The notes under the pieces were generated by a model. That model was not told the DNA's origin. It did not search any database and saw nothing but the letters and a program-made list of their open reading frames with translations. Positions 1-64,000 of a stretch of DNA of 64,000 nucleotides are shown here, piece by piece (position 1 is the first letter of the stretch; every line of letters begins with the position of its first letter). This stretch comes from Alcaligenaceae bacterium (GTDB lineage Bacteria > Pseudomonadota > Gammaproteobacteria > Burkholderiales > Burkholderiaceae_B), in assembly GCA_029263795.1 (NCBI GenBank), contig JAJUFI010000001.1, positions 1-64,000 on the forward strand, read 5' to 3'. The translations under genes and the position numbers were made by a program.

Positions 1-2
1 GT

Positions 3-47
3 CGTGCAGAGGAAGTGCACGCTTTTTTCAAGGAGACGCCCGGATGA
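3..47 (+). CDS. C-terminal tail of an upstream CDS (...RAEEVHAFFKETPG*), identity unknown
   Basis: Open frame from the window edge; its TGA (45-47) overlaps the barstar ATG (44) as ATGA. Confidence 0.45.
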   Translation, partial: RAEEVHAFFKETPG

Positions 48-511
48 GCCAGGTGCAATCATTGCAGGAACAATTGCAGAAAGGTGGCTTGGTGGACGTT
101 TCGTCCTCAAAGCAGGATGAAGTGATCAAGGCCGCGCAAGACGAAGGGTTGGCCGCCTTCGTCGTCGATTGCGACCGCGCTCGCAGCCGTTCAGCCGTGC
201 TGCGGGCCGTGGTCAAGGCGGTAGATTTTCCCGAGTTTTTTGGGGGCAACCTCGACGCCCTCTATGACTGTCTTTGCGACACGGTACTGGACCAGAAAGT
301 GGGCCTGTTCCTCTGGTTCCACAATCTTCATTCCGGCGACCCCGCCCTGGAAGCAGATTCAGTAGCCATCGAGAATGTCTGCAAGGATGTAGTCGAATAC
401 GCCAGCAACAATGGTCGTGTGTTCGCCTATCACATCGTGCACGCGGGTCGGCATCCCGACCCCGAACCTGGCGTCGCTCCCACGCCGTATTCCGGCTCCA
501 ACGAGGGCTAG
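44..511 (+). CDS. Barstar-family (barnase inhibitor-like) protein
   Basis: VVDCDRARSRSAVLRAVVKAVDFPEFFGGNLDALYDCLCD resembles the barstar fold signature. Confidence 0.85.
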   Translation: MSQVQSLQEQLQKGGLVDVSSSKQDEVIKAAQDEGLAAFVVDCDRARSRSAVLRAVVKAVDFPEFFGGNLDALYDCLCDTVLDQKVGLFLWFHNLHSGDPALEADSVAIENVCKDVVEYASNNGRVFAYHIVHAGRHPDPEPGVAPTPYSGSNEG

Positions 512-513
512 TT

Positions 514-1245
514 TCAGTTCCAGCGCTTGATGGCGGCCAGCGCCGCCATCAGTGCCACACCAGCGGTTTCGGTGCGCAAGACCCGGCGCCCGAAGCGCAC
601 CGGCGACAAGCCACCTCCCCGCATCAGTTCAAGTTCGTCGTCCGACCATCCACCCTCCGGGCCGACCATCAGTGCCAGGGGGCCTGTGTGGTGTTGCACC
701 GCATCTTCCAGGCTCTGCGGCGCATTGGGATGGCACACAAGCCTCAGTAGTTCCGGATCCGGCCGCTTCAACCATTCTTCCAGGCTCTGGACCGGAGCCA
801 CTTCCATGATGCGATTGCGACCGCATTGCTCGCTTGCCGACACGGCAATGCGTTGCCAATGGTGCAGACGTTTGGTGCGCCGGTCTGCCGACAACTGGAT
901 GACGCTGCGCTGCGCGGCAATGGGTACGAGTTGGCTCACACCCATTTCCACGGCCTTTTCCACCACCCAGTCCATTTTGTCGCCGCTGGCGATGCCCTGT
1001 ACCAGAACGGTTCGCACCGGCAGTTCGACCTCTGCGTCAATATGGTCGCCCGTACTGGCCCAGGCGCGTTTTCCCTCTATGTGAAGGGTGGCGGGGTAGT
1101 GTCCTCCACGACCGTCAAAAAGAATGATGTCGCTGCCATCGCGCAGTCGCAGCACACGCACGGCGTGATGGGCTATGGCTTCAGGCAGCTCGAGACGTTG
1201 CCGGGCTGCCAGGGGGAAGGGGCAATGAAAGCGGGGCTGATTCAT
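514..1245 (-). CDS. rsmE: 16S rRNA (uracil1498-N3)-methyltransferase RsmE
   Basis: MNQPRFHCPFPL..., LMVGPEGGWSDDELE, FGRRVLRTETAGVALMAAL; start moved to the internal ATG at 1245. Confidence 0.9.
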   Translation of the reverse strand: MNQPRFHCPFPLAARQRLELPEAIAHHAVRVLRLRDGSDIILFDGRGGHYPATLHIEGKRAWASTGDHIDAEVELPVRTVLVQGIASGDKMDWVVEKAVEMGVSQLVPIAAQRSVIQLSADRRTKRLHHWQRIAVSASEQCGRNRIMEVAPVQSLEEWLKRPDPELLRLVCHPNAPQSLEDAVQHHTGPLALMVGPEGGWSDDELELMRGGGLSPVRFGRRVLRTETAGVALMAALAAIKRWN

Positions 1246-1405
1246 GTGCAGAATTCGGGCAAGGGAAGGGCCAATGATACCTTCCGTCCGGGCTTCCGGA
1301 GTGCAACGGGCCGACCAGGTTTGCAGTGGTAAAATCAGGCACTTTGCAAACTCTTTATGATGAGGCCTGTACCGGCGCACCTGCCGCAGCCTCCACATCA
1401 CCCCA

Positions 1406-3451
1406 ATGAGCCATTCGCCAGCCCAAGTCATGTCCATGGCAAACGCCATCCGCGCGCTTTCCATGGATGCGGTCCAACAAGCCAATTCCGGTCACCCCGG
1501 CGCCCCCATGGGCATGGCCGAGATCTCCGTGGCACTGTGGTCGCGCCACCTGCGCCACAACCCTGCAGACACCACCTGGCCTGACCGCGACCGCTTTGTG
1601 CTCTCCAATGGCCATGGTTCGATGCTCATCTACTCTCTGCTGCATCTGACCGGCTACGATCTTCCGCTTGATGAACTCAAGCGGTTCCGCCAATTGCACT
1701 CGCGCACACCTGGCCACCCCGAGGTCGGCATCACCGCTGGTGTGGAAACCACCACAGGCCCTCTTGGCCAGGGCATTGCCAATGCCGTCGGCATGGCGCT
1801 GGCGGAAGCGTTGCTCGCACGTGAATTCAACCGGGAAGGGCACGAGATCGTCAATCACCATACTTATGCCTTCGTGGGCGATGGCTGCCTTATGGAAGGC
1901 ATTTCCCACGAGGTCTGCTCCCTGGCAGGCACTCTGGGCCTGTCCAAGCTTATCGTCCTCTACGATGACAATGGCATTTCCATTGACGGCAAGGTGCAGC
2001 ACTGGTTTGGCGACGACACCCCGGGCCGCTTCGAAAGCTACGGCTGGAACGTGATCCGCGATGTTGACGGCCATGATGTCGCTGCGGTCGACCGCGCCAT
2101 TGCCCAGGCTCAGCTGCAAGGTGCCCAGACAGGCCGGCCCACGCTCATCTGCTGTCGCACCATCATCGGCAAGGGCGCTCCCAATGCTGCCGGCTCCGAG
2201 AAAGTGCACGGTGCGCCCCTGGGTGCAAATGAAATCCAGGCCACGCGCGAAGCCATTGACTGGCCCTACGGCCCCTTCGAGATTCCCGCCGAGGTCTATG
2301 AGCTGTGGGATGCCCGCGAACGCGGTGCTGGCCAGCAGGCTGAATGGCAGGCCCGCTTCGACGCCTACGCTGCCGCATATCCGACGGAAGCCCGCGAATT
2401 CCTGCGCCGCATGGCGGGCGATCTGCCAGCTGACTTCGTGCAGCAAGCGCAGGATTTCATTCGCGCCACGAACCAAAAAGCCGAAACCATGGCGACCCGC
2501 AAGGCGTCTCAAGTCGCTTTGACAGCCTATGCCGCACAACTACCCGAAATGCTGGGTGGTTCCGCCGACCTGACCGGTTCCAACCTGACGGACTGGAAGG
2601 GCGTGACTCCCGTTCGTGCCGGTGAAGGGCATATCCAGCTCGGTCGCCACATCAACTACGGTGTACGCGAATTCGGCATGGCCGCCATCATGAACGGCAT
2701 CGCCCTGCACGGTGGTTATCTCCCCTATGGTGGTACCTTCCTCACCTTCTCCGACTACTCGCGCAATGCCGTGCGCATGGCTGCCCTGATGAAGCAGCGC
2801 GTGGTCCACGTGTTCACACACGATTCCATCGGCCTGGGCGAGGACGGCCCCACTCATCAACCTGTCGAACATGCAGCCAGCCTGCGCCTGATTCCCAATC
2901 TGCACGTCTGGCGCCCCTGCGATACAACCGAAACAGCCGTTGCGTGGGCAAGTGCGCTGCAGCGCCCGGCCAGCATTGGCATGAACGTGCGTGATGGCGG
3001 CCCCACCGCCTTGTTGCTGTCCCGTCAGAATCTGCCTTTCGTTCAGCGTGACGAAGCCACGGTTGAAGCGATCGCCCGTGGCGGCTATGTGCTGCGCGAC
3101 GCCGACAACGCTAGGGCCGTCATCATTGCCACCGGCTCCGAAGTCGCCCTTGCGTTGCAAGCCCAGCAAATGCTGGCCGAGCGGGGCGTGGCGGTGCGTG
3201 TGGTGTCCATGCCCTGCACCGAACTCTTCGACGCTCAGGACTCACAATGGAAGGAATCGGTTCTGCCCAAGGGCCTGCCCCGGGTGGCCGTGGAAGCGGG
3301 CGCAACCGCCGGTTGGTACAAATATGTCGGCCTCGAAGGCGCCGTGGTCGGTCTGGATTCCTTCGGTGAATCCGCACCGGCAGACCAGTTGTTCAAGCAT
3401 TTCGGCCTGACCGCGGAGCATGTCGCCGCAGCGGTCGAACAAGTTCTTTAA
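1406..3451 (+). CDS. tkt: Transketolase
   Basis: 681 aa; [48 protein letters not shown]. Confidence 0.97.
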
Positions 3452-3467
3452 TACAGGAGATCCAGAA

Positions 3468-4478
3468 ATGACGATTCGCGTGGCGATCAATGGTTACGGG
3501 CGTATTGGCCGCAATATTCTGCGTGCCCACTACGAAGGCGGCAAGAAGCACGATATCGAAATCGTGGCCATCAACGACCTGGGCGCACCCAAGACCAATG
3601 CCCACCTCACCCAGTACGACAGCGCCCACGGCCGTTTCCCCGGCACCGTTGAAGTGGACGGCGACTACATGATCGTGAATGGCGACCGCATCCGTGTGCT
3701 GGCCAATCGCGACCCCTCCGCTCTGCCCTGGGGTGAGCTGAACGTCGACGTGGTGCTCGAGTGCACTGGCTTCTTCACGAGCAAGGAAAAGGCATCCGCC
3801 CACCTGAAGGGCGGTGCCAAGAAGGTGATCATCTCCGCACCCGGCGGCAAGGATGTCGACGCCACCATTGTCTATGGTGTGAACCACAACGTGCTCAAGG
3901 CTTCGGATACCGTCATTTCCAATGCCTCCTGCACCACGAACTGCCTGGCCCCGCTGGTCAAGCCGTTGCATGAAAAACTTGGTGTGGAAACCGGTCTGAT
4001 GACCACCATCCACGCGTATACCAACGACCAGGTGCTGACCGATGTCTACCACTCCGACCTGCGTCGTGCACGTTCCGCCACCCAAAGCATGATCCCCACC
4101 AGCACTGGTGCGGCTGCAGCAGTGGGCCTGGTACTGCCCGAACTGGCCGGCAAGCTGGACGGTTTCGCGATCCGTGTTCCCACCATCAACGTTTCCATCG
4201 TTGACCTGTCCTTCGTGGCTTCGCGCGACACCAGCGTGGAAGAAGTGAACAGCATTCTGAAGGAAGCTGCAGAAGGCCCCCTGAAAGGCATTCTGAATTA
4301 CACGGACGAACCGCTGGTCTCCATCGACTTCAATCACAACCCTGCTTCCAGCACGGTCGACTCCCTGCTGACCAAGGTCTCGGGTCGCCTGGTGAAGGTC
4401 TCTTCGTGGTATGACAACGAGTGGGGCTTCTCCAACCGCATGCTCGACACTACGGTTGCCCTGATGACTGCCAAGTAA
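3468..4478 (+). CDS. gap: Glyceraldehyde-3-phosphate dehydrogenase (type I)
   Basis: [16 protein letters not shown], catalytic [27 protein letters not shown] aggaga upstream. Confidence 0.97.
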
Positions 4479-4526
4479 TCAGGCATTCGCCGGTAACGGC
4501 GAGCAAGGGCGGGGCAACCCGCGTAC

Positions 4527-4569
4527 GGGGAAGTCCGGAAGGCGCCTTACGCGCATATCCGGGCTTCCC
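4527..4569 (+). repeat. Long inverted repeat/hairpin in the gap-pgk intergenic region
   Basis: GGGAAGTCCGGA (4528-4539) pairs with TCCGGGCTTCCC (4558-4569), 12 bp with one GU. Confidence 0.7.
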
Positions 4570-4606
4570 TTCCTGTTTTCACCCCACCATTCTGTTGCAT
4601 TGCACC

Positions 4607-5800
4607 ATGACCACCGTCCAGACACTGACCTCCCTGGCGCAATCCGGCGCACTTTCCGGCAAGCGTGTTTTCATTCGATCCGATCTCAACGTACCGCTCA
4701 AGGATGGGCACATTACGGAAGACACGCGGGTGCGCGCGTCTGTGCCGGCCATCCGCATGGCGCTGGATGCCGGTGCTGCCGTCATGGTGACATCGCACCT
4801 GGGGCGCCCCAAGGAAGGCGAAGTGCGGCCGGAGGATTCCCTGGCACCGGTGGCGCAGCGTCTGTCCGAACTGCTCGAGCGTCCCGTACGCCTGGTGCAG
4901 GGCTGGGTGGACGGCGTGGAACTGCGGGCCGGCGAAGTGGTGCTGTTGGAAAACTGCCGTTGCAACCCGGGCGAAAAAGCAAATGACGAAGCCCTCTCGC
5001 GCAAGATGGCTGCGTTGTGCGACGTTTATGTGAATGACGCTTTCGGGACGGCGCACCGGGCCGAGGCCACTACCCATGGCATGGCGCAATATGCGCCCGT
5101 GGCCTGTGCGGGCCCATTGCTGGAAGCGGAATTGGAGGCTCTCGGCCGCGCTCTGAGTGCGCCCAAGCGTCCCCTGGTGGCGATTGTGGCTGGCTCCAAA
5201 GTGTCCACCAAGCTCTCCATTCTGCGCGCCTTGTCCGAGAAAGTGGACCAGCTGGTTGTGGGCGGCGGCATCGCCAATACCTTCATGCTGGCAGCTGGCC
5301 TTCCGGTGGGCAAGTCCCTGGTGGAGGCCGACCAGGTGGAGGAAGCGCGCGCCGTCATCGAGAAGATGAAGGCTCGTGGTGCGGATGTGCCCATCCCGGT
5401 GGATGTGGTGTGCGCCGAACAGTTCAGCGCCGACGCGCCCGCAACGGTGAAGAACGCCGCCGACGTAGCCGCGAACGACATGATTCTGGATATTGGTCCG
5501 CAGACGGCGGAGCAGTTGGCTGGCATTCTGGAAAAGGCCGGTACCATCGTCTGGAACGGCCCGGTGGGCGTGTTCGAGTTCGACGCCTTCGCCAAGGGCA
5601 CGGAAGTGGTGTCCCGCGCCATCGCACGTTCACCCGCGTTCTCCATTGCCGGTGGCGGCGACACTCTGGCGGCGATTGCCAAGTACGGTATTGCTGACGA
5701 CATTGGCTACATTTCGACCGGTGGTGGTGCCTTCCTCGAATTCCTGGAAGGCAAGAAGCTGCCTGCCGTTGCCGTGCTGGAGGAAAGGGCGAAACAATAA
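4607..5800 (+). CDS. pgk: Phosphoglycerate kinase
   Basis: [42 protein letters not shown]. Confidence 0.97.
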
Positions 5801-5862
5801 ACGCCGCCGGAGCAAGGATGCATGCGGCCGTCTGACGACGGCCCGATACCGAAGGAGCAGGA

Positions 5863-7302
5863 ATGACAAGCTACATGAACTTCATCGACAACGAGTGGTC
5901 GGCTGCCTATGACGGTCGCACTGTGGATGTGGTGGACCCCTCCACCGGGGAAGTGATCGCGCAGATTGCCCGTTCGGGCGGTTCAGAGATCGGGCGCGCC
6001 GTTCAGGCGGCGCGCCATGCCTTTGAAGGCGATTGGGGCCGCATGGCGCCGGCTGCACGAAGCCGTCTGATGCTTCGGCTGTCCCAGGCCCTGCTCGATC
6101 ACGCCGACGAACTTGCCGCCCTGGAACAGAAGGACGCCGGCAAGCCCACCCGTCAGGCACGTGCTGATGCACAGGCCATCGCTCGTTACTTCGAGTTTTA
6201 TGCAGGCGCCATCGACAAGCTCCATGGCCAGACCATTCCATATCCGCAGGAATTCACAGTGATGACCCTGCGTGAGCCGCACGGTGTCACGGGTCATATC
6301 GTGCCCTGGAATTACCCGCTGCAGATCTTCGGTCGCAGTGTTGCCGCCGCTCTGGCAGCAGGCAATGCCTGCGTGGTGAAGCCGGCCGAGGACGCCTGCC
6401 TGTCGCTGCTGCGCGTGGCTGCCATTCTTGCCGAAAATGGCCTGCCGCCGGGTGCTCTGAACATTGTCACAGGTCTCGGTGCGGAGGCTGGTGCTGCGCT
6501 TGCAGCACATCCTGGCATCGACCATATTTCCTTCACAGGCTCACCGCAGACCGGGCAGGCCGTGCAACAGGCTGCCGCCGCCAACTTCGTGCCGGTCACA
6601 CTGGAACTCGGCGGCAAATCGCCGCAAATTGTGTTTTCGGATGCGGACATCGATGCGGCGCTGCCGGTGCTGCTCAACGCCATCATTCAGAATGCCGGTC
6701 AGACCTGCTCCGCAGGCAGTCGCGTCCTGATTCAGCGCGCCATTTATTCCGATGTGGTCAGCCGCCTTGCCGAACTGTTCCGTGCCACGCGCACTGGCGC
6801 GGCGAAGGATGACCCTGACTGCGGCCCCCTCATCAGCGCTCGCCAGCTTGGGCGCGTACGGGAATACCTGCAGGAAGCCGATTCTGGCGGCATTTCCATT
6901 GCTGCCAAGGGGCAGCTGGATGCCAATGCGCCATCTGGCGGTTTCTACCAGGTTCCGGTGCTCTTGAGCGACGTTCCGCCTGAGCATCGTCTGGCCCAGG
7001 AAGAGATTTTCGGGCCTGTGTTGTGCGCGATTCCCTTTGATACCGAGGAAGAGGCCGTGCGTATCGCCAATGGCACACCGTACGGCCTGGTTGCCGGCGT
7101 GTGGACCCAGGATGGCGGTCGCCAGCTGCGTCTGGCAAGGAGGCTGCGCGCGGGTCAGGTATTCATCAACAATTACGGGGCCGCAGGGGGCGTGGAACTG
7201 CCCTTCGGTGGCTCGGGACAATCCGGCTACGGGCGGGAAAAGGGCTTTGAAGCACTCTACGGCTTCACCCAGCTGAAGACCGTTGCCATCCGGCATGGTT
7301 GA
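5863..7302 (+). CDS. NAD(P)-dependent aldehyde dehydrogenase family protein
   Basis: VTLELGGKSPQIVF, NAGQTCSAGSR active site, LPFGGSGQSGYGREKG. Confidence 0.92.
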   Translation: MTSYMNFIDNEWSAAYDGRTVDVVDPSTGEVIAQIARSGGSEIGRAVQAARHAFEGDWGRMAPAARSRLMLRLSQALLDHADELAALEQKDAGKPTRQARADAQAIARYFEFYAGAIDKLHGQTIPYPQEFTVMTLREPHGVTGHIVPWNYPLQIFGRSVAAALAAGNACVVKPAEDACLSLLRVAAILAENGLPPGALNIVTGLGAEAGAALAAHPGIDHISFTGSPQTGQAVQQAAAANFVPVTLELGGKSPQIVFSDADIDAALPVLLNAIIQNAGQTCSAGSRVLIQRAIYSDVVSRLAELFRATRTGAAKDDPDCGPLISARQLGRVREYLQEADSGGISIAAKGQLDANAPSGGFYQVPVLLSDVPPEHRLAQEEIFGPVLCAIPFDTEEEAVRIANGTPYGLVAGVWTQDGGRQLRLARRLRAGQVFINNYGAAGGVELPFGGSGQSGYGREKGFEALYGFTQLKTVAIRHG

Positions 7303-7321
7303 TTCAGGGGGAGCGTTGAAC

Positions 7322-7948
7322 ATGGAGCGTCTGCAACGGCGACAGGCCGACGATCTCATCGTCGGCCTGGTGTCGGTGTCCGACCGGGCTTTCTCCGGCC
7401 AATACGTGGACGAGGGCATTCCGGCCCTGCGCACCTGGCTGGAGTCTGCCTTGGTGCAGACGCCCCAGTTTGTTTCCCGCCTGGTCCCTGATGAGCGCGA
7501 AACCGTGTCGCGCACATTGGTGGAACTGGTCGATATGCTGGGCTGCGATCTGGTATTCACCACCGGGGGCACGGGCCCGGCGCGGCGCGATATCACACCC
7601 GAAGCCACATTGGATGTCGCCACGCGCGAGATGCCCGGTTTCGGGGAGCAGATGCGGCAGGTCAGCCTGGCTTTCGTGCCGACCGCCATTCTCTCAAGGC
7701 AGGTGGCGGTGCTGCGGGAAACGCCTGACCATGCTGCCCTCATCATCAACCTGCCGGGTCAGCCCAAGGCCATTCGGGAAACGCTCGAAGGCCTGCGCGA
7801 TGAATCTGGCAAGGTTGTGGTCAACGGTGTATTCGCCGCCGTGCCTTATTGCCTGGACCTGATCGGCGGGCCCTACATTGAGACGCGCGAGGAGGTCGTC
7901 AAGGCCTTCCGGCCGAAGAACGCCTTACGCCGACCGGCAGGTGCGTGA
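7322..7948 (+). CDS. mog: Molybdopterin adenylyltransferase MogA/MoaB family
   Basis: GLVSVSDRAFSGQYVDEG, DLVFTTGGTGPARRDITPEAT, INLPGQPKAIRETL. Confidence 0.85.
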   Translation: MERLQRRQADDLIVGLVSVSDRAFSGQYVDEGIPALRTWLESALVQTPQFVSRLVPDERETVSRTLVELVDMLGCDLVFTTGGTGPARRDITPEATLDVATREMPGFGEQMRQVSLAFVPTAILSRQVAVLRETPDHAALIINLPGQPKAIRETLEGLRDESGKVVVNGVFAAVPYCLDLIGGPYIETREEVVKAFRPKNALRRPAGA

Positions 7949-8058
7949 ACCACGGGCGGCCCGTGGCATGGCAGATGCCGGTCCAAGCAAACATTCGTGA
8001 TCACCCTTAAAATTCACCTGGTTTAGCATTCAACCCATTCATTTCAGGAGGTCAAGTC

Positions 8059-9123
8059 ATGGCCCTAGTTTCCATGCGTCAGCTACTGGATCATGCAGCC
8101 GAGAACGGCTATGGGATCCCGGCTTTCAACGTCAACAACCTTGAGCAGGTGCAAGCCATCATGGAAGCGGCGGCCGAGACCGACAGCCCCGTAATCATGC
8201 AGGCTTCCGCCGGTGCCCGCAAATACGCCGGCGAAGGCTTCCTGAAGTATTTGATTCAGGCAGCGGTAGAAAGCTATCCGCACATTCCTGTGGTCATGCA
8301 CCAGGATCACGGCCAGTCGCCTGCAGTATGCAAGGGTGCCATCGACCTGGGCTTCTCCAGCGTCATGATGGACGGCTCGCTGAAGGAAGACGGCAAGACC
8401 ATTGCCGACTACGAATACAACGTCGACGTCACCCGCCAGGTGGTTGAAATGGCCCACAAGCTGGGCGTCACTGTGGAAGGGGAACTGGGCTGCCTGGGCT
8501 CCCTGGAAACCATGATGGGTGACAAGGAAGACGGCCATGGCGCAGAAGGCACCATGACCCGCGATCAGCTGCTCACCGACCCGGAGCAGGCCGCCGACTT
8601 CGTGCGTCGTACGCAACTGGACGCCCTGGCCATCGCCATTGGCACCAGCCACGGTGCATACAAGTTCACGCGCAAGCCCACCGGAGACATTCTCTCCATT
8701 CAGCGCGTCAAGGAAATTCACGCCCGCCTGCCGAACACTCACCTGGTGATGCACGGCAGCTCCAGCGTACCGCAGGAACTCCTGGCCGAAATCCGCCAGT
8801 TCGGTGGGGACATGAAGGAAACCTATGGCGTACCTGTGGAAGAAATCCAGGAAGCCATCAAGTACGGTGTTCGCAAGGTCAATATCGACACCGATATCCG
8901 TCTTGCGATGACCGGCGCCATCCGTCGCTTCATGGCCGAGAACCCCTCGAAATTCGACCCGCGCGAATACCTCAAACCGGCGCGTGAAGCCGCCAAGAAG
9001 ATCTGCGTGGCTCGTTATCAGCAGTTCGGCACTGCCGGCAACGCCAGCAAGATCAAGCCGATTCCGCTCGAGGAAATGGCTCGCCGCTATGCTGCCGGAG
9101 AACTCAAGCAGGTCGTGCAATAA
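8059..9123 (+). CDS. fba: Class II fructose-bisphosphate aldolase, Calvin-cycle subtype
   Basis: [47 protein letters not shown]. Confidence 0.95.
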
Positions 9124-9165
9124 GCAGTGCGCGTCTAAACGGAATAGTTAATCAAGGATGACATC

Positions 9166-10047
9166 GTGGTTCAGGCTCTCCATCAATCAACCATAAAGTC
9201 GCTGCCGTTGTTGGGGCGCGGCAAGGTGCGTGACATGTACGCGGTGGGGGAAGACAAGCTCCTCATCGTGGCGACAGACCGCATTTCCGCATTCGATGTC
9301 ATTCTTGACGACCCCGTTCCGGGCAAGGGCGAAGTGCTCACCCGGCTGACGGACTTCTGGCTGGAAAAGCTGGCGCACATCATTCCCAATCATTCCACCG
9401 GCATTGATCCTCTGGACGTTGTCGCGCCTGAAGAGCGCGACCAGGTGGTCGGGCGGGCCGTGGTGGTGAAGCGTCTCAAGCCCATTCTGGTGGAATGCGT
9501 CGCCCGGGGATATCTGATCGGTTCTGGCTGGAACGACTACCGTGCACACGGCAGCGTGTGCGGTATTGCATTGCCGCCGGGGCTGCGTCAGGCGAGCAAG
9601 CTGCCGCAGCCTATCTTCACCCCTGCAGCAAAGGCTGAATTCGGCCTGCACGACGAGAACGTCGATTTCGACTACGTGGTCAAAGAGGTGGGGCAGGCAC
9701 TGGCCGAACAGCTGCGGGACGTCACGCTACGGCTTTATACGGAAGCTGCGGAATTTGCCGCCGGCAAGGGCATCATCATTGCCGACACCAAGTTCGAGTT
9801 TGGTCTGGATGAGGCCGGTCAGCTGCATCTGATGGACGAAGTCCTCACGCCGGACTCCTCCCGGTTCTGGCCGGCCGACAGCTATGCCGAAGGCATCAGC
9901 CCGCCATCTTTCGACAAGCAATTCGTACGCGACTGGCTCGAAACCCAGGATTGGGACAAGACTCCGCCGGCTCCACGTCTGCCCGCCGATGTCATAGAAA
10001 AGACAGCTGCCAAGTACCGCGAGGCGCTCGAGCGTCTGGCCGGCTGA
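9166..10047 (+). CDS. purC: Phosphoribosylaminoimidazole-succinocarboxamide synthase
   Basis: [32 protein letters not shown] start. Confidence 0.95.
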
Positions 10048-10081
10048 GCCTCCGACTTATTTTCGAACGGGGAGGCCCGCT

Positions 10082-10597
10082 ATGAGCAACACTGACACCA
10101 CCACGCCACTGGTCGGCGTGATCATGGGCTCTTCCAGCGACTGGGACGTCATGAAGAATGCCGTTGCCATCCTCGAAGAGTTCGGCATTTCCTACGAAGC
10201 CCGGGTGGTATCCGCACACCGCATGCCTCTGGACATGGTGGAATACGGCGAATTCGCCACCCAGCGTGGCCTGCGCGCCATTATCGCGGGCGCGGGCGGC
10301 GCAGCCCATCTACCCGGCATGATGGCCGCACTTACTCCGGTACCTGTCTTCGGTGTGCCCGTACCATCGCGCTATCTCAAGGGTGAAGATTCTCTGCTCT
10401 CCATCGTGCAGATGCCCAAGGGGGTGCCTGTGGCCACTTTTGCCATTGGAGAGGCTGGTGCGGCCAACGCTGCACTGCATGTCATCGCCACGCTGGCCAC
10501 GACAGACTCCGAACTGCGCAGCCGGCTGGTGGAATTCCGCAAGCGGCAGACCGAAGCGGCTCGTGCCATGGTGGTGCCGCCCCATGTGCTGATGTAG
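10082..10597 (+). CDS. purE: N5-carboxyaminoimidazole ribonucleotide mutase
   Basis: [34 protein letters not shown]. Confidence 0.95.
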
Positions 10598-10624
10598 GGT
10601 TTAATCTACAAGGTATATACACAC

Positions 10625-11806
10625 ATGAATGAAACTGGCAATCAGCCCGCCCTGATGCCCGGCGAGTGGCTGGGCATGCTGGGCGGAGGCCAGCTGGGCC
10701 GCATGTTCTGCCATGCGGCGCAAAGCCTTGGTTACAAAGTAGCCGTTCTCGACCCTGATCCCCTCAGCCCGGCGGGTGCAGTGGCGGAAATGCATATCAA
10801 GGCGGCCTACGACGATGTTTCAGCACTGGAACAGCTGGCTGCCCGTTGCAAGGCCGTCACCACCGAATTCGAAAACGTTCCCGCCCGCAGCCTCGAGATT
10901 CTGGCTGAAACCACAATGGTGCGTCCCTGTGCGCGCGCCGTGGCCATTGTGCAGGACCGCATCACCGAAAAGGCTTTTCTGGGCTCCAGTGGAGTACCGG
11001 TGGCCCCGTATCGCCCCATTGAAACTGAACAGGATATTGCACAGGCGCCGGATGAGCTGTTCCCCGGCATCCTGAAGTCCGCCCGCCTGGGCTATGACGG
11101 CAAAGGTCAGGCACGGGTGTCCAGTCGGGAAGCAGCACTGCAGGCATTTCGCGACATGGGCAACAAGCCTTGTGTGCTGGAAGCGATGTTGCCCCTGGCG
11201 CGGGAAATTTCCGTCGTGCTGGCGCGCGGGGCGGACGGTGCCACCGTTGTCTATCCCTGCGCAACCAACGAACACCGTGACGGCATTCTCGCAGTTTCCA
11301 CTGTAGATGCGGACAATGCCTCCGACGACATTTCCCGACAGGCCGGCGAAGCTGCGCTGCGTATTGCGACGGCGCTCGAATATGTCGGTGTGTTGTGTGT
11401 TGAATTTTTTGTTCTGCAGGATGGCCGTCTGGTGGCCAATGAGATTGCGCCGCGTCCGCATAACAGTGGCCACTACACCATGAATGCCAGTGTGGCCAGC
11501 CAGTTCGAGCAGCAGGCGCGGGCGACGGCGGGGGTGCCGCTGGCCGATACCTCCAGCCTCTGTTCGGTCATCATGTTGAACCTGCTGGGCGACCTGTGGT
11601 TTGACCCTTCTTCCGGCAACATGCGCGAGCCGGATTGGCCTGCCGTGCTCGCGGTGCCTGGTGCGCAGCTGCACCTCTACGGCAAGGCAGAGGCACGCCG
11701 CGGTCGCAAGATGGGTCATGTGAACGTCGTGGGTGGCAGCCTGCAGCAAGCGCGTGAACGGGCGGCACGGGTGGCAACCGCCCTGGGTCTGCCGTTTGAA
11801 GGCTAA
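10625..11806 (+). CDS. purK: N5-carboxyaminoimidazole ribonucleotide synthase
   Basis: LGMLGGGQLGRMFCHAAQSLGYKV, EIAPRPHNSGHYT. Confidence 0.95.
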   Translation: MNETGNQPALMPGEWLGMLGGGQLGRMFCHAAQSLGYKVAVLDPDPLSPAGAVAEMHIKAAYDDVSALEQLAARCKAVTTEFENVPARSLEILAETTMVRPCARAVAIVQDRITEKAFLGSSGVPVAPYRPIETEQDIAQAPDELFPGILKSARLGYDGKGQARVSSREAALQAFRDMGNKPCVLEAMLPLAREISVVLARGADGATVVYPCATNEHRDGILAVSTVDADNASDDISRQAGEAALRIATALEYVGVLCVEFFVLQDGRLVANEIAPRPHNSGHYTMNASVASQFEQQARATAGVPLADTSSLCSVIMLNLLGDLWFDPSSGNMREPDWPAVLAVPGAQLHLYGKAEARRGRKMGHVNVVGGSLQQARERAARVATALGLPFEG

Positions 11807-11808
11807 AC

Positions 11809-12915
11809 ATGACTGCACGGGAATCCGGGTCACCGGCGAAGCCTGACGGGCTCTATGTCGCAGCCAGCGCAGTGGCGCAGGCTGAAGCAAACGAGACGGT
11901 GCGCATGGACGCAGCTCTGGACGCGGCGGCCCGCAGGCTCGCGGAGGGCAGGCTTGTCGCCTTTCCCACGGAAACAGTTTATGGACTGGGAGCCGACGCC
12001 GAGAACCCCGACGCGGTGGCGCGCATCTATGCTGCCAAAGGGCGGCCTTCCAATCACCCGGTGATCGTTCATGTGGCGCCAGAGGCTGACCTCAGTTATT
12101 GGGCCAGGTCAGTGCCTCCCGCCGCACGCGCCCTGGTCCAGGCATTCTGGCCAGGGCCGCTTACCCTGATTCTTCCCCGTGCTCCCGGCATTCCTGCGGC
12201 TGTAAGTGGCGGGCAGGACAGCATAGGTTTGCGTTGTCCTTCTCATCCTGTGGCGCAGGCGCTGTTGCGGCGCTTTGCCGAGCTCAAAGGTGGGCAGGGT
12301 GGTGTGGCAGCGCCTTCGGCCAATAAGTTTGGGCAGGTGTCGCCCACCCAGGCAGAGCATGTGCGCAACGAGTTTCCCGAATTGGGCGAGGACGCATTGC
12401 TGGTGCTGGAGGGCGGGCCTTCCAGGGTTGGCATTGAGTCTACGATCGTGGACCTTTCCCGTCTGGACCAGGGAGTGGGCCCGGTGCTGCTGCGCCCCGG
12501 CCATGTCACGGCGGAAGATCTCGCCACCGTGCTGGGAGTCATGCCTTCCCGCCCGGATCAGGCGGCACCACGGGTGTCTGGCTCGCTCAAAGCGCATTAC
12601 GCGCCGCGCACACCTCTGAGTCTGGCCGCTCGTGAAGATTTGCCGGCAATGATTGAGTTCGCGTCCAGGCGGGGCGAGCGTGTGGTGGCGGTAGTATTTC
12701 CACCAGTTCCTCAGGTGCCATCAACCGACCAGGCCATGGTGGAGTGGCGCCTGTGTGCCAATGAGCCGACTGAATATGCTGCGGCACTTTATGCAATGCT
12801 GCGTAAGCTGGATGCGGAAAACCACGACCGCATCATTCTGGAGAAGCCGCCAGTGTCCCCGGCATGGCAGGCGGTGAATGATCGCCTGGGCCGCGCCGCA
12901 GCAGCCTTTGAATGA
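11809..12915 (+). CDS. L-threonylcarbamoyladenylate synthase (Sua5/YrdC family)
   Basis: LVAFPTETVYGLGADA, AKGRPSNHPVIVH, PSANKFGQVSPT, ESTIVDLS. Confidence 0.93.
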   Translation: MTARESGSPAKPDGLYVAASAVAQAEANETVRMDAALDAAARRLAEGRLVAFPTETVYGLGADAENPDAVARIYAAKGRPSNHPVIVHVAPEADLSYWARSVPPAARALVQAFWPGPLTLILPRAPGIPAAVSGGQDSIGLRCPSHPVAQALLRRFAELKGGQGGVAAPSANKFGQVSPTQAEHVRNEFPELGEDALLVLEGGPSRVGIESTIVDLSRLDQGVGPVLLRPGHVTAEDLATVLGVMPSRPDQAAPRVSGSLKAHYAPRTPLSLAAREDLPAMIEFASRRGERVVAVVFPPVPQVPSTDQAMVEWRLCANEPTEYAAALYAMLRKLDAENHDRIILEKPPVSPAWQAVNDRLGRAAAAFE

Positions 12916-12972
12916 GAGACGCTGCACCCGGGCAGGGCCGCCCGCGGTGCGTGGCAACCGCGGCAGGGCAGA

Positions 12973-13782
12973 TCAGGGCGACACGCGATTGATGAACTCG
13001 CACAAAGCGTTGATCACCACTTCGGACTGGTCGCGGTGCGGCGAATGACCGCATTCGGGAATTTCCAGCAGTTCAGTGTGGGGCACATGCCGCTTGATGC
13101 CGCGGATCTGCTCCAATGTGCCGTACTCGTCGTCCACGCCCTGGATGGCCAGCACCGGGCAGCGGATGTTCTTCAGAAGGTCTTCTATGTTCCAGGCCCG
13201 GAATTCCGGCGTGAGCCAGATGTCCACCCACGCCCGGAATACGGATTCCGCATCCCTGTGATGGCGGGCGAGCTTGCTGGGGAAGTCGGTCGTGCGGTAG
13301 ATGTCCAGGGCCTTGCGTATGCCTTCGATGGTGATGTCTTCCACAAAGATGTGTGGGGCGGCCACCGCAATGGCGCCAACACGATCCGGCAGCGAGGCGG
13401 CGTATAGCAGCGCGATTGAGCCACCATCGCTGTGCCCGTAGAGAATGGGTTTTTCGTCGGACAGATCCAGGGCTTCCAGCAGGGCGGGCAGGGCGTCCTG
13501 TGCCTGCACGTGCAGGTAGTCCAGCCCACGTATTTCATCCATTGGGCGGGGTGTGCTGCGCCCATAACCGTAACGTGAATACACCAGCCCACGGCAACTT
13601 GCCGCAGCGCAGACCTTTTCAGGCCAGTCACGCCACATGGAGATCGACCCCAGGCCCTCGTGCAGGAAAATGAGCAGGGGGCGTTGCTGCAGCTCAGGCG
13701 AAATCAACTGGTATTCGATTTCGATCTGTCTGCCCATGCTGTGAATCTGCACAGTGCCGGCTTCGGCGGTCGTCTCGTCCAT
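12973..13782 (-). CDS. Alpha/beta hydrolase
   Basis: LIFLHEGLGSISMWRDWP, LYGHSDGGSIALLYA, PECGHSPHRD. Confidence 0.85.
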   Translation of the reverse strand: MDETTAEAGTVQIHSMGRQIEIEYQLISPELQQRPLLIFLHEGLGSISMWRDWPEKVCAAASCRGLVYSRYGYGRSTPRPMDEIRGLDYLHVQAQDALPALLEALDLSDEKPILYGHSDGGSIALLYAASLPDRVGAIAVAAPHIFVEDITIEGIRKALDIYRTTDFPSKLARHHRDAESVFRAWVDIWLTPEFRAWNIEDLLKNIRCPVLAIQGVDDEYGTLEQIRGIKRHVPHTELLEIPECGHSPHRDQSEVVINALCEFINRVSP

Positions 13783-14045
13783 GTTTCCTCCAGGGGCGCT
13801 GCTTCCATGCTATGGTCAGTCCCACGCGGCGCTTCCGTGTCGTTCATCAAATATTGTTCAGGCCGCCGCCACCCGGCGCACGGCACCTGCAGAGTTTATG
13901 ACAAGTCGGGTCGCGTGTGCCCATGTCCCGCCTGCCGGGACGGGCGCGGGGGCATGTGCCCCCTTTGGTCGGCGAAGTGGTTTAAGCTTGCAGCATCATC
14001 CCGGACACACTGGTATCCGGAACATCCATCGGAAACAAGACAAAC

Positions 14046-14495
14046 ATGAAATTCAAGGATTTCGAGGTCGGCATGGTCATCACCCACCCTCCGGTTGTGG
14101 TGACCCGTGAGGAAATGCTGAAATTCGCGCAGGTCTATGACCCTCAGCACTTTCATGTGGATGAGGATGCGGCGCAAAAGGGCCGTTGGGGCGGGCTGAT
14201 CGGCAGTGGTTGGCTCACCTGTGCGCTAGCCATGCGCATGGCCGTTGATGTTGCCCTGAAGGATTCTGAATCCTTCGGCTCCCCGGGCCTGGAGCGCCTG
14301 CGGTGGCCCAAGCCCGTGCGCCCCGGAGACTCCCTCCGCTTCGAAGCCACGGTGGATTCCAAGCGTATTTCATCAACGCGCTCCGATCTCGGCATCCTGC
14401 GCTGGACATGGCGCATGTACAACCAGAATGAAGAGCTGGTGCTCGAGCTCGAGGCCACCAATATGTTCGATCTCGGCGAAGAGCAGGGCGAGTGA
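14046..14495 (+). CDS. MaoC-family dehydratase
   Basis: FAQVYDPQHFHVDEDAA...GGLIGSGWLTCALAMR hot-dog/MaoC signature. Confidence 0.88.
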   Translation: MKFKDFEVGMVITHPPVVVTREEMLKFAQVYDPQHFHVDEDAAQKGRWGGLIGSGWLTCALAMRMAVDVALKDSESFGSPGLERLRWPKPVRPGDSLRFEATVDSKRISSTRSDLGILRWTWRMYNQNEELVLELEATNMFDLGEEQGE

Positions 14496-14520
14496 ACAGC
14501 TCCTGCCGGCAGCACATGAA

Positions 14521-14589
14521 AAAGGCGACCTGTGGTCGCCTTTGCGCTACGCTGCGGCGCTAGTGATACGCGCCCCGTTTCCGGGGCGC
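14521..14589. terminator. Two tandem hairpins between convergent maoC-like and gcdH genes
   Basis: AAAGGCGACC-tgt-GGTCGCCTTT (14521-14543) and GCGCCCCG-tttc-CGGGGCGC (14570-14589); weak T tracts. Confidence 0.6.
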
Positions 14590-14604
14590 TTCACCCTTCC
14601 GGAA

Positions 14605-15795
14605 TCAGAAGAAGGCTTGCAGGCCGGTCTGAGCGCGGCCCAGAATCAGGGCGTGCACGTCGTGGGTACCCTCGTAGGTGTTCACGACTTCCAGGTTGAC
14701 CAGGTGACGGGCCACGCCGAACTCATCGGAAATACCATTGCCACCCAGCATGTCGCGGGCCATGCGGGCAATGTCCAGGGCTTTGCCGCAGGAGTTGCGC
14801 TTCATGATGGAAGTGATTTCCACGGCGGCCGTCCCTTCGTCCTTCATGCGGCCCAGCCGCAGGCAGCCTTGCAGGCCCAGCGTGATTTCGGTCTGCATGT
14901 CGGCCAGTTTCTTCTGGATGAGCTGGTTCTGTGCCAGAGGGCGGCCGAACTGTTTGCGGTCCAGCGTGTACTGACGGGCAGTGTGCCAGCAGAATTCGGC
15001 GGCGCCCAACGCGCCCCAGGCGATACCGTAACGGGCCGAGTTCAGGCAGGTGAAGGGGCCACGTAGGCCAGTAACACCGGGCAGCATGGCGTCTGCAGGC
15101 ACTTCGACTTCGTCCATGACGATTTCGCCCGTAATCGAGGCACGCAGGCCGACCTTGCCGTGGATGGCAGGTGCGCTCAGGCCCTTCATGCCCTTCTCTA
15201 GGATGAAGCCGCGGATCTTGCCGTCATCTTCACCACCTACCACCTTACCCCAGACCACGAAGACATCGGCGATGGGCGAGTTGGTGATCCACATCTTGTT
15301 GCCGGTGAGCTTGTAGCCGTCGGCCGTCTTGACCGCACGGGTTTCCATGCTGCCGGGGTCGGAGCCGTGGTTGGGTTCGGTCAGGCCAAAACAGCCTATC
15401 CATTCGCCGCTGGCGAGCTTGGGCAGATATTTCTGTTTCTGGGCTTCGCTGCCGAATTCGTTGATGGGCACCATAACCAGTGAGGACTGCACACTCATCA
15501 TAGAGCGGTAACCGGAATCAACGCGTTCGACTTCACGCGCGATTAGGCCGTAGCTGACGTAGTTCAGGCCGGCACCACCGTAGGCTTCCGGAATGGTGAC
15601 GCCCAGCAGGCCGAGCTCGCCCATTTCGCGGAAGATGGCCGGGTCCGTCTTTTCATGACGGAAGGCCTCGAGCACACGCGGTGCGAGTTTGTCCTGGCAG
15701 TAGGCACGGGCCGCATCGCGCACCATGCGCTCATCTTCGGTCAGTTGCGAATCGAGAAGAAGGGGATCTTCCCAGTTGAAGCTAGGTGCAGACAT
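14605..15795 (-). CDS. gcdH: Glutaryl-CoA dehydrogenase-like acyl-CoA dehydrogenase
   Basis: [79 protein letters not shown]. Confidence 0.92.
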
Positions 15796-15891
15796 GTTCT
15801 TTCCTGTATGAGTCAGAGTTCGTCAATTCAGTTTGCTGCCTTCCACAGTGGCTGAGGAGGGCAGCGGATTCGATTTTCCGCAGATAAGGGA

Positions 15892-17586
15892 TCAGGCGTT
15901 CAAGGCCTGTTCACGTATGGCCGTCAGCGACTGGGCTGGCGTGATGGCTTCGGGATCGAGCAGGCAGTGCAGAATTGCCGGCTTGCCGCTGGCGATTGCC
16001 CGTTCGAGCGCCGGAGCGAACTGTTCGGTGGTTTCCACCCTTTCGCCATGGCCGCCGAAGGCCTTCGCATAGGCGGCGAAATCCGGATTCTTCAACGTGG
16101 TGGCTGAAATGCGGCCCGGATAGTTGCGTTCCTGGTGCATGCGGATGGTGCCATACATTCCATTATCGATGATCAGCACGATGATGGGCAGATCGTATTG
16201 CACGGCTGTAGCGAACTCCTGGCCGTGCATCATGAAGCAGCCGTCGCCGGCCATGCAGACCACGGTGCGCTCCGGATACAGACGCTTGGCACCAACGGCC
16301 GCCGGCAGGCCATAGCCCATGGAACCGGAAGTGGGGGCCAGCTGTGTGCCATAACGAGTGAAGCGACGGAAGCGGTGCAGCCAGGTGGCATAGTTCCCCG
16401 CGCCATTGCACATGATGGCATCGGCGGGCAGCACTTCGTTCAGATGCTGCATGACCTGTGCCATCTGCAGAGCTCCCGGATGGCGGATGGTGCTGGTGTC
16501 CGTCCATTTTTCGTAGCTGGCGCGGGCTTCTGCCAGTTTGCCGGCCCATGCCACGTTCTGTGTGGGGGCAGGCAGTTTGGTCAAGGAGGAGCAGAAGGAG
16601 GCCGGCGATACGTTCACGGCTTCATCAGCGATGTAGACGCGATTCAATTCGGAGGGGTCTGGATGTACATGGACCAGCTGCTGCTTGGGCGAGGGGATGT
16701 CCAGCAACGTGTAACTCTGGCTGGGGATCTCCGAGAAACGCCCACCCACCATCAGGATGAGATCGCTGTCCCGCACGAACTGCATGAGCTGCGGGTTGCC
16801 GCCCAAGCCAATGTCGCCGATGAAGTTGGGGTGGTCCACCGGGAATAGCATCTGGCGGCGGAATTGCACTGCCACGGGAAGCTTCCATGCACTGGCGAAT
16901 TCCTGGAAGCGGGCAACAGCTTCCTCATTCCAGCGGCTGCCACCCAAAATGGCCAGAGGCTGCCGCGCCTTTGCCAAGCGCTCGGCAATGGACTGCATCT
17001 GGTCTTCCGAGGGTACGGCGTCAGGAACCCGGTAGAGGGGGGCATCGGCCACGGTGGCGGTTTCCACCAACATGTCTTCGGGCAGGGCAATCACGACCGG
17101 ACCGGGGCGACCTGAGGTGGCAACGTGGAAGGCACGCGCGACGAGTTCCGGAATCCGTTCCACTTGGTCGATCTCAGTCACCCACTTTGCCTGGGTGCCG
17201 AAGACGGCCCGGTAGTCCATTTCCTGGAAGGCTTCACGCTCCCGCATACCGCGCTCGATCTGGCCCACGAAAAGAATGAGGGGGGTCGAATCCTGTTTGG
17301 CGATATGTATGCCTGCCAGTGCGTTGGCGGCACCCGGACCTCGGGTCACCATGCAGATGCCCGGTTCACCGGTGAGTTTACCGTGGGCATCCGCCATCAT
17401 GGCGGCGCCACCTTCCTGACGGCAGACGGTAACCTCGATCTGGTGGTCGTGCAGACCGTCCAGCACGGCCAGGTAGCTTTCTCCCGGCACACAGAAGACG
17501 TGTCGCACACCATGAGCGACGAGTTGATCCACCAGGATATGGCCGCCCATCCGGGCGGCAGGGGCATTTTGTGTAGTGTTATTCAT
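15892..17586 (-). CDS. Thiamine pyrophosphate-dependent enzyme (acetolactate synthase-like family)
   Basis: HVFCVPGESYLAVLDGL, GDGCFMMHGQEFATAVQYDLPIIVLIIDNGMYG (TPP-binding). Confidence 0.88.
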   Translation of the reverse strand: MNNTTQNAPAARMGGHILVDQLVAHGVRHVFCVPGESYLAVLDGLHDHQIEVTVCRQEGGAAMMADAHGKLTGEPGICMVTRGPGAANALAGIHIAKQDSTPLILFVGQIERGMREREAFQEMDYRAVFGTQAKWVTEIDQVERIPELVARAFHVATSGRPGPVVIALPEDMLVETATVADAPLYRVPDAVPSEDQMQSIAERLAKARQPLAILGGSRWNEEAVARFQEFASAWKLPVAVQFRRQMLFPVDHPNFIGDIGLGGNPQLMQFVRDSDLILMVGGRFSEIPSQSYTLLDIPSPKQQLVHVHPDPSELNRVYIADEAVNVSPASFCSSLTKLPAPTQNVAWAGKLAEARASYEKWTDTSTIRHPGALQMAQVMQHLNEVLPADAIMCNGAGNYATWLHRFRRFTRYGTQLAPTSGSMGYGLPAAVGAKRLYPERTVVCMAGDGCFMMHGQEFATAVQYDLPIIVLIIDNGMYGTIRMHQERNYPGRISATTLKNPDFAAYAKAFGGHGERVETTEQFAPALERAIASGKPAILHCLLDPEAITPAQSLTAIREQALNA

Positions 17587-17727
17587 GGTGTCCAAGGATA
17601 TGTGCGCCGTACGCACAGCGCAATTGATAAAATTTCACAATGTCTTGCTTTCCATGCAAGTCGAAGACTGCATGTCGTCAGACATTTTAGGTAAGTTTGC
17701 AAGTAAAGATCACACAAAGGTATCCAT

Positions 17728-18615
17728 GTGAGGCACGGCATCCCAAACCTGGGTGCGCTGCAGGCCTTCGAGGCCACTGCACGCCTGGGCTCGTTTTCGC
17801 GGGCGGCGGAAGAGCTGGCGTTGACGCACAGTGCAGTCTACCGTCAGGTTGCGGGGCTGGAAGAACGGCTGGGGGTGGAGCTCTTCACCCGTGTTCGCCG
17901 TCGGGTCATGCTCACCGATGCCGGGGCCGAATACGCGGCGCGCGTCAGACACCACCTGGACCAGCTTGAAAAGGACACTCTGGGGCTGATGTCGCGCGCC
18001 GGGGTGGGGCGCAATCTGCATCTGGCGGTGCTGCCTACCCTGGCCATCACTTGGCTGCAGCCCAGGCTGGCCGAGTTTCACAGGCAGCGGCCGGACATTT
18101 ACGTTAGCCTGTCCGTGCGCACTCTGCCCTTCCAATTTACGGATGAGCCCTTTGATGCAGCCATTTACCACGCTGATCGCATGTGGCATGGTACTCGCGG
18201 CATAAAATTGTTCGACGAGCAGGAATTGCTGCCGGTTTGCGCACCAGCGCTGCTGCAGGCCCGGTCCCATCTGGATGATCCGCTTGCGGACATGCCGCAT
18301 CTGCACACCACCTCCAGGCCGGACGCCTGGCAACGGTGGTACCTCGCTCAGGGGCGCAACTATCTCCCCTCCATGAATGCAGGCCCGCGTTACGAGCTTT
18401 TCACCATGTCTCTGGCCGCGGTCAGGGAAGGCATGGGGGTCGCCCTGGTGCCCCGTTTTCTGGTTGAATCAGCCCTGAAGTCCGGAGAACTCGTCATGCC
18501 CGTCGATGCCGGCCTGCAGGTCGACGAAGCTTATTTCTTCAGTTATCCCACCGCCAACGAACCCAGCGAGGCCCTGCTTGCCCTGGAAACTTGTCTGAAG
18601 GACGCCGCTTCATGA
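17728..18615 (+). CDS. LysR family transcriptional regulator (GcvA-like)
   Basis: LGALQAFEATARLGSFSRAAEELALTHSAVYRQVAGLEERLGVELFTRV wHTH. Confidence 0.92.
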   Translation: MRHGIPNLGALQAFEATARLGSFSRAAEELALTHSAVYRQVAGLEERLGVELFTRVRRRVMLTDAGAEYAARVRHHLDQLEKDTLGLMSRAGVGRNLHLAVLPTLAITWLQPRLAEFHRQRPDIYVSLSVRTLPFQFTDEPFDAAIYHADRMWHGTRGIKLFDEQELLPVCAPALLQARSHLDDPLADMPHLHTTSRPDAWQRWYLAQGRNYLPSMNAGPRYELFTMSLAAVREGMGVALVPRFLVESALKSGELVMPVDAGLQVDEAYFFSYPTANEPSEALLALETCLKDAAS

Positions 18616-20405
18616 GAAAACTTATCTGCCTCAGGGCCGCAGGGCCGTTGAGTGTGGCCTTACTGGCAAGCATGCTGGGCGTCATGTCGCCGGCTACCGA
18701 CGCCCAACCTCATCCCGCTCCAGACACTACGGTGGGTGACATCAACCCGGAGGCTGCCACGCACCGTCAGCTCCGCAGCCGCGAAGTGGTGCGCGCACAG
18801 GAATACCTGGTCAGCGCTGCCAACCCCCTGGCGACTCAGGCGGGTGTGGAAATCCTGGCAGCTGGGGGGTCGGTCGTTGATGCTGCTATCGCCGTCCAAT
18901 GGGTGCTGGGTCTCGTTGAGCCGCAATCTTCCGGCCTGGGGGGCGGTGGGTTTGCCCTGGTGCACAAGGCGGGTACGGGGTCGGTGCAGGCCTTCGACGG
19001 GCGCGAAACCGCCCCTGCGGGGGCAGAACCGGGCCGCTTCATGAAGAGCGGCCAGCCCATGCCTTTCTGGGATGCCGTGGACAGTGGTCTGTCCGTTGGG
19101 ACTCCAGGTCTGGTGCGCATGCTCGCCGACATGCATGCCGAGCATGGAGTACTGCCCTGGGCGCGGCTGGTGGAGCCCGCAGTGCGTCTGGCGCATGAGG
19201 GCTTCGAGGTATCCCCACGCCTGCACATGATGATCGCAGGCTCGGATGCTCTGAAGGCCAGCCCTGGAGCGCGCCAGTATTTCTTTGACCCGGGTGGCAA
19301 CCCCTGGCCGGTCGGCCACCGTCTGCGCAACCCGGAATATGCCAGGGTTATGGAACGGCTGGCCGGGGAAGGGCCGCAGGCCTTCTATTCGGGGGATCTT
19401 GCCCAGGCCATGGTGGATGCGGTACGCAGCCATGTGAAACCGGGTGATCTTTCGCTGGAAGACCTGAAAGGCTACCGCGCCCTGCGCCGGGAAGCCCTGT
19501 GTTCCGATGTCGGCGAATACCGCCTGTGTGGTATGCCGCCGCCCAGCTCGGGAGGGCTGGCGGTAATTCAGATGATGGGCATACTTGAACACACGCCTAT
19601 TGGCCGGCTAAAACCCGGTTCTGCCGAATCAGTGCATTACTTCGCTGAAGCCGGTCGATTGGCATTCGCCGACCGTGATGCCTATGTGGCGGATCCGGCT
19701 TTTGCACGGGTACCTGTCTATGGGTTGCTCGACCCGGCCTACCTGCGGGCCCGCGCCGCCCTGATCCGCCCGGAACGCTCCATGGGCCGAGCTACAGCCG
19801 GTGTGCCGGCCGGCATGCTGGAGGCACCCGCCCAGGAAGCTGCCCTAGAACAGCCGGCCACCACGCATATTGTGGTGGCGGACCGCAGGGGAAATGCAGT
19901 GTCCATGACAACCTCCGTCGAGGCGGCCTTTGGCAGCAAGATCTTCGTGAATGGTTATCTGCTCAACAATCAGATGACGGATTTTTCGCTGAATCCCGTG
20001 GATGATCAGGGCCAGGTCCTCGCAAACCGGGTGGAAGCGGGCAAGCGGCCGCGCAGCTCGATGGCGCCAATGCTGGTCTTCAGGGATGGGCAGCCTCTGA
20101 TGGTAGTTGGCTCCCCCGGTGGCAGCGCAATCATCAATTACGTGACCAAAACTCTGGTGGCCACCCTGAAATGGGGAATGGACATTCAGGCGGCCATAGA
20201 ACTGCCCAACCGGGGCAGCCGCAATAGGGCGACGGAAATCGAAAGGGACACATCGCTTGCGCGTACGATTCCCACGCTGCGGGCAATGGGTCATGAGGTG
20301 CGCGAAGTGGACTTCCCCAGCGGCGTACATGGCGTCGTCTGGACGCCGCGGGGTCTGGAGGGTGGGGCCGACCCTCGTCGTGAGGGCCTGGCCGCAGGCC
20401 GTTAG
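18612..20405 (+). CDS. ggt: Gamma-glutamyltransferase, exported
   Basis: N-terminal signal sequence; FALVHKAGTGSVQAFDGRETAP; nucleophile region QPATTHIVVADRRGNAVSMTTSVEAAFGS. Confidence 0.93.
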   Translation: MRKLICLRAAGPLSVALLASMLGVMSPATDAQPHPAPDTTVGDINPEAATHRQLRSREVVRAQEYLVSAANPLATQAGVEILAAGGSVVDAAIAVQWVLGLVEPQSSGLGGGGFALVHKAGTGSVQAFDGRETAPAGAEPGRFMKSGQPMPFWDAVDSGLSVGTPGLVRMLADMHAEHGVLPWARLVEPAVRLAHEGFEVSPRLHMMIAGSDALKASPGARQYFFDPGGNPWPVGHRLRNPEYARVMERLAGEGPQAFYSGDLAQAMVDAVRSHVKPGDLSLEDLKGYRALRREALCSDVGEYRLCGMPPPSSGGLAVIQMMGILEHTPIGRLKPGSAESVHYFAEAGRLAFADRDAYVADPAFARVPVYGLLDPAYLRARAALIRPERSMGRATAGVPAGMLEAPAQEAALEQPATTHIVVADRRGNAVSMTTSVEAAFGSKIFVNGYLLNNQMTDFSLNPVDDQGQVLANRVEAGKRPRSSMAPMLVFRDGQPLMVVGSPGGSAIINYVTKTLVATLKWGMDIQAAIELPNRGSRNRATEIERDTSLARTIPTLRAMGHEVREVDFPSGVHGVVWTPRGLEGGADPRREGLAAGR

Positions 20406-20408
20406 GGT

Positions 20409-21257
20409 TCAGTCAAATACAACGGTGCGCTGGCCGTTGAGCAGGATGCGATGTTCCACATGCCAGCGCACTGCCCGGGCTAGGACCAGTGATTCCACGT
20501 CGCTGCCCACACGTGTGAGTTCTTCGGCGCTCATGGCGTGGTTCACGCGCTTGACGTCCTGTTCGATGATAGGGCCTTCATCCAGGTCTGCAGTGACGTA
20601 ATGGGCAGTCGCGCCGATGATCTTCACGCCGCGGGCATGGGCCTGATGGTAGGGGCGCGCACCCTTGAAGCTGGGCAGAAAGCTGTGATGGATGTTGATG
20701 GCCCTGCCTTCCAGCGCCTTGCACAGATTGTCGGAAAGAATCTGCATATAGCGGGCCAGTACGACCAGGTCGACATTTTCCTTTTCGACCAGCTCAAGAA
20801 TTCGCGCTTCCTGCTCCGCACGGGTGTCGGGTGTGACCGGCAAGTAATGGAAGGGTACACCGTAGGCCCGCGACATGTTCTCGAAATCACGGTGGTTCGA
20901 GGCCACCCCCACGATATCGAGCGGCAGTTGGCCAGTGTGCTTGCGGAAGAGGAGGTCGTTCAGGCAGTGCCCCTGACGGCTGACGAGCAGCAATACACGT
21001 GAACGGCGGTCATTGTCATGGATGGCGGCATCCATGTTGAAGCGTTGCCGAATATCTGCGAATGAGGTTTCCAGTGCCGGGACCTCCTGCGGCTCAGGCA
21101 GGCTGAAGTGCACACGCATGAAGAAGCGTTGTGTTTCTATATCGCCAAACTGCTGGGAATCGATGATGTTGCCCTGCTGGCTCAGCAACCACCCGGAGAC
21201 GGCATGAACAATGCCAGTCTTGTCGGGGCAGGAGAGCGTCAGTATGTATTCCTTCAT
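20409..21257 (-). CDS. purU: Formyltetrahydrofolate deformylase
   Basis: N-terminal ACT domain (LSCPDKTGIVHAVSGWL), INIHHSFLPSFKGARPYHQAHARGVKIIGATAHYVT. Confidence 0.95.
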   Translation of the reverse strand: MKEYILTLSCPDKTGIVHAVSGWLLSQQGNIIDSQQFGDIETQRFFMRVHFSLPEPQEVPALETSFADIRQRFNMDAAIHDNDRRSRVLLLVSRQGHCLNDLLFRKHTGQLPLDIVGVASNHRDFENMSRAYGVPFHYLPVTPDTRAEQEARILELVEKENVDLVVLARYMQILSDNLCKALEGRAINIHHSFLPSFKGARPYHQAHARGVKIIGATAHYVTADLDEGPIIEQDVKRVNHAMSAEELTRVGSDVESLVLARAVRWHVEHRILLNGQRTVVFD

Positions 21258-21286
21258 TGCTTGATTTTCGTGTCGATGGCGCAGTG

Positions 21287-22408
21287 TTACGCCGGTTTAG
21301 GAGGCTGTTCGAGGGCGGCCCGCGCTTCGCGGGCGATGGCCAGACTCGAGGTCAGGCCGGGAGACTCGATGCCGAACAGATTGAGCAGCCCGCATACACC
21401 GTGTGTGGCCGGCCCGGCAATGACGAAGTCGGCAGCGACTTCACCCGGCCCGACGATCTTGGGCCTGATGCCGGTGTAACCGGGTTGCAGGGCGCCGTCG
21501 GGCAGGGCGGGCCAATATTCCCTGACAACCGAATAGAAGGCATCAGCGCGGCGCGGGTCGATGTCGTAATTTTCGCCCTCCACCCATTCGGTGTCCGGCC
21601 CGAACTTGGCCTGACCACCTAAGTCTACGGTAAGGTGAACACCCAGCCCCGCGCTATTGGGCATCGGGTAGATGAGACGGCTGAATGGAGAACGCCCGGA
21701 TAAAGTGAAATAACTGCCCTTGCAGTAGTAGGCCGTGGGAATCAGGTCTTCCGGCTGGCCGGCCAATTTCCTGGCGACGGCCGGCGCCGAAAGGCCGGTG
21801 GAATTGATGACCTGTCTGGCCGTGAGCTCCATGGCTTCTGCGCCATCAAAGCTCAGCAGGAATTCCCCATTTTCCAGGACACGCCCTTCCCGGAAGGGTG
21901 TCATGAATACACATTGTGCGCCGGCGTTTTCTGCGTCACCCTGCAGCGCCAGCATCAGGCCGTGGCTATCCACAATGCCTGTGGACGGGGAAACCAGGGC
22001 AGCATCGCATACCAGCGCCGGCTCCAGGCGGGCGGCTTCAGCTCCGTCTATCTGATAGAGATCATCCACACCGTTGAGCCGCGCCCGCCGCGCAATGTCT
22101 GCCAATTGGCGGGTCTGTTCAGGATTGGCCGCCACAATCAGCTTGCCAAGCCGTTTGTGCGCAATGCCGCGCTCGGCGCAATACTGGTAAAGCAGCTGTT
22201 TGCCTTCTACACATAGCCTCGCCTTCAGGCTGTTCTGAGGATAGTAGATGCCGGCATGGATCACTTCCGAGTTACGTGCACTGGTACCCGTGCCTATGCC
22301 TTCGGCGGCTTCCACCACCAGAACCTCATGGCCGGCCAGGGCCAGCTCGCGCGCGATGGCCAGACCCACCACGCCTGCACCAAGAACAATGCTGTCTATG
22401 TCTGCCAT
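21287..22408 (-). CDS. FAD-dependent oxidoreductase, L-2-hydroxyglutarate dehydrogenase (LhgO)-like
   Basis: [55 protein letters not shown]. Confidence 0.85.
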
Positions 22409-22474
22409 GTAGATACGTCGTCTATTTGAACCGCCCGCTGCCGCAGGGCTCACCTTTCGGAGTTCCGTTCCTTC

Positions 22475-22996
22475 TCAGCTTCCCGAGATCGGTTCAATGG
22501 AAGGTGTGAGATCGAAGTCCCCCGCATGATAAACCAGGGGTTGCGTGGCACGTCGGCCGCAGCGCTCCACTTGACCGACGAAGATGGTGTGATCTCCCGC
22601 CGGATGACGGGCATGGTTGTAGCACTCGAACCAGGCGGCGGTCTCCGTGTCGGCAAGCATGGGAACGCCGGAGGCGCTGCGCTTCAGTTCCAGGCCCTGG
22701 AAGCGCTCCTCCTGTGTGCCCGTGGCGAAGCGTTTGGCCAGGCGCAGCTGGCTGGCCGACAGCACATGGATGACATATCGCTCTGCCGCCAGGAAATGCG
22801 GCATGGCCGACGCCTTTTGTGAAAGGGACCACAGCACCATGGGCGGATCAAGTGACACCGCGTTGAAGGAGCTCACGGTCAGGCCCCACGGCCGGCCGTC
22901 TTGCGTCTCGGTGGTCACGATGGTGACGCCAGTGGCAAAACGGCCAAGCGCGGAGCGGAAATAGGCTTGGTCGAAATCAGGGGAATGGGCGGTCAT
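22475..22996 (-). CDS. Flavin reductase family protein
   Basis: RFATGVTIVTTETQDGRPWGLTVSSFNAVSLDPPMVLWSL. Confidence 0.9.
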   Translation of the reverse strand: MTAHSPDFDQAYFRSALGRFATGVTIVTTETQDGRPWGLTVSSFNAVSLDPPMVLWSLSQKASAMPHFLAAERYVIHVLSASQLRLAKRFATGTQEERFQGLELKRSASGVPMLADTETAAWFECYNHARHPAGDHTIFVGQVERCGRRATQPLVYHAGDFDLTPSIEPISGS

Positions 22997-23032
22997 GAGC
23001 AAATCAGTTTGGGAGGCCGGATCTGGCTTGGC

Positions 23033-23665
23033 TCACGGCGCCAGCCTTTGCATGACCCACGTGGAATCGTCTTGCAAACGGTAGGCCACGCGGTCGTGCA
23101 GGCGTGAAGGACGACCCTGCCAGAATTCCACGTAGTGAGGGACCACACGGTAGCCGCCCCAATGTGGGGGCCGCGCGGGGTCATCGCCCAGAGAATCTGT
23201 CAGCTCGCGCTTGCGTGTCTCGAGTTCATCCCGGCTGATGGGGCGGCTCTGAGGCGATACCCAGGCGCCAATGCGGGACTCCAGCGGCCGGCTGCGGAAG
23301 TATTCGTCGGACTCCTCTGCAGAAGTCTTTTCGATCCGACCCTCGATGCGAACCTGGCGCTCCAGAGGTTGCCAGAAGAACAGCAGGCTGGCGCGCGGAT
23401 GTGCAGCTAGCTCCTGCCCCTTACGGGACTCGTAATTGGTATAGAAGACGAAACCGCGTTCGTCGAAACCCTTGAGTAGAACAATGCGGGCGGAAGGGTG
23501 CAGATCAGGCCCCAGCGTGGCGAGCGTCATGGCGTTGGGTTCTGGTACCGCTGCTTCCAGAGCCTGCGCGAACCATCGGGTGAACTGCTCGATAGGGTCC
23601 GGCGCCATGCCGGATTCCAGGAGTTCAAACTTGCCGTATTTCTGGCGGATATCAGCGACGGACAT
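23033..23665 (-). CDS. pdxH: Pyridoxamine 5'-phosphate oxidase
   Basis: [40 protein letters not shown]-terminal [19 protein letters not shown]. Confidence 0.95.
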
Positions 23666-23704
23666 GATCAGTGGTCTTCTTGTGCAGTGAGGGTGAGGAA
23701 CCGC

Positions 23705-24379
23705 CTACGCTTGGCGCAGCTGGCGGGCGATGGCAAAGAGACGTTTGTCGACGATGCCGTGGCGCTGGAGTGCGTCGGCCGTTTCCAATACGTAATCAAT
23801 GCAGGGGCCGTAGCTGCCGTGAGCGGTACGCACAATATGCAGCAACTGTTCTTCCGGCAGGCCTCTCACATAGCCGGAAGTGTTGCGGTTCATCGTGAAG
23901 GCAAGTGCGGTGATGTTGCCGTTTTCAGTACGGCAGTTCAGCCATCGCGGAATGTAGGCGCCGCTTGCCATCTCGCGTCGCCACAAAGCGTCCATGATCT
24001 GCGACGCGTGTGTCTGATCGATGCGGAAGACAACACCGCGGCAGGAGCCGCCGGAGTCCAGTGCGAACACGAGCCCCGGGCGTTCGGGAGTGCCCCGGTT
24101 GACGCGGGACCACAGGCAGAGCGAGCGATGGTACCCATGGAGCAGGGCATGCCTGCGTTCCACGAATTCGAATTCCGGTCGCCAGATGAGTGAGCCATAA
24201 CCGTAGATCCAGATGTCCTGGCCGGGAGGCAGGGCCGACATGGCGGCTTGGAGAGAGGCCTGGCGCTCCGCCTCGGTCAGCAATCGAAAGCTGGACGGAG
24301 CAGGTACATGAATGGAGGGCGGCAGAGTGTTCACTTTCCGGGGGAATGCGAATGTAAGGGAAATCGGATATTGCATCAT
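23705..24379 (-). CDS. ChaC-like gamma-glutamylcyclotransferase
   Basis: IWIYGYGSLIWRPEFEFVERRHALLHGYHRSLCLWS. Confidence 0.92.
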   Translation of the reverse strand: MMQYPISLTFAFPRKVNTLPPSIHVPAPSSFRLLTEAERQASLQAAMSALPPGQDIWIYGYGSLIWRPEFEFVERRHALLHGYHRSLCLWSRVNRGTPERPGLVFALDSGGSCRGVVFRIDQTHASQIMDALWRREMASGAYIPRWLNCRTENGNITALAFTMNRNTSGYVRGLPEEQLLHIVRTAHGSYGPCIDYVLETADALQRHGIVDKRLFAIARQLRQA

Positions 24380-24405
24380 TGTAGAGCAGCTAAAATCCCT
24401 GCTCT

Positions 24406-25278
24406 ATGGAAGACAATAATTTCGTCGACGCAGAGCGTCGTTTCGGTGGCCTCGACCGCCTTTACGGTGCGGGGGCCGCAAGCCGCCTGGCGCAAGGTCA
24501 TGTGGTGGTTGCCGGAATTGGCGGTGTGGGTTCCTGGAGTGCGGAAGCCCTGGCGCGTTGCGGCGTGGGGCGCATCACTCTGGTGGACCTCGACCACGTT
24601 GCGGAGTCCAACATCAATCGCCAGATCCACGCCCTGGGCAGCACTCTGGGGCAGTCCAAGGTCGTGGCGATGATGCAACGCATCAAGGATATCAACCCCA
24701 ATTGCGATGTCATCTGCGTGGATGATTTCGTCTCATCCGAGAACGTCCGCGATATTGTGCCAGCCGATGCCGACATGATTCTGGACTGTACTGATCAGGC
24801 ACCCGCCAAAATCGCCCTCATTCTGGAAGCAAGGCGTCGCGGCCAGGCGCTGCTGGTCTGCGGCGGAGCGGGCGGCAAGACCAACCCGCTGGCCTTGCGC
24901 AGTGGTGATCTGTCCCAGGCCGTGAATGACGCCTTGTTGTCGCGCTTGCGCAATACCCTGCGCCGGCAGCATGGTTTTCCGCGCGGTGCCGACGCCGCGG
25001 GCAAGGCACTCAAGCGGGTGCCGCGCATGGGAGTGAGGGTTCTCTGGTTTGATCAGCCAGCCATCCTGCCCGAAGCGTGGACTCAGGCTGGGCAAACTGG
25101 AGCGGCAGTGCCGGCAGGCGCGGCTTCTGGCGTAGCGCCAGCCCCCGCAGCCCCGCAGGGCCTTTCCTGTGCCGGCTATGGTTCGGCCGTGATGGTGACT
25201 GCGTCCATGGGCATGACAGCGGCGGATGAAGCCGTGCGTTGGCTGTTGCACGGCAAGCGCATGGTTCCCGCACCTTGA
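24406..25278 (+). CDS. tcdA: tRNA threonylcarbamoyladenosine dehydratase TcdA/CsdL
   Basis: RRFGGLDRLYGAGAASRLAQGHVVVAGIGGVGSWSAEALARCGVGRITLVDLD E1-like. Confidence 0.93.
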   Translation: MEDNNFVDAERRFGGLDRLYGAGAASRLAQGHVVVAGIGGVGSWSAEALARCGVGRITLVDLDHVAESNINRQIHALGSTLGQSKVVAMMQRIKDINPNCDVICVDDFVSSENVRDIVPADADMILDCTDQAPAKIALILEARRRGQALLVCGGAGGKTNPLALRSGDLSQAVNDALLSRLRNTLRRQHGFPRGADAAGKALKRVPRMGVRVLWFDQPAILPEAWTQAGQTGAAVPAGAASGVAPAPAAPQGLSCAGYGSAVMVTASMGMTAADEAVRWLLHGKRMVPAP

Positions 25279-25317
25279 GTATCGCGGGCCGGAGTTGCGT
25301 CCGGGTGCATGGTGCAC

Positions 25318-25980
25318 TCAGGGCTGCGACACCACAATGGCGTCCTGCCAGCCTCGCAGGCCGTTTGAAATTCTCCATGCCTTTGCCTGGAGAAAGTCTT
25401 CTTTCCGAATTGGAGCCACTTCCACGTGGCCGCCACTGAGCAGGGCTTCTCGCTGGACACCCGGCAACACCCCGGCCTCCAGCGGAGGGGTGAGCCACCG
25501 GCCATCTGGCGTCTGCATGTAAAGATTGCTGCGGCTGCCCTCGGTCATCCAGCCATCTTCGTTCCAGTACAGAATGTCGAAAACGTCTGGATGCGCTGCC
25601 AGCCAGCTGCCTGCTTCCGCATACCAGGGGCGGTAGGTGGTCTTGTACCGCAGCCAGGTTTGTGCACCCGCCATGCGGGGCCCCTGAACCGCCACTTTCA
25701 TGGGGGTGACGGGGGCAGGCAGAGGGCCGGTTTCCACGCTGACCGACCCATCGGGCGCCAGTAGCAGCCGCAGCCTCCATGACTGGCCGGCGTCCAGCTG
25801 GGTGACCGCCTGCCTTATGCTCTCCTTTACGCCATCTATGCCGGGCCAGCGGTAGCCCAGCTCAGCGCTTGAAGTTCGCAGGCGCCGCAAATGGCCTTCC
25901 AGCAACGGAAAGTTGTGCCCGGGCTCAAGCCGTATGGTCTCGATCAGGCTGGGCTTTTCCTGTGGTTCGGGAGCATTCAT
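25318..25980 (-). CDS. Aminotransferase class IV (4-amino-4-deoxychorismate lyase-like)
   Basis: RYKTTYRPWY (PLP lysine region), EGSRSNLYMQ, ISNGLRG. Confidence 0.8.
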   Translation of the reverse strand: MNAPEPQEKPSLIETIRLEPGHNFPLLEGHLRRLRTSSAELGYRWPGIDGVKESIRQAVTQLDAGQSWRLRLLLAPDGSVSVETGPLPAPVTPMKVAVQGPRMAGAQTWLRYKTTYRPWYAEAGSWLAAHPDVFDILYWNEDGWMTEGSRSNLYMQTPDGRWLTPPLEAGVLPGVQREALLSGGHVEVAPIRKEDFLQAKAWRISNGLRGWQDAIVVSQP

Positions 25981-28900
25981 GCGCTCGCTCCTTCCTTGAG
26001 GAAATCATGCAGTGCGGCACCTGTGTGACTGTGCCCGCGCCTTTGCATCAACGCTTCCGGCGTACCCTCTGCAACCACCCGGCCGCCTTCGCTGCCTCCT
26101 TCGGGCCCCAAGTCCACGACCCAGTCGGCTTCGGCAATCACGTCGAGATTGTGTTCAATCACCACCACGGTGTTGCCGGCATCGACCAGCCTGTGCAGCA
26201 CGTGGATCAGTTTTTCCACGTCGGCGATCGAGAGACCGACAGTTGGCTCGTCCAGCACGTAGAGAGTATGCGGCAGGCGGGAAGCACGGCCGCTGCGGGT
26301 CACGCCTTCGTCCAGCCTGGCTTTGACCAGTTCCGTCACCAGCTTGATGCGTTGCGCCTCACCGCCCGAGAGTGTCGGGGAAGGTTGCCCCAGGGTGAGG
26401 TAGCCCAGGCCCACGTCCCGCATCAGTTCCAGCGAACGCAGGATGCGCGGGTGTGCCATGAAGTGTTCGACCGCATCGTCCACTTCCATGGCCAGCACAT
26501 CACCGACGCTCAGCTCACGCCATGTGACGCTGAGAGTATCGCGATTGAAGCGCTGCCCTTCACATGCATCGCAGGGCACTTTGATATCCGGCAGAAAGGA
26601 CATTTCCAGGGTGCGCAGCCCCTGGCCTTCACAAATCGGGCAGCGCCCCTGGCCTGTGTTGAAGGAAAAACGCGAGGCGGTCCAGCCACGCAGTCTGGCA
26701 TCGCGGGTGCCGGCAAACAGCTTGCGTACATCGTCCCAGAAACCCACGTAGGTGGCCGGGCAGGAACGGGGAGTCTTGCCGATGGGAGTCTGGTCCACTT
26801 CCAGCACACGATCTATTGCTTCCCAGCCCAGAATTTCATCACATCCATTCCAGCCGCCCACCTTGCGTTCGGCCACCACACGAGAGAGGTTGTCCAGCAG
26901 AACCTCGCGCGCCAGTGTGGATTTGCCTGAGCCGGAAACGCCGGTCACCACATTCAGACGGCCGACGGGAATGCGGGCATCCACATTGCGCAGGTTGTGC
27001 ATGCGGGCACCTTTGACTTGCAGCACGGGGGTATCGTCGCCGACGGGGCGGCGCGACCTGAGCGGATGCCGCAACGGTTCCCGCAAATAGCGCCCGGTGA
27101 TGGAATCGGGGTGCGCCATGAGCTGTTCGACCGTTCCCTGGGCCACCACCGTGCCACCGCGTACGCCGGCACCGGGGCCCATGTCGATCACATGCGCCGC
27201 GCGGCGGATGGTGTCCTCGTCATGCTCGACCACAACCAGCGTATTACCGTTGCCTTCCAGCAGGGCCAGGGCATCGAGAAGAATCCGGTTGTCACGGGGG
27301 TGCAGGCCGATGGTCGGCTCATCCAGCACATAGCAGACGCCCTGCAGATTGGAGCCCAGTTGGGCCGCCAGTCGGATGCGCTGGGCTTCTCCGCCCGACA
27401 GAGTGGGAGCCGAGCGGTCCAGCGCCAGGTAACCCAGCCCCACCTTCATCATGAAATCCAGCCGGCCGCGTATCTCGGCAAGAATGTCGCGGGCAATGTC
27501 ACCTTCCCGGCCGCGCAGCACCAGGCCCGTGAAGAAATCGCGCGCCTCGGTGACTGGCAGGCGGGTTAGCTCGGCGATGGACAGATTCCGCCAGCGGACG
27601 GCCAGCGAGATTGGGTTGAGGCGTGCGCCATGGCAGCTGGGGCAGGCTTCTTCCTCTCCTTCGTACCAGTCATTCCAGCTGATTTCTTCGCCGGTCTGTT
27701 CGGAGTCAAAGCCCGTCAGTTTCAAACCGGTTCCGTAACAGGTGGTGCACCATCCATGTTTGGAGTTGTAGGAGAACATGCGCGGATCAGGGTCGGGGAA
27801 GTTCATCCCGCAGCTCGGGCAGGCCCGTTTGGAAGAGAAGTGCTGCGCACTTGCGTGGGGCGACACTCCACCGGCTCGACGCTCCTCCAGGGTGGGAGCC
27901 TCTTCGGTCAGGTCAACCAGGATGCTCATGCTGCCGTGGCCTTGTTCCAGAGCCTGATGCACCGCATCACGCAGCTGTTTCTCGTGGCGGGCGTCGACGA
28001 TGAAGTCCGCAATGGGCAGGTCGATATTGTGTTCTTTGTAGCGGTCCAGACGGGGCCAGGGGTTGACCGGAATGAACTCTCCGTCCACCCGAAGATGGGT
28101 GTGGCCACGTGCGCCAGCCCATTTGGCCAGATCGGTGTAATAGCCTTTGCGCGCCTGCACCAGCGGTGCGAGCACCCCGATATGTCTGCCGGCGTACTGC
28201 TGCATGATGCTGGCGACAATTTGGTCGGGGCGCTGGGGTTCCACCGGTACATTGCAATGCGGGCAATACTGTGTGCCCAGCTTCATGTAGAGCAAGCGCA
28301 GGAAATGATGGATTTCCGTCATGGTGGCGACGGTGGACTTGCGGCCTCCGCGGCTAGTGCGCTGTTCAATGGCTACCGTGGGGGGAATGCCGTAAATGGC
28401 GTCTACGTCCGGTTTGCCGGCAGGCTGGACGATCGCCCGTGCGTAGGCGTTGAGCGATTCCAGGTAACGGCGCTGGCCCTCGTTAAACAGGATATCGAAG
28501 GCCAGGGTGGATTTGCCGGAGCCCGACACACCTGTGATGACGGTGAAGGTGTCGCGAGGAATGCTTACATCCACACCCTTAAGGTTGTGCTCGCGCGCAT
28601 TCAGGATGTCTATGCTGTGACGGCGGGCCCGGCCCAGGTAAGTGGGAGATTCTTCCGCAATTGTTGCTGCAGCTTGCTGCTCCGTGGTGTCGGCTCGTTC
28701 TGCCAAGGTTACCGAGGCGTATTCCCGCAGGGCACGGCCCGTGTGCGAGGCTTCGATGGACATGATGTCGGCGGGGGTGCCGGCACCGATCACTTCTCCG
28801 CCCTGTTCACCGCCGTCAGGGCCCAGGTCGATGACCCAGTCTGACGCTCGGATGACGTCCAAATTGTGTTCTATCACCAGCAGGCTGTGGCCGCCGGCCA

Positions 28901-31673
28901 GCAAACGCCTGAAGGCGCGCATCAGGCGCGCTACATCGTCGAAGTGCAGACCTGTGGTTGGTTCATCAAAAAGGAAGAGCTTGCCCTTTACCGCCAGGCC
29001 GGGGCGGTCGGCCTTGTTTTCGACCAGGTGGCCCGCGAGTTTCAGGCGCTGTGCTTCGCCACCCGAGAGTGTGGGCACCGGCTGGCCCAGTCGCAGGTAT
29101 TCCAGACCCACATCGGCCAGCGGCGCCAATGCCCGCTGCACGTCTCTCAGGCCTGAGAAAAACTCAAGCGCTTCGTGTACGGTCATGTCCAGCACTTCGT
29201 CTATGGAAGCGCTACGGCCCAGATGTTCGAGCCGCACTTCAAGGATTTCCGGGCGAAAGCGCTTGCCGTCGCAGTCCGGACAGCGCAGGTAGACGTCCGA
29301 GAGGAACTGCATCTCGACGTGTTCGAAGCCAGTTCCGCCACAAGTTGGGCAACGCCCGTCGCCACTGTTGAAACTGAAGGTACCCGCGGTGTAGCCGCGT
29401 TCCCGGGCCAGGGGAGCCTGGGTGAAGAGCTTGCGTATGGCATCGAAGGCGCCGACATAGCTGGCGGGGTTGGAGCGCGCCGTCTTGCCGATCGGGGTCT
29501 GATCCACCAGAGTGACGTCGTGCAGCCGTTCGTCGCCCAGCAGCCGCTCGTATTCGCCCGGAGCCTCGACGGGCTTACCCATCTTCTTGAGCAGGGCCGG
29601 ATACAGAACGTCCTGCACCAGGGTTGACTTGCCCGAGCCTGACACACCCGTTATGCAGACCAGGCGCCCCAACGGGATTGAGACGGAAACGTTCTTCAGA
29701 TTGTTGGCGCGCACGCCCTCAAGAATGAGGCGCGGTGTGCTGTCCGCCACGGGTTGCGGTCGGGGCGATTCCACCTTCAACCTGCCGCCCAGGTAACGCC
29801 CGGTCAGCGTTTCAGCTTTGCGCAGTGCATCTGGTTCACCGTCGAAGACAATCTGACCGCCGCGTTCACCGGGCCCCGGCCCCATGTCGATGATGCGATC
29901 TGCGGCCACCATGACCTGGGGATCGTGTTCGACGACCACCAGCGTGTTGCCATTGTCACGCAACCGGTGCATCACTTCCACGATGCGGTGGATGTCGCGG
30001 GGGTGCAGGCCGATGGAGGGTTCGTCCAGCACGAACAAGGTGTTGACCAACGATGTCCCCAGCGCGGTCGTCAGATTGATGCGTTGTACCTCACCGCCCG
30101 ACAGTGTGCGGCTCTGGCGATCGAGTGACAGGTAACCAAGCCCCACATCGCAGAGAAACTGCAGACGGGCGCGCACTTCTGCAAGTAACAGATCCAGCGC
30201 GGCGTCCATGCGGCTGCCGAAGCTTAGTTGCTGGAAGAAGGCTCGTACACGGTCTATGGGCAGCCGCATCAGGTCATGTATTCCCAGGCCGGGCAAGGCT
30301 TGCAGGGTTTCGGTCGTCCACTGCGCATGTACGGGCCGGAAGCGGGGGCGACCGCCCTCAACTTCGGGCAGCAGATGGTCGCCCAGCCGCCACAGCGTGG
30401 CATCGGGTTTCAGTCGCGAACCCCCGCAGGCGGGGCAAGGCGTGTAGCTGCGGTACTTGGATAGCAGCACACGTACATGCATCTTGTAGCTGCGTGACTC
30501 CAGCCAGTCGAAGAAACGCTGGACTCCATACCATTGTGTTTTCCAAGCTGCGTTCCCGCCGCGCCACTGCGGGTCGCCCTGGATCACCCACTGACGCTCA
30601 TGTTCGTCCAGATCCTTCCAGGGAATGTCCAGGCGCACACCGGCGCGGGGCGCATAGCGTTCCATGTCATCCTGACATTCCTTGTAGCTGGGAGTCTGCC
30701 AGGGGCGCACACAACCTTCCCGAAGAGTCTTCCGTTCGTCCGGAATGACCAGGTCGTAGTCAATGCCCATGACTCGCCCGAAGCCGCGGCAATGTTCGCA
30801 GGCACCAAGCGGAGAGTTGAAGGAAAAAGTGCTGGGCTGGGGAGTGCTGTATTCAATGTCGCACTGCGCGCAATGCAGCCGTGTACTGAAACGCCAGACG
30901 GCTGCATCGCCACCCTCGTCATCCAAGGCATGGACGGTGATGTGGCCGTCACCCTGCTTCAAGGCGGCGTCCAGCGCCTCCATGACACGTTGCAGATCTG
31001 CGCTGCCATACCGGAAGCGGTCCTGAATGACATGCAGCACACGCTGGCTGCGCATGGTTTCATTTCTGCCGCGGCCAGAGCGACCCCTGGGCGCATCCTC
31101 GGCCGGGCTTTCGCGCGTTTCGTCCCGATGCACACGGGTGTAGCCCTGCTGGTCGAGAAAGCTGCGCACTTCATCTTCCGTGAAGTTGACCGGCACTGCG
31201 ATGGGGAAGGTCACCACCAGACGGGGGTCGCCCAGCTCATGGCTGCGCTGTGCCAGCTGCTGAGCGATGGATTCCGGTTCGTCGCGCTGCACCGGGTGGG
31301 CACAACAGCGGCAATGCAGGCGACCAAGGCGGGCGTACAACAACTTGAGGTGGTCGTTCAATTCGGTCATCGTTCCCACGGTACTGCGCGAGTTGCGCAC
31401 GGGGTTGACCTGATCGATCGCGATGGCCGGCAGAATGCCATCGATGCGTTCCACCTGGGGCTTGTCCATGCGGTCCAGAAACTGCCGGGCGTAGGGGGAG
31501 AAGGTCTCCACATAGCGACGCTGGCCTTCCGCATAGAGGGTGTCGAAGGCCAGAGAACTTTTTCCCGAACCTGACACACCCGTGATCACTGTGAAAGTGC
31601 CGGTGTCAAAGGAGACATCAAGATTTTTGAGATTGTTCTGGCGGGCGCCAAAGATGCGGATATGGGAGCTCAT
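25977..31673 (-). CDS. uvrA: Double-length UvrA-like excinuclease subunit (tandem UvrA, four ABC ATPase modules)
   Basis: 1898 aa; four GVSGSGKS(S/T) Walker A motifs, four LSGGE(V/A)QR signatures, repeated CxxC zinc elements. Confidence 0.95.
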   Translation of the reverse strand: MSSHIRIFGARQNNLKNLDVSFDTGTFTVITGVSGSGKSSLAFDTLYAEGQRRYVETFSPYARQFLDRMDKPQVERIDGILPAIAIDQVNPVRNSRSTVGTMTELNDHLKLLYARLGRLHCRCCAHPVQRDEPESIAQQLAQRSHELGDPRLVVTFPIAVPVNFTEDEVRSFLDQQGYTRVHRDETRESPAEDAPRGRSGRGRNETMRSQRVLHVIQDRFRYGSADLQRVMEALDAALKQGDGHITVHALDDEGGDAAVWRFSTRLHCAQCDIEYSTPQPSTFSFNSPLGACEHCRGFGRVMGIDYDLVIPDERKTLREGCVRPWQTPSYKECQDDMERYAPRAGVRLDIPWKDLDEHERQWVIQGDPQWRGGNAAWKTQWYGVQRFFDWLESRSYKMHVRVLLSKYRSYTPCPACGGSRLKPDATLWRLGDHLLPEVEGGRPRFRPVHAQWTTETLQALPGLGIHDLMRLPIDRVRAFFQQLSFGSRMDAALDLLLAEVRARLQFLCDVGLGYLSLDRQSRTLSGGEVQRINLTTALGTSLVNTLFVLDEPSIGLHPRDIHRIVEVMHRLRDNGNTLVVVEHDPQVMVAADRIIDMGPGPGERGGQIVFDGEPDALRKAETLTGRYLGGRLKVESPRPQPVADSTPRLILEGVRANNLKNVSVSIPLGRLVCITGVSGSGKSTLVQDVLYPALLKKMGKPVEAPGEYERLLGDERLHDVTLVDQTPIGKTARSNPASYVGAFDAIRKLFTQAPLARERGYTAGTFSFNSGDGRCPTCGGTGFEHVEMQFLSDVYLRCPDCDGKRFRPEILEVRLEHLGRSASIDEVLDMTVHEALEFFSGLRDVQRALAPLADVGLEYLRLGQPVPTLSGGEAQRLKLAGHLVENKADRPGLAVKGKLFLFDEPTTGLHFDDVARLMRAFRRLLAGGHSLLVIEHNLDVIRASDWVIDLGPDGGEQGGEVIGAGTPADIMSIEASHTGRALREYASVTLAERADTTEQQAAATIAEESPTYLGRARRHSIDILNAREHNLKGVDVSIPRDTFTVITGVSGSGKSTLAFDILFNEGQRRYLESLNAYARAIVQPAGKPDVDAIYGIPPTVAIEQRTSRGGRKSTVATMTEIHHFLRLLYMKLGTQYCPHCNVPVEPQRPDQIVASIMQQYAGRHIGVLAPLVQARKGYYTDLAKWAGARGHTHLRVDGEFIPVNPWPRLDRYKEHNIDLPIADFIVDARHEKQLRDAVHQALEQGHGSMSILVDLTEEAPTLEERRAGGVSPHASAQHFSSKRACPSCGMNFPDPDPRMFSYNSKHGWCTTCYGTGLKLTGFDSEQTGEEISWNDWYEGEEEACPSCHGARLNPISLAVRWRNLSIAELTRLPVTEARDFFTGLVLRGREGDIARDILAEIRGRLDFMMKVGLGYLALDRSAPTLSGGEAQRIRLAAQLGSNLQGVCYVLDEPTIGLHPRDNRILLDALALLEGNGNTLVVVEHDEDTIRRAAHVIDMGPGAGVRGGTVVAQGTVEQLMAHPDSITGRYLREPLRHPLRSRRPVGDDTPVLQVKGARMHNLRNVDARIPVGRLNVVTGVSGSGKSTLAREVLLDNLSRVVAERKVGGWNGCDEILGWEAIDRVLEVDQTPIGKTPRSCPATYVGFWDDVRKLFAGTRDARLRGWTASRFSFNTGQGRCPICEGQGLRTLEMSFLPDIKVPCDACEGQRFNRDTLSVTWRELSVGDVLAMEVDDAVEHFMAHPRILRSLELMRDVGLGYLTLGQPSPTLSGGEAQRIKLVTELVKARLDEGVTRSGRASRLPHTLYVLDEPTVGLSIADVEKLIHVLHRLVDAGNTVVVIEHNLDVIAEADWVVDLGPEGGSEGGRVVAEGTPEALMQRRGHSHTGAALHDFLKEGASA

Positions 31674-31731
31674 GGAGAAATGATAAAGCGTTCCGGTCTG
31701 CTACGGCGCTGGCGCGTCTTGACAAGCCGTT

Positions 31732-31761
31732 TTGTGGCAAGTATCGGTTTCAGGTTAGAAT
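31732..31761 (+). promoter_or_regulatory. Candidate sigma70 promoter for the 42-aa ORF
   Basis: TTGTGG (31732-31737) - 18 bp - TAGAAT (31756-31761); overlapping TTGACA at 31719. Confidence 0.5.
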
Positions 31762-31852
31762 ACCGGATTCACAGCACGCCCGTATTCATGCCTGAGCCGC
31801 AAACTTTTTCGCGGGGAGGCATCTGTGGCACAGATTCTTAGCGGAGATCCTC

Positions 31853-31981
31853 ATGGCAGAAATCAAGCGTACACGTCGCAACACCCTGGAGCGCCGTTGT
31901 CTGGGCAAGGCCTTCAAGCGCCTGTTCGTCAATTCCCCCAAGGGCGTTTTCAAGATGCTCGAAAAGGTGAAGCGTGCCTGA
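31853..31981 (+). CDS. Small highly basic protein (42 aa), unknown function
   Basis: MAEIKRTRRNTLERRCLGKAFKRLFVNSPKGVFKMLEKVKRA; RBS-like gcggag upstream; own terminator downstream. Confidence 0.65.
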   Translation: MAEIKRTRRNTLERRCLGKAFKRLFVNSPKGVFKMLEKVKRA

Positions 31982-32023
31982 TTATTCATTGGTGGCTTGT
32001 CGCCAATTGTAATTAAGGCAAGG

Positions 32024-32056
32024 AAAACCGCAGATTCAAGTCTGCGGTTTTTTTTT
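32024..32056 (+). terminator. Rho-independent terminator
   Basis: AAAACCGCAGA-ttcaag-TCTGCGGTTTT then a run of 9 T (32048-32056). Confidence 0.95.
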
Positions 32057-32100
32057 GTCCTATGATTTCGGCGTACGTCACCGGCACGACAGCTAAATTC

Positions 32101-33024
32101 ATGAACGCGCATCGCCCTTTATTCACCGTCATCACCCCGACATTCAATCGGGCCCATACGCTGGGTCGGGTGTACGCCTCCTTGTGCAATCAGACCTGGC
32201 AGGATTTCGAATGGGTGATCGTGGATGACGGTTCCACCGACTGTACGCGGGCACGGGTATTGGAATGGCAGCGCGAGGCGCGCTTTCCCATTCATTATGT
32301 CTGGCAGAAGAATCAGCACAAGAAGACGGCGTTCAACCGTGGGGTGCGCAAGGCCATGGGGGAACTGGTCGTAGCGTTGGACAGTGACGACAGCCTGGAC
32401 AACGACGCCCTGGCCTCGATGATGTCGGCTTGGTATGGCATTCCGGAAACCGAGCGACACCGTTATGTCGCCATCACCGGGCTCTGTGCCCGGCCAGATG
32501 GCACCATTGTGGGTGACCGCTATCCGCAGGATGTTGTCGACGCAACTGCGCTGGACATGACGTTCAAATACAGCGTGGGCGGAGAAAAATTCGGCTGCAT
32601 GCGCCGCGACGTGCTGCTCAAGTTCCCCTTCCCCGAGGAAATTGCCGGCTTTGTGCCCGAAAGCCTGGTCTGGCGGGCCATTGCGCGGGCCGGCTACATG
32701 ACCCGTTTCGTCAACCAGGTGTTTCGCGTGTATCACGACAGTTCCGATTCATTGTCGCGTCAAAGGGACGGCCAGCAACACGCCCTTGGCTTGTGGCTGC
32801 TGGCTCAGGACACCGTTGTGGAATGTCTGCCCTGGTTCCGCTACCAGCCGTGGGCCTTTCTCATGGCTGCCGCCCGTTACACCCGCTTCTACCTGCATTT
32901 GCGGTCCGCGAGCCTGCCCCAGCCGCGCGGGCGCAGCCTGCGGGGTGCCGCATCGCGCCTGCTAGTCTATGCAATGTGGCCGGTGGGCGCGCTGTTGTAC
33001 ATGCGCGACCGCGTACGCATGTAG
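32101..33024 (+). CDS. Glycosyltransferase family 2
   Basis: FTVITPTFNRAHTLGRVYASLCNQTWQDFEWVIVDDGSTD, LDSDDSL. Confidence 0.9.
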   Translation: MNAHRPLFTVITPTFNRAHTLGRVYASLCNQTWQDFEWVIVDDGSTDCTRARVLEWQREARFPIHYVWQKNQHKKTAFNRGVRKAMGELVVALDSDDSLDNDALASMMSAWYGIPETERHRYVAITGLCARPDGTIVGDRYPQDVVDATALDMTFKYSVGGEKFGCMRRDVLLKFPFPEEIAGFVPESLVWRAIARAGYMTRFVNQVFRVYHDSSDSLSRQRDGQQHALGLWLLAQDTVVECLPWFRYQPWAFLMAAARYTRFYLHLRSASLPQPRGRSLRGAASRLLVYAMWPVGALLYMRDRVRM

Positions 33025-33056
33025 CGTATTTTTCTTCTGCCGCCGCCGGAGGCTTG

Positions 33057-33593
33057 TCAATGCAGTCGTTTGGATGGCGGGTGCATCTGATCCAGCAATT
33101 CATCCATGCGGCGCGATTCTTCCGCGTCCGCTTCGGCATCGAATTCTTCCGGTTCGGCGTCAGCGGCATCCGCCGCAGCTGCCACGGCTTCATCGTTGAC
33201 GTCAAAGGGCAGCAACTCCGCCAGGTTATTGCTGGCAATGTAATCCTGGGTCAGCGGGTCAATCTTGACGTAGCGGCCGGATTCATCGTCCGACAGCTGG
33301 ATGATCCACAGGCATTCGCAGCTGTAGCTTTCCTCGTCATCCAGCCCGCCGCGATTGCCGGCGCAACGCGCACCAGGGCCACCCAGCTGAATGACGACCA
33401 TGGATTCGTCGTCAATTTCATCATCAATGCCCAGCGGGACACCAAAGGCCACCCATTCGGCGCCAGTGTCCTCGGCGTCCATGATTTCGGCGATCACGGG
33501 CTTGCCCATATAGGCACTCAGTGCATCTGCGGTGTTGCCGATCAGGGCGATTTCGTCCCGGGTGAACTCCAGGAGGGGATCGGAAGAGGTCAT
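33057..33593 (-). CDS. Hypothetical acidic protein
   Basis: 178 aa ORF with D/E-rich composition; no family recognised. Confidence 0.65.
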   Translation of the reverse strand: MTSSDPLLEFTRDEIALIGNTADALSAYMGKPVIAEIMDAEDTGAEWVAFGVPLGIDDEIDDESMVVIQLGGPGARCAGNRGGLDDEESYSCECLWIIQLSDDESGRYVKIDPLTQDYIASNNLAELLPFDVNDEAVAAAADAADAEPEEFDAEADAEESRRMDELLDQMHPPSKRLH

Positions 33594-33730
33594 GGCTGGC
33601 TCCGGTTCTTCGATTCAAGCCTGCATTTTAGTGCCGCCAGGCAGGTGGGTGAGCCGGAAACGGCACCGCGCGCTTTATTTGTCGCCGCAGCCTACAATTG
33701 GTGATTGGTCTCAATTCCTATTTCCTGCAT

Positions 33731-35404
<1,674 letters not shown>

Positions 35405-35426
35405 GACCTTCTCTCACGGAGCCGCC

Positions 35427-35981
35427 ATGAGCAAGCCACGCATACTCGCAAATCATGATTCCATGGTGCTACTGGTCGACATGCAGACCGGTCTGCTGCC
35501 GGCCATTGATGGCAGCGAAGCCCTGGTCGGGCGAGTGGAGCGGCTGCTTGCGGCGGCCCGTCACCTCGGTGTACCCGTGGTAGCCACAGAGCATTGCGCT
35601 GACAAAATCGGCGCCACCGATCCAAAACTGGCCGCGCTGGTGGATGACACTCTTCACAAAGTGCACTTCGACGCCACCCGCGAACCGGAGACCATTCGCC
35701 GTCTACCGGTGGGCCGCCACAATGTGCTGGTGGTGGGCACGGAAGCCCATGTCTGTGTGCTGCAGACGGCCCTTGGCCTGGCGCAGTCGGGTCTCAACCC
35801 ATGGCTGGTGGCCGACTGCGTTGGGTCCCGGCGGGAAAGTGACCGTGCTGCAGCCCTGCAGCGCTGGCTTTCGGGAGGCGGCAACATCGTCACTAGTGAG
35901 ATGGCCATGTTCGAGTGGCTGGGCTCGGCCCGTCATGCGGCGTTCCGCGATGTGCTTGCACTGGTGAAGGCAGGCAACTAA
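35427..35981 (+). CDS. Isochorismatase-family hydrolase
   Basis: MVLLVDMQTGLLPAI, VVGTEAHVCVLQTALGLAQSGL. Confidence 0.9.
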   Translation: MSKPRILANHDSMVLLVDMQTGLLPAIDGSEALVGRVERLLAAARHLGVPVVATEHCADKIGATDPKLAALVDDTLHKVHFDATREPETIRRLPVGRHNVLVVGTEAHVCVLQTALGLAQSGLNPWLVADCVGSRRESDRAAALQRWLSGGGNIVTSEMAMFEWLGSARHAAFRDVLALVKAGN

Positions 35982-35986
35982 CGTGG

Positions 35987-36018
35987 AACCGATACATCTG
36001 TTTCAGATGTTCACGGTT
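35987..36018 (+). terminator. Hairpin after isochorismatase gene
   Basis: AACCG..ACATCTG-ttt-CAGATGT..CGGTT. Confidence 0.5.
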
Positions 36019-36098
36019 TGAAGCTGTTCAGAAACCCGTATTTTGTTGTGACAGGTTATGGTGTGCGCCACCTTTTCTGTTACATCGGAGTATTGATA

Positions 36099-36323
36099 AT
36101 GAACTTTCAAAAAATGGTTTGTTTGGGCGGAGCAATGGTCCTGGCACTCACGTTGGCGGGGTGTTCAAGCTGGGACAGCATGAGCAAGCGTCAGAAGACC
36201 ACGGTGGCAGGTGCTGGCATTGGCGGCGTGGCGGGCGCGGCCATTACCGGTGGGGGTGTGCTGGGCACAGTCGGGGGTGCGGCCATTGGGGGCATCATCG
36301 GCGACCAGGTTGGTAAACGCTAG
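36099..36323 (+). CDS. Glycine-zipper 2TM lipoprotein (OsmB-like)
   Basis: Lipobox ALTLAGC; GAGIGGVAGAAITGGGVLGTVGGAAIGGIIGDQVGKR. Confidence 0.85.
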   Translation: MNFQKMVCLGGAMVLALTLAGCSSWDSMSKRQKTTVAGAGIGGVAGAAITGGGVLGTVGGAAIGGIIGDQVGKR

Positions 36324-36335
36324 TCTTGTGGTGTC

Positions 36336-37682
36336 ATGCTGAACGAAGCCTGGCTGGCGCGCCGCGAAGGTTGGCGACAACAAGAGGAAGACGCGCGCCA
36401 AGCCGGTGACATCGACTATGGCCGAGTGATCCACTCGGCCTCGTTCAGGCGTCTGCAGGGCAAGACACAGATTCTCAACCTGGGCGACAGTGATTTTTAC
36501 CGCACTCGCCTGACGCATTCGCTGGAAGTGGCACAAATTGCGACGGGCGTGGTGGGTTTGCTCAAGAAGAACAATGCTCACCATCCGGCAGCGTCTGTCT
36601 TGCCGGATCGCAGCCTCATCCAGGCCATAGCCTGTTCGCACGACCTGGGGCATCCGCCTTTCGGTCATGGCGGAGAAGTCGCGCTCAACTACTGCATGCG
36701 CGACCACGGCGGCTTTGAAGGGAACGGCCAGACCCTGCGGCTGTTGTCACGTCTGGAGAGTTTTTCGCGTGATGCCGGGGCCAATCTTACGCGCCGCACT
36801 TTGCTGGGTGTGCTGAAGTACCCCGCGTCCCATTCCACACTTTTCAACCCGGATCTGACCCCGGCGATGCGGGAAGGCTACAGCCGCTTGACAGCGCTGG
36901 ATGCAGGTCGCTCTGCGCCGCCCAAATGCTTTCTGGACACCGAGCAGGACGTTGTCGACTGGATACTGGAGCCTTTGCCAGAAGGGGACAGGGCCGGGTT
37001 CACGGCCTGGCAGGTTCGCGCCGGGCAGCACGGAAAGACGCTGCACAAGTCCCTGGATTGCAGCATCATGGATGTGGCGGACGACATCGCTTACGGTGTG
37101 CACGATCTGGAAGATGCCGTCGCACTCAATTTGGTGAACGAAGGCTGTTTTCGCGCAAAGGTGACGCCACGGGAGGCAGACTCTTTCATTACTGCCATGC
37201 GCGAGAATTACCCTCATGAATTGGGTGACCGCTACGAAGCCATGGTGCAGGCGCTTTTCGGAGACGGCAAGTCGCGCAAGCGCTACATCAGTCGCATGGT
37301 CCACCACTTTCTGACTGCAGTGCGTATCGAAGAACGGCAGGAGTTCGAATCTCCCTTGCTGCGATATCGGGTGGCACTGGAAGAAGGGGCGGGAAGGTTT
37401 CTGAAAGTTCTGAAGAACTTTGTAATGGAGGAGGTCATACGGAGCGCGACCGTCCAGCAGCTCGAATTCAAGGGCCAGGGCATGGTCATATCAGTATTCG
37501 AGGCCTTCCAGTCAGACCCCTTGAGGCTGCTGCCAAAGGAGCAGCGAGAACGCTATGAAGAGTCGGAAATGGGCGAGCGCGTTATTTGCGACTACGTGGC
37601 CGGCATGACGGACACGCATCTGCTCAAGACTTACGAACGGCTTTTCGCACCGCGCATGGGTTCCATCTTCGACCGCTTGTAA
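36336..37682 (+). CDS. dgt: Deoxyguanosinetriphosphate triphosphohydrolase-like protein (HD domain)
   Basis: SASFRRLQGKTQI, RTRLTHSLEVAQIA, SHDLGHPPFGHGGE. Confidence 0.93.
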   Translation: MLNEAWLARREGWRQQEEDARQAGDIDYGRVIHSASFRRLQGKTQILNLGDSDFYRTRLTHSLEVAQIATGVVGLLKKNNAHHPAASVLPDRSLIQAIACSHDLGHPPFGHGGEVALNYCMRDHGGFEGNGQTLRLLSRLESFSRDAGANLTRRTLLGVLKYPASHSTLFNPDLTPAMREGYSRLTALDAGRSAPPKCFLDTEQDVVDWILEPLPEGDRAGFTAWQVRAGQHGKTLHKSLDCSIMDVADDIAYGVHDLEDAVALNLVNEGCFRAKVTPREADSFITAMRENYPHELGDRYEAMVQALFGDGKSRKRYISRMVHHFLTAVRIEERQEFESPLLRYRVALEEGAGRFLKVLKNFVMEEVIRSATVQQLEFKGQGMVISVFEAFQSDPLRLLPKEQRERYEESEMGERVICDYVAGMTDTHLLKTYERLFAPRMGSIFDRL

Positions 37683-37730
37683 ACCCGCGTCTCCCACCCC
37701 TGTGCTACTGGGGCAGGCAGACGGAGCTCT

Positions 37731-38003
37731 TTACTTCTCCTCTGGGGGCAATTCCGGCTGGGGCATCTCGATCTTGACCTCCAGCACCTCCAGGGAGTCC
37801 TGGCGGTCAAGATTGACCTTGATGTCATCTGGGTTGATCTTCACGTAGCGCGAAATCACCTCGACCAGCTCCTTTTGCAGGCGCGGCAGGTAGTCGGGGG
37901 TGACGCCCGTGCGCCGTTCATTGATGAGAATGAGCTGCAGGCGATCTTTCGCCACGCTTGCCGAAGTTTTCTTCTGGCCGAGCAGGAATGAAAGAAAGGA
38001 CAT
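37731..38003 (-). CDS. minE: Cell division topological specificity factor MinE
   Basis: [31 protein letters not shown]; directly follows minD. Confidence 0.95.
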
Positions 38004-38006
38004 GAC

Positions 38007-38822
38007 TTATTTCCCCCCGAACAGGCGCTTGAAGAGTCCGGGTTTTTCGTATTCCGTGAAGCGCAGTGGGCGTTCTTCCCCCAGGTAGCGGGCAATCACA
38101 TCGTGATAAGCCGCCGATACATCGGTATCGCGCAGGTGGATGACCGGCACACCCTGGTTGGACGCCTGCAGCACGGATTCGGACTCGGGGATGACACCGA
38201 TCAGCTTGATGCGCAGGATGTCCTCGATATCCTTGAGGGACAGCATTTCCCCGTCAGCCACCCGTTTCGGGCTATAGCGCGTGAGCAGCAGGTATTCCTT
38301 GATGGGTTCTTCGCCTTTTTCAGCGCGCCGCGACTTTGCGGAAAGAATGCCCAGAATGCGGTCGGAGTCGCGTACCGAGGAAACTTCCGGGTTGGTGACC
38401 ACCAGGGCGTCATCGGCAAAATAGGAGGCCATCAACGCGCCCGTCTCGATGCCGGCAGGCGAGTCACAGACAATGTACTCGAAGCCCATGTCGGCGAGAT
38501 CGTTCAGAACCTTTTCCACGCCTTCCTTGGTGAGGGCGTCCTTGTCTCGGGTCTGGGAAGCCGGCAGGATGAAAAGGTTCTCCAGCTGTTTGTCACGGAT
38601 CAGAGCCTGATTCAGCGATGCTTCGCCCTGAATTACGTTGACGAAGTCGTAGACCACCCGACGCTCGCACCCCATGATGAGGTCGAGATTGCGCAGGCCC
38701 ACGTCGAAGTCAATGACTACGGTTTTATGGCCTTTCATAGCAAGGCCTGCAGAGAAGCTTGCACTGGTGGTCGTTTTGCCAACGCCGCCCTTGCCGGATG
38801 TCACCACAACGATTCGCGCCAT
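38007..38822 (-). CDS. minD: Septum site-determining ATPase MinD
   Basis: MARIVVVTSGKGGVGKTTTSASFSAGLA. Confidence 0.97.
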   Translation of the reverse strand: MARIVVVTSGKGGVGKTTTSASFSAGLAMKGHKTVVIDFDVGLRNLDLIMGCERRVVYDFVNVIQGEASLNQALIRDKQLENLFILPASQTRDKDALTKEGVEKVLNDLADMGFEYIVCDSPAGIETGALMASYFADDALVVTNPEVSSVRDSDRILGILSAKSRRAEKGEEPIKEYLLLTRYSPKRVADGEMLSLKDIEDILRIKLIGVIPESESVLQASNQGVPVIHLRDTDVSAAYHDVIARYLGEERPLRFTEYEKPGLFKRLFGGK

Positions 38823-38901
38823 GACGATTGAGTTCCTCTAGTTCGGTAATTTCACGTAATCGTAAAGCAAAAAACAGCGTTTCTCTGAGGAGACAGCGCC
38901 G

Positions 38902-39750
38902 TCAGTTGCCCAATGCTTCAATTTGCAAGCTTTCGCCTTCCAGCCGCACGATGGCAGCCCTGTTCTGCAAGCGATCTTCCAACCCTGTCTCGATCACCCT
39001 GTACACGCCGGCAATGGCCACCAGTTCGGGGTCGAGCTGGGTGGTGAAGATGCGGGCAGACGTATCGCCACGGGCGCCGGCCATGGCCTTGCCTCGCAGG
39101 GGGCCATATACGTGGATGTTGCCGTCTGCAATGACTTCTGCACCACGGCTGACCACTCCCACCACGATAAGATCAGTATTGCGGGCATAGACTCGTTGGC
39201 CGGAGCGCAGCGGGCGGTTGATGACCATGGCGGCCGGAGCAGGGCCGGGTGCAGGAGCTGCCGGGACGTCAGACACTTCCCGCTTCGTTTGGCCAGCGTC
39301 TGACGCCGCCTCGGATGCCCCGGCAGCCGGACTGCTTTCCACTGACCCTGCCGGCTTTTCTGGTGTGACTGCGGCAGGGGGGACTTCCTGTTCAGGCGTG
39401 GGGGATGCAGGGGGGCGCACTGGTGCGCCGCCCAGTTCCACCGCCGGCAGGCCGGCAGCCACGGCAGCCTCAAGCTGGGCGCCTTCCGCCACGACACCGA
39501 CGGGATGCAGGCTGTGCTTGCGCAAGGCGTCCACCAGAGCGGGCCAGTCTACGACTTCCTCGATGCGGCTGGCGTCCACGACCACAGGCTCGTTCTCGAA
39601 AAATGCCCCCGCATCCTTCATGCGCTGGGCCAGCGCGTCCAGCAGCGAACCGCTGTCGGCTTCGTGCAGTACGACACGGATGGCATACAGGGTGGCACTC
39701 TTGAAATCGAGTGCCTGGGCCGTTTTTCGGGAAGGTGCGGGATTGCTCAC
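38902..39750 (-). CDS. minC: Septum formation inhibitor MinC (GTG start proposed)
   Basis: GSGQ-like [47 protein letters not shown] at 39750 gives GTGA overlap with the glnS stop. Confidence 0.9.
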
Positions 39751-41513
39751 TTTGCTTTGCCCCATGAATCCTTGAGCGTGGTGCAGCGGTTTATCACCGG
39801 GCGTTCGACGGTGGATTCCTCGCGGTCAGCGGTGAAATAACCGAGCCGTTCAAACTGCCAGGTGGTACCAGGTTCCGCGCGAGTGCCGGCTTCAAGCCAC
39901 CCTTCGACCACCTTGCAGGAGTCCGGATTCAAGGCGGCAATGAAATCCTTGTCACCGGCATCCGGATGCGGATCAAGGAAGAGGCGGTCGTAGAGCCGGA
40001 CTTCTGCCTTGACGGCATCCGCGGCATTGACCCAAGTGATGTTGCCCTTGACCTTGACGGAGTCGGCACCAGGTGTGCCGCTCTTGGTGTCGGGCAGGTA
40101 TTCCGCGTGTACTTCCACGATTTCACCCGCATCGTTCTTGACGAAGCCGGTGCATTCCACAATGTAGCCGTACTTGAGGCGCACCTTGTTGCCCGGGAAG
40201 AGTCGGAAATACTTCTTGGGCGGTTCCTCTCGGAAGTCGTCACGCTCTATCCAGAGTTCGCGTCCGAAGGTGAAGCGGCGGACGCCTGCTTCGGGGTTGT
40301 GCGGGTTGGCCGGCGCCTCGCACGGTTCGCTCTGCCCTTCCGGATAGTTGGTGATGACCAGTTTGATTGGGTCGAGCACTGCGACGGCACGCGGGGCAAC
40401 GGGGTCGAGATCGTCGCGCAAGGCCTGTTCCAGCACACTGTAGTCGATGCGTGAATCAGCCTTGGTCACCCCCAGGCGTTCGCAGAACAGACGAATCGAG
40501 CCCGGTGTGTAGCCGCGACGACGCAAGCCCGCGAGAGTTGGCAGGCGCGGGTCATCCCAGCCGTTGACGTGGCCGTCGCGCACCAGTTGCAGCAGCTTGC
40601 GCTTGCTGGTCACGACGTAGCTCAGGTTGAGCCGCGCGAACTCGTACTGTTGTGGCAGGGGCTCGTTGAGCAGGCCGAGCTCGGCCAGGCGCTCCAGAAT
40701 CCAGTTGTAGAACGGGCGCTGGTCTTCGAACTCGAGGGTGCAGATGCTGTGCGTGATGCCTTCCAGGGCATCTTCAACAGGGTGCGCCCAGGAATACATG
40801 GGGTAGATGCACCATTTGTCGCCCGTGCGGTGGTGGGGCACGTGGCGGATGCGGTAAAGCACCGGATCGCGCAGGTTGATGTTGGGCGAACGCATGTCGA
40901 TGCGGGCACGCAGGCACAGGCTGCCGTCCGGATGCTTGCCGTCGCGCATTTCACGCAGCCGTGTGAGCGATTCCTCGGCAGGGCGGTTGCGCCATGGGGA
41001 GTCGGTGCCCGGCTCGGTGAGGGTGCCACGCGTGGCGCGGATCTCTTCGGGTGTCTGTTCGTCGACATAGGCGTGGCCAGCCTGGACCAGGGCTTCTGCG
41101 AATTCGTACATGTAGCCGAAATAGTCGCTGGCGAAATAGAGGTTTTCCTCTTCGCCAAAGTGCCAGTCAAACCCTAGCCATTTCACCATCTCGATGATGG
41201 CGTCAACGTATTCCTGCTCTTCCTTTTCAGGGTTGGTGTCGTCGAAGCGCAGGTGGCAGGCACCTTGGTAATCCTGGGCGAGCCCGAAATTCAGACAGAT
41301 GCTCTTGGCATGGCCGATATGCAGGTAACCGTTGGGTTCCGGCGGAAAGCGCGTACGGATGCGGGCAACGTCAGGTTTGCCCTGGCGCTGTACGGACGCG
41401 GGCCCCGGGCGGCCCGCCCAGAGTTTTTGCGCATGGCGGCCTTCAGCCAGATCTTTTTCAATAATGGTGCGCAGAAAATTGGAAACCACGCCCGGACTGG
41501 GTACAGAAGTCAT
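39747..41513 (-). CDS. glnS: Glutaminyl-tRNA synthetase
   Basis: [56 protein letters not shown]. Confidence 0.97.
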
Positions 41514-41636
41514 ACAGGAAGACGCCGATACTATGAAGATGAGAGAAATGCGAAAGTAAGCATTTTGCCACGTTCGTCAAGCTTTGCCTGGAAGCATGGC
41601 CTAAACGTGGCTTGTCGCTTTACACTGGCGGCCATT

Positions 41637-42974
41637 ATGACCCACTTGGCGCTCTGGATCTCTCAGGCTCAGTTTTTTTTGAGCCTGTCATTCATGCTGC
41701 TCTTTCTCCTTCTGGAGATCGGGCTGGCCTGGGCGCTTGTTGTATTTCGGCTGCGCTCCCTCGGTGGTTCGGACCGGTGGCGGCAGGCATACCGGTTCTG
41801 GGTGAGGGTTTTCGCCCTGGCCTTCATTGTCGCTTTTGCCGCAGCCGTACCCGTCATGATTCAGTTCGGCAGCCTCTGGCCGCTGCTGATGGAACGCGTG
41901 GGCAATGTGGCCGGCCCCATGCTGGCCGGAGCCGTCCTTTCCGTCTTTGTGTTCAAGTCATGCTTCGTTGGGCTCATGCTGTTCGGGCAACGTCACATGA
42001 AGGAGCGTACCCATGCAGCGGTTGTGGTGGCCGTGGCATTTGGGGTGACCATTGCTGCAGCATGGCCGGTCATGATGTTTTCCTGGATGCGTACGCCAGC
42101 CGGTGCGTATTTCTCCAACGGCCAATACATCGTCACGGATTGGTCCGCCGTCTTTCTCAACCCATCCTTTCCCTGGTATTTCGGGCTGCTTGTACTCACG
42201 GCGCTGGCCACTGCAGGGTTGTTCATGATGGGCGTTTCCGCCTTACAGGGTTTATGGCGGCCCTCCGGAGATGCAGAAAAAAGCGTGTTTGCATTCGCCG
42301 TGCGGAAATCGGTCCTGGCGCTCCTGACGCTCTGCGTCTTTGCCTTGTGCGCGGCGCGGGCCCTGGCAGTGCATGAACCGGCGCGGGCGGCTGCGGCGCT
42401 GGGGTACTGGGAGTCCAGCACAGTGCCAAGTCTCACCATTTTGTCAGTCCCCGCCTTGCGCGGTTCGGGCGAATTATGGTCCTGGCGCTGGCAGGGTCGA
42501 GGAGCAAGCTTTCTGGCGTCTGATGTTCGTGGGGTATACCGGGGGCTGGATCAGTTCTCGGGGATGGCGCCGCCGCGTGACGCCACGTTCTGGTCGTTGC
42601 GGGTGGCCATGCTGGGAACCCTGCTGATGCTCGCCCTTGCGTCTTACGCCTGGTGGCGGATGCGCATGGCTGGAGGTGATGCGTCCGCCTTGCCTCGCTG
42701 GCTGCAGAAGTCGCTGGTGGCGGCGGCCTTCGGCGGGTGGCTGGTGGCATTCTGCGGCTTTGCGCATATTTACCTGGGGGCCCATCCTTATGCCGTCGCC
42801 GGAACGGTCACGTTAAGCGAAGTGCTGACGGGCACGTCCGTGCCTGCGTTGATGGCGGGTGGGTCGGCGCTTCTGCTGGTCTACGTTCTTTCCATGGCCG
42901 GCTTCCTGCAGTTGCTGTGGCACAACATGCGTTACGGTGTGGTGCCAGTGGCCCGACATCGGGGCAGAGCATGA
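41637..42974 (+). CDS. Divergent cytochrome bd subunit I (CydA)-like membrane protein
   Basis: Alignable to CydA/CioA across its length (FSWMRTPAGAYF, FLNPSFPWYF, FWSLRV, GGWLV), but heme-ligand positions are substituted. Confidence 0.85.
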   Translation: MTHLALWISQAQFFLSLSFMLLFLLLEIGLAWALVVFRLRSLGGSDRWRQAYRFWVRVFALAFIVAFAAAVPVMIQFGSLWPLLMERVGNVAGPMLAGAVLSVFVFKSCFVGLMLFGQRHMKERTHAAVVVAVAFGVTIAAAWPVMMFSWMRTPAGAYFSNGQYIVTDWSAVFLNPSFPWYFGLLVLTALATAGLFMMGVSALQGLWRPSGDAEKSVFAFAVRKSVLALLTLCVFALCAARALAVHEPARAAAALGYWESSTVPSLTILSVPALRGSGELWSWRWQGRGASFLASDVRGVYRGLDQFSGMAPPRDATFWSLRVAMLGTLLMLALASYAWWRMRMAGGDASALPRWLQKSLVAAAFGGWLVAFCGFAHIYLGAHPYAVAGTVTLSEVLTGTSVPALMAGGSALLLVYVLSMAGFLQLLWHNMRYGVVPVARHRGRA

Positions 42975-42984
42975 AGGTAGATAC

Positions 42985-44034
42985 ATGATAGATACGCTAG
43001 CAATGGCACTGGGCATGCCACCGCAAGCTCCGGAATTCTGGCTGCCGCTCACTTTCATGGGCTTACTTTATCTGGTGGTATTGGCAGGCACGGTGCTAGA
43101 TGGCTTCGACATAGGGGTGGGGTGTCTCAGTACCTTCGCACCGGCCCACCTGAAGCCTCGCATGTTGGCCTTGCTCAGCCCGTGGCGGGATGCCAACGAA
43201 TTCTGGTTGTTCATCGGTATCGGTCTGTTTATGGCGGCTTTCCCCCTAGCTTGGGGGCGGGTCATGGCCGAACTCTACATGCCAGTGACGCTGCTCGCGG
43301 TTGGAACGTGTTTCAGGTCGGTGGGTTACGAACTACGCCTGCGCGCACCACGCGAACTTCAAGGCTTCTGGGGGCGTGTGTTCGGTCTGGGTGCCCTGCT
43401 CACCGCGTTCTCCCATGGGCTGCTGCTGGCGCAGCTGGCCATGCTGTCCCAGAACGAGACCGCCCACGTCTGGTTCTCCCTTTTCACGGCTGCCTGCTCA
43501 GTGGCGGCTTACTGTCTGTTGGGAGCATCGTGGTTGATCATGCGGGAAGGGGGCGAACTCCGGGCGCGTGCCATTTTCTGGGGGAGGCGTTGTGTGCGCT
43601 GGGCCGCCGCAGGCGCCGTGGGGGTATCTGTCGTACTGGCGCTGGGCAACCCGGGCATTTTCCTGAAATGGAGCAGCAACGGCGGCCGCGCGGCGGTTGT
43701 CGGCCTGTGGTGCTTGATGCTGTTCTGCTTCATCTGCATAGAAATGCGCCTGCAGCGCATGATCAACACGAGCCTGCGCAGTACGGCACTCCCGTTCGTG
43801 CTGACCCTGCTGGTTTTCACCACGACATTCATGGGGCTGGCTTACAGCTTTTTTCCCTATCTGGTGCTGGACGAGCTGACGCTCTGGGATGCCGCAGCCG
43901 CCATCGACTCCCTGGAGCGTGTGCTCCTGTTGGTGGGCCTGGCCCTGCCGGTGGCACTGGTATTCAACGCGCGCGTCTACTGGCGGATGTTCGGAATGTC
44001 CTTGCCGCCAGAACCTCCCGAATTCAACCGCTGA
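42985..44034 (+). CDS. Cytochrome bd subunit II (CydB)-like membrane protein
   Basis: AGTVLDGFDIGVGCLSTF, SPWRDANEFWLFIGIGLFMAAFP, CFRSVGYELR, FFPYLVLDELTLWDAAA. Confidence 0.85.
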   Translation: MIDTLAMALGMPPQAPEFWLPLTFMGLLYLVVLAGTVLDGFDIGVGCLSTFAPAHLKPRMLALLSPWRDANEFWLFIGIGLFMAAFPLAWGRVMAELYMPVTLLAVGTCFRSVGYELRLRAPRELQGFWGRVFGLGALLTAFSHGLLLAQLAMLSQNETAHVWFSLFTAACSVAAYCLLGASWLIMREGGELRARAIFWGRRCVRWAAAGAVGVSVVLALGNPGIFLKWSSNGGRAAVVGLWCLMLFCFICIEMRLQRMINTSLRSTALPFVLTLLVFTTTFMGLAYSFFPYLVLDELTLWDAAAAIDSLERVLLLVGLALPVALVFNARVYWRMFGMSLPPEPPEFNR

Positions 44035-45422
44035 AGCGGCAGGGCAATCCGAATCTCTAGCCCACCACCCTGGGCGTCCCTGAGTTCCAGCGTACCGCCG
44101 TGTGCACGGCAGATCATGTCGGCCAACGCCAGCCCAAGCCCGACGGAGCCGGTCCGGGTGCGTGCTTCGTCCAGTCGCGAAAACGGTCGTAGCGCTTCAT
44201 TGCGCCGCTCCGCAGAAATACCCGGGCCGTGGTCGCGTACACGGATCACTGCCTGCCCGCCCTCTACGGTCAGAGAAAGTTCGACCGGGGGCTTGCCATG
44301 GCTGAAGGCGTTGGTGATGAGATTGTCGATCAGACGCCCCAGCGCGAGTTCGTCTGCCTGCAGTACGAGATCTTCAGCCGGCACTTGCAGCAGCTTCACA
44401 TCGCTGCCCGCTTGCTGCCAGGCAGCCACCCGTTCTTCGAGCCAGGGTCGCAGCGGCAGGGCCACATAACGGTAGGAGCCCTGGTCGGAACCGCGCACGA
44501 AATTGATGAACTGGTCGATCATGCGCTGCATGTCCTGAACATCTTGCCGCATGCCTTCCTTGAGGGCGGGGTCATCCGTCATTTCAATGCGCAGCCACAT
44601 ACGCGAGAGTGGCCCTTTCAGATCATGCGGCAGGCCGGCCAGCAGGGTGCGCTGGACGGCGGCCGATTCCGCCAGGGTGTCCAGCATGGCATTGAAGCGT
44701 TCGCCCAGGCTGCGGGTTTCCGACGGACCGGAGGGCTCGACGCGTTCCGGCTTGCCGGCCGCAAGCTGGTCGGCAGCCTTTGCCAGGCGCGTCAGGGGCC
44801 GGGTGATGTGCCAGGCAAAGGCCGCTGACAGCAGCAGCAGGAGAATCATGCCGGCGAGCCAGACCACGATCATAGGGGTCGCCACAGGCCGGGTAATGCG
44901 GTCCAGTGGAATGACCAGCCATTCGCGCGAGCGCTGCTGCTCGTCGATATTCGGGTCTTCGATCAGGGAAATGTAGAGCCGGGGTTCCGGCCCCCGCGAC
45001 AACGCCACTCGTGCGTCGTCATCGAGCCGTGTGTTCAGGGCCTCGACAAAGCTGCGCAGACTGTGCCGGATGTCGTCAGGTGGCGTCTGGCGCTGCTCCT
45101 CGCTGCGCCGGCTGCGCCGTTCCAGGCTGGCATTCGGCGGCAGGGAGCGCGACCACAGCCGCCACTGGTTCTGCGAAGCATTCTTGACGAACTCGGCCCG
45201 CTCTTCTGCGGGGATTTCTGCCAGGGCTGCTCGCAGAGTACGGATCGTGGTGGCGGTGAGTTCGACCGAAACGTCTTCGGTGAATTGCTTGCGGTAGTAA
45301 CTGACCGTGGCAAAGGTGGCCGCCTGCACCAGGATGATGGTGCCAAGGGTGAGCAGCACCATCCGTGTGCTGAGCGAGCGGGGCAGAAGGGAACGCCAGG
45401 CCGCCATGCGTACAGCCTTCAC
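43977..45422 (-). CDS. risS: Sensor histidine kinase, EnvZ/RisS-like
   Basis: HAMP region, H-box GLPHDLKGPLSRMWLRIEM, N box NLITNAFSHG, G box DHGPGIS / GSVGLGLALADMI. Confidence 0.85.
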   Translation of the reverse strand: MKAVRMAAWRSLLPRSLSTRMVLLTLGTIILVQAATFATVSYYRKQFTEDVSVELTATTIRTLRAALAEIPAEERAEFVKNASQNQWRLWSRSLPPNASLERRSRRSEEQRQTPPDDIRHSLRSFVEALNTRLDDDARVALSRGPEPRLYISLIEDPNIDEQQRSREWLVIPLDRITRPVATPMIVVWLAGMILLLLLSAAFAWHITRPLTRLAKAADQLAAGKPERVEPSGPSETRSLGERFNAMLDTLAESAAVQRTLLAGLPHDLKGPLSRMWLRIEMTDDPALKEGMRQDVQDMQRMIDQFINFVRGSDQGSYRYVALPLRPWLEERVAAWQQAGSDVKLLQVPAEDLVLQADELALGRLIDNLITNAFSHGKPPVELSLTVEGGQAVIRVRDHGPGISAERRNEALRPFSRLDEARTRTGSVGLGLALADMICRAHGGTLELRDAQGGGLEIRIALPLQRLNSGGSGGKDIPNIRQ

Positions 45423-46129
45423 GGTGAGAACCTGTAGCCCACTCCCCAGACCGTCTGTATCCAGCGAGGCTGTTTCGGGTCGTCTTCCAGGGCCCGCCGC
45501 AGCCTGAGCACGGCGATGTCGATCGCCCTGTCGTTGCGCTCGCCTTCTTCGTCGTCACGCGCCAGGGCCAGCAGGCGTTCCCGCGACATGGGCTTGCCGG
45601 GGTTGCTAATCAGGGCTTCCAGAAGGTTGACTTCGCCGCCCGTCAGTTTGATGATTTCGTCCCCGCGGCGCAATTGGCGCGTCACCGGGTCAAATACGAA
45701 GGGGCCGAAGGAGACCGGTTTGTCCTTCGTCAGGGCCGAGGCACCTTTCTTGCGACGCAGGACGGCTTCAATACGGGCCAGCAGCTCGCGGGGGTCGAAG
45801 GGTTTGCCGAGATAGTCGTCGGCGCCGGCCTCCAGGCCGATGACGCGATCGACCGTTTCGTCTTTCGCGGTCAGGAGGATAATGGGAATGTCCTCGCCTT
45901 GCTGGCGCAAACGCCGGCAGGCTTCCGTTCCATCGCCGCTGGGCATCATGCGGTCCAGGACGACCAGGTCCGGGTCGTAGCGCTGGATGCGCGCTTCCAG
46001 GTCGCTGGCGTCCGGAGCCAGCAAAGTGTCGTACTGATGCCGATTCAGGTATTCGGCCAATAACTGCCGGAGGGCAGGGTCGTCATCGACAACCAGGACT
46101 TTGATGTGCGGTTTTTCCATGGAGGACAA
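45419..46129 (-). CDS. risA: OmpR-family response regulator, RisA-like
   Basis: VLVVDDDPALRQLLAEYL, DLVVLDRMMPSGDG, winged helix with WIQTVWGVGYRFSP. Confidence 0.9.
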   Translation of the reverse strand: MSSMEKPHIKVLVVDDDPALRQLLAEYLNRHQYDTLLAPDASDLEARIQRYDPDLVVLDRMMPSGDGTEACRRLRQQGEDIPIILLTAKDETVDRVIGLEAGADDYLGKPFDPRELLARIEAVLRRKKGASALTKDKPVSFGPFVFDPVTRQLRRGDEIIKLTGGEVNLLEALISNPGKPMSRERLLALARDDEEGERNDRAIDIAVLRLRRALEDDPKQPRWIQTVWGVGYRFSP

Positions 46130-46155
46130 GTTTACTCTTGAGAATTTTCAGGGCC

Positions 46156-47319
46156 ATGTTCCGGAAACGGATTGAAATCATCTATTGCCTGGTGGCGGGT
46201 ATGCCAACTTTGTTGCTGCCTGCCAGCGTACATGCGTCAGAAGCCGCCGGCATCGGGCGGCTTTGGGCTGCACAAACTTTTCCGGTGGAAGCTGCAAGCG
46301 GTGAGCCGGCGCGTCCACTGCCGCCACTGCCGGGGGTGGAGGCGGAGGATTCGCCTGCGCAAGGAATGGAGGCACCGGGTTTCCAGCCCGACATTCCCTA
46401 TTCCTATTTCTGGGGGCCGCAGGACAGCATGCAGTTGCGCAGCCATGCAGGTCTGCGCGGCTTCGTCTCGAGGCATTCGCCGGGCCTGCTGAGCGGGTTC
46501 GAGCTGCCGCGGTACGAGACTCCGGAGACGCGCTGGCAACCGCGGCCCAGTGGTGGTGGCTGGAATGCCGCTGCCGCGCGATGGAACACCCGCCTGGATG
46601 GCAATACTGAAATATCCCTGGGCAACAGCGAGTTTGTTTCCACGCAGTGGGAAGACAGTCTGAGGTTGAGCGGCATCAGCCTGAGCCAGAGCTTTCTTGC
46701 CAGCAATGCCACTGACCCGCAATGGAGGTATTCGTTTGCCCTGGGAGCGGTGGACTTGTCTGCTGCGGGCGCCAATGACCTGCAGTTCGGGCCAGCTGCC
46801 GGCGCCATGGCGGTGAGCTACGACTACAGCGAGCGGCTCAATCTTGCCGCGCGTACGGAAGTCGCCTCCGACTTGTTCCTGACGGGCATTTCGAGCCAGT
46901 ACGACTTCGGTGCACTGGGGCGCTGGCGCTCGTCCGTGGCGCGCTCCAACCGAGGTCAGGAGGAGGGTTGGCGCTATCGGGCCATGGCAGACGTCGATCT
47001 CATGGAAGATGTGACGCTGGGCTGGATGGGGGAACGCCATACCGAAGGTTTCATGGATGTGCGGCGCCACGCAGCCGGAGCAAGCTCGGTGGGAGGGGCA
47101 CGGCACAAATGGTCAGCATCCTGGGACGTCGGGCGTTGGGGGGAATGGTCCGGCAGCTTTGAAACGGTGCGTAACCGCGACGGTGTTCAGCAACGCCGCT
47201 TCGGCCTCATGCAGCAGTTCTGGTACAGCCCGAAGTTGCGTGTGGGCATTCATGCTGAGCGCGAGGTCGTCGCGGACGACTATGATATAGGGCTCCGCTT
47301 TTCCTTCCCCCTGTATTGA
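46156..47319 (+). CDS. Predicted exported outer-membrane beta-barrel protein
   Basis: Signal peptide MFRKRIEIIYCLVAGMPTLLLPASVHA; alternating W/Y-rich strands; C-terminal strand YDIGLRFSFPLY. Confidence 0.7.
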   Translation: MFRKRIEIIYCLVAGMPTLLLPASVHASEAAGIGRLWAAQTFPVEAASGEPARPLPPLPGVEAEDSPAQGMEAPGFQPDIPYSYFWGPQDSMQLRSHAGLRGFVSRHSPGLLSGFELPRYETPETRWQPRPSGGGWNAAAARWNTRLDGNTEISLGNSEFVSTQWEDSLRLSGISLSQSFLASNATDPQWRYSFALGAVDLSAAGANDLQFGPAAGAMAVSYDYSERLNLAARTEVASDLFLTGISSQYDFGALGRWRSSVARSNRGQEEGWRYRAMADVDLMEDVTLGWMGERHTEGFMDVRRHAAGASSVGGARHKWSASWDVGRWGEWSGSFETVRNRDGVQQRRFGLMQQFWYSPKLRVGIHAEREVVADDYDIGLRFSFPLY

Positions 47320-47325
47320 TCCCGC

Positions 47326-49137
47326 ATGTCCACCCCTCTGGAAGTCCTGCAGCGCGTCTTCGGCTATGAATCCTTTCGAGCAGAACAGCAGGCCATCATT
47401 GATACCCTGATGGCCGGCAACGATGCTCTGGTCCTCATGCCCACCGGGGGAGGGAAGTCGCTGTGCTATCAGATTCCGGCCTTACTCAGGCCGGGCACTG
47501 GGGTCGTCGTTTCTCCCCTCATCGCTCTCATGCAGGATCAGGTCGATGCACTGACCGAACTGGGCGTGAGGGCAGCCTACCTCAATTCGTCGCAGGACTG
47601 GCGCGAAGCTCGAGACGTTGAGCGGCGCATGCTCAATGGGGAGCTGGATCTGCTGTATGTGGCTCCGGAGCGTCTGCTCACAGATCGCTGTCTGGAATTG
47701 CTGAGCCGTTCGCGCATCGCCCTGTTTGCCATCGACGAAGCCCATTGTGTCTCGCAGTGGGGCCATGATTTCCGGCCGGAGTATCTCGGCTTGTCAGCCC
47801 TCCATGAGCGCTGGCCCGAAGTTCCCCGCATCGCGCTGACAGCAACGGCCACCGCCGCCACGCGTGAGGAAATCGCCCGGCGCCTGTCCCTGGAAGACGC
47901 GGCCCACTTCGTCTCCAGCTTCGACCGGCCGAACATTCTGTACCGTATTGTTGAGAAGAACGATGTCAAACGGCAGCTGCTGAACTTCATTCGTGAAGAA
48001 CACATGGGTGACAGCGGCATTGTGTATTGCCTGTCGCGATCGCGGGTGGAAGACATGGCTGCCTTTCTGTCGCAGAACGGCATTCCGGCCTTGCCCTATC
48101 ACGCAGGAATGGACGCGGCCCGCCGGGCAGAGCACCAGGCGCGCTTCTTGCGCGAAGAAGGCTTGGTGATGACGGCGACCATCGCCTTTGGCATGGGTGT
48201 GAACAAGCCGGATGTGCGTTTCGTCGCCCACGTCGACCTGCCTAAATCGGTGGAAGGCTATTACCAGGAGACGGGGCGTGCCGGCCGGGATGGCGAGCCG
48301 GCCACAGCCTGGATGGCCTATGGTCTGCAGGACGTAGTGCAACAGCGCCGTATGATTGACGAATCACAGGGTGATGACCAGTTCAAAAGGCGGTCCGGCC
48401 GCCAACTGGATGCCATGCTGGGCCTGTGTGAAACCGTGGACTGCCGCCGCCAGCAGCTGCTGGCCTATTTCGGGCAGAACATTGCCCCTTGCGGAAACTG
48501 CGATACCTGCGTGGAGCCACCAGAATCCTGGGACGGTACGGTGGCGGCCCAGAAGCTGCTCTCGGCAATCTTCCGCTTATGGCGTGAACGGGGTCAGCGA
48601 TACGGAGCCGGACATCTCATCGACATTCTGCGCGGCCGACTCACTCCCCGGGTGCGTGAAAACGGCCACGAAACCCTCAGCGTATTCGGCGTGGGGGCAG
48701 ACCTGAGCGACCAGGCCTGGCGCAGTGTTTTGCGGCAGCTGCTGGCCAAGGGCCTGGTGACGGTCGATTTTGAAGGGCATGGAACCCTGATGCTGACGGA
48801 TGACAGCCGTGCCGTGCTCAAGGGCGAGCGTACGCTGATGTTGCGGCGCGAGACCCTGAGCGCGGGCCGCGCCACCCGCATGCGCCGTCTGAGCACTGCC
48901 GATGCACACCTGGCTCCGGACGAACAGCTGCGGTTTGAGGCCTTGCGCGCCTGGCGCGCCGAGGTAGCGCGGGAACATGGCGTACCGGCCTACGTGATCT
49001 TCCACGATGCGACCTTGCGGGAGATTGCGCGAGGCAACCCGCAATCCCTGGAGGAGCTTTCCCACGTGCATGGGGTCGGTGTACGCAAGCTCGAGGCCTA
49101 TGGAGAGGCCTTGCTGGAGTGCGTGGCCGAGGTCTGA
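47326..49137 (+). CDS. recQ: ATP-dependent DNA helicase RecQ
   Basis: LMPTGGGKSLCYQIPAL, AIDEAHCVSQWGHDFRPEY, QETGRAGRDGEPA; C-terminal HRDC. Confidence 0.96.
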   Translation: MSTPLEVLQRVFGYESFRAEQQAIIDTLMAGNDALVLMPTGGGKSLCYQIPALLRPGTGVVVSPLIALMQDQVDALTELGVRAAYLNSSQDWREARDVERRMLNGELDLLYVAPERLLTDRCLELLSRSRIALFAIDEAHCVSQWGHDFRPEYLGLSALHERWPEVPRIALTATATAATREEIARRLSLEDAAHFVSSFDRPNILYRIVEKNDVKRQLLNFIREEHMGDSGIVYCLSRSRVEDMAAFLSQNGIPALPYHAGMDAARRAEHQARFLREEGLVMTATIAFGMGVNKPDVRFVAHVDLPKSVEGYYQETGRAGRDGEPATAWMAYGLQDVVQQRRMIDESQGDDQFKRRSGRQLDAMLGLCETVDCRRQQLLAYFGQNIAPCGNCDTCVEPPESWDGTVAAQKLLSAIFRLWRERGQRYGAGHLIDILRGRLTPRVRENGHETLSVFGVGADLSDQAWRSVLRQLLAKGLVTVDFEGHGTLMLTDDSRAVLKGERTLMLRRETLSAGRATRMRRLSTADAHLAPDEQLRFEALRAWRAEVAREHGVPAYVIFHDATLREIARGNPQSLEELSHVHGVGVRKLEAYGEALLECVAEV

Positions 49138-49161
49138 GCTGGCCAGAATTCAGGGCAGCGG

Positions 49162-50229
49162 TTAGAACAGTTCCGGCGTCCCGCCACCCGTTCCGACTGG
49201 CGGCTTCAGCCCCATGTGCAGCCAGGTGGTGCGCGTGGCCACACGGCCTCTTGGGGTGCGCTGCAAGAACCCGGTCTGAATCAAATAAGGTTCGATGACA
49301 TCCTCGATGGTGTCGCGTTCTTCGCCTATGGCTGCGGCCAGGCTGTCTACGCCCACCGGCCCGCCATCAAACTTGTGCACTATGGCGTCCAGCAGCTTGC
49401 GGTCCATGAGGTCCAGGCCCATAGGGTCCACTTCCAGCATGGTGAGGGCGGCTGCCGCTGTTTCCGTATCGATGCGGCCCTGGGCCTTCACTTCAGCGTA
49501 GTCGCGCACCCGCCGCAGCAGCCGGTTGGCAATGCGCGGGGTACCGCGTGAGCGCCGCGCAATTTCCGCCGCGCCTTCCTTGCTGGCCCCGGCATTGAGC
49601 AGGCGGGCGCTGCGCTCAACGATATGGGCGAGGTCATCCGTGGAATAGAATTCCAGCCGGGAAACAATGCCGAAGCGGTCACGCAACGGGTTGGTCAGCA
49701 TGCCCGCGCGAGTGGTGGCACCCACCAAAGTGAAGGGCTGCAGGTCAATCTTCACGCTCCGGGCAGCCGGGCCTTCCCCAATCATGATGTCAATCTGGAA
49801 ATCCTCCATGGCGGGGTAAAGGATCTCCTCCACCACGGGCGACAACCGGTGTATTTCGTCGATGAACAGGACATCGTTCTTTTCCAGATTGGTGAGCAGG
49901 GCGGCGAGGTCTCCCGGGCGTTCCAGAACCGGGCCGGAAGTCTGACGCAGCTGCACACCCATTTCGTGCGCAATGATATGGGCCAGCGTGGTCTTGCCCA
50001 GGCCCGGGGGGCCGAACAGCAGCACGTGGTCCAGAGCTTCATTGCGCGCGCGAGCGGCCTGGATGAATATTTCCAGTTGTTCACGCACCCTGTGCTGGCC
50101 AATGTATTCGCGCAGGGCGCGGGGCCGCAGCGCGCGCTCTATGGAATCTTCATTGGGCGAGGCGCTCTGGGGTGCGACGATGCGTTCGGGTTGTGCCGTG
50201 CGCACCAGGGCATCGGAGTGTATGGCCAT
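49162..50229 (-). CDS. ruvB: Holliday junction branch migration helicase RuvB
   Basis: [43 protein letters not shown]. Confidence 0.97.
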
Positions 50230-50234
50230 GGAAG

Positions 50235-50250
50235 CTGTCTATATTCACAG
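50235..50250 (-). promoter_or_regulatory. Candidate LexA (SOS) box upstream of ruvB
   Basis: CTGTCTATATTCACAG = CTGT-N8-ACAG with AT-rich core, starting 6 bp upstream of the ruvB start codon. Confidence 0.65.
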
Positions 50251-50417
50251 TAATTGCTCACTAGTATAGAACGCCCATTGCCGCCGGTGACAGCCCGGTG
50301 CCGGAAGCCGTAGCTATTTCGGAAGGAACTCTTTGCGCTTTTAGGGGAAGCCACTTAGCTTTCAGATATGATGACGAAAAATATCAATGTCACTTAATCT
50401 GGAATACGGGATAGGGA

Positions 50418-51392
50418 ATGAGTCGTGCTTTGCCAAGGTACCAGGATATCCAGGAAGCAGCCGAGCGGTTGCGTGGTGTGGTTCATCGCACACCAGTACT
50501 GACGTCGCAGACACTGAACGGCCGCCTGGACGCGGAAGTCTTCTTCAAATGTGAAAACCTGCAGAAGGTCGGTGCCTTCAAATTCCGTGGCGCCTACAAC
50601 GCCATCGCCAAGCTCAGCCCAGAAGAGCGCGCAGCCGGAGTGGTGACCTTTTCTTCCGGGAACCATGGGCAGGCGATAGCGCGCGCAGCCCAGGCCCTGG
50701 GTGTAACGGCCACCATAGTGATGCCCCTCGATGCGCCCAAGGCCAAGCGTAACGCCGCCGCCAGCTACGGAGCCCGCATAATTCCCTACGACCGCCAGAC
50801 TGAAGATCGTGAACAGGTTGCGCGCCAGCTCATCGAACAAGAAGGTCTCACCCTGATTCCTCCCTTCGATCATGCCGACGTCATTGCGGGTCAGGGCACG
50901 GCCGTCATGGAACTGCTGGAAGAGGTGGGTGGGCTGGACGCCCTATTCGTGCCCCTTGGTGGGGGAGGGCTGCTGGCGGGGTCATTGCTGGCGGCCCACG
51001 CCGTGGCACCGGAATGCCTCGTTTACGGGGTTGAGCCCTCGGCAGGCAATGATGGCCAGCAGTCATTCAACAAGGGCGAAGTCGTTCGAATTCCGCCACC
51101 GCGTTCCATCGCTGACGGTGCACTGACCCAGGCCCTGGGCGAAATTACCTTCCCCATCATCAAGCGATATGCGCACGACATTCTCACCGTATCGGACGAA
51201 AAACTGATTCACGCCATGCAGTTCTTCGCCGAACGGATGAAGCTTGTGGTGGAACCGACCGGCTGTCTGGGAGCAGCGGCTGTGCTGAATGAAACGGTGC
51301 CGGTGCGCGGTATGCGCATAGGGGTAATCCTGAGCGGCGGCAACGTTGACCTGGCCAGCTACGCAGCCTGTCTGTCGCACGGGCAGCAGTAA
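50418..51392 (+). CDS. PLP-dependent threonine/serine dehydratase
   Basis: FFKCENLQKVGAFKFRGAYNAI (PLP Lys), SSGNHGQAIA, PLGGGGLLAGS. Confidence 0.93.
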   Translation: MSRALPRYQDIQEAAERLRGVVHRTPVLTSQTLNGRLDAEVFFKCENLQKVGAFKFRGAYNAIAKLSPEERAAGVVTFSSGNHGQAIARAAQALGVTATIVMPLDAPKAKRNAAASYGARIIPYDRQTEDREQVARQLIEQEGLTLIPPFDHADVIAGQGTAVMELLEEVGGLDALFVPLGGGGLLAGSLLAAHAVAPECLVYGVEPSAGNDGQQSFNKGEVVRIPPPRSIADGALTQALGEITFPIIKRYAHDILTVSDEKLIHAMQFFAERMKLVVEPTGCLGAAAVLNETVPVRGMRIGVILSGGNVDLASYAACLSHGQQ

Positions 51393-51407
51393 GCCGAACC
51401 GAAGGCG

Positions 51408-51983
51408 TCAGCGGGCGAGCGACTTCAAAGCCAGCCGGATACCTTCGGCTACGTCGACATCCGGTGGCAGCGACTTCAGGGCCTTTTGCGATTCCGCGCT
51501 GGAATATCCGAGTGAGATCAGCGCATTGAGAATATCGGCCTGTCCCCCGGCGACTGGCGCTGCAGCAACATCCAGTTCCGCGCCGAGCTTGCCGCGCAAT
51601 TCCAGCAGCAGGCGCTCGGCGGTCTTCTTTCCAATTCCAGGCACCTGGGTCAGGCGCCCGGTTTCCTGCAGGGTGATGGCACTGGACAGCTCTTCCACGC
51701 TCATGCCGGAAAGCACGGCCAGGCCGATGCGGGCACCAACGCCGGTCACCTTTATCAGCGAGCGGAAGGCGCTGCGTTCGGCCTTGCTGGAAAACCCATA
51801 AAGAGTGTGGGCGTCTTCCCGTACTTGCAGATGGGTGTACAGGGTGACCTGGGCACCAACATCAGGCAGCTTGTAAAGCGTACTCATGGGTACGTCGATT
51901 TCATAGCCCACGCCTCCCACATCAACGAGTATGGTGGGAGGGCTGGCTTTCTCCAGCAATACGCCGTGTATACGTCCGATCAT
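51408..51983 (-). CDS. ruvA: Holliday junction DNA helicase subunit RuvA
   Basis: [52 protein letters not shown]; start 51983. Confidence 0.96.
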
Positions 51984-52011
51984 GCTTGAATCCCGTGAAA
52001 AGCGGCCACGC

Positions 52012-52551
52012 TCAGCCGAGCAGACGGCCGTTGCGCATGCGGCCGGCACCGGCCGCCAGCCCACCCCTGCCCAGGGCAATCGCCACGGGCAGCATGTGCG
52101 CGTGACAAATGGCACAGGCCAGGGCGTCGGCGGAATCCGCCGCGGGCAGGCCGCTCAGCGAAAGCAGCCGTTGCACCATATGCTGGACCTGTTCCTTGGC
52201 GGCGCGGCCCGAACCGACCACTGCCTTCTTGATTTGCAGGGCAGTGTATTCGTGGACTTCGAGCCCGGAATCCGCCAGGCCACACAGGGCGGCACCGCGT
52301 GCCTGACCGAGCAGCAGAGTTGAGGTGGGGTTGGTGTTGAGAAAAACCTTCTCCATGGCTGCGACGTCCGGCCGTGTTTCTGCGGCCACTTCGCGGACGT
52401 GGTCGAGAATGGTCTTCAGCCTTGCCGCGAGGCTGAGGTTACCGGGCACGACGATGGTTCCACTGGCCACATAGAGCAAGCGCGGGCCATCGACGTCGAT
52501 GACGCCGAAGCCCGTGCGCCGCAGGCCGGGGTCGATGCCCAGGATGCGCAT
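52012..52551 (-). CDS. ruvC: Crossover junction endodeoxyribonuclease RuvC
   Basis: [45 protein letters not shown]. Confidence 0.97.
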
Positions 52552-54143
52552 CAGTGGCGGAAGTGGCGGGTGCCCGTAAACACCATGGGGATGCCACGTT
52601 CGTTGGCCGCAGCGATCACTTCATCGTCGCGGATGCTGCCGCCCGGCTGAATCACGCAGCCGGCGCCCGCGTCCACCACGACATCAAGGCCGTCGCGGAA
52701 GGGGAAGAAGGCATCCGATGCTACGGCGGAACCAGCCAGCGTCAGCCCGGCGTTCTGCGCCTTGATGGAGGCAATGCGTGCAGAATCAACGCGGCTCATC
52801 TGGCCCGCGCCGACGCCGAGAGTCATGCCGTTGCCGGCAAACACGATGGCGTTGGACTTCACAAACTTTGCGACCTTCCATGCAAACTTCAGGTCTTCCA
52901 TTTGTTCGGCCGTCGGCTGAATGTCGGTCACGACACGGAATTCGGCATCGGGCGCCAGGAAATCGTCCGGGTTCTGCACCAGCCAGCCGCCACCCACGCG
53001 TTTGACATCAAAGGCGTTACGGCCGTCGCCCAGCGGAATCTGCAATACGCGCACGTTTTTCTTGGCCGCGAACACTGCCATTGCCTGGGAAGAATATTCT
53101 GGTGCCAGCACCACTTCGACAAACTGCTTGCTCACGGCTTCTGCCGTGGCGCCGTCAACCGGGCGGTTGAAGGCAATGATGCCGCCGAAAGCCGAAGTCG
53201 GGTCGGTCTTGAACGCCTTTTCGTAGGCTTCCAGAGGGGAGGCGCCCACGGCCACACCGCAGGGGTTAGCGTGTTTGATGATGACGCAGGCAGCGGAATC
53301 AAAGCTGCGAACACATTCCCAGCCGGCGTCGGCGTCTGCAATGTTGTTGTAGGACAGTTCCTTGCCCTGCAGCTGGGTATAGCTGCCCAGCAGGCCCGGG
53401 GCGACAGCAGGGTCAACGTAGAAGGCAGCCTGCTGGTGCGGGTTCTCGCCGTAACGCAGGACCTGGTTCTGCTTCAGCTGCAGATTGAGAACACGTGGCC
53501 ACTCCTGGCGCTCTGCGGGCTGATCCTGCGCGGGTTCGGACTGAGTCAGGCTGCTCAGATAAGTTGCGATGGCGCCGTCGTAGGCTGCGGTGTGGGCAAA
53601 AACCTTGGCAGCCAGTTCCAGGCGCAGGCCGTAGGAGGGCGCACCGTTGGGGCCGTCGATTTCGGCGAGGACGCGACCGTAATCGGCGGGGTCGATGACC
53701 ACAGTCGCACCACCGACAGGTGTGCCATGGTTTTTTGCAGCGGCGCGCAACATGGCGGGACCGCCGATGTCGATGTTCTCAATGGCATCGGCAAAGGTGC
53801 AGCCGGGCTTGGCGATGGTTTCGCGGAAGGGGTAGAGGTTCACCACCAGAAGGTCAATGCGATCAATGCCGTGCTCTTCCAGTGCCTGCATGTGTTCAGC
53901 ACTGTCCCGCCGTGCCAGCAGACCGCCATGAATCTTGGGGTGAAGCGTCTTCACACGCCCATCGAGGATCTCGGGGGAGCCCGTGTGCTGCGCGACTTCG
54001 GTCACCTTGATGCCAGCCTCGGCCAGCAGGCGGGCAGTGCCGCCGGTGGAGAGAATGCGGACGCCACGGCTGGCGAGGGCCTGGGCGAAGTCGACGATGC
54101 CCGATTTATCGGACACGGATATGAGAGCGGTCTGAATTTTCAT
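52551..54143 (-). CDS. purH: Bifunctional AICAR transformylase/IMP cyclohydrolase
   Basis: [50 protein letters not shown]. Confidence 0.97.
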
Positions 54144-54170
54144 GGGGAGGTTCAGTGGTGATTGATGAAA

Positions 54171-54410
54171 TCAGGGTTGCAGGTCATGAGCCAGCAATTT
54201 CTTGCGCAGAGTGCTGCGGGTAATGCCCAGCATGGCCGCAGCTTTGGACTGATTGCCGTTGGATTTTTCCAGGGCCACCTGAAGCACGGGGCGTTCTACG
54301 CAATTGATGACCATGGCCAGCATGTCGCGCGGCTCGGAGTCACCCAGATCCGTGAAGTAACGTTCGAGGCGGTCGCGCACGGATTGTTCCAGGGGATTGA
54401 TGTTGCTCAT
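54171..54410 (-). CDS. fis: Fis-family nucleoid-associated DNA-binding protein
   Basis: ALEKSNGNQSKAAAMLGITRSTLRKKLLAHDL; dusB-fis order. Confidence 0.95.
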   Translation of the reverse strand: MSNINPLEQSVRDRLERYFTDLGDSEPRDMLAMVINCVERPVLQVALEKSNGNQSKAAAMLGITRSTLRKKLLAHDLQP

Positions 54411-54435
54411 GATTTGGAAGTGCTCTGGTTATGGT

Positions 54436-55446
54436 TCACGCAGCCAGGGCGTGAAGCTCTATGGTTTCGTTGGTGGAGAATTGGTCGAACCAGGCCTGCA
54501 GGGCGAGGACCTGTTCTTTTGTTGTTTCGCTGCTGTTGATCTGCCGCCGTACTTCTTCCGCATTGGGAAGCCCTTCGAGATACCACCCGATATGCTTGCG
54601 GGCGGTGCGCACACCTGTGTACTGACCATAGAACTGGTAGTGATCTTCCAGATGGTCAAGCAGGCAGCGTCGGAGTTCGCCCCAGGTGGGTGGAGCCAGG
54701 TGTTCTCCCGTGGCGAGATAATGACTGATCTCACGGAAAATCCACGGCCTGCCCTGTGCGGCGCGGCCGATCATCACCGCATCGGCGCCCGTATACTCTA
54801 ATACCTGCCGCGCTTTCTCGGGACTATCGATATCCCCATTGGCGACAACGGGAATTTCCAGACTGCGTTTGACTTCCCGTATGGTGTCGTACTCGGCTTC
54901 GCCTTGATAGAGGTCGCAGCGGGTCCGACCGTGCAGCGTCAGCGCGGCAATCCCGGCGTCCTGCGCGATCATGCCGATGCGTACAGCGTTGCGCGAGGAG
55001 CGGTCCCAGCCGGTACGCGTCTTGAGGGTGACGGGAATGTCGTAGGGGCGGCAGGCCTGCACCACGCTGTGCAGAATCCTGGCCACCAGGGCCTCGTCCC
55101 GAAGCAGGGCGGAACCCGACGCCACATTGCACACTTTCTTCACGGGACAACCCATGTTGATGTCAATGATGTGCGCGCCTTTCTCAATGTTGTAGCGCGC
55201 GGCTTCGGCCATCATTTCGGGGTCTGACCCGGCAATCTGCACTGCTATGGGCTCGGATTCGCCTTTGTGGTCTAGCCGGCGGGAAGTTTTGACGCTGTTC
55301 CACAGCTGCGGGTTGCTGGCAGCCATTTCAGACACGGCATAGGCCGCCCCCAGCGCCTTGCATAAGCGACGGTAGGGGCGATCGGTGACACCCGCCATGG
55401 GTGCCACAAAGACGGGGTGGGGAAGTGTCCAGGAGCCGATGCGCAT
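54436..55446 (-). CDS. dusB: tRNA dihydrouridine synthase B
   Basis: VFVAPMAGVTDRPYRRLCKALGA, DINMGCPVKKVCN, LHGRTR. Confidence 0.95.
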   Translation of the reverse strand: MRIGSWTLPHPVFVAPMAGVTDRPYRRLCKALGAAYAVSEMAASNPQLWNSVKTSRRLDHKGESEPIAVQIAGSDPEMMAEAARYNIEKGAHIIDINMGCPVKKVCNVASGSALLRDEALVARILHSVVQACRPYDIPVTLKTRTGWDRSSRNAVRIGMIAQDAGIAALTLHGRTRCDLYQGEAEYDTIREVKRSLEIPVVANGDIDSPEKARQVLEYTGADAVMIGRAAQGRPWIFREISHYLATGEHLAPPTWGELRRCLLDHLEDHYQFYGQYTGVRTARKHIGWYLEGLPNAEEVRRQINSSETTKEQVLALQAWFDQFSTNETIELHALAA

Positions 55447-55489
55447 CCGGCGATTTTAACCCCCCTTGAGGAGGCCGTCGTGAAACGGC

Positions 55490-56662
55490 TCAGCTGCGCA
55501 TACCTTCCAGCAGCTGCCGGGCCAGCTGATTTCGCAGGGGAGGGAGTAGGTCCATCGCCAGAAGTGCCGCGCCGCCAGCGTGTTCCAATAGCGGGATGCG
55601 TGTGGAAAAAACGCGTGGAAGAAGATCGGTGATGGCGATGGTGAGCCAGCGATCGAAACGACGGCGCCCGGTGAATTCGGTGCAATGGGGGTCCGGATCG
55701 GAATCGGGGCGCAGCAGCCACGGGGAAAGGGCCTGGGCGAGCTGTGCGACGTCGCGCAGGCCCAGATTCAAACCCTGGCCGGCCACGGGATGCAGGGTCT
55801 GGGCCGCATTACCGATGGCGATGCAGCGCAAGTTGATGCGTGACGGCCCGGCGTACAGTGCCAGGGGGAACACGGATACCTTGGTGACACTCTGAAGAGC
55901 GCCCAGACGGTCGCCGAATTGTTCCTGGAGGCGCCGGTCGAATTCTTCCCGAGGCAGGCCGCGCAATGTCTCGGACTGTTCCGGGCTGCAGCACCACACG
56001 ACACTGTAGATGTCGGAAGCCTGTGGGTGGGGCAGGGCGGCCAGCGGGCCGTTGCGTGTAAACCGCTCGTATGCCCAGCCAGGCTGGGGCCGGCTTGCAC
56101 GGACATTGGTCAATACTGCGTTCTGCCCATACTGGCGTTCCACACCCGATGGGCGGGCCCCATCTGACTGCACCGCGAGCCGGGCGCTGACCACGCCGCC
56201 ATCGTAGCGACATTCGACGTGATGCCCGCTCAAGTGGGGCAATGCCCGCCCCGTCAGGCGCGTGACCCCGCTGGTTTCAAGCGCCTGGTGCAGGGTTCCG
56301 AGGAGGTCGTCGTACCGCACCACATTGCCCAGCCGGGGAACGCCCAGATCGCGGTGGTCGATGACGACGCGCCCGAGACGGCTGCGCTGGGAAACATGAA
56401 CCTGGCGGATTTCCGCCGCCTGCCCGGGCCAGGCTCCCAGAGTTTCGAGAAATACACGGCTGCCATGGTTGAGCGCCAGACAACGGGGGTCTACCCCCGC
56501 AGACGCAGCCATGCCCGTACCGGGAGGAGGCGCAGCCGGACGTACGGGGCCGAGCAGCGCAATTCGGGCGGGATCAAGCGCTTTGCGCGCCAGAGCAAGT
56601 GCCAGTGCACACCCGGCCGGACCGGCTCCGAGTATGACGACGTCGAAATCCGTTGGTTTCAT
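55490..56662 (-). CDS. UbiH/UbiF/COQ6-family FAD-dependent monooxygenase
   Basis: FDVVILGAGPAGCALALALARKAL, GNAAQTLHPVAGQGLNLGLRDVAQLA. Confidence 0.9.
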   Translation of the reverse strand: MKPTDFDVVILGAGPAGCALALALARKALDPARIALLGPVRPAAPPPGTGMAASAGVDPRCLALNHGSRVFLETLGAWPGQAAEIRQVHVSQRSRLGRVVIDHRDLGVPRLGNVVRYDDLLGTLHQALETSGVTRLTGRALPHLSGHHVECRYDGGVVSARLAVQSDGARPSGVERQYGQNAVLTNVRASRPQPGWAYERFTRNGPLAALPHPQASDIYSVVWCCSPEQSETLRGLPREEFDRRLQEQFGDRLGALQSVTKVSVFPLALYAGPSRINLRCIAIGNAAQTLHPVAGQGLNLGLRDVAQLAQALSPWLLRPDSDPDPHCTEFTGRRRFDRWLTIAITDLLPRVFSTRIPLLEHAGGAALLAMDLLPPLRNQLARQLLEGMRS

Positions 56663-56731
56663 GGGCCCTATTTTACGCATATGTGGGAGCTCGCATGCGC
56701 GGAAAAAGACATCAGAAAGGCCCGTAAAGCT

Positions 56732-56760
56732 TTGTCTGACAAGTGAATTTCTGATAGAAT
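56732..56760 (+). promoter_or_regulatory. Sigma70-type promoter of a long-leader gene
   Basis: TTGTCT (56732-56737) - 17 bp - TAGAAT (56755-56760). Confidence 0.65.
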
Positions 56761-56766
56761 GGCGGG

Positions 56767-57003
56767 CGTTGAAACTTTATGGAGCTGTGTGGTGAATATC
56801 GACCCCGGCGAAAGTTGTAGTCGACACTTTGTCGACGTCTCTCGTTCCAGGCACTAGAGCCGCACCGCTCGCCCGTGCCCTGGAACCAGGGCGCGGAGCA
56901 TCCTGCATGTTCGCATGCTGACTCCCCGCCGTACCGAAAACCTGGCTTGTGTCTGCGACACGAGCTCACTCCCTGGTGTGTTTGCCGGGGGCAGGAGTCC
57001 CGT
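56767..57003 (+). ncRNA. Candidate structured 5' leader / cis-regulatory RNA (~237 nt)
   Basis: Multiple hairpins plus alternative SD-pairing segments between the promoter and the ATG at 57004 (see finding). Confidence 0.6.
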
Positions 57004-57339
57004 ATGCGTTTGTTTCATCTGTTTTTGCGCCGTGCTGGCGTACAGGCCACTTCTGCGCGCGCCCCGCGTAACACTTCCCGTCTGACTGTCGTTTGTCCAC
57101 GGGAACAATTGCCGTCCGTGCGCCGTCAAATCTATCGCGACCTCCATGCCGATGGCATCCAGATCGCTCAAGTGAGCGTGGATTACGGCCAACCCGCCGG
57201 CATGGTTCGGGCCAGCATCACCGTCGATTGCCCGCCACCCCTGCGACCGGAACTGATGTCGAGGGCGAAGCGGCTGCAGGCTCACCCGGGCATCCACGAA
57301 ATTCATTGGGGAAGTGCCCGGCGGCATGCTTTAAACTAA
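57004..57339 (+). CDS. Small cytosolic protein resembling the MgtC/SapB C-terminal (ACT-like) domain
   Basis: SD AGGAG (56993-56997); RLTVVCPREQLPSVRRQIYRDLHADGIQIAQVSVDYG...AHPGIHEIHW. Confidence 0.6.
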   Translation: MRLFHLFLRRAGVQATSARAPRNTSRLTVVCPREQLPSVRRQIYRDLHADGIQIAQVSVDYGQPAGMVRASITVDCPPPLRPELMSRAKRLQAHPGIHEIHWGSARRHALN

Positions 57340-57379
57340 GGGTGGCTCTCATGTTGGCTGCCTGAACGGACTACCGCCC

Positions 57380-58240
57380 ATGCACTTGCTCGAATGGCTC
57401 ATCCCCTGGGAATTTTCCCCATTATTCCTGTTCTTCTTCCTGGGGGGGGCCTGGCTGTTCCAGCGTGGTATGCGGGTCCATAAGGTAAGCGGCTGGCGCA
57501 AGGCACTCTTCTGGTCGGGCATGGTCATCCTCTATCTGGCCATGCACACGCGGCTCGACTATTACGCCGAGCGGATGTTCTTCATTCACCGCCTGCAGCA
57601 CTTGGTGCTGCACCATCTCGGGCCCCTGCTAATAATGGGTGCCTATCCCGGCCAGGTGCTTCGCGCAGGTTTGCCCATGCGCTGGCGCATCCGCTTGCAG
57701 GAATTCCGCCGCAGCAGCCTGGGCCTGGGCATTGAGGCGGTACTCACCAATCGCATCCTCGTTCCCTTTCTCTTCGTGATTCTGGTCGTGGGCTTTCTGC
57801 ACCCGACCGTCCAGTTCTATTCCATGCTCGACTGGCGGCTTTACCGGCTGATGAACTGGTCGGTGGTAATCAGTGGCTTCATGTACTGGAATTTGATTCT
57901 CGACCGCCGCCCAAGTCCGCCGGCGGTTCTCTCGCCCGGTGGGCGGGTGTTCTGTCCCTTGGTGACCATGGTGCCGCAGATTATCGCCGGAGCCGTCATC
58001 ACCTTTTCCGAATACGACCTCTATCCCATCTTCGATCTCTGTGGTCGCGCCATTCCGGGCATGACGGCCATTGCCGACCAGGCCATAGGCGGGCTCACAA
58101 TGTGGGTGCTTGCAGGTTTCGTGGAAGTGTTTGGGGTGCTCTACGCATTATCCACGGTCATGAGGCTGTCCGAGAAAAATCGGCTTCCACACAAACGCAA
58201 GGGCCAAGCCGCCGCCCCTGGTGTTCCGGTGGCATCATGA
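57380..58240 (+). CDS. CtaG-family cytochrome c oxidase assembly factor-like membrane protein
   Basis: MHTRLDYYAERMFFIHRLQHLVLHHLGPLLIMGAYPG caa3_CtaG pattern. Confidence 0.85.
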   Translation: MHLLEWLIPWEFSPLFLFFFLGGAWLFQRGMRVHKVSGWRKALFWSGMVILYLAMHTRLDYYAERMFFIHRLQHLVLHHLGPLLIMGAYPGQVLRAGLPMRWRIRLQEFRRSSLGLGIEAVLTNRILVPFLFVILVVGFLHPTVQFYSMLDWRLYRLMNWSVVISGFMYWNLILDRRPSPPAVLSPGGRVFCPLVTMVPQIIAGAVITFSEYDLYPIFDLCGRAIPGMTAIADQAIGGLTMWVLAGFVEVFGVLYALSTVMRLSEKNRLPHKRKGQAAAPGVPVAS

Positions 58241-58268
58241 TCACAGTTGTCTGAAGCGAGGTGTTCCG

Positions 58269-59789
58269 GTGAAGTTTCACCACCGTTCCCGCAGCAGAAT
58301 GTCTTCTTCGTGGCAAACCCGGCTATCCGGGGCCCTGGTGGCGGGGGCGCTCATCGCCACCGGCCCATTCGCAGCGTATTCCCAGCCTGTCGGCATTCCG
58401 AGCATGGGGGTTGCCTCCGCTGCCGAGCTCTCCCCTGGCGTGGAGCGGACGCTGGGCGACGCCATCATGGAGCAGGGCCGGCGCGACCCCAGCTATATCG
58501 CCGACCCTGACGTTCTGCAGTATCTCACCGAGATGGGGCAGAGGCTGGCGGCCCATGCAAGTACGGCAGTTGGCCGCATCAACGTCTTTGCCTTGCGTGA
58601 TCCGCAGGTTAATGCATTTGCATTGCCGGGTGGCTATATCGGGGTGAACAGCGGTCTGGTGGTCACAGCCGAATCCGAATCCGAACTGGCTTCCGTGGTG
58701 GCTCACGAAATAGCTCACGTTCTGCAGCGTCATATTGCGCGAGGCATGACTCAGCGAGCCCAGTCCAATCACGCCATGATAGCCACCCTGGCCGGTACGC
58801 TTCTGGCTGCCCTGTCGGGCAGTGCGGATCTGGCCATGGGGGTGGCAGCATTCGGGCAGGCGGCAGCAGTGGACAGGCAGTTGGGCTTTTCCCGTCAGGC
58901 GGAACAAGAAGCCGACCGCATGGGCCTCGACATGATGACTCGGGCGGGTTACGACCCGGCCGGCATGGCGCGGATGTTCGAGCGTCTCGACAGTGCCTCA
59001 CGCCTCAATCAGGGTGCGGGTGGCAACACGTATGCGACCACCCACCCCTTGTCGGTGCAACGTCTTGCAGATGCTCAGAACCGTGTCATGCGGGCTGATC
59101 GCAAGGCAAACGACAGCAGCGATGCATTCTGGTATGTTCGCGCCAAATTGCGCATCGAGCAAGCGCGCGCCGGGCAGGCCCTGCGATCTGCGGAAGAATT
59201 TCTACGCGCCGAAACTAGGCAGGCGAAGGGGGTGCAGCGCTCCGCTGCCTGGTATGGCCTCGCATATTCAGCCTGGAAACGGCGTGATTACGGGCAAGCT
59301 CAACAAGCTCTTGACCAGGCGCGCGCTACGGGATCCGCGGGGCCGCAGCTCGCCGCGCTGGAGATTGCCATCAGTCTGGGCAGGGGGGATGCCGACGCCG
59401 CCGTGAGGCTGGGTGAATCCGCCGCCCGGCGCTGGCCTGGCAGTCAGGGTGTGGCACTGGCTTATGTGGATGCGCTGCAGAGCGCAGGCCGCCACGATGT
59501 GGCGGTTGGGCATCTGCAGGGTCTCATCAAGCAATGGCCGGAAGTGCCTAGCCTGTGGCAACTGCAGGCGCGCAGCCAGGAAGTGCTGGGGCGGCGGGCC
59601 GCCGCCCGACGGTCCATGGCCACCTACTATGAGCTGACTGGTGCTCTGCCCGCAGCAGTGGAACAGTTGCAGCAGGCAAGGGCCATGAGCAGTGACTTTT
59701 ATGAACAGTCCGAACTGGATGTCCGCATCCGCCAGCTCAGGGAAAGGCTGGAGTCTGATCGCCAGCTGCTGGAACGCTTCAAGAAGTGA
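58269..59789 (+). CDS. M48-family metalloprotease with TPR-like C terminus (BepA-like)
   Basis: Signal peptide, VVAHEIAHVLQRH zinc motif, ESELASVV, EADRMGLDMM; GTG start at 58269 or ATG at 58299. Confidence 0.88.
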   Translation: MKFHHRSRSRMSSSWQTRLSGALVAGALIATGPFAAYSQPVGIPSMGVASAAELSPGVERTLGDAIMEQGRRDPSYIADPDVLQYLTEMGQRLAAHASTAVGRINVFALRDPQVNAFALPGGYIGVNSGLVVTAESESELASVVAHEIAHVLQRHIARGMTQRAQSNHAMIATLAGTLLAALSGSADLAMGVAAFGQAAAVDRQLGFSRQAEQEADRMGLDMMTRAGYDPAGMARMFERLDSASRLNQGAGGNTYATTHPLSVQRLADAQNRVMRADRKANDSSDAFWYVRAKLRIEQARAGQALRSAEEFLRAETRQAKGVQRSAAWYGLAYSAWKRRDYGQAQQALDQARATGSAGPQLAALEIAISLGRGDADAAVRLGESAARRWPGSQGVALAYVDALQSAGRHDVAVGHLQGLIKQWPEVPSLWQLQARSQEVLGRRAAARRSMATYYELTGALPAAVEQLQQARAMSSDFYEQSELDVRIRQLRERLESDRQLLERFKK

Positions 59790-59913
59790 ACGTTCGTCGG
59801 CTGTTTCGCAGCCAAGCTAACCGATCTGATACCTGCAGGCTTCCACCCCGGAAAGCGGGTTGGTGCATTCCGCCGCGCCGCTTCAAGATTCAAGCCGCCC
59901 GCAACGGCACGTG

Positions 59914-61005
59914 TCAGCTCTGCGTTTCCAGATACCTGGCCAGCCGCGCAGGCAGCCAGTTTAGGTTCCCGGGAAAAGGGCCGGTGACAAAGGCCGCATG
60001 CCCACCGTGCGCCGGTTGATGCAGCAACACGCTGTCTGAACACTCGTGTGTGTCAGGTAGGGATGGTGCGGGAACGAATGGGTCGTTCCTGGCATTCAGC
60101 ACCAGTGTCGGCACCGCAATGGACTTCAATTTTGGTTTGCTGGAAGCGCGCGTCCAGTAATCCAGGGCATTGCGATACCCGTGCATGGGTGCAGTGTACA
60201 GGTCGTCAAATTCACGTATGGTGCGGGCCTGTGTGAGGCGCAGGACATCGATGGTGCCTGGAAAGCGTCGCGCTTTTTCCAGCACCTTGGGGCGCATCGT
60301 CCGCAGGAAATGGCGACAATAAAGATGGCGCCCCGCCCAATTTTCGGACAAGGTACGGCCACAGGCGACCAGATCGAGGGGCACTGACACCGCCGCAGCG
60401 GCCTGAAGCCAGCCGGCTTCGCTCCCCTGTTCGCCCAAGTACTTCAACATGGCGTTGCCCCCGAGAGAAACCCCGACCGCATGCCAGCGGGCGTCGGGCA
60501 AGCGCCGACGGACCACATCGAGCATGAATTCGATATCGGCGGAATCACCCGAAAAATATGCGCGCGCCATGCGGTTCGGAAAACCCGAACAGCCCCGGAA
60601 ATGGGCGATGACGGTAACCCAGCCGCGCGCCCGGAAGTACTGGGCTATGGACTGGGCGTAGTGGCTGCGGCTGCTGCCTTCCAGCCCGTGGAAGATCACC
60701 AGGGCGGGAGTGCCGGCATTGGCACACAGCTGTTCCCAATCGGCATCCTGCATCCAGCGTCGTGCTGCGGTGCGCTGCAGTTGCGGATCAGGCCGGGCCT
60801 TGCGCCCGTTCACGTGGCGATCAGCATACAGGCCTGGGCCCGCCCAGTCGAAGTCGAGGAAGTCGCCGTCTGGGGTATCTACACGGTCGCGGACAAAGGA
60901 AATGCGGTGGTGGCGAACCACCAGCGCACCGTACAGCGTTTGTGCATGCCCGTCCGGCAGCCACCAGGGGGCGGGGCACGGCGAGGTGTCGACGCTTGCG
61001 GTCAC
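59914..61005 (-). CDS. YheT-like alpha/beta hydrolase (GTG start)
   Basis: PWWLPDGHAQTLYGAL, IFHGLEGSSRSHYAQSIAQYFRARGW, GVSLGGNAMLKYLGEQG. Confidence 0.88.
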   Translation of the reverse strand: MTASVDTSPCPAPWWLPDGHAQTLYGALVVRHHRISFVRDRVDTPDGDFLDFDWAGPGLYADRHVNGRKARPDPQLQRTAARRWMQDADWEQLCANAGTPALVIFHGLEGSSRSHYAQSIAQYFRARGWVTVIAHFRGCSGFPNRMARAYFSGDSADIEFMLDVVRRRLPDARWHAVGVSLGGNAMLKYLGEQGSEAGWLQAAAAVSVPLDLVACGRTLSENWAGRHLYCRHFLRTMRPKVLEKARRFPGTIDVLRLTQARTIREFDDLYTAPMHGYRNALDYWTRASSKPKLKSIAVPTLVLNARNDPFVPAPSLPDTHECSDSVLLHQPAHGGHAAFVTGPFPGNLNWLPARLARYLETQS

Positions 61006-61021
61006 GTCAAACCTCTGAAAA

Positions 61022-61234
61022 TTAATGGCCGTGGACTTTTTCGCCTTCCTTGAGCTTGTACGCGGTACCGCAATAGGGGCAGATTGCACCACCGGTCTGG
61101 ACGACTTCGATGTAGACGCGGGGATGCATGCTCCAAAGCGGAGCATTGGGGCCGGGACAATAAACGGGAAGATCCTTTGCTTCTACGTAGACTGTCTCAC
61201 CTTTTTGGAGATTTTTCTCGGGCGCACTGCTCAT
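61022..61234 (-). CDS. Zinc-finger (CHCC-type) domain protein
   Basis: VYCPGPNAPLWSMHPRVYIEVVQTGGAICPYCGTAY. Confidence 0.85.
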   Translation of the reverse strand: MSSAPEKNLQKGETVYVEAKDLPVYCPGPNAPLWSMHPRVYIEVVQTGGAICPYCGTAYKLKEGEKVHGH

Positions 61235-61257
61235 TTCTGTTCCTGAAAAAATTGGCA

Positions 61258-62178
61258 TCATACCGGTGTGAGCCAATGATGGTATTTGGGGATACGGCCA
61301 TGGACTGCATCAAAGAACGTGGCCTGCAATTTTTCGGTGATGGGGCCGCGGCGACCGGCGCCTATTTGACGCCCGTCGATCTCACGAATGGGCGTGATTT
61401 CGGCTGCCGTGCCTGAAAAGAAGGCTTCGTCGGCTATGTAGAGATCATCGCGGGTGAGGCGGCGTGACTGCACGGGCATGCCGAGATCGGCAGCCAGGGT
61501 ATGTACGGTGGAGCGTGTGATGCCGGTGAGCGCGGAGGCAATTTCGGGTTCGTAGATGACGCCGTCCCTGACTATGAACAGGTTCTCGCCGGCACCTTCC
61601 GCAACAAACCCTTCGGTGTCCAGCAGGATGGCTTCGTCGTAGCCATGATCGAGCGCTTCGGCATTGGCCAGGATGGAATTCGCATAGGTGCTGGCAACCT
61701 TGGCACGCGGCATGGTGACGTTGACATGTTGGCGAGCGTAAGAAGAAATCTTTACGCGAATGCCGGCCTTGAGGGCTTCCTCGCCCAGGTAGGCTCCCCA
61801 GGACCAAGCCGCAATGGCTACATGCACTTTGGCACCTTTGGGCGATACTCCCATTTTTTCCGAGCCATAGAACACCAGCGGGCGTATGTAGCAGGATTCG
61901 AGCTCATTGGCCCGTACCGCTTCACGTTGAGCCTCGTTGATGGTTTCCTGATCGAAAGGCATCGGCATCTGATAGATATGTGCCGAGTTGAACAGGCGGC
62001 GGGTGTGATCCTGCAAACGGAAGATGGCGGTTCCGAGTTCAGTCTTGTAGGCGCGAACGCCCTCGAAGACGGCAAGCCCATAGTGAAGGGAATGCGTCAG
62101 GACATGCGTGTTTGCATCGCGCCAGGGAACCAGTTTGCCGTCATACCAAATGACACCATCACGATCAGCCATGGACAT
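61258..62178 (-). CDS. ilvE: Branched-chain amino acid aminotransferase
   Basis: GVIWYDGKLVPWRDANTHVLTHSLHYGLAVFEGVRAYKT; SYARQHVNVTMPRAKVASTYANSILA. Confidence 0.95.
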   Translation of the reverse strand: MSMADRDGVIWYDGKLVPWRDANTHVLTHSLHYGLAVFEGVRAYKTELGTAIFRLQDHTRRLFNSAHIYQMPMPFDQETINEAQREAVRANELESCYIRPLVFYGSEKMGVSPKGAKVHVAIAAWSWGAYLGEEALKAGIRVKISSYARQHVNVTMPRAKVASTYANSILANAEALDHGYDEAILLDTEGFVAEGAGENLFIVRDGVIYEPEIASALTGITRSTVHTLAADLGMPVQSRRLTRDDLYIADEAFFSGTAAEITPIREIDGRQIGAGRRGPITEKLQATFFDAVHGRIPKYHHWLTPV

Positions 62179-62209
62179 ATCGCTCTCCCGAAAAGTCGCT
62201 TGATTGTAC

Positions 62210-62232
62210 CAAGGTCAGACCTTGACAAGGTC
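62210..62232. promoter_or_regulatory. Triple-heptamer alternating palindrome operator candidate
   Basis: CAAGGTC-a-GACCTTG-a-CAAGGTC in the ilvE/azlC divergent region. Confidence 0.65.
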
Positions 62233-62341
62233 GTGTTCAAAGCGAGGTCGCACCGTTGGATTTGTGCACTTGAAACACTGCGGGATGCCGCGGTGTGCTT
62301 ACAATAGGCGCCTGCCGGAGTTCTCTACAGGGTTGGCGTTC

Positions 62342-63085
62342 GTGGCATTGAGCAGGGTGTTAGCAAAGTGGCCGGAAAGCAGGTATCGCCTGCAGTTCAT
62401 GTTGGGCCTGCGGGATGCCGTTCCGGCACTCATCGCGACGGGAACCTGGGGGCTGGTCACTGGCATCGCCATCGTCAAGTCGGGGCTCAGTGAAACAATG
62501 GCCACGCTGATGACCCTGCTGGTGTATGCAGGGTCTGCTCAGCTCACGGCCCTGCCACTGATCAAGGACGCCGTGCCACTGTGGCTGATCTTCGCTGCCG
62601 GCCTCGTGGTCAACATCAGGTTCCTGATTTTCGGGGCGGCCCTGCAACCATTCTTCCGCCACCTGAGCTGGCCCAAGCGGCTGGGTGTGGGCTTTTTTTC
62701 CACCGATATCGGCTTCGTACTCTTCATGGGCCGCTATGGCGAGGCGAAGCGTCGCCCGGATCCGCGCCACCTGTGGTATTTCCTGGGCATCATAGCTCCA
62801 GGCTGGCTGGTGTGGAATGCCTGTTCCATCGTCGGCATCTTTTTGGCGGGGGCCATCCCCACATCGTGGTCGCTTGAATTCGCGGCCGTCCTTGCCTTGC
62901 TTTCGGTTGTGATTCCCCTGGTCAGTACGCGCCCGGTTGCGTTCTGCATTCTGGTGGCGGCGAGTGTGGCCTGGGTAGGCCAGCCGCTGCCGCTGCGCCT
63001 GGGGCTGGCCGCTGCCGTGGTTTCGGGCATTGCAGCGGGCGTGATCAGTGAGCGCTTGAGCAAGGATGCGAAAAGGGCATCGTGA
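62342..63085 (+). CDS. azlC: AzlC-family branched-chain amino acid exporter subunit
   Basis: LGLRDAVPALIATGTWGLVTGIAIVKSGLSETMATLMTLLVYAGSAQLTALPLI; start uncertain (GTG 62342 or ATG 62399). Confidence 0.88.
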   Translation: MALSRVLAKWPESRYRLQFMLGLRDAVPALIATGTWGLVTGIAIVKSGLSETMATLMTLLVYAGSAQLTALPLIKDAVPLWLIFAAGLVVNIRFLIFGAALQPFFRHLSWPKRLGVGFFSTDIGFVLFMGRYGEAKRRPDPRHLWYFLGIIAPGWLVWNACSIVGIFLAGAIPTSWSLEFAAVLALLSVVIPLVSTRPVAFCILVAASVAWVGQPLPLRLGLAAAVVSGIAAGVISERLSKDAKRAS

Positions 63086-63417
63086 TGAGTGACGGCAATT
63101 GGTATGTTCTTGGTGCGATTCTTGTCCTGGCCGTCTGCAGCCTGCTGACGCGCACCGGCTACATGGTTTTTGGTGACTACCTGCCCTTGCCGGAAGGTCT
63201 GCGGCGCGCCCTGCGCTATGCGCCGGCGGCCGCGCTGGTTGGAATCATTGTGCCCGAGGTGCTGCCGTGGCAGCCTGGCTCGCTGCCCAGCCTCGATGCC
63301 AAGGCCGTGGCTGCGGCCATAGCCATTCTGGTTTACTGGAAGACACGGAACAGCCTGTACGTGATCATTGGCGGCATGCTCGCCTTCTGGTTGATTCGCC
63401 CCTGGTGGCCATTCTGA
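63082..63417 (+). CDS. azlD: AzlD-domain protein
   Basis: Small multi-TM protein overlapping azlC by 4 bp; LTRTGYMVFGDYLPLPEGLRRALRYAPAAALVGIIVPEVL. Confidence 0.88.
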   Translation: MMSDGNWYVLGAILVLAVCSLLTRTGYMVFGDYLPLPEGLRRALRYAPAAALVGIIVPEVLPWQPGSLPSLDAKAVAAAIAILVYWKTRNSLYVIIGGMLAFWLIRPWWPF

Positions 63418-63547
63418 ATGCCACCTAGGAAAGGGTTTTGCAAGCGGTGTCGCGGCCTGGCCACGAGGCAGGCGCGGAAGTGCGTTAAAATCAATACGTT
63501 AACGACGCCGTCGCAAGCAGTACCCAGCGAGGCAAGCACACTTCTAA

Positions 63548-64000
63548 ATGACAGATTCCACCAATACCCAGCAAGAGTCCATTGCCACTTTCCCTGAGTT
63601 CGGCCTGCATCCCAGCCTTCTGAAGGCCATCGCCGAAACCGGTTATACATCGCCCACGCCCATTCAGGCTGCGGCCATCCCGCTTGTCCTGGATGGCCGT
63701 GATGTCATGGGCGCCGCCCAGACAGGCACGGGGAAAACGGCCGCATTCACCCTGCCCATCCTTCACCGGCTCATGCCGTTGGCCAATACCAGCGCATCGC
63801 CGGCGCGTCACCCGCTGCGGGCGCTGATTCTCGCTCCCACCCGTGAACTGGCCGATCAGGTCTATCAGAGTGTGGCACAGTACAGCAAGCATACGCCGTT
63901 GCGCAGTACCGTTGTCTTCGGCGGCGTCGATATCGGCCCCCAGCGTGAGGCCTTGCGGCGCGGCTGTGAGATTCTTGTCGCCACACCTGGTCGCCTGCTC
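63548..64000 (+). CDS. DEAD-box RNA helicase RhlE-like (truncated by window end)
   Basis: FPEFGLHPSLLKAIAETGYTSPTPIQAAAIPLVLDGRDVMGAAQTGTGKTAAF. Confidence 0.92.
   Translation, partial: MTDSTNTQQESIATFPEFGLHPSLLKAIAETGYTSPTPIQAAAIPLVLDGRDVMGAAQTGTGKTAAFTLPILHRLMPLANTSASPARHPLRALILAPTRELADQVYQSVAQYSKHTPLRSTVVFGGVDIGPQREALRRGCEILVATPGRLL

Follow-up and report, generated by a model that had tools for sequence, protein, structure and literature searches.

The 237 bases (56767-57003) in front of a gene for a 111-aa protein constitute a genuine regulatory leader, which is conserved, apparently has not been described before and most likely belongs with the leader-peptide attenuators of Mg2+ genes and not with the riboswitches. 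A conserved peptide ORF is tied to two competing hairpins, an arrangement that recurs before magnesium-uptake genes across the Burkholderiales, and the element is therefore most likely to act as a translation-sensing switch for magnesium shortage. We consider it probable that the leader is a ribosome-controlled attenuator, which would set the expression of Mg2+-homeostasis genes via the progress of the ribosome in the leader ORF. Sequence evolution supports the leader ORF with its reading frame, the internal hairpin termed stem 0, two competing helices, the position of the stop codon inside or beside the first arm of one of these, and the association with Mg2+ genes.

The analysed window is a 64,000-nucleotide stretch of an Alcaligenaceae genome whose closest relatives found are Alcaligenaceae and Yanghanlia caeni. 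Its features are compiled in the table. The sigma-70-type promoter already proposed in the first-pass annotation stands alone as a promoter-like site, and the -35 TTG as well as a TANAAT-like -10 hexamer are kept in homologous leaders of congeners and of other genera, with a predicted transcription start near 56767. The 111-aa protein scores 22.2 bits against Pfam MgtC_SapB_C, which is under the curated cutoff of 27. Its AlphaFold model (mean pLDDT 75) retrieves with Foldseek the MgtC C-terminal domains 2lqj and 7qa5 as the top two PDB matches (E 2.3e-5 and 4.0e-5), and these best matches come from the MgtC proteins of Mycobacterium tuberculosis and Pseudomonas aeruginosa. Judged from the model, the fold is MgtC_C-like, in agreement with the initial assignment. 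The following CtaG-family gene points in the same direction and probably belongs to the same operon; the gene order is similar in many relatives. In the window the operon runs on into CtaG and not into a Mg2+ transporter, which counts against the proposed attenuator of Mg2+ genes. No MgtA match at E <= 1e-40 was found in the window's own genome, so the MgtC_C-like/CtaG operon is apparently the leader's sole target there.

Table. Features of the leader and its downstream genes in the window.
Feature	Position	Strand	Basis
Sigma-70-type promoter TTGTCT-17-TAGAAT	56732..56760	+	sole promoter-like site in 56500-57500
Leader-ORF Shine-Dalgarno GGAG, 7 nt before GTG	56781..56784	+	sequence; conserved motif in homologues
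Leader ORF, 21 codons and stop, GTG start, MNIDPGESCSRHFVDVSRSRH	56792..56857	+	open frame in homologues
Stem 0, hairpin GTCGAC-ACTTT-GTCGAC within leader ORF	56820..56836	+	covariation
Region 1 (GTTCCAGGCAC), last codons before leader-ORF stop, partner of region 2	56844..56854	+	swap tests
Region 2 (CCGTGCCCTGGAAC), shared arm pairing with region 1 or region 3	56873..56886	+	pairing, covariation, swap tests
Region 3 (CCAGGGCGCGG), competes with region 1 for region 2	56886..56896	+	covariation, swap tests
Hairpin GCATG-TTCG-CATGC	56905..56918	+	sequence; by eye in homologues
C-rich, G-poor segment GACTCCCCGCC	56920..56930	+	C>G skew; SD pairing in minimum-free-energy fold
Hairpin GCTTGTGTC-TGC-GACACGAGC, upstream of main SD	56945..56965	+	sequence, fold
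Main-gene Shine-Dalgarno AGGAG	56993..56997	+	sequence
Predicted stand-alone MgtC C-terminal domain with ACT-like fold, 111 aa	57004..57339	+	Pfam score, AlphaFold model, Foldseek
Next gene, CtaG/Caa3_CtaG family	57380..58240	+	Pfam Caa3_CtaG 157.6 bits

The leader ORF, which the first-pass annotation had overlooked together with one of the two competing hairpins (56873-56883/56886-56896), takes up much of the leader and ends with the stop codon TAG at 56857. Among the homologues, GTG is the start codon in 83 of 84 leaders and ATG in the remaining one, and in most non-redundant homologues (similarity ratio threshold 0.85) an AGGAG- or TGGAG-type motif is found at matching spacing. An upstream ATG at 56779 was dismissed as the start of the window's ORF because it is missing in other genera. 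The distance from the start codon to stem 0 amounts to 28, 25, 22, 19 or 16 nt, all equal to 1 modulo 3, in 83/83 leaders. Within the commonest length class codons 4 and 7 read GAN in all 37 distinct sequences, while the third base of codon 7 varies (C in 18, T in 10, A in 8 and G in 1), which indicates that the acidic residue is kept and not the nucleotide sequence. At least two acidic residues within codons 2-9 are present in 33 of the 34 non-redundant leader ORFs of the first set. The window's peptide begins with MNIDPGES and displays the early acidic/proline motif N-x-D-P-G-E/D; the peptides MNSDPGDSCSRSRIGFFITRRV and MNTDSGDSSRSCIDVAA, each followed by a stop codon, are examples from homologues. 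The conservation of frame, start codon and acidic codons thus points to a translated leader ORF.

In the leader peptides of the MgtA-type loci (MDSxSSRSxI[DG]...), codons 2-9 mostly encode a single acidic residue, and in two cases they encode none, so an acidic sensor is not universal in these leaders. A segment S-[SC]-R-S-x-I-[DG] recurs even in leader ORFs in which acidic residues are scarce or absent. Upstream of an mgtA match at another locus (L175), outside the scored set, a shorter leader ORF encoding MDPDPSRSCP before its stop codon is followed by another ORF and then by mgtA; its peptide strikingly resembles the EPDP motif reported for MgtL.

The window leader folds better than its shuffled counterparts (-107.8 kcal/mol, z -4.71), and the stems initially listed for it (56820-56836, 56844-56886, 56905-56918 and 56945-56965) are all present. 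The original view of a long and structured leader that regulates in cis, is conserved and contains mutually exclusive pairings is supported. In the aligned homologous leaders, four of the six pairs of stem 0 change on both sides with 97.5% of cells paired, which is repeated in a second alignment, and seven of the ten pairs of hairpin 2:3 change on both sides with 95.1% of cells paired. For both elements together, 96% of cells pair and 11/16 pairs change on both sides in 74 aligned leaders, counts that are biased in favour of the model, to which the alignment had been fitted; none of 500 shuffles was as good on the main measures. Since arm 2 pairs with region 1 and also with region 3, hairpin 2:3 is incompatible with the 56844-56886 hairpin, that is, 1:2 and 2:3 exclude each other, 2:3 being the more strongly conserved.

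Helix 1:2 is part of neither covariance model and was therefore tested by swapping arms between sequences. In the first set (n=34) a leader's own arms pair better than swapped ones for both 1:2 (z -6.6) and 2:3 (z -9.3), with z -0.4 for the control pairing 1:3. The MgtA-type set, which comprises 21 leaders from the second model, mostly located before mgtA and including four (L192, L194, L195, L204) also used in training that model, yields z -7.2 for 1:2, z -6.6 for 2:3 and +0.7 for the control. Swap and shuffle tests correct for relatedness only in part, although the result for the 1:3 control speaks against an artefact of a general kind. Arm 1 of helix 1:2 reaches into the leader-ORF stop in 43 of 55 leaders, and in all 55 the two are no more than 12 nt apart, which places arm 1, as judged by position, within the footprint of a terminating ribosome in every case. 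The leader sequences thus combine mutually exclusive helices with an overlap of one of them with the end of the leader ORF, as is characteristic of an attenuator.

A further pairing of region 3 with a fourth segment (GGCGCGGAG with CTCCCCGCC in the window) is attractive by eye and would complete a four-arm switch; it was rejected, with no co-evolution in the swap tests (z +1.2 and +0.5). Of the hairpins further downstream, GCATG-TTCG-CATGC is replaced in other genera by hairpins of the GAATAC..GTATTC type, and compensatory versions of the one preceding the main SD are found in congeners, both as seen by eye. Members of the MgtA group (L192, L195, L199 and other mgtA-type loci) harbor an extra hairpin in the first 60 nt after region 3, with a recurrent GGTTCTCGG-like loop and subsequent CTACTTCCCAT-like segment.

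When the first covariance model, consisting of stem 0 and hairpin 2:3, was run against 271 genomes of the family, 132 of them (25/43 genera) yielded the leader, as did 9 of 300 genomes of the order. A second model was run on 400 genomes of the order and picked up related leaders in 36 of these, representing 27 of 159 genera. In many lineages Mg2+ genes lie downstream; the genes behind the leaders encode stand-alone MgtC C-terminal domains, MgtA, MgtE and full-length MgtC, and in one genome labelled Achromobacter-like (G010) the leader, an MgtC_C-like gene and mgtA follow each other in that order; genus labels such as Achromobacter-like and Bordetella-like were assigned from contigs that match. 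Among second-model matches outside the training set, an MgtA-type P-type ATPase is the next gene in eleven fetched loci (L193, L196, L197, L199, L200, L202, L203, L206, L209, L211 and L213), and the one tested, from L200, is a magnesium-translocating ATPase by NCBIfam. An mgtA match is also located downstream of the related leader in L207.

Other neighbours were observed as well. An OprB-type porin is the next gene behind the related leader in L205 and L212, the latter with an mgtA match further downstream, and an ABC-transporter permease (BPD_transp_1), which is not known to act on Mg2+, in L198, L201 and L208. The permease loci count against the proposed control of Mg2+ genes, but these permeases possibly represent an undescribed Mg2+-linked uptake system. 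In L012 (263-424) a Mn2+ riboswitch of the yybP-ykoY family (RF00080, 73 bits) is situated about 1.1 kb upstream of the leader of the Mg gene. Two weak matches of the first model (L156, L157) possess neither such a leader ORF nor a Mg2+ gene and were discarded, and the second-model match L210 looks like chance. A class-wide scan outside the order returned only three matches of 23-25 bits, in unrelated contexts, which were taken as chance.

No Rfam family matched the window leader or the leaders of 14 related loci at the gathering score, and the best sub-threshold matches of the window leader at an E-value threshold reached 13.5 bits or less; the family is thus absent from Rfam. No report of such a leader in Burkholderiales was found in the open-licence literature.

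The first-pass annotation had proposed the leader as a candidate translational on/off riboswitch, in which the RNA itself would bind a ligand such as Mg2+, Mn2+ or a polyamine and thereby expose or mask the main SD, the latter pairing exclusively with either 56968-56976 or 56921-56928. These pairings exist on paper. In favour of the riboswitch, the main SD segment is paired in the minimum-free-energy fold, where its partner is GACTCCCC near 56920, the downstream region co-evolves weakly with the SD (z -2.5 in the swap test) and ACTCCC is kept within the Pusillimonas-like group. The proposed flip of the SD is not supported, as its predicted accessibility in the window stays near 0.02 in every state, and partition-function folding of three states reveals no difference (means 0.12, 0.13 and 0.14; p 0.2). 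The alternative pairings with evolutionary support are instead 1:2 and 2:3 around the leader-ORF stop. Furthermore, an aptamer-like invariant core is missing across the lineages, which conserve a coding frame and drifting helices instead, and a match to Rfam is absent. A ligand-binding riboswitch thus appears very improbable.

With respect to the output, no terminator-like hairpin of the intrinsic type was found. The segment GACTCCCCGCC is a candidate for Rho loading and possibly an anti-SD. After region 3, C exceeds G in 34/34 non-redundant leaders and in 20 of 21 MgtA-type leaders, as counted within this family of leaders only; this skew fits Rho loading, as in CruR of Bordetella (PMC9426467), composition alone being weak evidence.

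In the proposed attenuator, a ribosome at the leader-ORF stop would cover region 1, leaving region 2 to pair with region 3. A ribosome halting or falling off in the first codons would leave region 1 free, so that 1:2 could form and region 3 would be released. At ample Mg2+ the ORF would be read to its stop, resulting in 2:3 and low expression, while in Mg2+ shortage drop-off at the early acidic codons (N-x-D-P-G-E/D) would lead to 1:2 and expression of the operon. A ribosome positioned on codons 5-6 would have its leading edge at the base of stem 0. The output may be termination by Rho within the C-rich sequence that follows region 3, to which SD sequestration may add in the window's clade. 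Mg2+ as the signal and drop-off at acidic codons as the sensor are inferred, and there are precedents: MgtL contains an EPDP motif and acts through ribosome drop-off and Rho (PMC11282234), and in MgtQ Asp2 and Glu5 destabilise ribosomes (PMC8092293). The early acidic/proline residues match this ribosome-destabilising feature, and drop-off sensing is proposed for the window leader, although it does not fit all relatives.

Among the closest known systems is mgtL, the leader of mgtA in Escherichia coli and Salmonella, likewise a short ORF with early acidic and proline residues followed by a Mg2+ transporter gene, where full translation versus drop-off selects the RNA conformation and termination is Rho-dependent (PMC11282234); an analogous scheme may apply here. 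Unlike mgtL, the Burkholderiales leader carries the N-x-D-P-G-E/D or MDSxSSR motif as well as a hairpin inside the ORF, and its arm 1 is located at the stop codon. No Rfam relation to mgtL was found, nor was a sequence relation to mgtL, mgtP or mgtQ detected. In the leader of Salmonella mgtCBR with its tandem attenuators mgtP/mgtM, two stems likewise exclude each other, and the left arm of one of them is made up of the last codons of a leader ORF (PMC3641672); that leader is located upstream of mgtC, contains two ORFs with runs of proline codons and senses ATP, whereas a single ORF without such runs is present here. In mgtQ, located between mgtC and mgtB of Salmonella, early Asp and Glu residues in a very short ORF destabilise ribosomes and set alternative stems ahead of a Mg2+ transporter gene (PMC8092293). 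Contrary to the promoter-proximal leader described here, for which RBS release is not predicted, mgtQ has 8 codons, is intergenic and directly releases the RBS. Within the same family, CruR of Bordetella is a leader ORF that responds to copper and involves Rho-dependent termination and a C>G bubble; its product, a DUF2946 protein, is larger and contains CXXC and RAPP motifs, and competing hairpins of the window's type are not described for it there (PMC9426467).

The sense of the switch is argued from physiology alone and could be reversed, since in Salmonella mgtP, which also employs alternative stems, a ribosome over arm 1 means ON (PMC3641672). With such wiring, published for mgtQ as well (PMC8092293), a ribosome on arm 1 would favour 2:3 and thereby switch the operon on. 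By logic only, this is opposed by the combination of acidic codons 4 and 7 with arm 1 at the last codons, whereby drop-off in shortage favours 1:2, and by the expectation that Mg2+ uptake genes are ON in shortage; we regard the reversed sense as possible but rather unlikely. It is more doubtful still that an attenuator of this kind would respond to something other than Mg2+ itself, slow decoding of the leader ORF (for example owing to tRNA charging, to CGA as an arginine codon within stem 0 or to translation stress in general) controlling the Mg2+ genes indirectly. Salmonella mgtM and mgtP do read ATP and proline (PMC3641672), and the serine/arginine segment mentioned above persists even where acidic residues are few or absent. 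The overlapping stem 0 also accounts for these serine and arginine codons, however, a single-codon run as in classic amino-acid attenuators is lacking, and in the window's clade codons 4 and 7 stay acidic while their third base is free to vary.

On balance we lean towards an order-wide Burkholderiales family of Mg2+-responsive leader peptides, independent of mgtL and mgtP, which would sense shortage via ribosome drop-off and unite mgtA, mgtE, mgtC and the genes for stand-alone MgtC C-terminal domains. If this is true, a second large order of bacteria would sense Mg2+ through translation, by means of a peptide and hairpins of different design, which would allow ribosome destabilisation to be studied comparatively as a sensing principle. 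The leader would also serve as a genome-wide marker of the Mg2+ regulon in Burkholderiales, including relatives of Bordetella and Achromobacter, and would offer a functional lead for the stand-alone MgtC C-terminal-domain proteins.
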